This document shows positions 1-37,888 of a stretch of 37,888 nt of DNA, one piece after another. The stretch is from Bacteroidota bacterium (GTDB lineage Bacteria > Bacteroidota > Bacteroidia > UBA7662 > JAIXUI01): the NCBI GenBank assembly GCA_027484125.1, contig JAIXUI010000128.1, forward strand, positions 1 through 37,888, in the 5' to 3' direction. Numbering within the stretch: the first letter of the stretch is position 1; every line of letters begins with the position of its first letter. The position numbers and the translations under genes are program-made. Under the pieces are notes generated by a model that saw only the letters and a list, made by a program, of their open reading frames with translations, was not told where the DNA came from and searched no databases.

Positions 1-504
1 ATTCCTCAGAACTTCAATAGATTCTTGGTAAATCCTGATTCTACTTCTACTGTAGGCGTAAGAATTGAAGATGAGTCAAATGATATTCCAGCCAACTTCA
101 ATGTTGACTCTTTGGTGTTGAAGCAGAAGTTTAACTTTATCAAAGGAGTATTGAGCTTTGGATTTAGCAACTGGAGAATTCTTCCACGTAATCGTGGCGA
201 TATACAGGGATTCTCTACTACTGGCACCTTCGTTAATGTTAAAAATGAAACTTCAGCTGCCAATTTGGCAGTATATCCGAACCCAGCTAGCAGTGAGCTG
301 AATTTAAGATTTGAAACAAAAGGACAACGCTCTATTGTTAGAATCTATGATTTAACAGGTAAGAAACTGATGGAACTGCCAATTTTTGGACAAGGTATCG
401 TTAATGAGTCCTTTAGCATTGAGGGCTTGAATGAAGGGCTTTATTTGTTGAATTTGCAAACAAACGAAGGAGTAACTTCCAGTCGATTGATGATTCGCAA
501 GTAG
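1..504 (+). CDS. T9SS-secreted protein, C-terminal part (5' end outside window)
   Basis: The frame is open from base 1, so the start lies upstream; 167 residues and a TAG stop are visible. The last 80 or so residues form a type IX secretion C-terminal sorting domain: a YPNPAS motif, then beta strands with the IYDLTGKKL pattern, the GLYLLNLQT pattern, and a basic end (RLMIRK). Such domains are cleaved after outer-membrane transit and route the protein to the cell surface or medium. The N-terminal 85 visible residues show no domain I recognise, so the activity of the mature protein is unknown. A strong hairpin terminator follows. The sorting-domain call is firm; the function is not. Confidence 0.9.
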   Translation: MPQNFNRFLVNPDSTSTVGVRIEDESNDIPANFNVDSLVLKQKFNFIKGVLSFGFSNWRILPRNRGDIQGFSTTGTFVNVKNETSAANLAVYPNPASSELNLRFETKGQRSIVRIYDLTGKKLMELPIFGQGIVNESFSIEGLNEGLYLLNLQTNEGVTSSRLMIRK

Positions 505-526
505 TTCAAAAAGATCTAAAATCTAG

Positions 527-552
527 AAAAGGGAGCCTAAAGCTCCCTTTTT
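527..552 (+). terminator. Rho-independent terminator of the T9SS cargo gene
   Basis: A perfect 10-bp stem (AAAAGGGAGC pairing with GCTCCCTTTT) with a 5-nt loop is followed by a further T-rich run. It starts 22 nt after the stop codon. Confidence 0.85.
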
Positions 553-651
553 CTTTTTACTAAATTGTCAACATTTCACATTACCCACTTAGAGATTAAT
601 CGGCGAAAGTTAACTTTACGTCAATGCGTAGGAAACTAAAGAATCGGATGG

Positions 652-659
652 TACGTTTC
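652..659 (+). promoter_or_regulatory. Possible -7 box of the clpC promoter
   Basis: TACGTTTC matches seven of eight positions of the Bacteroidota -7 consensus TAnnTTTG and lies 25 nt before the clpC ATG. No convincing -33 TTG is seen at the usual spacing, so this is tentative. Confidence 0.25.
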
Positions 660-684
660 TTGTCAAACGCAGGACAACTAATCT

Positions 685-3234
685 ATGGAATCTAAATTTT
701 CACCTAAAGTAAAAGACGTCATGACCTTCAGCCGCGAAGAAGCTTTGCGATTAGGTCATGATCATATTGGTCCGGAACACCTTCTGCTCGGACTCATCCG
801 AGAGGGCGAAGGACAGGCCATTAAGACACTCAAAAGCCTTGGAGTTGACTTAGGCAGATTGCGTAAATCTGTCGAAGAGTCAATTAAAAATAATGGTTTG
901 GGCAAGGTAAGTAATTCTGAAAACCTACCTCTAACCAAACAAGCGGAAAAAATTCTCAAGATTACTTTTCTTGAGGCTAAAATTTTTAAAAGTGAATTAG
1001 TTGGTACCATCCACTTACTTCTGTCTATTTTAAGAGAAGAAGATAGTCTTGCCACTCGAATTTTAGATAAGTTTAATGTGACTTATGAGTCTGTGAAGGA
1101 CGAAATTGACTCATTAATTGAAGGAAAAGGCGAACGTGAGTCTAGCAGTGGAACCAAAGAACTTCCTTCCGCGTCGTACGGGGAAGAAGCTTATAACGAA
1201 GACGATAAAAAAGGATTTGAGAATCAGAGAAAAGGTGCAAATCCTAAGTCAAAAACTCCAGTATTAGATAATTTCGGAAGAGATCTTACCCAGCTTGCTG
1301 AAGAAGGCAAACTTGACCCAATCATTGGGCGGGATAAGGAAATTGAACGCGTTTCGCAGATTCTTTCAAGACGTAAGAAGAATAATCCAATTCTTATCGG
1401 CGAACCAGGAGTGGGTAAAACGGCCATTGCAGAAGGACTTGCTCTTCGTATCCTGCAAAAAAACTGTTCGCGCATTCTATTTAACAAACGTATTGTCACG
1501 CTTGATCTATCCTCACTAGTAGCCGGAACCAAATATCGCGGCCAATTTGAAGAACGCATGAAAGCGGTGATGAGTGAGCTTGAGAAGTCTCCTGACATCA
1601 TTTTGTTTATTGATGAAATTCACACCCTAGTTGGTGCTGGAGGGGCATCAGGCTCTTTAGATGCTTCCAATATGTTTAAGCCAGCGCTTGCGCGTGGTGA
1701 AATTCAATGCATTGGTGCTACTACGCTCAATGAATATCGTCAATACATTGAAAAGGATGGCGCTTTAGATAGAAGGTTTCAGAAAGTGATGGTAGATCCT
1801 CCTTCCTCAGAAGAGGCTATTCAAATCCTCAACAACATCAAAGGTAAATACGAAGATCACCATCATGTTGTGTACACCGATGAGGCTGTTAAAACGTGCG
1901 TGACGCTCACAGAACGATATATAACTGATCGTTTTTTGCCGGATAAAGCCATTGATGCCTTAGATGAAGTGGGTGCTAGAGTGCATATCAGCAACATCAA
2001 TGTTCCTCAAAGTATTCTTGATTTAGAAGCTAAAATTGAAGACATCAAGGAGGAGAAAAACAAGGTTGTTAAAAGTCAGAAATACGAAGAAGCAGCCAGG
2101 TTGAGAGATACGGAGAAAAATCTTCTCGATGAGCTGGAGAGGGCCAAGCTTGAGTGGGAAGCAGAATCGAAGACAAAACGATATACGGTTACTGAGGATG
2201 ATGTAGCAGAAGTAATCGCTATGATGTCGGGTATTCCGGTGAAAAAGTTAGGTCAAAATGAAATTGCTAAGCTGAGTGGTATGGCAGATTTACTCAAATC
2301 AAGAGTAATTGGCCAAGACAAAGCGATTGATAGCATTACAAAAGCCATTAGAAGAACTAGAGCGGGTTTAAAGGACCCTAAAAAGCCTATTGGTTCATTC
2401 ATTTTTCTTGGTCCAACCGGAGTAGGAAAAACGGAGTTGGCTAAAGAGTTAGCACGATTCCTTTTTGATACCGAAGATTCACTCATCCGAATTGATATGA
2501 GTGAGTATATGGAGAAGTTCTCGGTTTCGAGATTAGTTGGAGCTCCTCCCGGATACATTGGTTACGAAGAAGGAGGTCAGTTAACAGAGAAAGTTAGAAG
2601 AAAGCCGTATTCAGTTGTTTTACTTGATGAAATTGAAAAGGCCCATCCGGATATCTTCAACATCCTGCTGCAAGTTTTAGATGACGGAATTCTTACCGAT
2701 GGTTTAGGTAGAAAAGTTGATTTTAAAAATACCATCATTATTATGACTTCGAATATCGGTTCCCGTCAGTTGAAAGATTTTGGGACAGGAGTCGGTTTTT
2801 CAACCTCAGCGAAGATGAAAGCTATCGAAGAGGAAAGTAGAACGGTTATTCAAAATGCGCTCAAAAAGACCTTTTCTCCCGAGTTTTTGAACCGAATTGA
2901 TGATGTGATTATTTTCAATCAGCTTGAAAAGTCTGATATCATCAATATTGTGGATATCGCCTTAAAAGATGTAACGAAACGAATTTTAAGCTTGGGATAT
3001 CAGCTGGAAGTTACCGATGCAGCAAAAGAAATTCTTAGCGATAAAGGTTATGACCCCGCATTCGGAGCTAGGCCATTGAAACGAGTAATCCAAAAGTATG
3101 TGGAGGATGGTGTTGCGGAGAAAATTATTTCTGGAGAATTAAAAGAAGGTGGTACTGTACTTCTTGACAAGGACGAAACAGGCAAAGAAATCATCATAAC
3201 TTTAAAAGATAGTAGTCAGTTGGAAATCAGCTAA
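685..3234 (+). CDS. clpC: ATP-dependent Clp protease ATP-binding subunit ClpC
   Basis: AAA+ unfoldase that feeds substrates to the ClpP protease in the cytoplasm. The 849-residue length is normal for ClpC. Order of parts: double Clp N-domain (about 1-145), acidic linker, D1 with Walker A GEPGVGKT (239-246) and Walker B ILFIDE (306-311), a UVR coiled-coil segment (about 452-487) that marks ClpC rather than ClpA or ClpB, then D2 with GPTGVGKT (576-583) and VVLLDE (644-649). A VGF tripeptide near 702-704 is the expected ClpP-docking loop, so it should work with a peptidase rather than act only as a disaggregase. The gene stands alone, with terminators on both sides. No ctsR or mcsAB neighbours are present, so the Firmicutes-type regulation is not suggested here. 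Confidence 0.97.
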   Translation: MESKFSPKVKDVMTFSREEALRLGHDHIGPEHLLLGLIREGEGQAIKTLKSLGVDLGRLRKSVEESIKNNGLGKVSNSENLPLTKQAEKILKITFLEAKIFKSELVGTIHLLLSILREEDSLATRILDKFNVTYESVKDEIDSLIEGKGERESSSGTKELPSASYGEEAYNEDDKKGFENQRKGANPKSKTPVLDNFGRDLTQLAEEGKLDPIIGRDKEIERVSQILSRRKKNNPILIGEPGVGKTAIAEGLALRILQKNCSRILFNKRIVTLDLSSLVAGTKYRGQFEERMKAVMSELEKSPDIILFIDEIHTLVGAGGASGSLDASNMFKPALARGEIQCIGATTLNEYRQYIEKDGALDRRFQKVMVDPPSSEEAIQILNNIKGKYEDHHHVVYTDEAVKTCVTLTERYITDRFLPDKAIDALDEVGARVHISNINVPQSILDLEAKIEDIKEEKNKVVKSQKYEEAARLRDTEKNLLDELERAKLEWEAESKTKRYTVTEDDVAEVIAMMSGIPVKKLGQNEIAKLSGMADLLKSRVIGQDKAIDSITKAIRRTRAGLKDPKKPIGSFIFLGPTGVGKTELAKELARFLFDTEDSLIRIDMSEYMEKFSVSRLVGAPPGYIGYEEGGQLTEKVRRKPYSVVLLDEIEKAHPDIFNILLQVLDDGILTDGLGRKVDFKNTIIIMTSNIGSRQLKDFGTGVGFSTSAKMKAIEEESRTVIQNALKKTFSPEFLNRIDDVIIFNQLEKSDIINIVDIALKDVTKRILSLGYQLEVTDAAKEILSDKGYDPAFGARPLKRVIQKYVEDGVAEKIISGELKEGGTVLLDKDETGKEIIITLKDSSQLEIS

Positions 3235-3246
3235 CCGTTCCTTAAT

Positions 3247-3286
3247 CCAACAAAAAAGCCATCCTTTCGGATGGCTTTTTTGTTGG
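3247..3286. terminator. Bidirectional terminator between clpC and the M16 operon
   Basis: A perfect 18-bp stem runs from CCAACAAAAAAGCC to GGCTTTTTTGTTGG with a TTTC loop. A and T runs on the two arms allow termination from either side, as suits the convergent genes. Its outer arms are nearly identical to those of the terminator at 22530-22567. Confidence 0.88.
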
Positions 3287-3294
3287 ACGCTTCT

Positions 3295-3328
3295 ATCGAC
3301 TTCAAAGCAGTATTGAATTGAAGTCGAT
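3295..3328. repeat. Inverted repeat between convergent genes
   Basis: ATCGACTTCAA at 3295-3305 is exactly complementary to TTGAAGTCGAT at 3318-3328, with a 12-nt loop. It has no T-run on either side and lies between the terminator and the M16 stop codon. It may add to transcript 3'-end stability; its function is unknown. Confidence 0.6.
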
Positions 3329-3341
3329 TGAAGTGTGAATT

Positions 3342-5471
3342 TTAGTTGACTTTGAAAAGATCGTCTTTCAGCTTTTTATTGGTTTCAATGCTGGTAGCTT
3401 TCATTTCAATCATTTGCGGACCAAAGCTTTGACCAATTTTGAAGGCAAATTTTACGCCGTTTACTTCGCGATAGTCATCATAAGTAGTTAGCAATGAAAT
3501 TGGCCCTTCAGGACCTTCACCCATTTTTACCTCCTGGACTTTTAATCCGGATGCTGCGTCATAATACTCAATGCCTTTCTTTTTCCATGGAGTTTCAACC
3601 TCAAGTTTGAAAGCATCTTTACCGTTGATTTTTTCCATGCCTTTCAAAGTTAGTTTGTAGCCCGAATTTGGCACTACATACTCCATTTCAGGAACCATTT
3701 TCGTATTGGCCCGTACTTCCTCAAGCTCTTCCCCTGTAAGTTCTTTCTCTCCACCCATTCCTGAGGCTTTTCCCTTGGTACCATCATAAACTTGTTTCTG
3801 AACCACCATGGCGCCATTCATTTTGACTTCCATTAGATATTTATCTGGTGATTTCTTACGCATTTCAGCAGTTAGGGCCATACCTTGGAAGGAGGCGGAC
3901 ATGTTCATAGAGATGTCTTTGATTTTATTGATCTTGTCAACACCACCAAGGGCATTCAGGTATCCAGCAATTACTTTTTCCGCGGTTACACCAGCAGGAA
4001 CTGGCATAGCCTCTTCTTGAATATCCGCCTTGTAATCAAAGTATTGAATTTTATTCTGAGAAAACCTTTGAAGTTTGGGTGCAATTTCATCCTTGTCACC
4101 CACCACCACTAAGTTAATTTTATCAGGTTGGAGATACTTTTGTGCAACCATTTGAACATCTTCAGCGGTTACTGCTGCAAGGTTTTTCAAATAGTTTTGG
4201 TAATAATCTTTAGGCAAATTATATCGGGCAATGTTGATTGCAAACGCAGCAATGGTCTGAGGAGATTCCAAGTTAATGGCGAAGCTACCGGTCATGAAGT
4301 TTTTAATTTGTTCAACCTCTGTATTGGAAGCTTTTTCATTCCGGATTCTATTGATTTCAAATAAAAACTGATCTACTGCACTATCCGTTACTGCGTTTCT
4401 AACATTAGCAAACGCGTTGAAAGTACCAGCAAGTCTATCTGGGCGAGCCGTTGAATAAGCGCCATACGTGTATGCTTTGGTTTCACGGAGATTTTTGAAC
4501 AAGCGGGCATCGCCATCTCCAAGCATGGTATTCATTACACTTAATTTGATAGCATCAGGATGACCCGGAACTATATCAATGGGGTGTGTAAGATTGATTA
4601 CACTTTGAACAGCGCCATCCTTATTGGCAAAATACACACCTGGAGCGGCAGGAAGTTTTGGTTTCGGATAAACTGCCATCGGCACTTCTGCTTTAGTCCA
4701 ATTGGCAAAATACTGTTCAACCAGTTTTTTGGCCTCATCAGGGGTGATATCACCTACGATAGCCATGAAACCGATATTCGGGCGGAAATAGGTTTGGAAG
4801 AACTTTTGACAATCTTCAAGAGTGACTTTAGATAGACTTTCTTCAGTGGTAATTTCTCCATAAGGATGTGCACTTCCAAAATTTACTCGTTTCCGAACAT
4901 TATCAGCGATTTCACCCGCTTCTTCTTTTGAAGACTTGACAGCGTCGATGCTTTTTGTTTTAACCTTTTCGAATTCTTCGCTGGTGAATTTGGCGTTCAA
5001 AATAGCATCTGACGCTAATTCCATCACTTTTGAAAAGTTTCTTTTTAAGCTTCCGGCATAAAAACCGGTATTGCTTGCGCTAAATGTTCCTCCAATTTGA
5101 TCAATTTCTTTATCGAAGGTTTCCTTATTTCTTTTTGCGGTACCACGGCCAATCATTTGACCGGTGATATCCATAATTCCGGCCTTTGCTCCTTGAATTG
5201 GAGGCAAATAATTAAGTTCCATTGAAACAGATACCACGGGCAGCTTATGGTTTTCTACCACATAAACTTTTAATCCGTTAGGTAACTCAAAAGAAGCAGG
5301 TTCTTTCAAAGAAATTACCGGAGCTGGCCCAGCTTTAGGTTTAATAGAACGGTCCAGAGAAGCTACTTTAACCGGCGCTTTCGGTGCTGAAGGCAATTTG
5401 CCGTTTTTTTTCTGTGCCCCTGAGGTAAATGCTGTTGCAAGAGCAAGAGCTGTGATAAGTAATCTTTTCAT
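3342..5471 (-). CDS. Secreted M16 family peptidase homologue lacking the zinc site, with C-terminal extension
   Basis: A 709-residue protein with an N-terminal signal peptide (MKRLLITALALATAFTSGAQ). Residues about 55-480 have the two-lobed insulinase (M16) fold. At the position of the HXXEH zinc motif the sequence instead reads ELNYLPPIQGAKAG, with no histidines, so this subunit should not bind zinc. Many M16B enzymes work as a pair of one catalytic and one non-catalytic chain, and the catalytic partner lies directly upstream, 11 nt away in the same operon. The last 225 residues (from about 485) are an added domain that looks like the beta-rich lipoprotein-carrier or outer-membrane-lipoprotein-sorting type (loose resemblance to LolA-like folds). 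That domain is not part of the standard M16 core. Location is probably periplasm or outer membrane. Confidence 0.88.
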   Translation of the reverse strand: MKRLLITALALATAFTSGAQKKNGKLPSAPKAPVKVASLDRSIKPKAGPAPVISLKEPASFELPNGLKVYVVENHKLPVVSVSMELNYLPPIQGAKAGIMDITGQMIGRGTAKRNKETFDKEIDQIGGTFSASNTGFYAGSLKRNFSKVMELASDAILNAKFTSEEFEKVKTKSIDAVKSSKEEAGEIADNVRKRVNFGSAHPYGEITTEESLSKVTLEDCQKFFQTYFRPNIGFMAIVGDITPDEAKKLVEQYFANWTKAEVPMAVYPKPKLPAAPGVYFANKDGAVQSVINLTHPIDIVPGHPDAIKLSVMNTMLGDGDARLFKNLRETKAYTYGAYSTARPDRLAGTFNAFANVRNAVTDSAVDQFLFEINRIRNEKASNTEVEQIKNFMTGSFAINLESPQTIAAFAINIARYNLPKDYYQNYLKNLAAVTAEDVQMVAQKYLQPDKINLVVVGDKDEIAPKLQRFSQNKIQYFDYKADIQEEAMPVPAGVTAEKVIAGYLNALGGVDKINKIKDISMNMSASFQGMALTAEMRKKSPDKYLMEVKMNGAMVVQKQVYDGTKGKASGMGGEKELTGEELEEVRANTKMVPEMEYVVPNSGYKLTLKGMEKINGKDAFKLEVETPWKKKGIEYYDAASGLKVQEVKMGEGPEGPISLLTTYDDYREVNGVKFAFKIGQSFGPQMIEMKATSIETNKKLKDDLFKVN

Positions 5472-5482
5472 ATTGGTCCGGC

Positions 5483-6808
5483 TTATTTCTTGTCTTTTTT
5501 GGAAAGGTAAAAGAGACTTACACGATTGGTTTTTCGCAAATATTTCTGTGCAGCCTTTTGAATATCGGCACGAGTAACTTTCATATAACGGTCGATTTCG
5601 TTGTTGATGAGGTTGGCATCACCGAAATAGACCTGATAGTTAGCCAGCGACTCAGCAATACCTGCCACTCCAGAATTTCTGGATACGAAGTCGGTTTCTA
5701 CCTGATTACGTAGCTTTTGAAACTCTTCTTCTGAGATAAGTTCATTCATCAGCTTATTGTATTCGTCATCCATTGCGTTCTCTAAATCCTCTGGTTTGAT
5801 AGTACTTCCGGCAATTCCAAACATTAAGGCAATTCCGGGGTCTTCAGAAGAAAGTGGGAAAGCACCAGCGAAAACAGCTTTTTGTTGTTTATCAACCAGC
5901 TCTTTCTGCAAACGTGAACTATTTCCACGGCTCAAAATAGTAGCCAGCATATCCATTGCATAATAATCCGGTGTTCCTTGGGCCGGCATTCTAAAACCAT
6001 GAACTACTGCCGGAAGCTGAATATTGTCGTAAACAACATCCCTCACTTCTTTGGTCATTTCAGGTTCAACGATTTTCGGACGTGGAATTGATTTGGTCCC
6101 TTTAGGAATAGTACCAAAGTATTTGGCAATCAAAGCTTTGGTAGTGGCAGGGTCAAAATCACCGGCAATGGAAAGTACCGCATTGTTTGGAACATAGAAC
6201 GTTTTATAGAACTCCTTAAACTCTTCGTCTTTTGCTAACGACAAATGTTCCATTGATCCGATAGGCGTCCATTGATAAGGATGCTTTGTGAAAGCACGCT
6301 TCATCATTTCTTCCAGAATAGTTCCGTAGGGTCTGTTGTCGTAACGTTGGCGGCGTTCCTCTTTCACTACATTTCGTTGGGTTTCGATTCCAACACTATC
6401 TACTGTAAGTTGAAACATGCGTTCAGACTCCATCCATAAGCCTAATTCAAGTTGATTTGAAGGCAAAACTTCATAATAAAAAGTGCGGTCTTGGGTAGTA
6501 TTGGCATTCAATTCACCACCGGCACCTTTAACTAAACTCATGTACTCGCCACGTTTGATATTCGGAGAACCTTCAAACATCAGGTGTTCAAAAAAATGTG
6601 CAAATCCTGTTCGTTCAGGATTTTCATTTTTGGAGCCTACATGATAAAGTACGGTTACGGCGACAATCGGGGTCGATTTGTCCTGATGAAGGATAACCTT
6701 TAGACCATTGGGCAATTGATATTGCTCAAACTTGATTTTACCGCCCTGCCCCTGTGTCAAGAGTACACTCGAGACAAACAGAGAAGTGAGAAAGGCTTTT
6801 AATTTCAT
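5483..6808 (-). CDS. Secreted M16 family zinc metallopeptidase (catalytic subunit)
   Basis: A 441-residue protein, counted from the ATG at 6808; a TTG two codons upstream is possible but gives a poorer signal peptide. MKLKAFLTSLFVSSVLLTQG is a clear export signal. The inverted zinc motif HFFEH lies at about 73-77 and the third ligand is a glutamate at about 152 in NVVKEE, with the 74-residue spacing usual for M16. This fits an active pitrilysin/MPP-like peptidase that degrades short peptides inside a closed chamber. It is transcribed ahead of the inactive M16 homologue and probably forms a heterodimer with it (inference). Confidence 0.93.
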   Translation of the reverse strand: MKLKAFLTSLFVSSVLLTQGQGGKIKFEQYQLPNGLKVILHQDKSTPIVAVTVLYHVGSKNENPERTGFAHFFEHLMFEGSPNIKRGEYMSLVKGAGGELNANTTQDRTFYYEVLPSNQLELGLWMESERMFQLTVDSVGIETQRNVVKEERRQRYDNRPYGTILEEMMKRAFTKHPYQWTPIGSMEHLSLAKDEEFKEFYKTFYVPNNAVLSIAGDFDPATTKALIAKYFGTIPKGTKSIPRPKIVEPEMTKEVRDVVYDNIQLPAVVHGFRMPAQGTPDYYAMDMLATILSRGNSSRLQKELVDKQQKAVFAGAFPLSSEDPGIALMFGIAGSTIKPEDLENAMDDEYNKLMNELISEEEFQKLRNQVETDFVSRNSGVAGIAESLANYQVYFGDANLINNEIDRYMKVTRADIQKAAQKYLRKTNRVSLFYLSKKDKK

Positions 6809-6831
6809 TAACAAGTAAATTTGGATAAAGG

Positions 6832-6839
6832 CAAAGATA
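6832..6839 (-). promoter_or_regulatory. Candidate -7 promoter box for the M16 operon
   Basis: On the minus strand this reads TATCTTTG, an exact match to the Bacteroidota TAnnTTTG -7 element, 23 nt before the ATG of the catalytic M16 gene. I see no good TTG at the -33 position, so support rests on one element. Confidence 0.4.
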
Positions 6840-6893
6840 AAATTTGACTATTGTGGAAGGTTGGTTATTCCTTAATTAGCGTTAATAAATTAC

Positions 6894-7547
6894 ATGATGT
6901 TGCAAAGATTAATGAGTGTTCTGTTTTTTCTTCTGTTTTCTGTTGGCCTTTATGCCCAAGAGACACCATTCAAAAATGGAGATGTTTTATTTCAAGACTT
7001 GAACTGTGGACCTCTATGCGATGCCATCGAAGCCGTGACTGAAGGGATTGACGGTTTAGAATTTTCTCATGTAGGGTGGGTTATTGAAATGGGTGATAGC
7101 CTTCAGGTTTTAGAAGCCATAGGTGGTAAAGTTAAACTCACTCCAATTGCTCAGTTTTTAAGAAGAAGCGTAGGAAAAGAAGGAGAACCACTCGTGGTTG
7201 GTATGAGGTTTAAAAAGCCTTATCAGCAATATATCAAAAAATGGCAGAGCAAAGCCTTGTTACAATTAGGGTTGCCATACGATGACGCCTTTTTACCGAA
7301 CAACCAAGCGATTTACTGTGCGGAAGTATTCACTGAAAACTGCTGGATTGGTAAAAAACCATTGTTTCCTCTTGAACCAATGACTTTTAAAGACCCCAAA
7401 AGCAACGCATTCTTTCGAGCTTGGGTCGATTATTATCATGATTTAAAACAGCCCATTCCTGAACAAGTTCCAGGAATGAATCCCGGAGCCCTCTCTAGGT
7501 CTCCATCGCTATATCTTTTTTACCGATTCGGCAAAAAACTGCCTTGA
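6894..7547 (+). CDS. YiiX/YebB-like permuted papain-fold (NlpC/P60 superfamily) protein
   Basis: A 217-residue exported protein; the signal peptide ends near FFLLFSVGLYAQ. It starts at the first of two tandem ATG codons. The family pattern is clear: GDVLFQDL near 29-36, EFSHVG with the conserved His59, and AIYCAEVF with the likely nucleophile Cys142. The cysteine lies after the histidine, as expected for the circularly permuted papain-like fold. Relatives are suspected amidases or thioesterases acting on lipids or peptidoglycan, but the substrate of this subgroup is not established. It lies 21 nt before kup, so the two may be co-transcribed. Confidence 0.85.
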   Translation: MMLQRLMSVLFFLLFSVGLYAQETPFKNGDVLFQDLNCGPLCDAIEAVTEGIDGLEFSHVGWVIEMGDSLQVLEAIGGKVKLTPIAQFLRRSVGKEGEPLVVGMRFKKPYQQYIKKWQSKALLQLGLPYDDAFLPNNQAIYCAEVFTENCWIGKKPLFPLEPMTFKDPKSNAFFRAWVDYYHDLKQPIPEQVPGMNPGALSRSPSLYLFYRFGKKLP

Positions 7548-7561
7548 AATCCATTCAAGGC
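7541..7561 (+). promoter_or_regulatory. Hairpin overlapping the YiiX-like stop, just before the kup start
   Basis: GCCTTGA at 7541-7547 pairs exactly with TCAAGGC at 7555-7561 across a 7-nt loop, ending 7 nt before the TTG start of kup. There is no T-run, so it is more likely an mRNA structure than a terminator. It could limit or couple kup translation (inference). Confidence 0.4.
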
Positions 7562-7568
7562 TCTAAAT

Positions 7569-9539
7569 TTGGACTCACTAAATATTGTGAGAGAGCACGA
7601 TAAAATTCTCGACAAATTCCAACTCGCGGGTGTCTTAATTTCATTAGGAATTGTATTCGGAGACATTGGAACTTCACCCCTCTATGTGCTTAAAGCAGTA
7701 ATAGGTGGGCTCCCGATTAGCAAAGCATTCGTTTTAGGAGGATTAAGCTGCGTTTTCTGGACTTTAACTTTTCAGACTACCCTGAAATATGTAGTCTTCA
7801 CGCTCGAAGCCGATAACAAAGGGGAAGGAGGTATCTTCTCTTTATATGCATTGGTTCGAAAGAAGTCTAAGCTCCTTATCATTCCAGCTATTATTGGAGG
7901 ATCTACCTTGCTCGCTGATGGCATCATCACTCCTCCTATTTCAGTGACCTCTGCAATTGAAGGGTTGCAGATAATATATCCCAAAATTGAGGTGGTGCCC
8001 ATTGTCTTGCTAATTATCACCGTTTTATTTGTTTTTCAGCAGTTTGGAACTAAAGTTATTGGGGGCTCTTTCGGTGTCATCATGTTCATTTGGTTTACCA
8101 TGCTGGCAATTTTGGGATTAACGAATATCCAAACAGCGCCTGAAGTTTTAAAAGCGCTGAATCCTGTATATGCATGGGATTTATTGACCCAACAACCGGG
8201 TGGTTTCTGGATTCTTGGAGCAGTCTTTCTATGTACTACCGGGGCCGAAGCTTTGTATTCTGATTTAGGCCATGTTGGAAGAACCAATATTCGCGTAAGT
8301 TGGGCATTTGTAAAAATTTGCTTGCTCCTTAATTATTTCGGTCAAGGGGCTTGGCTGTTAAGTCATGAGGGAAGTCTGTTGAATGGAAAAAATCCCTTCT
8401 TCTATATTATGCCTGAATGGTTTTTACCTTTCGGGATTACAATTGCAACTTTAGCTGCAGTTATTGCGAGTCAGGCCCTTATCTCGGGATCCTTTACGTT
8501 GGTCTCAGAAGCTATGCGCCTCAATTGCTGGCCCAAAATTTCAATTAACTACCCAACTGATAGCAAAGGACAACTTTACGTACCTAGTCTAAACTGGATT
8601 CTCTATGTGGGTTGTGTTTTGGTTGTGCTTCAGTTTAAAAAATCGGAAGCGATGGAAGCGGCTTACGGCTTGGCTATCACCTTAACCATGCTTATGACCT
8701 CCATTCTACTTGCTATTTATTTGAGAAGAGTCAGAATGAAAAAACGCTTCGTCTGGCCCATTATACTAATCTTTCTATCAATCGAAGTTTGCTTTCTGAT
8801 AGCCAATCTTCAAAAATTTGAGCACGGTGGATATTTCACCTTAGTTATTTCTGGAATTATCGTGTTGGTCATGTGGGTATGGTATAAAGCCAGAAAAGTG
8901 AAAAACAAATTCACAGAATTCGTTTCCATCGATAAGTATTTGACCATGCTTTCTGACTTGTGCGATGACACCACAGTTCCTAAATATGCCTCTCACTTAG
9001 TTTATTTGTCTAGTGCAGATCGTAAGGGCGAAATTGAAATGAAGATTATGTATTCAATCTTCAACAAACAGCCCAAACGAGCTGATATCTATTGGTTTGT
9101 ACATGTTGATGTTTTAGATGAACCCTATACCAAGGATTATGTAGTTAATGTATTAGTGCCGGATAAAGTCATCCGCATCGACTTCAAACTTGGATTCAGA
9201 GTAGAACCAAAAATCAATGTATTCGTACGGAAGGTAATCGAAGACTTGGTTAAAAATCAAGAAGTAGATGTGACTTCTCGTTACGAAAGTTTGAGAAAAC
9301 ACGGCATTGTCGGCGATTTCCGTTTTGTAGTAAACAAGCGCATTTTCACTTACGACAGCGAACTCAATTGGGATGAGCGTTTGATTATGAAAATGTATGC
9401 TGTCTTGGATAGTTTTAGTCTTTCTGAAGAGAAGGCTTTCTCACTGGATACGTCTAATGTAGCCATTGAAAAAGTGCCACTAACTCCAGTGAAAACTACT
9501 AATACAGGCTTAAAGCGAATTACGCAAGATTGTAATTGA
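7569..9539 (+). CDS. kup: KUP-family low-affinity potassium uptake transporter
   Basis: A 656-residue inner-membrane K+ transporter. The N-terminal core has about 12 hydrophobic segments, and the family signature GIVFGDIGTSPLYVLKA appears in the first one. GGxFsLYALVRKKSK and the loop LLADGIITPPISVTSAIEG are also typical of Kup. The C-terminal 200 residues are a soluble cytoplasmic domain. The start is forced: an in-frame TGA (the stop of the previous gene) lies eight codons upstream and no ATG precedes the first membrane segment, so initiation is at TTG 7569 or, less likely, GTG 7587. A bidirectional terminator follows. Confidence 0.96.
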   Translation: MDSLNIVREHDKILDKFQLAGVLISLGIVFGDIGTSPLYVLKAVIGGLPISKAFVLGGLSCVFWTLTFQTTLKYVVFTLEADNKGEGGIFSLYALVRKKSKLLIIPAIIGGSTLLADGIITPPISVTSAIEGLQIIYPKIEVVPIVLLIITVLFVFQQFGTKVIGGSFGVIMFIWFTMLAILGLTNIQTAPEVLKALNPVYAWDLLTQQPGGFWILGAVFLCTTGAEALYSDLGHVGRTNIRVSWAFVKICLLLNYFGQGAWLLSHEGSLLNGKNPFFYIMPEWFLPFGITIATLAAVIASQALISGSFTLVSEAMRLNCWPKISINYPTDSKGQLYVPSLNWILYVGCVLVVLQFKKSEAMEAAYGLAITLTMLMTSILLAIYLRRVRMKKRFVWPIILIFLSIEVCFLIANLQKFEHGGYFTLVISGIIVLVMWVWYKARKVKNKFTEFVSIDKYLTMLSDLCDDTTVPKYASHLVYLSSADRKGEIEMKIMYSIFNKQPKRADIYWFVHVDVLDEPYTKDYVVNVLVPDKVIRIDFKLGFRVEPKINVFVRKVIEDLVKNQEVDVTSRYESLRKHGIVGDFRFVVNKRIFTYDSELNWDERLIMKMYAVLDSFSLSEEKAFSLDTSNVAIEKVPLTPVKTTNTGLKRITQDCN

Positions 9540-9578
9540 TTCCTTAGTAACCTGAATTTCAGGTTGCTAAGGAATTTT
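9539..9578. terminator. Bidirectional terminator between kup and the lpx/OmpA operon
   Basis: A long stem (ATTCCTTAG, one G-T wobble, then AACCTGA, with complementary partners) folds with a tiny loop and is followed by TTTT. It begins at the last base of the kup stop and includes the stop of the convergent OmpA gene, so both transcription units share it. Confidence 0.8.
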
Positions 9579-11462
9579 ATTCAGCACTTTCAGAACGGTT
9601 CTTCTGTTCTTCGCTCTGCCTGATTCTGTTTCATTACGAGCAATAGGCGCTTGCGAACCATAGCCCATACATTTCAATCTTGAAGCGGGAATACCTCGCT
9701 GAACTAAGCCCATTTTTACTACTTCGGCCCGCTTTAATGAAAGTATTTTGTTGTCGTTTGCTTTGCCGACATTGTCCGTGTGGCCTGAAATCTCAAATGA
9801 CCATTCCTTATTTTCCTTCATCCAATCGGCTATAAAATCCAGTTCTGTCTCAGACTTTGGGTTTAAATGAAAGGAGGAGGTTTCAAAGAAAATATTGGTT
9901 AAGGTTAGAAATTTGCCGGGTTCTATTTTTTCTGGAACGATCAGCTTGGTATCTATGGATGAAGCTGTATCTGAAAGATTGATAGATATTGGCAAGAAAC
10001 CTGGAGCTTTTCCTAGTAAAGCATGTGGAGTTTTCACATCAAAAACCACAAGAATGGAGGAATCACTTGATTTAATCCATTGATCTGTAAGGTATTGGCC
10101 ATTATAAAGGTCAACCAATGACCATGAAAAAGAAGGAGTAGAAATAAGAGCGCCTTTTAATTGGACAAGGCTCATCGAAGGCACATTCCACTGACTATCA
10201 ATCCCTATTTCAAACAAATCTTCCCCTTTTCCGGGCTGAAAACGGTTAATAAATCCTCGGTTCCCTCTTGTGTTGATAGTGAAACCAGATTCATTAAAGG
10301 GACTATTTACATGAGCACCCAGATTTAAGGGTTCGGTCCATTTTTTCTTATTCGCTTCAAAATGAGCTACATATAAATCTAACATTCCGAAAGACTCTAC
10401 CCTTCCATTCGATGCAAAAAAGAGTGTCCTTCCATCAGAATGAAGAAAAGGACTTTTTTCGTCGCCCGGTGTATTCAGTTCTGATAGATTAACGGGAATT
10501 GACCATCTATCATCCATGAAATTAGATAGCCATAAATCACTCCCTCCCTTCCCTCCTTCTCGAGTTGAACTAAAAATCAGAACTTTGCCATCGAAGCTCA
10601 AGCAAGGCTGAGATTCCCAGGATGGTGAATTGATGGTATTTCCAAGATTTTTAGGTTCAGACCAAGTACCATCTTTTTGACGTATCGATTCATATAAATC
10701 ACATCTTCCTTTGCTGTCGGGGCGGTCACAAGCAGTGAAAATCAACATAGACCCATTGGCAGAAAAAGTATGAGCCCCAATACGAGAACCGGCCTCAGGA
10801 ATAACCACTTCTGATGTTTTCCAACTTTCTAAGCCAATGCGTTCAGCTAGCATCAGCTTTTCAATATTGCCAGAACGACGTGTAAACATTAGTTGATTTT
10901 CCAAAGGACTCATACAGGCTAAGCCTTCATCATCATTGGTATTGACTGATTCTGGAAAGCTAGTTAATGATTTCACCTGGTTGGTCCTTGGTTGAGCAGC
11001 AGCCCATTTAACTTGTTGGGTTCGTTTCACCCAGTTAGGGTCGGCAGCATAATCTTTAAACAGCTCTTCAAACTGACTGATTACAGCAACTGCTTCTTTG
11101 TATTGAGCAGATTCTGCAAGTTTTCGAACTAACTGTTGGTAAGGGCGTTTTTCTTTTGGAAACTTGACTATCAGCGCTTTAGCAGATAACAAAGCGGCCA
11201 AGCTATCGCCGGTTTCCCAGTATAAGTCAGATAAGGTAGCTTGTACAGGGTAGAAATCAGGGCATTTTTCAGCCAATAACTTTGTTGGTTCAAGGGCAGC
11301 AACCAACTGGTTGGCTCGAAGAAGAGGCTGTACTTCCTTCTCGTATCGTTGCTTACAATCTTGAGTAAATGCAGGGGTAGCCCAGCAAATAATGCTTGCA
11401 AGCAACCAGCCCTTTATCAGGGAATAAGGAGGTATTTGTGAGTTTGAAGCGACATGCTCCAT
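9567..11462 (-). CDS. OmpA-family protein with TPR, PD40 propeller and CRD-like domains (PorE-like architecture)
   Basis: A 631-residue envelope protein. A hydrophobic export segment lies at about 17-34. Then come TPR-like helices (38-130), WD40-like PD40 blades (about 165-410; repeated patterns such as PCLSFDGKVLIFSSTREGG and GGSDLWLS), a degenerate carboxypeptidase-regulatory-like beta domain (about 430-500), and a C-terminal OmpA peptidoglycan-binding domain (520-628) with HTDNVG (Asp563) and NRRT. This order is that of PorE, which ties the T9SS to peptidoglycan, but no proper lipobox is visible, so it could be a paralogue. Its ATG lies 46 nt inside the end of queE, and no alternative ATG exists before the mature domain. 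It is the last gene of the operon. Confidence 0.85.
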   Translation of the reverse strand: MEHVASNSQIPPYSLIKGWLLASIICWATPAFTQDCKQRYEKEVQPLLRANQLVAALEPTKLLAEKCPDFYPVQATLSDLYWETGDSLAALLSAKALIVKFPKEKRPYQQLVRKLAESAQYKEAVAVISQFEELFKDYAADPNWVKRTQQVKWAAAQPRTNQVKSLTSFPESVNTNDDEGLACMSPLENQLMFTRRSGNIEKLMLAERIGLESWKTSEVVIPEAGSRIGAHTFSANGSMLIFTACDRPDSKGRCDLYESIRQKDGTWSEPKNLGNTINSPSWESQPCLSFDGKVLIFSSTREGGKGGSDLWLSNFMDDRWSIPVNLSELNTPGDEKSPFLHSDGRTLFFASNGRVESFGMLDLYVAHFEANKKKWTEPLNLGAHVNSPFNESGFTINTRGNRGFINRFQPGKGEDLFEIGIDSQWNVPSMSLVQLKGALISTPSFSWSLVDLYNGQYLTDQWIKSSDSSILVVFDVKTPHALLGKAPGFLPISINLSDTASSIDTKLIVPEKIEPGKFLTLTNIFFETSSFHLNPKSETELDFIADWMKENKEWSFEISGHTDNVGKANDNKILSLKRAEVVKMGLVQRGIPASRLKCMGYGSQAPIARNETESGRAKNRRTVLKVLNKIP

Positions 11463-12025
11463 CGCGGGTTCGATTGGATTTTTTGAATAATCAGTGGAGT
11501 AACTATTTCTTTTTTATCCCACTCCGGTTGAAGATACAAACGGCAATCCGGTTTAATCCATTGTGTATGAGAATCAGCCCAACTAAGATCAGAAGGATGA
11601 TAGATTACTACCTTCAGTTCATTGGCAAGGGATAAAACATCAGGTAAAGGCTTTTTAAATTTTTTGGGTGAAACACAAATCCAGTCCCAAGTTCCCGATA
11701 AAGGATGTGCCGCAGAAGTTTCGAGCCATAGCTTTAATCCATGTTGATGAAAAAGCTCGCAAAGCGGGGCAAGATTATGCATCAAAGGTTCGCCGCCAGT
11801 TATCACAACGTTCGGAGCCTTTGAAGCTAAAACCCAATTGAGCATATCAAAAAGCGCCACTTGTGGATGAGCATCCAAACTCCAGCTTTCCTTGACATCG
11901 CACCAAACACAACCTACATCACAACCGCCAAGACGGATAAAATAAGCAGCTTCTCCGGTATGATAGCCTTCCCCTTGCAAGGTGTAAAAATGTTCCATCA
12001 CCGGATAAGTTAAAGTGGCACTCAT
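11417..12025 (-). CDS. queE: 7-carboxy-7-deazaguanine synthase QueE (radical SAM)
   Basis: Converts 6-carboxy-tetrahydropterin to 7-carboxy-7-deazaguanine in the queuosine/preQ0 pathway. At 202 residues it is within the family range. The radical-SAM cluster motif CDVGCVWC supplies Cys35, Cys39 and Cys42 (CX3CX2C), followed by the S-adenosylmethionine-binding VVITGGEPLM. The N-terminal YTLQGEGYHTGEAAYFIRLGG is characteristic of QueE. The start overlaps the stop of the ABC ATPase gene by ATGA, so translation is probably coupled. No other queuosine genes are in the window. A serine-alanine (ETSAAHP) replaces the usual ETSG, a mild variation. Confidence 0.94.
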   Translation of the reverse strand: MSATLTYPVMEHFYTLQGEGYHTGEAAYFIRLGGCDVGCVWCDVKESWSLDAHPQVALFDMLNWVLASKAPNVVITGGEPLMHNLAPLCELFHQHGLKLWLETSAAHPLSGTWDWICVSPKKFKKPLPDVLSLANELKVVIYHPSDLSWADSHTQWIKPDCRLYLQPEWDKKEIVTPLIIQKIQSNPRWSMSLQTHKYLLIP

Positions 12026-12636
12026 TTAAAAGCAGTTATATCGATTCGATGGTTGCAGATGCTGTATTCACGTTCTTGATTGCTGGCAATCAGAACTATT
12101 CTGTTGTTGGAGTAAAGATGGAGCATTTGAAAGTACCAAGCTTCACCGGCCTCATCCAAATTGCTTAAAGGTTCATCAAGCATAAGCACCTCAGAAACCG
12201 TAGTTAAGGCAGTCAAAAGTTTAACCCTTTGCTTCATGCCTGAAGAAAAGTGCCTAATAGGTTTATTTAATTCATTAGGTAAAAGCGCTTGTTCAGCAAA
12301 AGCCGACGCATCAGAAAGAAGCCCAGTTTTCACACTAAAATGAAAATCGAAAAACTCTCTAAGGGATAGCTCCTCCGGTAATTCCGTGTAAGGTGCAACC
12401 CAAGCGATGTGTTGATAAACGTTTTCAGGACTTACAGGATGATCATTAATTTCCAAGCGTACGATTCCTTCAGAAGGCGTTAGCTGGCCACTGATTAAGT
12501 GAAGCAGCGTTGACTTTCCACTTCCATTGTGGCCTAAAAGCGCATAACAATCTGGAGTAAACTGGTAGTTGATGCCACGAAAAATCCAGTCCCGATTGAA
12601 GCGTCTTCCGAGATTTTCTAAAGAAATTTTATTCAT
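12022..12636 (-). CDS. ABC transporter ATP-binding protein, orphan
   Basis: A 204-residue nucleotide-binding subunit: Walker A GHNGSGKST (35-43), signature SSGMKQR (131-137), Walker B LMLDEP (151-156) and a downstream SNLDEAG D-loop. It resembles the short CcmA/heme-exporter-like ATPases. No permease gene is adjacent, so the partner must be elsewhere. The ATG at 12636 is preferred to the TTG one codon earlier; it gives an 8-nt overlap with lpxA (ATGAATAA). The context inside a lipid A operon would suit an envelope substrate, but this is inference and the substrate is unknown. Confidence 0.88.
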   Translation of the reverse strand: MNKISLENLGRRFNRDWIFRGINYQFTPDCYALLGHNGSGKSTLLHLISGQLTPSEGIVRLEINDHPVSPENVYQHIAWVAPYTELPEELSLREFFDFHFSVKTGLLSDASAFAEQALLPNELNKPIRHFSSGMKQRVKLLTALTTVSEVLMLDEPLSNLDEAGEAWYFQMLHLYSNNRIVLIASNQEREYSICNHRIDITAFK

Positions 12637-13417
12637 CAAGGAAGGAATACCCCTTCATGATACCACGAGTAGATTCACGAATAAACCCGAGAATTTCATC
12701 TCTTTCAACGCTGGCTTTCATTTCTGTTTCAATAAACTCCAAGGCAGTATTGGTGTTGTGTTTACTAAGAAACAGAATTCGATAAATTTCTTGGATTTCG
12801 CTAATTTTTTCTGAGCTAAAGCCTCTTCTTCGTAATCCTATTGAATTAACTCCAGCATAAGAAAGTGGTTCACGAGCAGCTTTTACGAAAGGTGGCACAT
12901 CTTTACGGACTAAAGACCCTCCAGAAATCATGGAATGTTGTCCGATTTTCACAAATTGATGTACAGCGGAAACACCTCCGATAATTCCCCAGTCGCCAAT
13001 GACAACATGACCAGCTAGATTGACACTGTTGGCGAGGATACAATTATTGCCTATGAAGCAATCATGAGCTACGTGTACATAAGCCATAAGCAAGCAATTC
13101 GCACCAATAACGGTTTGCCAGCGATCTCTGGTACCGCGATTGATGGTAACACATTCTCTGATGATGGTATTATCGCCAATTACAGTTTGAGTTTCTTCTC
13201 CCTTGAACTTAAGGTCTTGCGGGATAGCTGAAATCACCGCTCCGGGGAAAATCTTACAATTTTTTCCAATTCTAGCACCCGGCATGATGGTGACATTGGA
13301 GCCAATCCAAGAGCCTTCTCCGATTTCAACGTCTTTGTGTATAGTAACAAAGGGCTCAATAACTACGTTATCGGCTATTTTGGCTTGTGGGTGAATGTAA
13401 GCGAGAGGCTGATTCAT
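12629..13417 (-). CDS. lpxA: Acyl-ACP--UDP-N-acetylglucosamine O-acyltransferase LpxA
   Basis: Catalyses the first step of lipid A synthesis in the cytoplasm. At 262 residues it is of usual length. Hexapeptide (left-handed beta-helix) repeats cover about 5-185, and the C-terminal helical part carries FSSEKISEIQEIYRILF, typical of LpxA. The catalytic histidine is His118 in HVAHD, aligned with Escherichia coli His125. The following GGVSAVHQF and DVPPFV motifs are also diagnostic. The start codon overlaps the lpxC-fabZ stop by one base (TAATG), indicating coupled translation. Confidence 0.97.
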   Translation of the reverse strand: MNQPLAYIHPQAKIADNVVIEPFVTIHKDVEIGEGSWIGSNVTIMPGARIGKNCKIFPGAVISAIPQDLKFKGEETQTVIGDNTIIRECVTINRGTRDRWQTVIGANCLLMAYVHVAHDCFIGNNCILANSVNLAGHVVIGDWGIIGGVSAVHQFVKIGQHSMISGGSLVRKDVPPFVKAAREPLSYAGVNSIGLRRRGFSSEKISEIQEIYRILFLSKHNTNTALEFIETEMKASVERDEILGFIRESTRGIMKGYSFLDE

Positions 13418-14814
13418 TACTTTACTTTTTTAACGAGTTGAGCCATTAATTCAGCTTCTACAACCAGTTTATCTCCCACATAGCCACAGCCTTTCATTTT
13501 ACAAATGCCACGTCTAATGGGTTCAGTGAGATCGAGACGGAATACCAAGGTATCTCCAGGGACTACTTTATCTTTGAATTTACAATTGTCGATTTTCAGA
13601 AAGTAAGTCCAGTAGTTGGAAGGTTCATCTTGTGCCATCAAGCAAAGAATCCCACCGGTTTGTGCCATGGCTTCTATTTGCAGCACACCCGGCATTACTG
13701 GGTTTCCTGGAAAATGGCCCATAAAAAAAGGCTCATTGAAGGTTACCGATTTAATCCCGATGATGTGATTGTCGCTCATTTCAACAATCTTGTCGACCAG
13801 CACAAATGGATAACGATGTGGTAAGATATTTTGGATATCACTTACATCATAAACCGGTTTCTGAGCTGGATTGTAGATTGGCACATCCAACTTGCTTTTA
13901 TGCTTTTTCATGACCTGACGAAGCATTTTTGCAAATTCTACATTGGATGAATGACCAGGCTTTGAAGCGAAAATATGCCCTTTGATGGGTTTACCCACCA
14001 AAGCCAAATCACCAATTACATCAAGAAGTTTATGGCGAGCAGGCTCATTTTGATGACGAAGTTCAACATTGTTTAAAATACCTTCTGAGCGCACTTGTAT
14101 GTTCTTCTTATGAAAAACCCCTGATAGCTTTTGGAGTTCATCCTCTGTAACGAGGCGGTCAACAACTACAATGGCATTGCTCAAGTCGCCACCTTTAATA
14201 AGGTTGTTATCAAGCAACATCTGGAGTTCATGAAGGAAGCAGAAAGTTCTACTTGAAGCAATCTGGTCTTTAAACTCATCTAGTTTTTGAATTGAAGCAT
14301 GCTGAGTGCCAAGAACTGGTGATTTATAATCAATCATAACCGTCACCCGATAGTCTTCGTAAGGGGTTGCGACGATTTCTACATCCTTCTTGGCGTCATA
14401 GAAACGAATAGTTTCAGGGATACGGAAATAATGACGTTCAGCATCTAACTCAACGGTTCCAACTGACTCGAGCGCTTCAATAAACTGGATAGAGCTTCCA
14501 TCTAAGATGGGAGGCTCAGAATCATTCAATTCTATGAGCACATTGTCGATACGAAGACCCACGAGCGCTGCTAAAGTATGTTCAACAGTTTGCACTTTAA
14601 CGCCATGAAGTTCAAGGGTAGTTCCCCTTGAAACATCTGTGACCAAATCAGCATCAGCTGGAATTTCTGGTTGGCCCTCGAGATCAACGCGCTTAAATTT
14701 ATAGCCAAAGTTGGCTGGAGCAGGTTGAAAAGTAAGGGTTACTTCCTTTCCGGTATGCAAGCCAACGCCTGAAATTGATACAGGTTTGGCGATAGTTGTC
14801 TGCTTTTCAATCAT
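13417..14814 (-). CDS. lpxC-fabZ: Bifunctional UDP-3-O-acyl-N-acetylglucosamine deacetylase / 3-hydroxyacyl-ACP dehydratase
   Basis: A fusion of two usually separate enzymes, 465 residues long. Residues 1-300 are LpxC, the committed zinc-dependent deacetylase of lipid A synthesis, with zinc ligands His79 (VEHT), His261 and Asp265 (HKLLD) and the catalytic-site His288 (PGHSS). Residues about 315-465 are FabZ, the hot-dog-fold dehydratase of fatty-acid synthesis, with catalytic His367 in [11 protein letters not shown] and Glu381 in QIEAMAQ. The fusion is characteristic of Bacteroidota and puts two enzymes drawing on the 3-hydroxyacyl-ACP pool in one chain. It overlaps lpxD by 8 nt. Confidence 0.97.
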
Positions 14815-15853
14815 TTTTTAGTGCTAGCAGTGATTTAAGTTGATCTTCCAGCAATCTTAATCGTTTCTCTACCTCTGGAAGATTGCGATTATGGTTAATC
14901 AATCTTAAGGAATCCATGTATTCAACGGCAGGCGAGCCGTTCCACTTTTTGTTAGGGGTTTTAATACTTTTATTGATGCCACTTTGAGCTCCGAATTGTG
15001 AGCCTGGGGCAATGTAGAGGTGTCCAACAAAACCTACTTGTCCACCAATGACGCATTGTTTGTCTATTTTCGTGCTACCAGAAATGCCGGTTTGACCAGC
15101 AATGACCGTGTTTTCTCCAATTTCGACATTGTGTGCGATATGAACCAAGTTGTCAATCTTCACACCTTTGTGAATCACCGTTGAGCCCATGGTGGCTCTG
15201 TCGATGGTGGAATTAGCACCTATATCAACATGATCACCAATGATTACGTTACCGTTTTGATTTATCTTCTGGAAAGTTCCGTCTTTCTGAGGAGCAAACC
15301 CAAAGCCGTCGGAGCCGATTACAGTTCCTGAATGAATATGACAATGAGCTCCAACGATGGTATCATGATAAAGGGTACAATTGGGGAACACTCTGGTGTT
15401 GTCCCCTATTTTGGAGCCTTTACCAATGAAGCAATTGGGGTAAATCTGGACATTATCACCGATTTCAACGTCATCTGCGATATAACTAAAGTTGCCAATG
15501 AAAACGTCTTTCCCAAGCTTGGCTTTTTGAGAAACAAAAGCCATAGGTTCAACCCCGGATACCTTGCTGTCAGATCCACTGAACATGTTTAAAAGCTTAG
15601 TAAAGCTGGTGTAGGCATCTTCAACTCTAACAAGGACGGAATGATAAGTTCCGGAAGCCTCAAAATCTTTAGAAACGATGAGGATTCCAGCCTTAGTGGT
15701 ATTCAGATAAACTGCATACTTAGGATTGGCGATAAAGCTCACAGATTCCTCGTCGGCTTCTTCTATTTTGGCCAATTTTCTAACGACAACGTCCGGATTA
15801 CCCTCCAGGAGACCGTCTAAACGCTCCGCCAGTTCCTTAGCAGTAAATTGCAT
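14807..15853 (-). CDS. lpxD: UDP-3-O-(3-hydroxyacyl)glucosamine N-acyltransferase LpxD
   Basis: Third lipid A step, N-acylation of the deacetylated glucosamine. 348 residues: an N-terminal uridine-binding LpxD domain (1-95, with SFIANPKY), hexapeptide beta-helix repeats (about 100-300) and a C-terminal helix with leucine/lysine heptads. The catalytic His241 sits in HIAHNVEIG, and the family loop GSDGFGFA is at about 180-187. It is preceded at 17 nt by the HD-domain gene and overlaps lpxC-fabZ by 8 nt. Confidence 0.97.
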   Translation of the reverse strand: MQFTAKELAERLDGLLEGNPDVVVRKLAKIEEADEESVSFIANPKYAVYLNTTKAGILIVSKDFEASGTYHSVLVRVEDAYTSFTKLLNMFSGSDSKVSGVEPMAFVSQKAKLGKDVFIGNFSYIADDVEIGDNVQIYPNCFIGKGSKIGDNTRVFPNCTLYHDTIVGAHCHIHSGTVIGSDGFGFAPQKDGTFQKINQNGNVIIGDHVDIGANSTIDRATMGSTVIHKGVKIDNLVHIAHNVEIGENTVIAGQTGISGSTKIDKQCVIGGQVGFVGHLYIAPGSQFGAQSGINKSIKTPNKKWNGSPAVEYMDSLRLINHNRNLPEVEKRLRLLEDQLKSLLALKND

Positions 15854-15870
15854 TATTGCTCTAAATTCAG

Positions 15871-17103
15871 TTAATCCGCAAACTTAGGTAGCTGAGCTAG
15901 TTTTTTGGGTGCATAGAGGCAATATTTTTTTTCCTCTTGTAACAAATAGCCCATATTCATCTGATTGGATAGCTCTTCAACATCAAAAATTCGCCCATCT
16001 CGCTTTAGAATTCCTATTTCACCTTTTTGGGGTTTATAGGTGGTATTGTCTAATCTTGACAATTGGTAGTAGTACTGCATATCTGAGTCGTTGATGCCGA
16101 ATTTCGACTTAATACTTTGCTGCAGGTTTAAAATATAGTCTGTGTTAAATGGCTGAAAAGACAAATGCACAACAGGTAACTGCCTGGTTAAAAGACTTTT
16201 GCATAAATCACTAAGTATGAAATCTTCATGATTTTGCCACTGTTTAATGGCAATCATGACGTCATCATCATCCAATTGTACAAATAAGCTGAGTGTTTCC
16301 TCTTCTAATCGAAGACTCTGCTCCATGAAATAGGCCAAAGGGCCAATAACAGGAACTTTGATACCGTTTTTGGTTAAATCAGCAGCCCGCTTTAAAATGA
16401 GCGTACTAAGTGTTTCAGCAGCGATAGCTGTTTTGTGCAAATAGACCTGCCAATACATTAATCTTCGTGCCACCAAAAACTTTTCTACGGAGTAAAGCCC
16501 CTTTTCTTGTATCACTAGCTCCTCCTGATGAACATCCATCATTTGAATGAGTCGATCCCAGCCTACAATGCCTTCACTAACCCCTGTGAAAAAACTATCT
16601 CTTGTTAGGTAATCTAAACGATCCAAATCCAATTGAGAGCTGACTAACTGGTGAAGAAACTTACGCGGATACCGGTCGTGAAAAATTTCTAAGGATAAGT
16701 TCAAAGCCCCATTGAAGCGTTCATTGAGGAGTTTCATTAAGGCAACGGAAACCAATTCATGAGGAGTATCCGGAATAAGCGTTGATTCTAAAGCATGTGA
16801 AAATGGACCATGTCCTATGTCATGAAGTAAAATAGCGACGCTTGAAGCTTCCCATTCTTCAGCGGAGATTTCAACCCCTTTGTTTCTCAAGCTACTTAAA
16901 GCAAGTTGCATGAGGTGATAAGCTCCCAAAGCATGTGCAAAGCGAGTATGAACCGCACCAGGATAAACCAGGTGAGTCATTCCCAACTGCTTGATTCGTC
17001 TTAAACGTTGAAATTCTGGAGTTTGTATCAAATCATAGATCAATTCAGATCCAATGGTGATAAACCCGTAAACGGGATCATTGATGACTTTTCGTTTATT
17101 CAA
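15871..17103 (-). CDS. HD-domain phosphohydrolase (dGTPase/SAMHD1-like)
   Basis: A 410-residue cytoplasmic HD enzyme. Metal ligands are visible: His57 (RFAHALG), His94-Asp95 (LLHDIGHGPFSHALE) and an aspartate in the LDLDRLDYLTRDS segment (159-169). This pattern is that of the YdjH/SAMHD1-like branch, whose members hydrolyse nucleotides; the substrate here is not known. Initiation must be at TTG 17103, because no in-frame ATG exists between the upstream stop and the conserved NDPVYGFI motif, and the TTG gives the family's usual MNK start. It heads the lpx operon, as in many Bacteroidota, and diverges from porX across 63 nt. Confidence 0.9.
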   Translation of the reverse strand: MNKRKVINDPVYGFITIGSELIYDLIQTPEFQRLRRIKQLGMTHLVYPGAVHTRFAHALGAYHLMQLALSSLRNKGVEISAEEWEASSVAILLHDIGHGPFSHALESTLIPDTPHELVSVALMKLLNERFNGALNLSLEIFHDRYPRKFLHQLVSSQLDLDRLDYLTRDSFFTGVSEGIVGWDRLIQMMDVHQEELVIQEKGLYSVEKFLVARRLMYWQVYLHKTAIAAETLSTLILKRAADLTKNGIKVPVIGPLAYFMEQSLRLEEETLSLFVQLDDDDVMIAIKQWQNHEDFILSDLCKSLLTRQLPVVHLSFQPFNTDYILNLQQSIKSKFGINDSDMQYYYQLSRLDNTTYKPQKGEIGILKRDGRIFDVEELSNQMNMGYLLQEEKKYCLYAPKKLAQLPKFAD

Positions 17104-17114
17104 AACTTGGTCGG

Positions 17115-17122
17115 TAATTTTG
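17115..17122 (+). promoter_or_regulatory. Candidate -7 promoter box for porX
   Basis: TAATTTTG exactly matches TAnnTTTG in the divergent 63-nt region, 44 nt before the porX ATG. A matching -33 element is not clear. Confidence 0.35.
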
Positions 17123-17166
17123 ATGCTTAAAGAGCGTTAACCCAAAACGCCTCCAAGATACAACCA

Positions 17167-18723
17167 ATGCAAAAAGTCAGCATACTTTGGGCAGACGATG
17201 AAATAGATCTGCTGAAACCACATATCCTTTTTTTAAAAGCTAAAGGCTACGACATCACCGCCGTAACCAGTGGTTATGATGCCATAGAAAAAGTTGAACA
17301 GCGTCCATTCGACGTAGTCTTTTTAGATGAAAACATGCCAGGGATTTCCGGGCTTGAGGCACTAAACAAGATCAAACAACTTCAGCCGAATCTTCCTGTG
17401 GTTATGATTACCAAAAGTGAGGAAGAATACATCATGGAAGAAGCCATTGGCTCGAAAATCTCTGACTATCTCATCAAACCGGTTAATCCTAGTCAGATTT
17501 TACTTTCGCTGAAAAAGCTCATTGACCAAAACAGGTTGGTAGGTGAGAAAGCTATTTCATCTTACCAACAGGATTTTCGCAACCTATCCATGAGCTTTAA
17601 TGATGAACTCTCTGCAACAGAATGGGCAGAGATTTACCAAAAGCTCATTTATTGGGAGTTGGAGCTTTCACGTTCCGATGAAAACGGGATGAAAGAAGTG
17701 TTTGCTATGCAGAAGTCGGAAGCGAATGTCCAGTTCTCCAAATTTATTCGTAAAAATTATCGAACGTGGCTCACTCAACCAGATTCTGAAACTCCTGTAA
17801 TGAGTCATAACCTGCTGAAAAATAAATTATTTCCGCTACTACAAAGCAAAGAGCCTGTATGCCTCTTGCTGATTGATAATTTAAGGTTAGATCAATTTAG
17901 GGTGTTAGAAGAAGTATTGAGTACTGTTTATCGAACAGTCTCTGCTGAAACCTATTTCAGTATTCTACCAACCAGCACTGAGTATGCTAGAAATTCACTT
18001 TTTGCAGGCTACTTACCAGCAGATATCAAGCGAAGATATCCGGATAAATGGTCGGATTTCGACAACGAAGAAGGTAGTAAAAACCAACATGAAGAATTTT
18101 TTCTTCGGGAGTTACTAAAAAGAAATAGCATTGATATAAAACTGAGCTACAATAAGATAACTTCTCTTATTAAGGGAAAAACTTTAGCTGAAAACCCTTC
18201 AAACCTTTGGCAGAATTCATTGAACGTGATTGTTTACAATTTTGTAGATATGCTCTCTCATGCAAGAAGTGAGATGAACGTCATCAAGGAGCTTGCAGAA
18301 GATGAAGCGGCTTATCGTTCTATCACACGGTCTTGGTTCGAGCACAGTCCTTTATTTGATTTGATTAAAAAAATGGCAGATAAGAAAATCAAACTTGTAC
18401 TCACTACTGACCATGGCTCCATCAAGGTGGGAGAACCTACTCGAATTGTAGGAGATAAATACACCACTACCAACCTGAGATACAAAGAAGGCAAAAGCCT
18501 TAGTTATGACGATAAAGACCTATTTGTGGTCTCTAAGCCCGAAGAAATTTCACTTACTAAGCCCTTTTTATCTTCCACCTATGTGTTTGCAACCGAAGAT
18601 AAGTACTTCGTTTATCCAAATAATTACAACCAGTACGTCAATATGTACCGCAATACCTTTCAACATGGAGGGGTTTCGCTCGAAGAAATGATTGTTCCGT
18701 TTGCAGTATTTGAACCAAAATGA
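17167..18723 (+). CDS. porX: PorX-like response regulator with PglZ (alkaline-phosphatase-superfamily) effector domain
   Basis: A 518-residue cytoplasmic regulator linked to the type IX secretion system. The receiver domain (1-120) has Asp10-Asp11, the phosphorylation site Asp54 (VVFLDENMPG) and Lys104. Helices link it to a PglZ domain (about 205-515) with metal/nucleophile-site residues LLLIDNLRLDQ (Asp237), the PTST threonine near 271 and TTDHGS. In studied PorX proteins this effector is a zinc phosphodiesterase acting on oligonucleotides, and the protein dimerises on phosphorylation. Its sensor partner PorY is not in the window. Its stop overlaps the tsaE start (ATGA). Both domains look intact. 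Confidence 0.95.
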   Translation: MQKVSILWADDEIDLLKPHILFLKAKGYDITAVTSGYDAIEKVEQRPFDVVFLDENMPGISGLEALNKIKQLQPNLPVVMITKSEEEYIMEEAIGSKISDYLIKPVNPSQILLSLKKLIDQNRLVGEKAISSYQQDFRNLSMSFNDELSATEWAEIYQKLIYWELELSRSDENGMKEVFAMQKSEANVQFSKFIRKNYRTWLTQPDSETPVMSHNLLKNKLFPLLQSKEPVCLLLIDNLRLDQFRVLEEVLSTVYRTVSAETYFSILPTSTEYARNSLFAGYLPADIKRRYPDKWSDFDNEEGSKNQHEEFFLRELLKRNSIDIKLSYNKITSLIKGKTLAENPSNLWQNSLNVIVYNFVDMLSHARSEMNVIKELAEDEAAYRSITRSWFEHSPLFDLIKKMADKKIKLVLTTDHGSIKVGEPTRIVGDKYTTTNLRYKEGKSLSYDDKDLFVVSKPEEISLTKPFLSSTYVFATEDKYFVYPNNYNQYVNMYRNTFQHGGVSLEEMIVPFAVFEPK

Positions 18724-19136
18724 TTGAATTGGTAGCCAAAAGCCAAGCTGAACTTCCTGAAATTGCCGCACAACTGCTTCCATTATTAAAAAGCAAAAAA
18801 GTAATGGCACTTTACGGTTCTATGGGAGCTGGAAAAACCACCCTGGTGTCAGAACTAGTTCATCAGTTGGGTGGTAATTCCACAACCAGTAGCCCGAGTT
18901 ACGCCATTCATCATCAATACGAAACCAGTTGTGGCCTTCTCAATCACTTTGACTTTTATCGCATCAATCATTTATCTGAAGCATATTATTTGGGTGCAGA
19001 AGATATATTTTTCAGTGGTGAAATGTGTGTGGTAGAATGGCCGGAAAAAGTGGAGCCACTATTTCCTGAAGTTGTAGTCAAGATTTCTATAGAAGTTAAC
19101 GGAGATAATCATCGTATCTTTCGCGAGCTTATATGA
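18720..19136 (+). CDS. tsaE: tRNA threonylcarbamoyladenosine biosynthesis ATPase TsaE
   Basis: A 138-residue P-loop protein. It partners TsaB-TsaD in making the t6A modification at position 37 of ANN-decoding tRNAs. The Walker A motif GSMGAGKTT is at about 33-41. The conserved TSSPSYAIHHQYE segment and the HFDFYRI / VVEWPEK motifs match the YjeE family. It overlaps porX upstream and ald downstream by ATGA four-base overlaps, so the three genes form one translationally coupled operon. Confidence 0.96.
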   Translation: MIELVAKSQAELPEIAAQLLPLLKSKKVMALYGSMGAGKTTLVSELVHQLGGNSTTSSPSYAIHHQYETSCGLLNHFDFYRINHLSEAYYLGAEDIFFSGEMCVVEWPEKVEPLFPEVVVKISIEVNGDNHRIFRELI

Positions 19137-20338
19137 GCCAGTCATTAACATCTACATCGAGAGAAACTCAACCTGAAGCAGCTGTTATCGGTCAGCGAAA
19201 AAGTGGTTTAGTTATCGGCGTACCTAAGGAACGCGGATTTCAGGAAAATAGGGTTGCATTAAGTCCTCAATCGGTGGCTCTGCTTACAGGTCGGGGCCAT
19301 GAGGTCATCATTGAAACCCAAGCTGGGGCAGCCTCCTTTTTTTCCGATAGTATGTACGCGGAAGCCGGAGCTCACCTTGCTTTCGATAAAGAACAACTGT
19401 ATAAAGCACAAACTATCGTAAAAGTTGGCCCGATTCCAGAAGATGAAATCAACTTTTTAAGACCAGGGATGACGCTTTTCTCAGCCTTGCATCTTCCAAC
19501 GCTTTCCTTAAGCTATTTAGATGCTTTGATGAAAAAGAAAATCACTGCTGTTGCCTATGAATACCTACGGGATACCGAAAACAACCTACCAGTTGTTCGT
19601 TCTATGGGTGAAATCGCAGGAATTAACTCGGTTTTGATTGCAGCAGAATACCTAAGCAAACAGTTTCATGGAAATGGCAAGCTGCTGGGCGGAATAACGG
19701 GGGTCCCTCCCTCAAAAATCGTTATTCTTGGAGCAGGAACAGTTGCTGAGTTTGCAGTTAGAACGGCCATCGGATTAGGCGCAGAAGTAAGAGTTTTTGA
19801 TAATTCATTATCCAAGCTGAGAAGGCTGCAAAACAACATAGGCCAGCGCATTTATACCTCAGTGATTCATCCTGAAGTACTTCTTAACGAATTAAAAACG
19901 GCAGATGTAGCCATTGGAGCTATCCATTCCCCTAACGGAAGATCTCCAATGATTATCACTGAGGACATGGTAAAGCAAATGAAGAGCGGTGCGGTTCTCG
20001 TGGATGTTTCCATTGACCAAGGAGGCTGCTTCGAAACATCGAGGGTGACCACGCATACCGAGCCGATATTCACCGCATACGAAGTGGTTCATTACTGTGT
20101 CCCTAATATCCCCTCTTTGGTATCCAAAACCGCTTCCATAGCCTTGAGTAACATTTTGGCTAATTTTCTATCCAACGCGGGAGATTACGGTGGATTAGAC
20201 CATTACCTGTGGATGGAGAAAGGACTCAGACTTGGCGTTTATTGTTACAATGGAGCCATCGCGAATAAATACTTGAGTGCTAAATTCGGTTTACCCTACA
20301 CCAATTTAGAACTCCACGCAGCCGCCAGAATGTGCTGA
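19133..20338 (+). CDS. ald: Alanine dehydrogenase
   Basis: A 401-residue NAD-dependent enzyme that interconverts L-alanine and pyruvate plus ammonia. N-terminal substrate domain: GVPKERGFQENRVALSP (about 29-45), VGPIPEDE and His120 in SALHLP. The Rossmann motif GAGTVAEFA lies at 200-208, followed by the acidic end of strand two (VRVFD). The C-terminal PNIPSLVSKTAS segment closes the catalytic domain. A low-complexity polar N-terminal tail of about 23 residues precedes the conserved start. The closest alternative is the transhydrogenase alpha subunit, but the length and the lone gene favour Ald. Confidence 0.93.
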   Translation: MSQSLTSTSRETQPEAAVIGQRKSGLVIGVPKERGFQENRVALSPQSVALLTGRGHEVIIETQAGAASFFSDSMYAEAGAHLAFDKEQLYKAQTIVKVGPIPEDEINFLRPGMTLFSALHLPTLSLSYLDALMKKKITAVAYEYLRDTENNLPVVRSMGEIAGINSVLIAAEYLSKQFHGNGKLLGGITGVPPSKIVILGAGTVAEFAVRTAIGLGAEVRVFDNSLSKLRRLQNNIGQRIYTSVIHPEVLLNELKTADVAIGAIHSPNGRSPMIITEDMVKQMKSGAVLVDVSIDQGGCFETSRVTTHTEPIFTAYEVVHYCVPNIPSLVSKTASIALSNILANFLSNAGDYGGLDHYLWMEKGLRLGVYCYNGAIANKYLSAKFGLPYTNLELHAAARMC

Positions 20339-20401
20339 TTTTTCGCATAAAAGTTGAAACGGATGGTCTTGAGTTTTCTCTTTCAACTTTAATGCGAAAA
20401 A
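20339..20401. repeat. Large imperfect hairpin downstream of ald
   Basis: TTTTTCGCAT (20339-20348) and AAAGTTGAAA (20350-20359) pair with TTTCAACTTT (20381-20390) and ATGCGAAAAA (20392-20401), giving a 20-bp stem with one mismatch and a 21-nt loop. The T-run lies at the 5' foot and the A-run at the 3' foot, the reverse of a terminator on either strand. A third copy of the arm (ATGCGAAAA) is at 20432-20440, and the octamer CACTTGTT occurs twice between (20404, 20418). Confidence 0.7.
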
Positions 20402-20600
20402 ATCACTTGTTAAGAACCACTTGTTCTAGTTATGCGAAAAGTCGGTTTTTCTCATTCATTCTATTCTAACAACTTGCCTGAGCAAATAACTCGGGTGGTT
20501 GAGTTCAATGCACGATTCGGTTTGTGCCAAAATCGAATCAAGGGGAGTCTGAGGGGGCTCCCCTCCTTGCATTTAGCGATACCAAACGCATCTTTACAGC
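20402..20600 (+). promoter_or_regulatory. Structured leader upstream of radA
   Basis: No gene is credible here. Two further hairpins are visible: GATTCG/CGAATC (20514-20519 with 20534-20539) and a GC-rich GGGGAGTC/GGCTCCCC stem (about 20542-20563) with one wobble pair. The second lies about 37 nt before the radA ATG and has no T-run. No clear TAnnTTTG box was found. It could be a leader regulating radA or a non-coding RNA. Confidence 0.35.
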
Positions 20601-21953
20601 ATGTCAAAAATCAAGACCCACTATCAATGTCAATCCTGCGGAGCCAAGTTCAACCGCTGGATGGGCAGATGCAGTTCATGTGGCGATTGGAACACCCTTA
20701 CTGAAGAGAAAATTCAGGATGCAGGAAAATTGGGAGAAGCGGCCAAGCTTACCCTTACACAATCGGCGCCTATTCAATTAAATGAAGTTAGTGGGGGTGA
20801 AGAATATCGAATTTTAACCGCTGATGAAGAGTTAAACCGCGTGTTAGGCGGGGGAATAGTGCCCGGATCCTTGGTTTTACTGGGCGGCGAACCTGGTATT
20901 GGGAAAAGTACCTTATTGTTGCAAACCGCTCGTCAGCTTCCTATGCCTGTTTGGTATGTGAGTGGTGAAGAAAGTGCCAGACAAATTAAAATGCGGGCAG
21001 ACCGACTGCCCTCGCAGGATAATCAGGTTGTTCTTTTCACTGAAACGGAGTTAAACAGACTGCTTCGTCAACTTAAAGAGGCATTACCACCATTGGTAAT
21101 CATAGATTCTATTCAAACTCTTTATGATGCAGAAATAGAATCAGCTCCAGGCAGTGTTTCTCAAATTCGCCACTGTGCAGCCATGTTGATGCGCTTAGCC
21201 AAGGAGGAAGGCATTGCCTTGTTTTTAGTAGGACATATTACCAAAGAAGGCGCCCTGGCCGGACCCAAAATCTTAGAACATATGGTGGATACGGTACTTC
21301 AATTTGAAGGAGAGCGACATCATGCTTACCGACTTTTGCGGACCTTAAAAAACCGATTTGGTTCCACCGCGGAACTGGGAATTTATCAAATGCAAACCGA
21401 TGGGCTCCACGGAGTTAATAACCCTTCGGCCTTCTTACTAACCCCAGCTCATCGAAGACAAAGTGGTACTGCCATTGCTGCCTCGCTTGAAGGTAACCGA
21501 CCGATGCTTATTGAAATCCAAGTGCTTGTAAGTCGTGCCGCGTATGGAACACCACAACGTTCGGCTACAGGATTCGACAACCGAAGGCTGAATATGTTGT
21601 TAGCGGTACTGGAAAAACGATTAGGCATTCAACTCAGCACCATGGACATCTTTTTAAATGTAACTGGTGGCCTAAAAACTGATGATCCTGCCGTCGATCT
21701 TGCCGTTTGTGTGGCTACGCTTTCTTCCTTTTATGACAAAGCTATGCCCGATAAGACTTGTTTTGCCGCAGAAGTGGGCTTAGGCGGAGAACTACGGCCT
21801 GTCAGCCGGGTAGATATGAGAGAGCAAGAATCGAAACGTCTTGGCTTCAATTATTTGATAAAAGCACGCGATTTTGTAGAAGATAATGGTAGTAAATCAG
21901 CCTTCGAGACTTTGTCTGAATTGACCGAGCGCTTGTTTGGTTCAAACTCATAA
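20601..21953 (+). CDS. radA: DNA repair protein RadA
   Basis: A 450-residue RecA-like ATPase/branch-migration factor. N-terminal zinc finger with Cys10, Cys13, Cys24 and Cys27, then Walker A GGEPGIGKST (95-104), Walker B LVIIDS, and the RadA-specific KNRFG motif (250-254). The C-terminal third is the Lon-protease-like domain (SATGFDNRRLNMLLAVLEKR and GELRPVSR). The start ATG precedes the zinc finger by the usual nine residues. The gene is complete and apparently intact. The glutathione peroxidase gene follows with a 34-nt gap. Confidence 0.97.
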   Translation: MSKIKTHYQCQSCGAKFNRWMGRCSSCGDWNTLTEEKIQDAGKLGEAAKLTLTQSAPIQLNEVSGGEEYRILTADEELNRVLGGGIVPGSLVLLGGEPGIGKSTLLLQTARQLPMPVWYVSGEESARQIKMRADRLPSQDNQVVLFTETELNRLLRQLKEALPPLVIIDSIQTLYDAEIESAPGSVSQIRHCAAMLMRLAKEEGIALFLVGHITKEGALAGPKILEHMVDTVLQFEGERHHAYRLLRTLKNRFGSTAELGIYQMQTDGLHGVNNPSAFLLTPAHRRQSGTAIAASLEGNRPMLIEIQVLVSRAAYGTPQRSATGFDNRRLNMLLAVLEKRLGIQLSTMDIFLNVTGGLKTDDPAVDLAVCVATLSSFYDKAMPDKTCFAAEVGLGGELRPVSRVDMREQESKRLGFNYLIKARDFVEDNGSKSAFETLSELTERLFGSNS

Positions 21954-21987
21954 TGAAACAATCCGCTTCCATCTCGGTTTATTTGAT

Positions 21988-22512
21988 ATGAAAACACTTT
22001 CAATCCTTATCAGTCTTATAATGATGGTTTCTGGCGGCAAAACAGCACATGACTTTAGTTTTAAATCATTGACCAATGGAAAAGAAGTTTCATTGGCTCA
22101 ATTCAAAGGAAAAAAAATTCTAATTGTCAATACTGCTTCAGAGTGCGGTTACACCCCACAGTATAAAGATTTGCAAGCACTTGCTGATCAATATGCTGGT
22201 AAGCTGGTCATTATCGGATTTCCGACCAATGATTTTGGAGGTCAAGAACCTGGAAGCAACAAAGAAATAGCAGGTTTCTGTGAGAAAAACTACGGTGTCA
22301 AGTTTCCGATGTCTGAAAAAGTGACCGTTAAAGGCGATAAAACGCATCCCCTATTTCAATGGCTCACACAAAAATCCATGAATGGTGTTCTCGATGCCAG
22401 TGTGAAGTGGAACTTCAACAAATTCCTCATTGACGAACAAGGCAAACTAATAGCGTATTTTCCTTCTTCTACTGCTCCCCTCTCTAACGATATTAAAGAC
22501 AAACTGAAATAA
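21988..22512 (+). CDS. Glutathione-peroxidase-family (thioredoxin-type) peroxidase
   Basis: A 174-residue thiol peroxidase with an N-terminal hydrophobic stretch (KTLSILISLIMMVSGG), suggesting export or membrane anchoring. The ATG at 21988 is chosen; longer readings reach into radA and add a non-conserved tail. Catalytic residues: peroxidatic Cys53 in NTASECGYT (cysteine, not selenocysteine), Gln86 in FGGQEPG and Trp141-Asn142. Cys98 in GFCEKNYGV is placed like the resolving cysteine of thioredoxin-dependent GPx proteins, so thioredoxin rather than glutathione is the likely reductant. Confidence 0.93.
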   Translation: MKTLSILISLIMMVSGGKTAHDFSFKSLTNGKEVSLAQFKGKKILIVNTASECGYTPQYKDLQALADQYAGKLVIIGFPTNDFGGQEPGSNKEIAGFCEKNYGVKFPMSEKVTVKGDKTHPLFQWLTQKSMNGVLDASVKWNFNKFLIDEQGKLIAYFPSSTAPLSNDIKDKLK

Positions 22513-22529
22513 ATCCATTCACTGAAGCC

Positions 22530-22567
22530 CAACAAAAAAGCCGCTCTAATGAGCGGCTTTTTTGTTG
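22530..22567. terminator. Bidirectional terminator between the GPx gene and pruA
   Basis: A perfect 17-bp stem runs from CAACAAAAAAGCCGCTC to GAGCGGCTTTTTTGTTG with a TAAT loop. It sits between convergent genes, and its outer arms match those of the terminator at 3247-3286. Confidence 0.88.
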
Positions 22568-22575
22568 CTAGATGG

Positions 22576-24207
22576 TTAGTCTTTTTGATGAAATGGATAC
22601 TGCCAATCTTTGGGAGGATTGGTATTTTCCTTGATAGTTCTTGCAGACAACCAACGGTAAAGATTCAATGAAGAACCTGCTTTATCGTTAGTTCCGGAAC
22701 CTCTAGCCCCACCAAATGGTTGTTGGCCAACTACAGCGCCAGTAGGCTTATCATTGATATAGAAGTTGCCGGCTGCATGTCGGAGTTTGTTGTTAGCCAA
22801 CTCTAAGGCATAACGATCTTGAGCAATTACAGCACCGGTGAGTGCGTAGTCGGAAGTTTGATCAACCAAGTCAAGGGTTGCTTCGAATTGGTCATCCTCA
22901 TAAACGAAGATGGTAAGTACAGGACCGAACAATTCCTCACACATGGTAACATACTTAGGGTCTTCGGTAAGAATCACCGTAGGTTCAATAAAGTAGCCTT
23001 TTGATTTATCGGCATTTCCACCGAAGATGACGGAGGCCTTGTTGTCTTGCTTGGCTTGCTCAATGAAAGAAACCAGCTTGTCGAACGATTTCTCATCGAT
23101 AACAGCATTGATAAAATTGGTAAAATCTTCCGTTGGACCCATTTTCATTTGAGCCAGAGATTCAGCCATTTTCTCTTTTATGGCAGGCCATAGCGATTTT
23201 GGGATGTACGCCCTGGAAGCGGCGGAACATTTCTGACCTTGGTATTCGAATGCTCCACGCACCAAAGCCACCGAGGCAATAGATACATCGGCGGAGGAGT
23301 GAACCACTACAAAGTCTTTTCCGCCCGTTTCACCAACAATTCTTGGATAAGAGCGATAGCGATGGATGTTGTTTCCGATGGTTTTCCAGATATCTTGGAA
23401 TACACCGGTAGAACCTGTGAAGTGGATTCCAGCAAAATCTCGGTGGTTGAAGATTACATCACCGGCAACCGGTCCGCTCACATAAACAAGATTGATAACA
23501 CCATCAGGCAAACCAGCTTCTTTGAAAAGCTGCATCAACCAATAAGCGGAGTAAATCTGGGTATTTGAAGGTTTCCATACAACCGTATTTCCACACATCG
23601 CAGGGGAAGTTGGCAGGTTGCCGGCTATAGCTGTAAAATTGAAAGGGGTTAAAGCAAAAACGAAACCTTCAAGTGCGCGGTATTCAAGTCGGTTCCACAT
23701 TTGAGGCTGAGAATCAGGTTGTTGCTTATATATTTCATTGAGATACTGTACGTTAAAACGAAGGAAATCAATGAATTCGCAAGCTGCATCAATTTCTGCT
23801 TGAAAAGCATTTTTACTTTGACCAAGCATGGTTGCAGCATTCAAAATGTAGCGATATGGGCCAGCAAGTAAATCAGCCATACGCAGGAATATCACTGCCC
23901 GTTGTTCCCAAGGTAGGCTCTCCCATTTTTCTTTGGCCTGTAATGAGGCATCAATGGCCATTTTTACATGAGAAGCATCCCCTTCGTGGTAATACCCTAA
24001 CGTATGTTGATGGTCATGTGGAGGCGCAAGGCGCTTGGTTTTTCCGGTTCTGATTTCTTGACCTCCAATGAACATGGGGATATCCAGTTCTTGGGAGCGC
24101 ATGTGTGCAAGTTGTTGTTGCAAACGTGCACGTTCAGGGCTGCCGGGACCGTAACCTAAAACAGGCTCGTTACGAGCGATGGGTGGAGTGAAAATTCCGA
24201 ATGACAT
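22576..24207 (-). CDS. pruA: L-glutamate gamma-semialdehyde (1-pyrroline-5-carboxylate) dehydrogenase
   Basis: Oxidises glutamate semialdehyde to glutamate with NAD, the second step of proline catabolism. A 543-residue aldehyde-dehydrogenase-superfamily protein, counted from the ATG at 24207; a longer open frame adds ten residues without homologous character. Catalytic Cys327 lies in GQKCSAASRAY and the general base Glu293 in VGETGGKD. FALTPFNFTAIAGNLPTSPAM and the C-terminal PFGGARGSGTNDKAG are P5CDH hallmarks. It is monofunctional, with no PutA proline-dehydrogenase domain. The gene stands alone and diverges from nhaD. Confidence 0.96.
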   Translation of the reverse strand: MSFGIFTPPIARNEPVLGYGPGSPERARLQQQLAHMRSQELDIPMFIGGQEIRTGKTKRLAPPHDHQHTLGYYHEGDASHVKMAIDASLQAKEKWESLPWEQRAVIFLRMADLLAGPYRYILNAATMLGQSKNAFQAEIDAACEFIDFLRFNVQYLNEIYKQQPDSQPQMWNRLEYRALEGFVFALTPFNFTAIAGNLPTSPAMCGNTVVWKPSNTQIYSAYWLMQLFKEAGLPDGVINLVYVSGPVAGDVIFNHRDFAGIHFTGSTGVFQDIWKTIGNNIHRYRSYPRIVGETGGKDFVVVHSSADVSIASVALVRGAFEYQGQKCSAASRAYIPKSLWPAIKEKMAESLAQMKMGPTEDFTNFINAVIDEKSFDKLVSFIEQAKQDNKASVIFGGNADKSKGYFIEPTVILTEDPKYVTMCEELFGPVLTIFVYEDDQFEATLDLVDQTSDYALTGAVIAQDRYALELANNKLRHAAGNFYINDKPTGAVVGQQPFGGARGSGTNDKAGSSLNLYRWLSARTIKENTNPPKDWQYPFHQKD

Positions 24208-24273
24208 GACAAAAATTGTTGGCACGAAGTTACACAATCCTCATGTCTGCTACCTCCCCAAGAATAGCTAAAC

Positions 24274-24281
24274 TACATTTG
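24274..24281 (+). promoter_or_regulatory. Possible -7 box immediately before nhaD
   Basis: TACATTTG is an exact TAnnTTTG match but ends only 4 nt before the nhaD ATG, which would put the transcript start at or near the start codon. No -33 partner is clear. Confidence 0.25.
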
Positions 24282-24285
24282 CGAA

Positions 24286-25572
24286 ATGATTTCGGTGTTG
24301 ATAGGGATTTTTCTGCTTGGTTATCTGTTCATAACCTTAGAACATGAAGTTGGATTGAGCAAATCGGCAAGTGCTTTAATTACAGGAGCGCTGATGTGGG
24401 CTGTAGGAAGCTTTGTAGCAGAAGATTCGATGGTGTTGAATGAAGGACTTGCCCATCATTTGTCAGGAATTGCACAAATTTTGTTTTTCCTGATGGGCGC
24501 CATGACCATTGTAGAATTGATTGATGCACATCACGGTTTTGACTTAGTGGCTGGAACTGTTGCTACCGAAAAACCCACCAAATTGCTCTGGATAGTAACC
24601 GCTTTAAGCTTTTTATTGGCCGCCGTTTTAGATAATCTGGCAGCTTCCATCGTGATGGTGAGTTTGTGTAGAAAACTCATAAGAAACCCGGAACTAAGGC
24701 TATTGATGGCAGGAGTAATAGTTCTAGCAGCCAATGCCGGTGGATTATGGTCGCCGATCGGCTCTATCACAACCACCATGCTTTGGATTGGAGGACAAAT
24801 CACTGCCGGAAAAGCCATCCTTCTTCTTTTTGTTCCCGCAGTAGTTAATATTCTAATACCTGTCGGAATTTTAAGCTTTAAACTAGGAAAGAACTTACAA
24901 CGTGTTCAACGCGCTGCCGTTCATCAAGAAGACATGGCGATTGCGCCATTCGAACGAAATACCATGTTAGCAGTTGGTCTAGGATCTTTACTCTTGGTGC
25001 CACTTTTTAAAACAATTACCCATTTACCACCCTACATGGGGATGTTGTTTTCACTGTCTTTGGTTTGGATAACGTCTGAAATCATTCATAAAAACAGAGA
25101 TACAGCCGATAAAGCGCGCTATTCTGTTGGGTATGCGTTGAGCAGAATTGATTCCGCAGGCATACTCTTCTTCTTAGGAATTTTGCTTGCCGTAGCTTGT
25201 TTGGAGCAATTTCACTTACTCAATATCGCAGCGGAAGCTCTCAACCAAGCGTTCGATGGAGAAATGTCGTTAATGGCGCTCACAATCGGGTTGTTGTCGG
25301 CTATTGTGGACAATGTTCCCTTGGTTGCTGCTTCTATGGGCATGTTTAGTCTCACAGATTTCCCACAAGACCATGAGTTTTGGCATTTAATCGCCTATTG
25401 CGCAGGTACAGGAGGCAGCATTCTTATCATTGGTTCAGCGGCCGGTGTAGCAGTCATGGGCATAGAGCAAATAAGATTTGGTTGGTATATGAAGCGTTTT
25501 TCCCTTCTCGCCCTCATCGGCTATATTGCAGGCGCTTTGGCATTCCTAGGCATTTCAACCCTTATCCACTAA
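24286..25572 (+). CDS. nhaD: NhaD-type sodium/proton antiporter
   Basis: A 428-residue inner-membrane antiporter exporting Na+ (or Li+) for H+. About 12 hydrophobic segments are visible. Typical NhaD motifs: AAVLDNLAASIVMV with a membrane-buried Asp-Asn, AANAGGLWSPIGSITTTMLW, and the symmetry-related GLLSAIVDNVPLVAASMGM in the second half. These two DN-containing half-repeats are the expected inverted ion-transporter topology. It starts the plus-strand run that continues with rfbC 4 nt later. Sodium extrusion would suit a marine or brackish bacterium (inference). Confidence 0.93.
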   Translation: MISVLIGIFLLGYLFITLEHEVGLSKSASALITGALMWAVGSFVAEDSMVLNEGLAHHLSGIAQILFFLMGAMTIVELIDAHHGFDLVAGTVATEKPTKLLWIVTALSFLLAAVLDNLAASIVMVSLCRKLIRNPELRLLMAGVIVLAANAGGLWSPIGSITTTMLWIGGQITAGKAILLLFVPAVVNILIPVGILSFKLGKNLQRVQRAAVHQEDMAIAPFERNTMLAVGLGSLLLVPLFKTITHLPPYMGMLFSLSLVWITSEIIHKNRDTADKARYSVGYALSRIDSAGILFFLGILLAVACLEQFHLLNIAAEALNQAFDGEMSLMALTIGLLSAIVDNVPLVAASMGMFSLTDFPQDHEFWHLIAYCAGTGGSILIIGSAAGVAVMGIEQIRFGWYMKRFSLLALIGYIAGALAFLGISTLIH

Positions 25573-25576
25573 CTCC

Positions 25577-26122
25577 ATGGAAATAAAACGCTGCGCAATC
25601 GAAGGCTTGATTGAAATACAACCACGCCTTTTTCACGACCCTCGAGGGTACTTTTTAGAATCTTACAACGTAGAAGCATTCGAAAAAGCAGGACTCCCTA
25701 CCAACTTCGTGCAGGATAACCAAAGTTTATCCTCAGCAGGGGTATTGAGAGGCTTACATTTTCAGGCTCCTCCTTTTGCTCAGGGTAAATTAGTAAGAGT
25801 CATCACCGGAAAAGCACTGGATGTGGTGGTTGATATTAGAAAATCTTCTTCCACTTATGGACAACATCATAAGGTTTTACTCGATTCGAATCTACAAAAT
25901 ATGTTTTATGTCCCTCCTGGGTTTGCGCATGGTTTTTTAACCCTGGAAGACAACACCATATTTGCTTACAAATGCACCAATATTTACAACAAAGCTTCAG
26001 AAGGTGGCTTATTGTGGAACGACTCTGATTTAGGAATAGACTGGGGCATTAAAAACCCTCTTGTTTCCGACAAAGACCAGATTCAACCATCGTTGGCTCA
26101 GCTCATCAGTCCATTTGAATGA
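25577..26122 (+). CDS. rfbC: dTDP-4-dehydrorhamnose 3,5-epimerase
   Basis: A 181-residue cupin-fold RmlC enzyme that makes dTDP-4-keto-L-rhamnose for surface polysaccharides. Catalytic His61 lies in GVLRGLHFQ and Lys71 in GKLVRV. Tyr131 in FAYKC and the GFAHGFLTLED segment complete the active site. FVQDNQSLSSAGVLRG is the family signature. Unusually, rfbA, rfbB and rfbD are not adjacent. The stop overlaps the fluC start by ATGA. Confidence 0.95.
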   Translation: MEIKRCAIEGLIEIQPRLFHDPRGYFLESYNVEAFEKAGLPTNFVQDNQSLSSAGVLRGLHFQAPPFAQGKLVRVITGKALDVVVDIRKSSSTYGQHHKVLLDSNLQNMFYVPPGFAHGFLTLEDNTIFAYKCTNIYNKASEGGLLWNDSDLGIDWGIKNPLVSDKDQIQPSLAQLISPFE

Positions 26123-26502
26123 TTTGGGTAATTATAGGTGGAGGAGCAGGTGCCGCATTTCGGTACTGGCTACAAAATTTTCAGCAATTAAAACCAGGAC
26201 AATTTCCTCTTTCCACTTTGTTGGCCAACCTAATTGCCTGTTTTATTTTAGGCTATTTAACGGTGACATTACTCCGAAAACCAGATTCTCGGACGCTTTC
26301 TCTACTGCTTACAACAGGCTTTTGTGGAGGATTGAGTACCTTTTCTACCCTTATGCAAGAAATGCTATTGTTGTGGTGGAATGGCGATTTTAAAATTGGA
26401 GTCCTTTATCTATTTTTGAGCATTGCAACAGGGCTAGCAGCCTTAGTTTTCGGATACCTAATTGGCAATCTTTTTTTGAATCAACAGCATGGCATTGGAT
26501 GA
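26119..26502 (+). CDS. crcB: Fluoride efflux channel FluC (CrcB)
   Basis: A 127-residue, four-helix membrane protein that exports toxic fluoride as a dual-topology dimer. Diagnostic motifs: GGGAGAAFRYW at the N-terminus, the LLANLIACFILGY helix with the conserved Asn, and GFCGGLSTFSTLMQE with the phenylalanines and TFS of the pore. No fluoride riboswitch can be present directly upstream because the gene overlaps rfbC. It overlaps the tryptophan dioxygenase gene by 14 nt. Confidence 0.94.
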   Translation: MIWVIIGGGAGAAFRYWLQNFQQLKPGQFPLSTLLANLIACFILGYLTVTLLRKPDSRTLSLLLTTGFCGGLSTFSTLMQEMLLLWWNGDFKIGVLYLFLSIATGLAALVFGYLIGNLFLNQQHGIG

Positions 26503-27454
26503 GAAAATCTTGGAGAAAATAGAAGCACTCCAAGAGAAATACGACGCGTCGGGACAGGACATGTTGTCCTACCTGGAAGGGCTGCTTTACGCAGATTACC
26601 TTACCTATTGGGACTATATTAACTTAGACATTTTACTTCAGCTGCAACAGCCCAGAACCCCGATTCCTGATGAGAACATCTTCATCATTTATCATCAAAT
26701 CACTGAGTTGTACTTCAAGCTTTGCTTATTGGAAATCGATCAGATTAATCCTGATTCGTTTACAGATGCAGAGTTGGGAATGCGCGTAGCTCGAATGAAT
26801 GCCTACTTCGAGAATATGGTTAGGAGTTTCGCCATCATGGTGGACGGCATGGATCCCAAGCAATTTCTTCAATTCAGAATGGCTCTTTTACCGGCTTCCG
26901 GATTCCAATCAGCCCAATATCGCAAGATTGAAATTTGTTCTACCAGCCTCTTTTTGCTGATGGAACAATCTACAAGAAATGAGTCTGGCGCAAAGGAATC
27001 TTTAAAAAATCAATTCCAACACATTTATTGGAGAAAAGGTGCTACAGAGTTAAAGTCTGGCAAAAAAACCCTCACTTTAACTCAATTTGAGCAAAAGTAT
27101 GACAAGGAGCTATTAGAGCTTGCTGAAAAAATGCATAACCGAAACCTGAATTTCCTACTTGAGAAATTGAACGGTGAGGTTTCAACGCACACAGTTAGTG
27201 TTCTCAGAAAGTTTGATGAGCAGGTCAATATTCACTGGCCCTTGGTTCATTATAAATCGGCAGTGAGGTATCTTCAGAAAAATCCTGCCGACATTGCCGC
27301 AACTGGCGGCACCAACTGGCAAAAGTATCTACCTCCTCGTTTTCAAAAACGAATTTTCTTCCCAACGCTATGGTCACAAACTGAACAAGACAACTGGGGT
27401 AAAGTATGGGTGGATGAACAGTTGGAACAGCTGTTAAGAACCAAACAATCCTGA
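26489..27454 (+). CDS. kynA: Tryptophan 2,3-dioxygenase family protein
   Basis: A 321-residue heme enzyme of the family opening the tryptophan indole ring to N-formylkynurenine. Active-site landmarks align with known TDOs: Tyr40 and Tyr43 (TYWDYINLD), Phe65 and distal His69 (FIIYHQITELYFK), Arg130 before SGFQS for the substrate carboxylate, and heme-ligand His254 (WPLVHYKSAVRYL). The ATGG threonine is Thr272; the loop between His254 and Thr272 is about four residues longer than in typical TDOs, and canonical GTGGSSG is replaced by ATGGTNW. Activity is likely but divergence is real. No other kynurenine-pathway gene is nearby. Confidence 0.9.
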   Translation: MALDEKILEKIEALQEKYDASGQDMLSYLEGLLYADYLTYWDYINLDILLQLQQPRTPIPDENIFIIYHQITELYFKLCLLEIDQINPDSFTDAELGMRVARMNAYFENMVRSFAIMVDGMDPKQFLQFRMALLPASGFQSAQYRKIEICSTSLFLLMEQSTRNESGAKESLKNQFQHIYWRKGATELKSGKKTLTLTQFEQKYDKELLELAEKMHNRNLNFLLEKLNGEVSTHTVSVLRKFDEQVNIHWPLVHYKSAVRYLQKNPADIAATGGTNWQKYLPPRFQKRIFFPTLWSQTEQDNWGKVWVDEQLEQLLRTKQS

Positions 27455-27455
27455 T

Positions 27456-28355
27456 TTGAAAGATCCCGGAAAACTACTTCGGCTTTTTCGGACTGTAAAC
27501 ATGCTCTGTAGTCCCGGAAAGGGCTATCTGGTTGCCGAGATTTGCGAGGAACTCGCAGTCTCCTTCAAAACAGTTTACCGGGATCTTGCCATTTTAGAAA
27601 AAACCGGCATTGAGTTAATCCGTTCCGATACGGGAAGATACCGCGTAGCAAAAGGTTGGGAATTAAACAAACAACTACATTTTAGTGCCGAGGAAAGTGA
27701 AGTACTTCTTCATGCCGTTTCTGCACTTCCTGAAGGACCGGTTCGTCAGTTTTTGGAAATGAAACTGTCGGCCATGACCGATCCAACTTTGAGGCTGAAT
27801 CTTATAATAAGCCAGAAAACAGGCACTTTCCTACATGAGCTTCATCAATGTATTCGCGACAAAAAACAAGTATTTCTACTTAATTATCGATCTGCTTTCG
27901 GAAAGTCAGAACGTGATCGACTTATTGAACCCATACAACTTAGCCCCAACGCACAAGCTGTTTGGGCTTATGAACCGAAAGATAAAACCAGTAAGCTTTT
28001 CAAGCTAGATCGGATCGGCAGCTTGAAAATCCTACCTGCTGGTTGGCAGTTTGAAGGTTATCATCAACAAGTTAAGTTCGATTTATTCGGATTACCGTTG
28101 CGCAATCCTCAAGTTATTTCGCTTAAGATGGGGATTTTAGCAGCATCCATTCTACAAGAAGAATACCCCGCCTCGAGAAGTCTGATACAAGGTTTAGAGA
28201 AAGATTCCTATCTTCTTGAAACAGAAGTAGATGGCTATGCAGCAATTTCCCGATTTGTCCTTGGACTTATGGACGATGTGCAAATCATTGGACCGGTTGA
28301 ATGGAAGCATTATTTGGCTGAAAGACTGCGCCAATCGAAACTTTTTCAGGAATAA
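27456..28355 (+). CDS. WYL-domain transcriptional regulator
   Basis: A 299-residue regulator with an N-terminal helix-turn-helix (about 6-55; AEICEELAVSFKTVYRDLAILEKTG is a DeoR/HTH_11-type reader) and a WYL ligand-sensing domain (about 130-200, ending KLFKLDRIGSLKIL), then a WCX-like C-terminal tail. Initiation is at TTG, one base after the dioxygenase stop; an in-frame TAA lies just upstream, and the first ATG (codon 15) would cut into the helix-turn-helix. It is the last gene of the nhaD-rfbC-fluC-kynA run. Its ligand and targets are unknown; a palindromic site 13 nt after its stop is a candidate target. Confidence 0.88.
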   Translation: MKDPGKLLRLFRTVNMLCSPGKGYLVAEICEELAVSFKTVYRDLAILEKTGIELIRSDTGRYRVAKGWELNKQLHFSAEESEVLLHAVSALPEGPVRQFLEMKLSAMTDPTLRLNLIISQKTGTFLHELHQCIRDKKQVFLLNYRSAFGKSERDRLIEPIQLSPNAQAVWAYEPKDKTSKLFKLDRIGSLKILPAGWQFEGYHQQVKFDLFGLPLRNPQVISLKMGILAASILQEEYPASRSLIQGLEKDSYLLETEVDGYAAISRFVLGLMDDVQIIGPVEWKHYLAERLRQSKLFQE

Positions 28356-28367
28356 GTCAATTTTATT

Positions 28368-28390
28368 TTGTCACAAGGTGACAATTGTCA
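28368..28390. promoter_or_regulatory. Overlapping palindromes, candidate operator
   Basis: TTGTCAC-AAG-GTGACAA (28368-28384) is a perfect 7-bp inverted repeat. It overlaps TGACAATTGTCA (28379-28390), a perfect 12-bp palindrome. Together they give three alternating TTGTCA half-sites, between the WYL regulator and the small zinc-ribbon gene (ATG 33 nt downstream). The arrangement looks like a multi-site binding region for a dimeric regulator. Confidence 0.5.
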
Positions 28391-28422
28391 TACAGAGCTT
28401 TGTTTCATTAAAAATAAGCCCA

Positions 28423-28599
28423 ATGACACGCTGTTGCCAATGTGAAAACCAAGCGCTGGTGAGTGTAGAAACCCAGTGTGACCTCTGCCAAGGTCAAATT
28501 TTGCCTGAGATGACAGAAGCATCTCATTATCCGGACCTCCAAGAATTAGTGGAAGAATGGTTGGCATGGGAATCAGAAGAGCCAGCTTACGCTGCTTAA
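28423..28599 (+). CDS. Small zinc-ribbon-like protein, 58 residues
   Basis: A short gene with ATG at 28423 and TAA at 28597-28599. The first 25 residues carry two CXXC knuckles (Cys4/Cys7 and Cys19/Cys22, plus Cys5), as in a small zinc ribbon. The remainder is acidic with a predicted helix (LQELVEEWLAWESEE). I do not recognise a named family. Support for it being real: the knuckle spacing, a palindromic site upstream, and a second short gene 19 nt downstream in the same direction. Confidence 0.6.
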   Translation: MTRCCQCENQALVSVETQCDLCQGQILPEMTEASHYPDLQELVEEWLAWESEEPAYAA

Positions 28600-28618
28600 C
28601 CTACTAATTACATCAACC

Positions 28619-28969
28619 ATGAAAAGGCAATTATTCAAGCTATTGAGGTTGGTTGGAGTGCTAAAAAAGCCTCAACCACAAGAATTACTGGAAAGAACCA
28701 TCTTCCAAAAAGGGCTTACACCCATGGATGAAAGAATTCCAGTGGGTACTAAACCCTTAAACGTAGCATTTGAGCGTACACCTGACGGTCAAGGCTGGAT
28801 TACTCAGATAAGAGCAGGGCGTACGTTAATCGGTAGGCTCCCGGAAGCAGATACGAGAGTTATTCGCCATCAATGGAATGGAGGCCACGAGCTTAAGGTT
28901 TCTGTGGTGGAAATCAAAGCATGTGGCCTTCCGTGGGAACGAGTTCGAGTAAAAATTGAACGTGCTTAA
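28619..28969 (+). CDS. Uncharacterised protein, 116 residues, faint HIRAN-like C-terminal half
   Basis: A basic N-terminal helix (KRQLFKLLRLVGVLKK) is followed by a beta-rich segment. Residues about 65-115 (GRTLIGRLPEADTRVI, then GHELKVSVVEI) loosely recall the second half of a HIRAN domain, found beside DNA-processing enzymes, but the first half is not recognisable and the match may be chance. It probably shares a transcript with the 58-residue gene. Its stop overlaps the stop of the convergent HD gene (TTAA shared). Function unknown. Confidence 0.65.
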   Translation: MKRQLFKLLRLVGVLKKPQPQELLERTIFQKGLTPMDERIPVGTKPLNVAFERTPDGQGWITQIRAGRTLIGRLPEADTRVIRHQWNGGHELKVSVVEIKACGLPWERVRVKIERA

Positions 28970-31032
28970 AGTGCTTTAGGATATTCTATCCGAACGTGAT
29001 AGATGTTGTTCAACATTCGCTTAAAGATTAGCCTGGTTCGGGCAATGTCCTTCAAAGTGATGGCTGCATTTTCAAACTGCCCATTTTCCATTTGCTTGTC
29101 GATGATTCTATCCACTAGCTTGCTAATGCTTGACTCATCGTAAACTTTTAAGCTTCTTGAAGCGGCTTCTACTGAATCTGCCATCATCAATACAGCGGTT
29201 TCTTTGGAGAAAGGCCTAGGGCCCGGATATCTGAATTTATCTTCTTGGACCGGGCGATCCGGGAAGTTTCGAAGAAAAGAATGGTAGAAATATTCAACCC
29301 GCTGATCGCCATGGTGTGTACGAATAAAGTCGATAATAATCTCTGGGATTTTATTCTGCCTCGCGAGGCGAATACCTTCTATGACATGGGAAATGATTAT
29401 AGATGCGCTTTCTTCATAAGGAAGCTCATCATGAGGATTAACTCCATTAGCCTGATTTTCAATAAAGTAAATCGGGAGACGCATCTTCCCTATATCATGG
29501 TACAAAGCACCAACTCTCGTTAGTAAGGTATTTCCTCCGATTTCATAAATGGCAGCCTCCGCAAGATTGGCTACTTGAAGCGAATGTTGAAAGGTACCCG
29601 GAGCTTTAAATGACAGCTCCTTTAACAAATCAGAATTGGAATCAGACAATTCTAACAAAGTGACTTCAGATACTAATCCAAAGAGTTTTTCATAAATATA
29701 AATCAGTGGTGATGCCAATAAAGTAAGTAGTGCATTGATTCCAAACATGACCAGATACTGCGTTTTCAACTGACTGATGTCGCCGGAACGAAGCATGTAC
29801 CAACCTGAAATAGCTAAGGCATAAGCCAGAAAAATGACTAACGCGGTTGCGAAAAAACGACTGCGCTTTCTTATGGAGATCAGGCTGTAAACTGCAGCTA
29901 ATCCGGAAACACTTTGAAGCATGATAAACTCCGTAGATTCTGAAGCAAAGAAGGATAAAATCAATACGGTTGTTAAATGAGTGATTACCGCTGTTACACT
30001 ATCATAGAACACCCTTGTGATGATAGGAAGTATGCAAAGCGGTAAATAATAAAGTGTTTGAATATCAGAATTATTGGCTAGAGAAAAGAGAATAGCAGTT
30101 AACAACATATTGGATAACAGCAACAGCAAACGTCGATTATCTAAGTATACTTCACGTTTAAAATTATATAGAAACGCCAGATATAATCCTATTAAAAGCG
30201 CAATAATGATCAACTGACCAATTACAATGACTGTTTGCTGCAAACTGCTGGCTGCACTGGATTCCAGCTCTTGTTTAAGAGACTGGAGAATTCGAAACTT
30301 TTCCGGAGTAACAATTCCTCCCTGAACAATCAGCAGTTCTCCTTTTTGAACCATACCGTCGGTGGTCATCACCTCACCTACTAGCTCTTCTTTAAGATTA
30401 GCAGTGAGTAACGAATCAAACAGAACGCTGTAGGCTAAATTTTTCTCAATCAAAGGAGCAATTACCTTGGCCTGATTGGGAGGAATTCCAGTCAAACAAT
30501 AATCATAAGCTTGTTGAAGGCTAAAAAACTCTTGGTAAGGGCGTACATCAGGCGTATTGCGCGGGCCAATTAAGGCTATTTGCTGCGCATTATTGAACTG
30601 TGAATTGTCGAAAGGAGCAACTAAACCTTTGCGATAGATGGCTTTGAATCTGAAAATCAAAGAATCTTTAATGAGCGTGTTGTTCTTGGATTTGAGCTTT
30701 TGTAAGAGCACCTGGTTATTTAAATCCCGATTTAACCCATCTATAGCTTTCAAAAGAGCGGCACTATCTACCCGGAAACAAGGAAAAAAGCGCTCCATGG
30801 CTTTTCTTCTGTCAGCATCCAATTCTTCAGGAGATCGCTGAACAGGAAAATCAAATGGTGCAAGTAAATCATTGTGATGCCATGCTTTACCCTTTTCAAA
30901 CGAGTAGGAAAAACTAATTTCCTTTGGCAATACATACACCAGCGCAAGAATGGTAACCGCTGCCATAAGCAGTCTTAGAACCATCACATAATTGACTCTA
31001 AAATTTCTTACCCAGGAAGAGAAATCAGGCAT
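28966..31032 (-). CDS. 7TM-HD (PgpH-type) membrane phosphohydrolase
   Basis: 688 residues, counted from the ATG at 31032; a longer open frame starts in the divergent thiolase gene and is rejected. Order: one N-terminal membrane helix (about 15-34), a large extracytoplasmic domain (about 35-265), a block of about seven membrane helices (267-455), then a cytoplasmic HD domain with HSLQVANL (His483), YHDIGK (His512-Asp513) and THHGD. This architecture matches PgpH, a phosphodiesterase that degrades cyclic di-AMP; the same activity is inferred here. It diverges from the thiolase gene across 53 nt. Confidence 0.92.
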   Translation of the reverse strand: MPDFSSWVRNFRVNYVMVLRLLMAAVTILALVYVLPKEISFSYSFEKGKAWHHNDLLAPFDFPVQRSPEELDADRRKAMERFFPCFRVDSAALLKAIDGLNRDLNNQVLLQKLKSKNNTLIKDSLIFRFKAIYRKGLVAPFDNSQFNNAQQIALIGPRNTPDVRPYQEFFSLQQAYDYCLTGIPPNQAKVIAPLIEKNLAYSVLFDSLLTANLKEELVGEVMTTDGMVQKGELLIVQGGIVTPEKFRILQSLKQELESSAASSLQQTVIVIGQLIIIALLIGLYLAFLYNFKREVYLDNRRLLLLLSNMLLTAILFSLANNSDIQTLYYLPLCILPIITRVFYDSVTAVITHLTTVLILSFFASESTEFIMLQSVSGLAAVYSLISIRKRSRFFATALVIFLAYALAISGWYMLRSGDISQLKTQYLVMFGINALLTLLASPLIYIYEKLFGLVSEVTLLELSDSNSDLLKELSFKAPGTFQHSLQVANLAEAAIYEIGGNTLLTRVGALYHDIGKMRLPIYFIENQANGVNPHDELPYEESASIIISHVIEGIRLARQNKIPEIIIDFIRTHHGDQRVEYFYHSFLRNFPDRPVQEDKFRYPGPRPFSKETAVLMMADSVEAASRSLKVYDESSISKLVDRIIDKQMENGQFENAAITLKDIARTRLIFKRMLNNIYHVRIEYPKAL

Positions 31033-31055
31033 GAGCGGAAGATAACAAATAAGGC

Positions 31056-31063
31056 TACCTTTG
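31056..31063 (+). promoter_or_regulatory. Candidate -7 promoter box for the thiolase gene
   Basis: TACCTTTG exactly matches TAnnTTTG, 22 nt before the ATG at 31086, inside the 53-nt divergent region. A -33 element is not evident. Confidence 0.4.
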
Positions 31064-31085
31064 CGCCACCTGTAATTAATCCTCG

Positions 31086-32264
31086 ATGAAAGAAGTTTGC
31101 ATTGTATCGGTGGCAAGAACCCCGATTGGAAGTTTTAATGGCTCCTTAGCCTCCTTTTCTGCCACTCAGTTAGGCGCTCATGTGATTCGTCATGCCGTCA
31201 AACGAGCCGGCATACAACCGGAATCAGTCCAGGAAGTATTCATGGGAAATGTTCTTTCCGCCAACTTAGGACAGGCTCCAGCAACCCAAGCGGCTTTGTT
31301 TGCTGGATTGCCCAATACAGTTCCATGTACCACCGTGAATAAAGTATGCGCTTCCGGTATGAAAGCCATCATGCTTGCTGCCCAAAGTATTGCTTTAGGT
31401 CAGAATGATATCGTAGTTGCCGGTGGTATGGAAAGCATGTCTAATGTTCCTTATTATTTGCCACAAAATAGAAATGGTGCACGTTTAGGCCATGGGCAGG
31501 TAATTGATGGCATCGTGAAAGACGGACTTTGGGATGTCTATAAAGATTATCACATGGGTAGTGCTGCAGAACTTTGTGCTTCTGAAATGAAATTTAGCCG
31601 CGAACAGCAAGATCAATTTGCGATTGAATCCTACAAAAGAGCGCAAGCCGCAACAGCCGAGGGCATGTTCAACGACGAAATTGCGCCAGTAGAGGTTCCA
31701 GTTAGAGGAAAGGACCCTATTGTAGTGGCTGTAGATGAAGAATTGGGCAAAGTAAACTTTGATAAAATTCCTGGTTTAAAGCCTGTTTTCCAGAAAGATG
31801 GTACCGTAACCGCTGCCAATGCGTCATCAATTAATGATGGTGCTGCTGCAGTAGTATTAATGAGTATGGAAAAAGCACAAGAGCTTGGCCTGAAGCCATT
31901 GGCCAAAATTAGAGGATATGCTGATGCAGCACATGCTCCTGAATGGTTCACTACAGCACCTGCAAAAGCAGTTCCTATCGCCATGGAACGCGCTGGCGTA
32001 AAAGCAGAAGAGGTTGATTTCTATGAATTGAACGAAGCTTTTTCTGTGGTTTGCTTGGCCAACAACCAGTTGCTCAATATTCCTGAAGAAAAAGCCAACG
32101 TTTTGGGTGGTGCGGTGTCTATCGGTCACCCTATTGGTTGTTCTGGCGCACGAATTATTGTGACTTTAACAACAGTACTGAATAAAAAAGGTGGCAAAAT
32201 TGGCGTTGCAGGCATCTGTAACGGAGGCGGTGGTGCCTCTGCTATGGTGCTAGAGCGCATCTAA
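31086..32264 (+). CDS. Acetyl-CoA C-acetyltransferase (thiolase)
   Basis: A 392-residue thiolase that condenses or cleaves acyl-CoA with acetyl-CoA. Nucleophile Cys88 lies in NKVCASGMKA; the C-terminal catalytic residues are in GGAVSIGHPIGCSGARI (His) and CNGGGGASA (Cys). NEAFSVV is also conserved. The sequence fits the biosynthetic/degradative acetoacetyl-CoA thiolase group (AtoB/PhaA-like). No hydroxyacyl-CoA dehydrogenase or CoA-transferase gene is adjacent, so the exact pathway is open. A terminator follows. Confidence 0.95.
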   Translation: MKEVCIVSVARTPIGSFNGSLASFSATQLGAHVIRHAVKRAGIQPESVQEVFMGNVLSANLGQAPATQAALFAGLPNTVPCTTVNKVCASGMKAIMLAAQSIALGQNDIVVAGGMESMSNVPYYLPQNRNGARLGHGQVIDGIVKDGLWDVYKDYHMGSAAELCASEMKFSREQQDQFAIESYKRAQAATAEGMFNDEIAPVEVPVRGKDPIVVAVDEELGKVNFDKIPGLKPVFQKDGTVTAANASSINDGAAAVVLMSMEKAQELGLKPLAKIRGYADAAHAPEWFTTAPAKAVPIAMERAGVKAEEVDFYELNEAFSVVCLANNQLLNIPEEKANVLGGAVSIGHPIGCSGARIIVTLTTVLNKKGGKIGVAGICNGGGGASAMVLERI

Positions 32265-32289
32265 GCAAATCGCAATTAATCAATGAATT

Positions 32290-32324
32290 ACCGTCCGAAG
32301 GTGACTCCGGGCGGTATTTTTTTT
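32290..32324 (+). terminator. Rho-independent terminator of the thiolase gene
   Basis: ACCGTCCG (32290-32297) pairs with CGGGCGGT (32308-32315), one G-T wobble, with a 10-nt loop and a run of eight T bases. It lies between the thiolase stop and the MATE ATG. Confidence 0.8.
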
Positions 32325-32333
32325 AATCCCAAC

Positions 32334-33680
32334 ATGCTCAAAGTCCAAAAAGCTGATCTAAAACAAGCACTTACACTGGCATTGCCCATCATCGCGGGCA
32401 ATATGTCCCACATGCTTATTCAGGTGTTCGATAACATCATGATTGGTCAACTTGGGGCGAAAAGCTTGGCGGCAGCCACCATGGCCGGAAGCATCTTCGT
32501 GGTGCCTTTGGTTTTTGGTCTTGGCATCAGCATGGCGATGTCTTCCTTAGTGGCACAATTTCGCGGTGCAGGTGAAGATGATAAATTGCAACGATTCGCG
32601 ACCAGCAGCCTTACTACTGGCATTATTTCAGGGCTCATCTTGATGGGAGTTTGTTTGGGAATTATGCCCTTCCTGCACCACTTCAACCCGGATCAAGAGT
32701 TGGTGGCTTTAGCGAAACCTTATTACCTATTGATAGCGATTTCTATTTTCCCAGCCCTCATCTTCAATGCACTCAAACAATTAGCCGATGGAATGGAAAT
32801 TCTCCGACCAGGCTTATGGATCGGGATGGCTTCCATTGGGCTGAATGTATTTTATAACTGGATGTTCATGTATGGAAAGCTGGGTGCTCCTGAAATGGGA
32901 CTAACCGGAGCCGGTGTAGGAACCTTGCTGGCAAGAATATCCATGGTAATAATGTTCTTGGTGGTTTATCGCATACACCCACAGCTAAAAAAACTCCTTT
33001 CCATCAAAGGATTTTTAACGAAAATTAAAGGAGCGTTTATAGTAAGATTGCTCAAACTAGGAGTTCCTACCGGATTTCAATATGTGTTCGAAGCTGGTGC
33101 TTTTGCAGGAAGTTCTATCCTGATTGGATGGATTGGCCACCGCGAGATGGCTGCACACCTCATCGCACTAAATCTTGCTTCTTTGACATATATGGCCTCT
33201 ATGGGCTTGAGTGGCGCAGGAACCATCCTCGTAGGTCATGCCTACGGCGCAAAAGATCCGTCGAGAATGAAACGTCATGCCAACGCAGTGATGCTATTAG
33301 GTGTGCTAATCATGGTGCTTTGTAGCCTAGCATTTATTTTCTTCAATCACCAATTACCGTTGTTGTATATCAAAGATGTTGAAGTACAAGTAATTGCGGC
33401 CAGACTCATGCTTATTGCGGCATTCTTCCAGTTTTCAGACAGCATACAATGTATAGCCGGGGGCTTACTTCGTGGGTTAGAGGATGCCAAAATCCCCACC
33501 TTGCTCATTCTTGTTGCTTATTGGGTGATTGGATTACCCATTGGCTATGGTTTAGCCTTTCATACTTCTCTGGGAGTAGATGGCATTTGGTATGGATTTG
33601 TAGCAGGTTTAACCGCCTCTGCAAGCCTGCTAACCATTCGCTTTTACCGTCATGAAAAACTACGATTAACAGCCCAATAG
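32334..33680 (+). CDS. MATE family multidrug/sodium efflux transporter
   Basis: 448 residues with about 12 hydrophobic segments in two homologous halves. The conserved LPIIAGNMSHMLIQVFDNIMIGQLG in helix 1 and FQYVFEAGAFAGSSILIG at the start of the second half place it in the MATE superfamily (NorM-like), exporting cationic drugs against Na+ or H+. The start is set at ATG 32334: a frame open from 32283 would have the thiolase terminator inside its coding sequence and adds a non-conserved tail. Substrate unknown. The promoter may lie in the short space after the terminator, or there is read-through. Confidence 0.9.
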   Translation: MLKVQKADLKQALTLALPIIAGNMSHMLIQVFDNIMIGQLGAKSLAAATMAGSIFVVPLVFGLGISMAMSSLVAQFRGAGEDDKLQRFATSSLTTGIISGLILMGVCLGIMPFLHHFNPDQELVALAKPYYLLIAISIFPALIFNALKQLADGMEILRPGLWIGMASIGLNVFYNWMFMYGKLGAPEMGLTGAGVGTLLARISMVIMFLVVYRIHPQLKKLLSIKGFLTKIKGAFIVRLLKLGVPTGFQYVFEAGAFAGSSILIGWIGHREMAAHLIALNLASLTYMASMGLSGAGTILVGHAYGAKDPSRMKRHANAVMLLGVLIMVLCSLAFIFFNHQLPLLYIKDVEVQVIAARLMLIAAFFQFSDSIQCIAGGLLRGLEDAKIPTLLILVAYWVIGLPIGYGLAFHTSLGVDGIWYGFVAGLTASASLLTIRFYRHEKLRLTAQ

Positions 33681-33726
33681 CTCAGGTCATTCCATAATTC
33701 AAGGAATACTGCTATTTTGAAGTCGT

Positions 33727-36162
33727 ATGAACAAATGCGCTACTTCAAAAAAGGCTATTCCACTTTTACTGGCAGCTATGCTAAGTGCAGCTGTGGTTCC
33801 AGCTCAGGATAAAGGATTTCAACAGCCTGTACCGGAGCTGTTGCAACTTGCCGATGTAGAACTTCCTCCGGTTCCAGTGATCAGCAGAAACAACAAGTGG
33901 ATGGTTTTTCTACAACGGAAAGCCTTCAAAAGCCTTGAAGATCTGGGTGAGAACGAGTTGAAGCTTGGCGGTTTAAGAATCAACCCGGAATTATACAGCC
34001 CTACTCGTTCAACCTATTACACCGGGATTGAAGTAAAACAATTACCGGATGCTTCAACATTCAGCATAAAAGGGTTACCAGAGAAAATGCGCATTAGCAA
34101 CCTCAGCTTTTCACCTGACGAAAAACTTGCTGCTTTTATTCAGAAAGAAGAAACCGGACTAAGCCTATGGGTGATTAATCTGGTAGATGGAAGTGCCAAG
34201 TGCTTGGTAAAAGAAGGACTCAATGCCGTTTTAGGAAGCCCTTTTCAATGGAGTAAGAAAGATGGACACCTTTTTGTAAAACTGAGAGGCAGTGGATCAA
34301 TAGATTGGCGCAAACAAACCTTACCAACTGGTCCGGCTATCCAACAAGCTGCGAGAGAAAAAGCAGCAGCCCGTACTTATCAAGATTTATTGAAAAACCC
34401 GGAAGACGAAAACCGATTCCGCCATTATGTGACTTGTAGTTGGGTGGAAATCAATGCTGCAACCGGAACTCAAAACACTTTGTTGCCTGAAGGACTATGG
34501 AAACGCATCAGTTTTTCTCCCGATGGACAGTACTTTATCGCTGAACATCTCACCGGCACCTTCAGCTACGCACTCCCCTACTCGCTGTTTCCATCAGAAT
34601 TCAAACTCTACCAAAGCAATGGAACGCTGGTAAAAGTCATTGAAAGTCGACCCTTGCAGGATAAAATGTCCATCAGTTTTGATGCAGTTGAAGCAGGAAA
34701 AAGGGCCATCAGTTGGAGAGATGACAAACCTCATCAGCTATTCTGGGTGCAAGCACCAGACCAAGGCGACCCATCAAAACCGTCGGAAATCCGCGATGTG
34801 CTTTACTTAATGAAGGAAGATTTCAGCAGCAGTTATCCCATAGATTCGTTGAAATATCGTTTTGCCGGTATTCAATTTCACTCCGACAATCTGGCCATAG
34901 TACAGGATTCATGGAGAAAAAATCGACAAACCCAGACTTACGCCATTCAGCCGGGAAATGCCGAAGCAGCTTCCAAAGTGCTTTTCAGCCTTTCTACTGA
35001 AGATAAATACCAAGACCCGGGAAGCTTTTTGATGACCAGCCTTAAAAGTGGAGATGAAGTGCTACAGCGCTCCAAAGACGGACGTTTTCTCTATTTGCAA
35101 GGAGAAGGATTTAGCCCACAAGGCAACCGTCCATTCTTGGATCAGTATGAACTCGCAACAGGAAAAAGAACCACCCTCTGGAGAGCAGAAGGCAAAACGA
35201 CCTATGAGCGAATTGTTAGAGTGGTGGCCGCTGAACAAGTGTCATTAATTACCAGCATCGAAAGCCCAACCACCTATCCCAACCTATGGTGGAAAGAAGG
35301 CAAAAAACGAATAGCTCCACGACAAATTAGTTTCCGAGAAAATCCTTGGAAGGCGATGGCCGGTGTTACAAAGAAGAAAATTCAATATCTGAGAAAAGAT
35401 GGTGTAAATCTATCTGCAACGCTTTATTTGCCAGCAGGCTACCAACCACAAAAAGACGGAAGACTACCCTTGTTAATGGAAGCCTATCCAACTGAATTTA
35501 AAGACGACAAAGCTGCCGGGCAAATCACAAGTTCTCCGTTTGCCTTTACTTCCCTGAGCTGGGCTTCTCCGGTTTATTGGGTGATGCGTGGATTTGCCGT
35601 ATTGGAAAATGCTCAGTTCCCAATCATTGGAAAAGGCGATGCCGAGCCGAATGATACCTACATCACTCAATTGGTTGCCAATGCCGAAGCAGCTATTCAG
35701 GCGGTTGATAGCATGGGAATAGTAGATCCGAAACGCTGCGCAGTGATGGGACATTCTTACGGAGCATTCATGACTGCCAACTTACTCGCCCATTCTAATC
35801 TTTTTGCAGCAGGTATTGCACGAAGTGGTGCCTACAACCGAACCCTCACCCCCTTCGGGTTTCAGGCTGAAGACCGAAATTATTGGCAAGCGACCAAAGT
35901 GTATCAGGAAATGTCGCCATTCAACTACGCCAATCAAATAAAATCTTCTCTCTTACTCATCCACGGCGATGCTGACAACAACCCCGGAACTTTTACCTTG
36001 CAAAGTGAGCGAATGTTCCAAGCCATCAAAGGATTAGGAGGGGATGCCAGATTGGTACTGCTTCCCTTAGAAAGCCACAGTTACGCTGCCAAAGAAAACA
36101 TCCTTCACATGCTTTGGGAAATGGATAATTGGCTGATATCAAAAGTGAAAAACAAAAAATAG
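33727..36162 (+). CDS. Secreted S9 serine peptidase, glutamyl-endopeptidase-like (S9D)
   Basis: An 811-residue prolyl-oligopeptidase-family enzyme with a signal peptide (cleavage near AAVVPAQ). A beta-propeller covers about 40-540 and the alpha/beta-hydrolase domain about 545-811. Catalytic triad: Ser677 (GHSYGAFMTANLL), Asp750 (HGDADNNPGT) and His784 (ESHSYAA). The block GIARSGAYNRTLTPFGFQAEDR around the active site is very close to chloroplast glutamyl endopeptidases and their bacterial relatives, so cleavage after glutamate is more likely than after proline (inference). Location is probably periplasmic. Confidence 0.92.
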   Translation: MNKCATSKKAIPLLLAAMLSAAVVPAQDKGFQQPVPELLQLADVELPPVPVISRNNKWMVFLQRKAFKSLEDLGENELKLGGLRINPELYSPTRSTYYTGIEVKQLPDASTFSIKGLPEKMRISNLSFSPDEKLAAFIQKEETGLSLWVINLVDGSAKCLVKEGLNAVLGSPFQWSKKDGHLFVKLRGSGSIDWRKQTLPTGPAIQQAAREKAAARTYQDLLKNPEDENRFRHYVTCSWVEINAATGTQNTLLPEGLWKRISFSPDGQYFIAEHLTGTFSYALPYSLFPSEFKLYQSNGTLVKVIESRPLQDKMSISFDAVEAGKRAISWRDDKPHQLFWVQAPDQGDPSKPSEIRDVLYLMKEDFSSSYPIDSLKYRFAGIQFHSDNLAIVQDSWRKNRQTQTYAIQPGNAEAASKVLFSLSTEDKYQDPGSFLMTSLKSGDEVLQRSKDGRFLYLQGEGFSPQGNRPFLDQYELATGKRTTLWRAEGKTTYERIVRVVAAEQVSLITSIESPTTYPNLWWKEGKKRIAPRQISFRENPWKAMAGVTKKKIQYLRKDGVNLSATLYLPAGYQPQKDGRLPLLMEAYPTEFKDDKAAGQITSSPFAFTSLSWASPVYWVMRGFAVLENAQFPIIGKGDAEPNDTYITQLVANAEAAIQAVDSMGIVDPKRCAVMGHSYGAFMTANLLAHSNLFAAGIARSGAYNRTLTPFGFQAEDRNYWQATKVYQEMSPFNYANQIKSSLLLIHGDADNNPGTFTLQSERMFQAIKGLGGDARLVLLPLESHSYAAKENILHMLWEMDNWLISKVKNKK

Positions 36163-36225
36163 CCCTTGATAATGATTAAACCCAACCTCATTAATTGCCT
36201 AAACGTAAATACTAAAAACCTTAAT

Positions 36226-37722
36226 ATGAGAAAACTTTTACTTCTACTGGTATGCTTAAGTTGCGTACTCGTGTCCCATGCACAAATCTTTCGTGCAATT
36301 TCAGTATCCGGACAATTGATTAGTAATAATCCGGCTACGCCACTTGGAAATATCACCATTAACATGACGGATTCAAGTGCAAATTCAGGAGGAGGAATCA
36401 TAAGTACCACCTTAACCAATAACGCTGGTTTCTTCTATGATTCTTTGATGATTAGAGGCTCCCAAGGCGTTGTTTACATCTGGCTTTCGGATTGTAACAA
36501 CACCATGATTACTCAAATGATGCCTTATAATCCGGGAACTTCAAGTTTGAGTTTTGTTATCAACTATTGCGCTAGTTCAACTTCCGGCTGTGTGGCAAGT
36601 TTTACTCAGATCACCAACGGTCAGCAAGTTACATTTACAGGCAATATCCCCGTTCCGGGTCTGGCATACACCTACAACTGGTCGTTTGGAAACGGCAATA
36701 CCGGAACAGGAAGAACGGTAACCCAAAACTTCAACCCGGGCACCTACAATGTCTGTTTATATTTAACCGGACCTAATGGATGCAACGATACCGTTTGCCA
36801 AACCGTTACTGTAGGTGCTTCTACTTATCCAATGAATGGCGCAATTACAGGCCCGGTTTCTTCTCAAAATAATATTGTTGAAGTAATTCTCTATCAACTT
36901 CCCAATTGGATCGGATTAGATACGGTTCTTGCCTATCCCGACTCTATGTCAGGGGGCTATGTTTACTACTTCAATCCTGTATTATCCGGTCAATATGCAG
37001 TTCTTGCTCAATTAGCACCTAACTCATCTCAATACAGCTTGTTTCTTCCAACCTACTATGGCAATAGTGGTGCTTGGCAAACCTCAACCCCAATCACTGT
37101 GGGTCCTAATAGCCCAATGCCTCCCTACAACATCAGCATGATCAGCATGCCCATCATGCCGGCTGGCCCCGGTAACATTGGTGGGACTATCCTAAGAGGA
37201 AATTGGCGTGTAACCAATGGAGTGCTGCAAAACGTAAGGGTTCAGCTGCGCGACAACAATGGTCTTTTAGTAAGAAATTCCTTCACCAACGCCAATGGAA
37301 CCTTCAACTTTAGCAATTTGCCATTAGGCAACTATACGGTCTTGGTAGATTGGGGTGGAAGAACCATGACGCCCTATGGTGTAAGTCTTACTACTGCCCA
37401 AAACAGCGTTAACAACATTTTTGTAACGGTAAACCAAGGAAGCATTACCACTGGAGTTAACAATGAAGTCCAATTGAATAGCCTGGTATATCCTAACCCT
37501 GTTCAAAATGAGTTAAATCTGGCACTTCAAGCTACCGAAGCAGGAACTTGGAACATTGAAGTATTAGATATGAGCGGAAGAATCATCAGCCGCCAAACTC
37601 AGGATGTGACTTCCGGAAGCAACTTGATTACTTTCGACGCTACCAACTGGTCACGAGGATTGTATTTGCTACAAGGTTCAAACAATCAAGGAATTAAAAT
37701 CACGTACAAGCTCGTGAAATAA
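36226..37722 (+). CDS. T9SS-secreted surface protein with PKD and CnaB/SdrD-like domains
   Basis: 498 residues from the ATG at 36226, chosen because it begins a classic signal peptide (MRKLLLLLVCLSCVLVSHAQ); upstream codons are non-hydrophobic. Domains: an N-terminal carboxypeptidase-regulatory-like beta domain (about 22-112), a PKD domain (about 116-197, YNWSFGNGNTG and FNPGTYNVCLYL), a middle segment of unknown type (205-310), a CnaB/SdrD-B-like domain (about 315-405, with NGTFNFSNLPLGNY), and a T9SS C-terminal sorting domain (418-498, YPNP to YKLVK). The role is probably adhesion or matrix binding. A terminator follows at 37743. Confidence 0.9.
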   Translation: MRKLLLLLVCLSCVLVSHAQIFRAISVSGQLISNNPATPLGNITINMTDSSANSGGGIISTTLTNNAGFFYDSLMIRGSQGVVYIWLSDCNNTMITQMMPYNPGTSSLSFVINYCASSTSGCVASFTQITNGQQVTFTGNIPVPGLAYTYNWSFGNGNTGTGRTVTQNFNPGTYNVCLYLTGPNGCNDTVCQTVTVGASTYPMNGAITGPVSSQNNIVEVILYQLPNWIGLDTVLAYPDSMSGGYVYYFNPVLSGQYAVLAQLAPNSSQYSLFLPTYYGNSGAWQTSTPITVGPNSPMPPYNISMISMPIMPAGPGNIGGTILRGNWRVTNGVLQNVRVQLRDNNGLLVRNSFTNANGTFNFSNLPLGNYTVLVDWGGRTMTPYGVSLTTAQNSVNNIFVTVNQGSITTGVNNEVQLNSLVYPNPVQNELNLALQATEAGTWNIEVLDMSGRIISRQTQDVTSGSNLITFDATNWSRGLYLLQGSNNQGIKITYKLVK

Positions 37723-37742
37723 CCTAGCATCGACCTTTAGAG

Positions 37743-37772
37743 AAAGGGCTACCCAAACGGTAGCCCTTTTTT
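37743..37772 (+). terminator. Rho-independent terminator of the PKD/T9SS gene
   Basis: An 11-bp perfect stem (AAAGGGCTACC with GGTAGCCCTTT) with a 5-nt loop, continuing into a T-run. The group II intron begins two bases after the T-run. Confidence 0.9.
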
Positions 37773-37774
37773 AT

Positions 37775-37888
37775 GTGCGTCAGGCATGTGTATCAGCTCT
37801 AGGGTGGAAGTCCCGAGCGGGAGTTGCAGTACTTACCGTTAGCCAAGAGCAAGGGTGTCCGTTGTGAAGCGGAATCTGAAGGAAGCTG
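37775..37888 (+). mobile_element. Group II intron, 5' end of domain I (truncated by window)
   Basis: The stretch opens with GTGCG, the conserved GUGYG 5' end of group II introns. It has a domain I hairpin GCTCTAGGG/CCCGAGC (37796-37818), and the segment GGAATCTGAAGGAAGCTG at the very end, a conserved motif of bacterial intron domain I. The remaining ribozyme, any reverse transcriptase gene and the 3' boundary lie outside. The structural class cannot be decided from 114 nt. Confidence 0.85.

Follow-up and report, generated by a model that had tools for sequence, protein, structure and literature searches.

The window analysed here, 37,888 nucleotides in length, is the whole of contig C64 from a 3.33-Mb genome assembled in 167 contigs. 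Near its end, on the forward strand, lies a gene for a secreted protein whose C terminus carries a T9SS type A sorting domain (36226..37722; TIGR04183, E = 5.4e-15); the ORF was listed as 36166–37722, and the ATG at 36226 is the likelier start. The gene is followed on the same strand by an intrinsic terminator hairpin (37740..37772) with the core GGGCTACC/GGTAGCCC and a T-run at 37767–37772. The segment 37740–37774 reads GAGAAAGGGCTACC-CAAAC-GGTAGCCCTTTTTT-AT, and the 42 nt preceding the intron fold at −21.9 kcal/mol. An automated terminator scan of the window did not list this hairpin, though it is clear on folding, probably because its A/T-extended stem includes the T-run. The remainder of the window, 37775..37888 on the forward strand, is the 5′ part of a group II intron, namely its first 114 nt with the start of domain I, which begins GTGCGTCAGGCATG... 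and is cut off where the contig stops. The final four bases of the 5′ exon, TTAT (37771..37774, forward strand), were placed as IBS1 by EBS1–IBS1 covariation among 12 introns.

An earlier note on this DNA had put a GTGCG start at 37775, two bases past the T-run, and these coordinates proved correct in the sequence and at the boundary shared by all seven copies described below. The note had also regarded the site behind the terminator as harmless. In agreement with this, the insertion leaves the upstream gene intact, its reading frame running unbroken to 37722. The 5′-end motif GTGYGNCNGGCATG occurred once in the window and in 0 of 100 shuffled sequences. An Rfam search of the window at gathering thresholds gave no match because the contig holds only 31 nt of the model; the last 31 bases matched RF02001 (group-II-D1D4-3) as a truncated hit with E = 6e-4, which fell under the gathering score because the contig stops there.

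The same 5′ end was found at seven junctions in the genome (contigs C64, C126, C107, C51, C7, C5 and C156). The seven copies were 97–100% identical and started at the same base, and the sequences upstream of them were unrelated. Since the feature sits at the extreme end of a contig, a chance resemblance or an assembly artefact might be suspected; with seven junctions that combine differing upstream sequences with one boundary, and with a motif absent from the shuffles, such an explanation has a negligible likelihood. When one hairpin criterion was applied to the junctions and to random window positions, a hairpin (stem of at least 6) with at least four T in the last 10 nt preceded 7/7 junctions vs 3.65% of the random positions. 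Six of the junctions were strong terminators, and the one in C126 (L002) was a weak AT-rich hairpin of −4.5 kcal/mol. These junction sequences indicate that the element has spread by copying to at least seven places in a Bacteroidota-type genome, every one of them behind a terminator-type hairpin.

Most of the contigs carrying a 5′ end stopped about 110–120 nt into the intron, as expected where an assembler meets a multicopy repeat. Five further 3′ ends belonging to this family (in C27, C30, C81, C89 and C25) likewise lay at contig ends. The intron copies explain why this contig and several others in the assembly break just behind terminators. They also bear on whether the window copy is a dead relic, truncated to a 5′ fragment. 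Decay does happen in this family, as degenerate fragments of the same intron on C167 demonstrate; those relics are 82–90% identical, whereas the 114 nt of the window are 97–100% identical to six other copies, and contig breaks inside repeats, with same-family 3′ ends also at contig ends, are expected for intact multicopy introns. We consider a relic at this locus improbable, and infer that the unassembled remainder of the window copy is like the other copies. The fragments on C167 (L019) comprise three internally deleted relics within about 7 kb, at 12724–12782, 13703–13890 and, on the minus strand, 6572–6714. Two of the three directly follow terminator T-runs, and GCCACAAGGCTGTGGCA-type repeats adjoin two of them.

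Because the window copy covers only 114 nt, EBS1, the reverse transcriptase (RT) and domains 5 and 6 (D5/D6) were taken from other copies. Contig C156 extends 298 nt into the intron and shares 119 identical bases with the start of C8; joining the two gave a composite intron of 1945 nt, in which copies may be mixed since the join was inferred from the 119-nt overlap. The composite matched RF02001 with 145 bits, RF01998 with 54 bits and RF00029 with 45 bits. The RF02001 score comes from domain I of the C156 copy and accompanies a GUGYG-type 5′ end, which reads GTGCG at 37775 in the window. The RF00029 match, representing D5/D6, lies at C8:1690–1766 in a sister copy and is above the cut-off. In the sister copies the intron ends in ...CTACTCGAT, an AY-type 3′ end. 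The overlap itself joins C156:1–119 (minus strand) to C8:1–119, and the contig break falls either at intron position 179/180, the base beside the EBS1 loop, or at 298/299. A break so near the EBS1 loop hints that the copies may differ there.

One intact RT/maturase frame was present in C8 (236–1687; 483 aa as listed), and its homology to solved proteins begins at residue 60, which corresponds to an ATG at C8:413. The intron-encoded protein (IEP) matched TIGR04416 with 395.5 bits. In Pfam its domains were RVT_1 and GIIM only, and no endonuclease domain was detected. A search of viral contigs for relatives of the RT found none. The group II identity claimed earlier was upheld by the repeated 5′ end and by the Rfam domain matches in sister copies, and sister copies within this intron family contained both the D5/D6 and the intact RT that the earlier note had wished to see downstream.

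The earlier note had further suggested that the intron might belong to a lineage other than class C, and this part was not supported. Against solved proteins the IEP scored 413 bits with the GsI-IIC RT and 387 bits with 7uim, compared with 117 bits for the IIA protein LtrA and 114 bits for 6me0; the IIC scores thus exceed those of the IIA/IIB proteins by about 270–300 bits. In addition, RT similarity led to 11 introns in related genomes, mostly Bacteroidota, and the start of domain I (D1) was 70–87% identical between these and the present intron. An intron of the IIA or IIB type that merely uses the terminator as a safe site might still be proposed, as a truncated Rfam D1 match alone does not fix the class and the genome also contains another group II family, whose D5 is different (C50, C104). 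The RT scores and the D1 identity to introns with related RTs both oppose it, the C156–C8 overlap connects the window-type 5′ end with the RT of class C and with the D5 that accompanies it, and IIC introns select their targets by a short EBS1–IBS1 pairing together with a hairpin (PMC3898094). An IIA or IIB origin is accordingly very improbable, and the intron is assigned to standard group IIC (class C), an assignment that draws on RT scores rather than on a formal tree.

The second group II family is represented by 3′ ends at C50:42–117 and C104:42–117 (L009 and L010), which matched RF00029 with 60 bits. The assembly yielded no RT belonging to this family, nor was its 5′ end located.

For the analysis of target pairing, EBS1 was defined as the four bases after [CT]TG[CG] in a domain I loop and IBS1 as the four bases before the intron, and the set consisted of one copy from the genome itself (C156/C8) and 11 introns from related genomes. 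Over these 12 introns, 43/48 positions were paired vs a permutation mean of 35.4 (p = 2.5e-5, a rough value because the permutation ignores kinship among the introns). When the own-genome copy was left out, 41/44 positions were paired (p = 3.5e-5). The start of one intron (L045) was ambiguous (GTGTGTGCC) and was re-registered to GTGTGCCAGGC, in alignment with the other introns, after the result had been seen; before this change the count was 41/48 (p = 0.0015). The covarying EBS1/IBS1 combinations included ATAA with TTAT, AAAA with TTTT, TAAA with TTTA, and ACAA with TTGT. The positions of EBS1 and IBS1 follow from this covariation, which also supports an intron start at 37775.

The EBS1 of the window copy lies beyond the contig end, and the short pairing is documented across related introns. 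The only EBS1 visible in the genome is ACAA (C156/C8), which would pair at 3/4 positions with the TTAT of the window, at 4/4 with the TTGT of C107 but at only 2/4 with the CTTT preceding C156 itself. The imperfect fits to the window and to C156 count against the group IIC reading given below, as do the weak C126 hairpin, the brevity of the window copy and the possibly mixed composite. IBS1 varies within the genome (TTAT, TTGT, CTTT and TTTG). The first base of the 3′ exon is T in nearly all copies, leaving too little variation for EBS3–IBS3 covariation, and EBS3 was not located. It is conceivable, but in our estimation rather unlikely, that this class C lineage was active recently and that its copies within the genome differ in their EBS1 loops, so that the intron is retargeted to other IBS1 sequences but still needs a hairpin.

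Class C introns insert at intrinsic terminators, which they recognize by short IBS1 and IBS3 sequences and by a DNA hairpin instead of IBS2, and introns whose proteins have no endonuclease use primers from the replication fork (PMC4424553; PMC3898094). All of the present measurements agree with this reviewed mechanism. We conclude, with a probability of roughly 0.96, that the window ends with the 5′ part of an RT-encoding group IIC intron that is present in the genome in multiple copies. In the mechanism envisaged, the intron RNA together with its maturase/RT would reverse-splice into DNA where an IBS1 such as TTAT follows a terminator hairpin; EBS1 in domain I would pair with IBS1, and the hairpin would take the place of IBS2. 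As the protein has no endonuclease, a strand of the replication fork would probably prime reverse transcription. The hairpin at 37740..37772 presumably served as the hairpin target at this locus. By analogy with described class C introns, the intron would be expected to splice and to be mobile.

An empty site would read ...CCCTTTTTTAT joined straight to the 3′ flank, with no target duplication. In a search of 100 related genomes, the nearest of which belong only to the same order, the upstream flank gave just two short, weak matches.

Terminator targeting is a known behavior of these introns, and the present one is an ordinary member of a well-described family. It offers a clean, statistically testable case of class C terminator targeting in Bacteroidota-type genomes, accompanied by EBS1–IBS1 covariation among related introns. 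At the ribozyme level it resembles the ORF-containing IIC introns O.i.I1 of Oceanobacillus iheyensis and B.h.I1 of Bacillus halodurans (PMC4424553), with which it shares the GUGYG start, a short EBS1–IBS1 pairing, insertion 3′ of intrinsic terminators and an IEP without an endonuclease. It differs from both in its Bacteroidota-type host genome and in sequence. The closest solved homologue of its protein is the GsI-IIC RT from a Geobacillus group IIC intron (PDB 6ar1; 413 bits over 415 residues); the RT and thumb/X domains are common to the two proteins, and the hosts differ. Further relatives are an intron in a Chitinophagales MAG (JAMLHH010000019.1, L038) and the Bacteroidota IIC introns L039, L041, L042, L044 and L045, whose RTs are 52–71% identical and whose D1 starts are 74–87% identical to those of the present intron. 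Nearly all of these lie behind T-runs, and they differ in their EBS1/IBS1 combinations and insertion loci.
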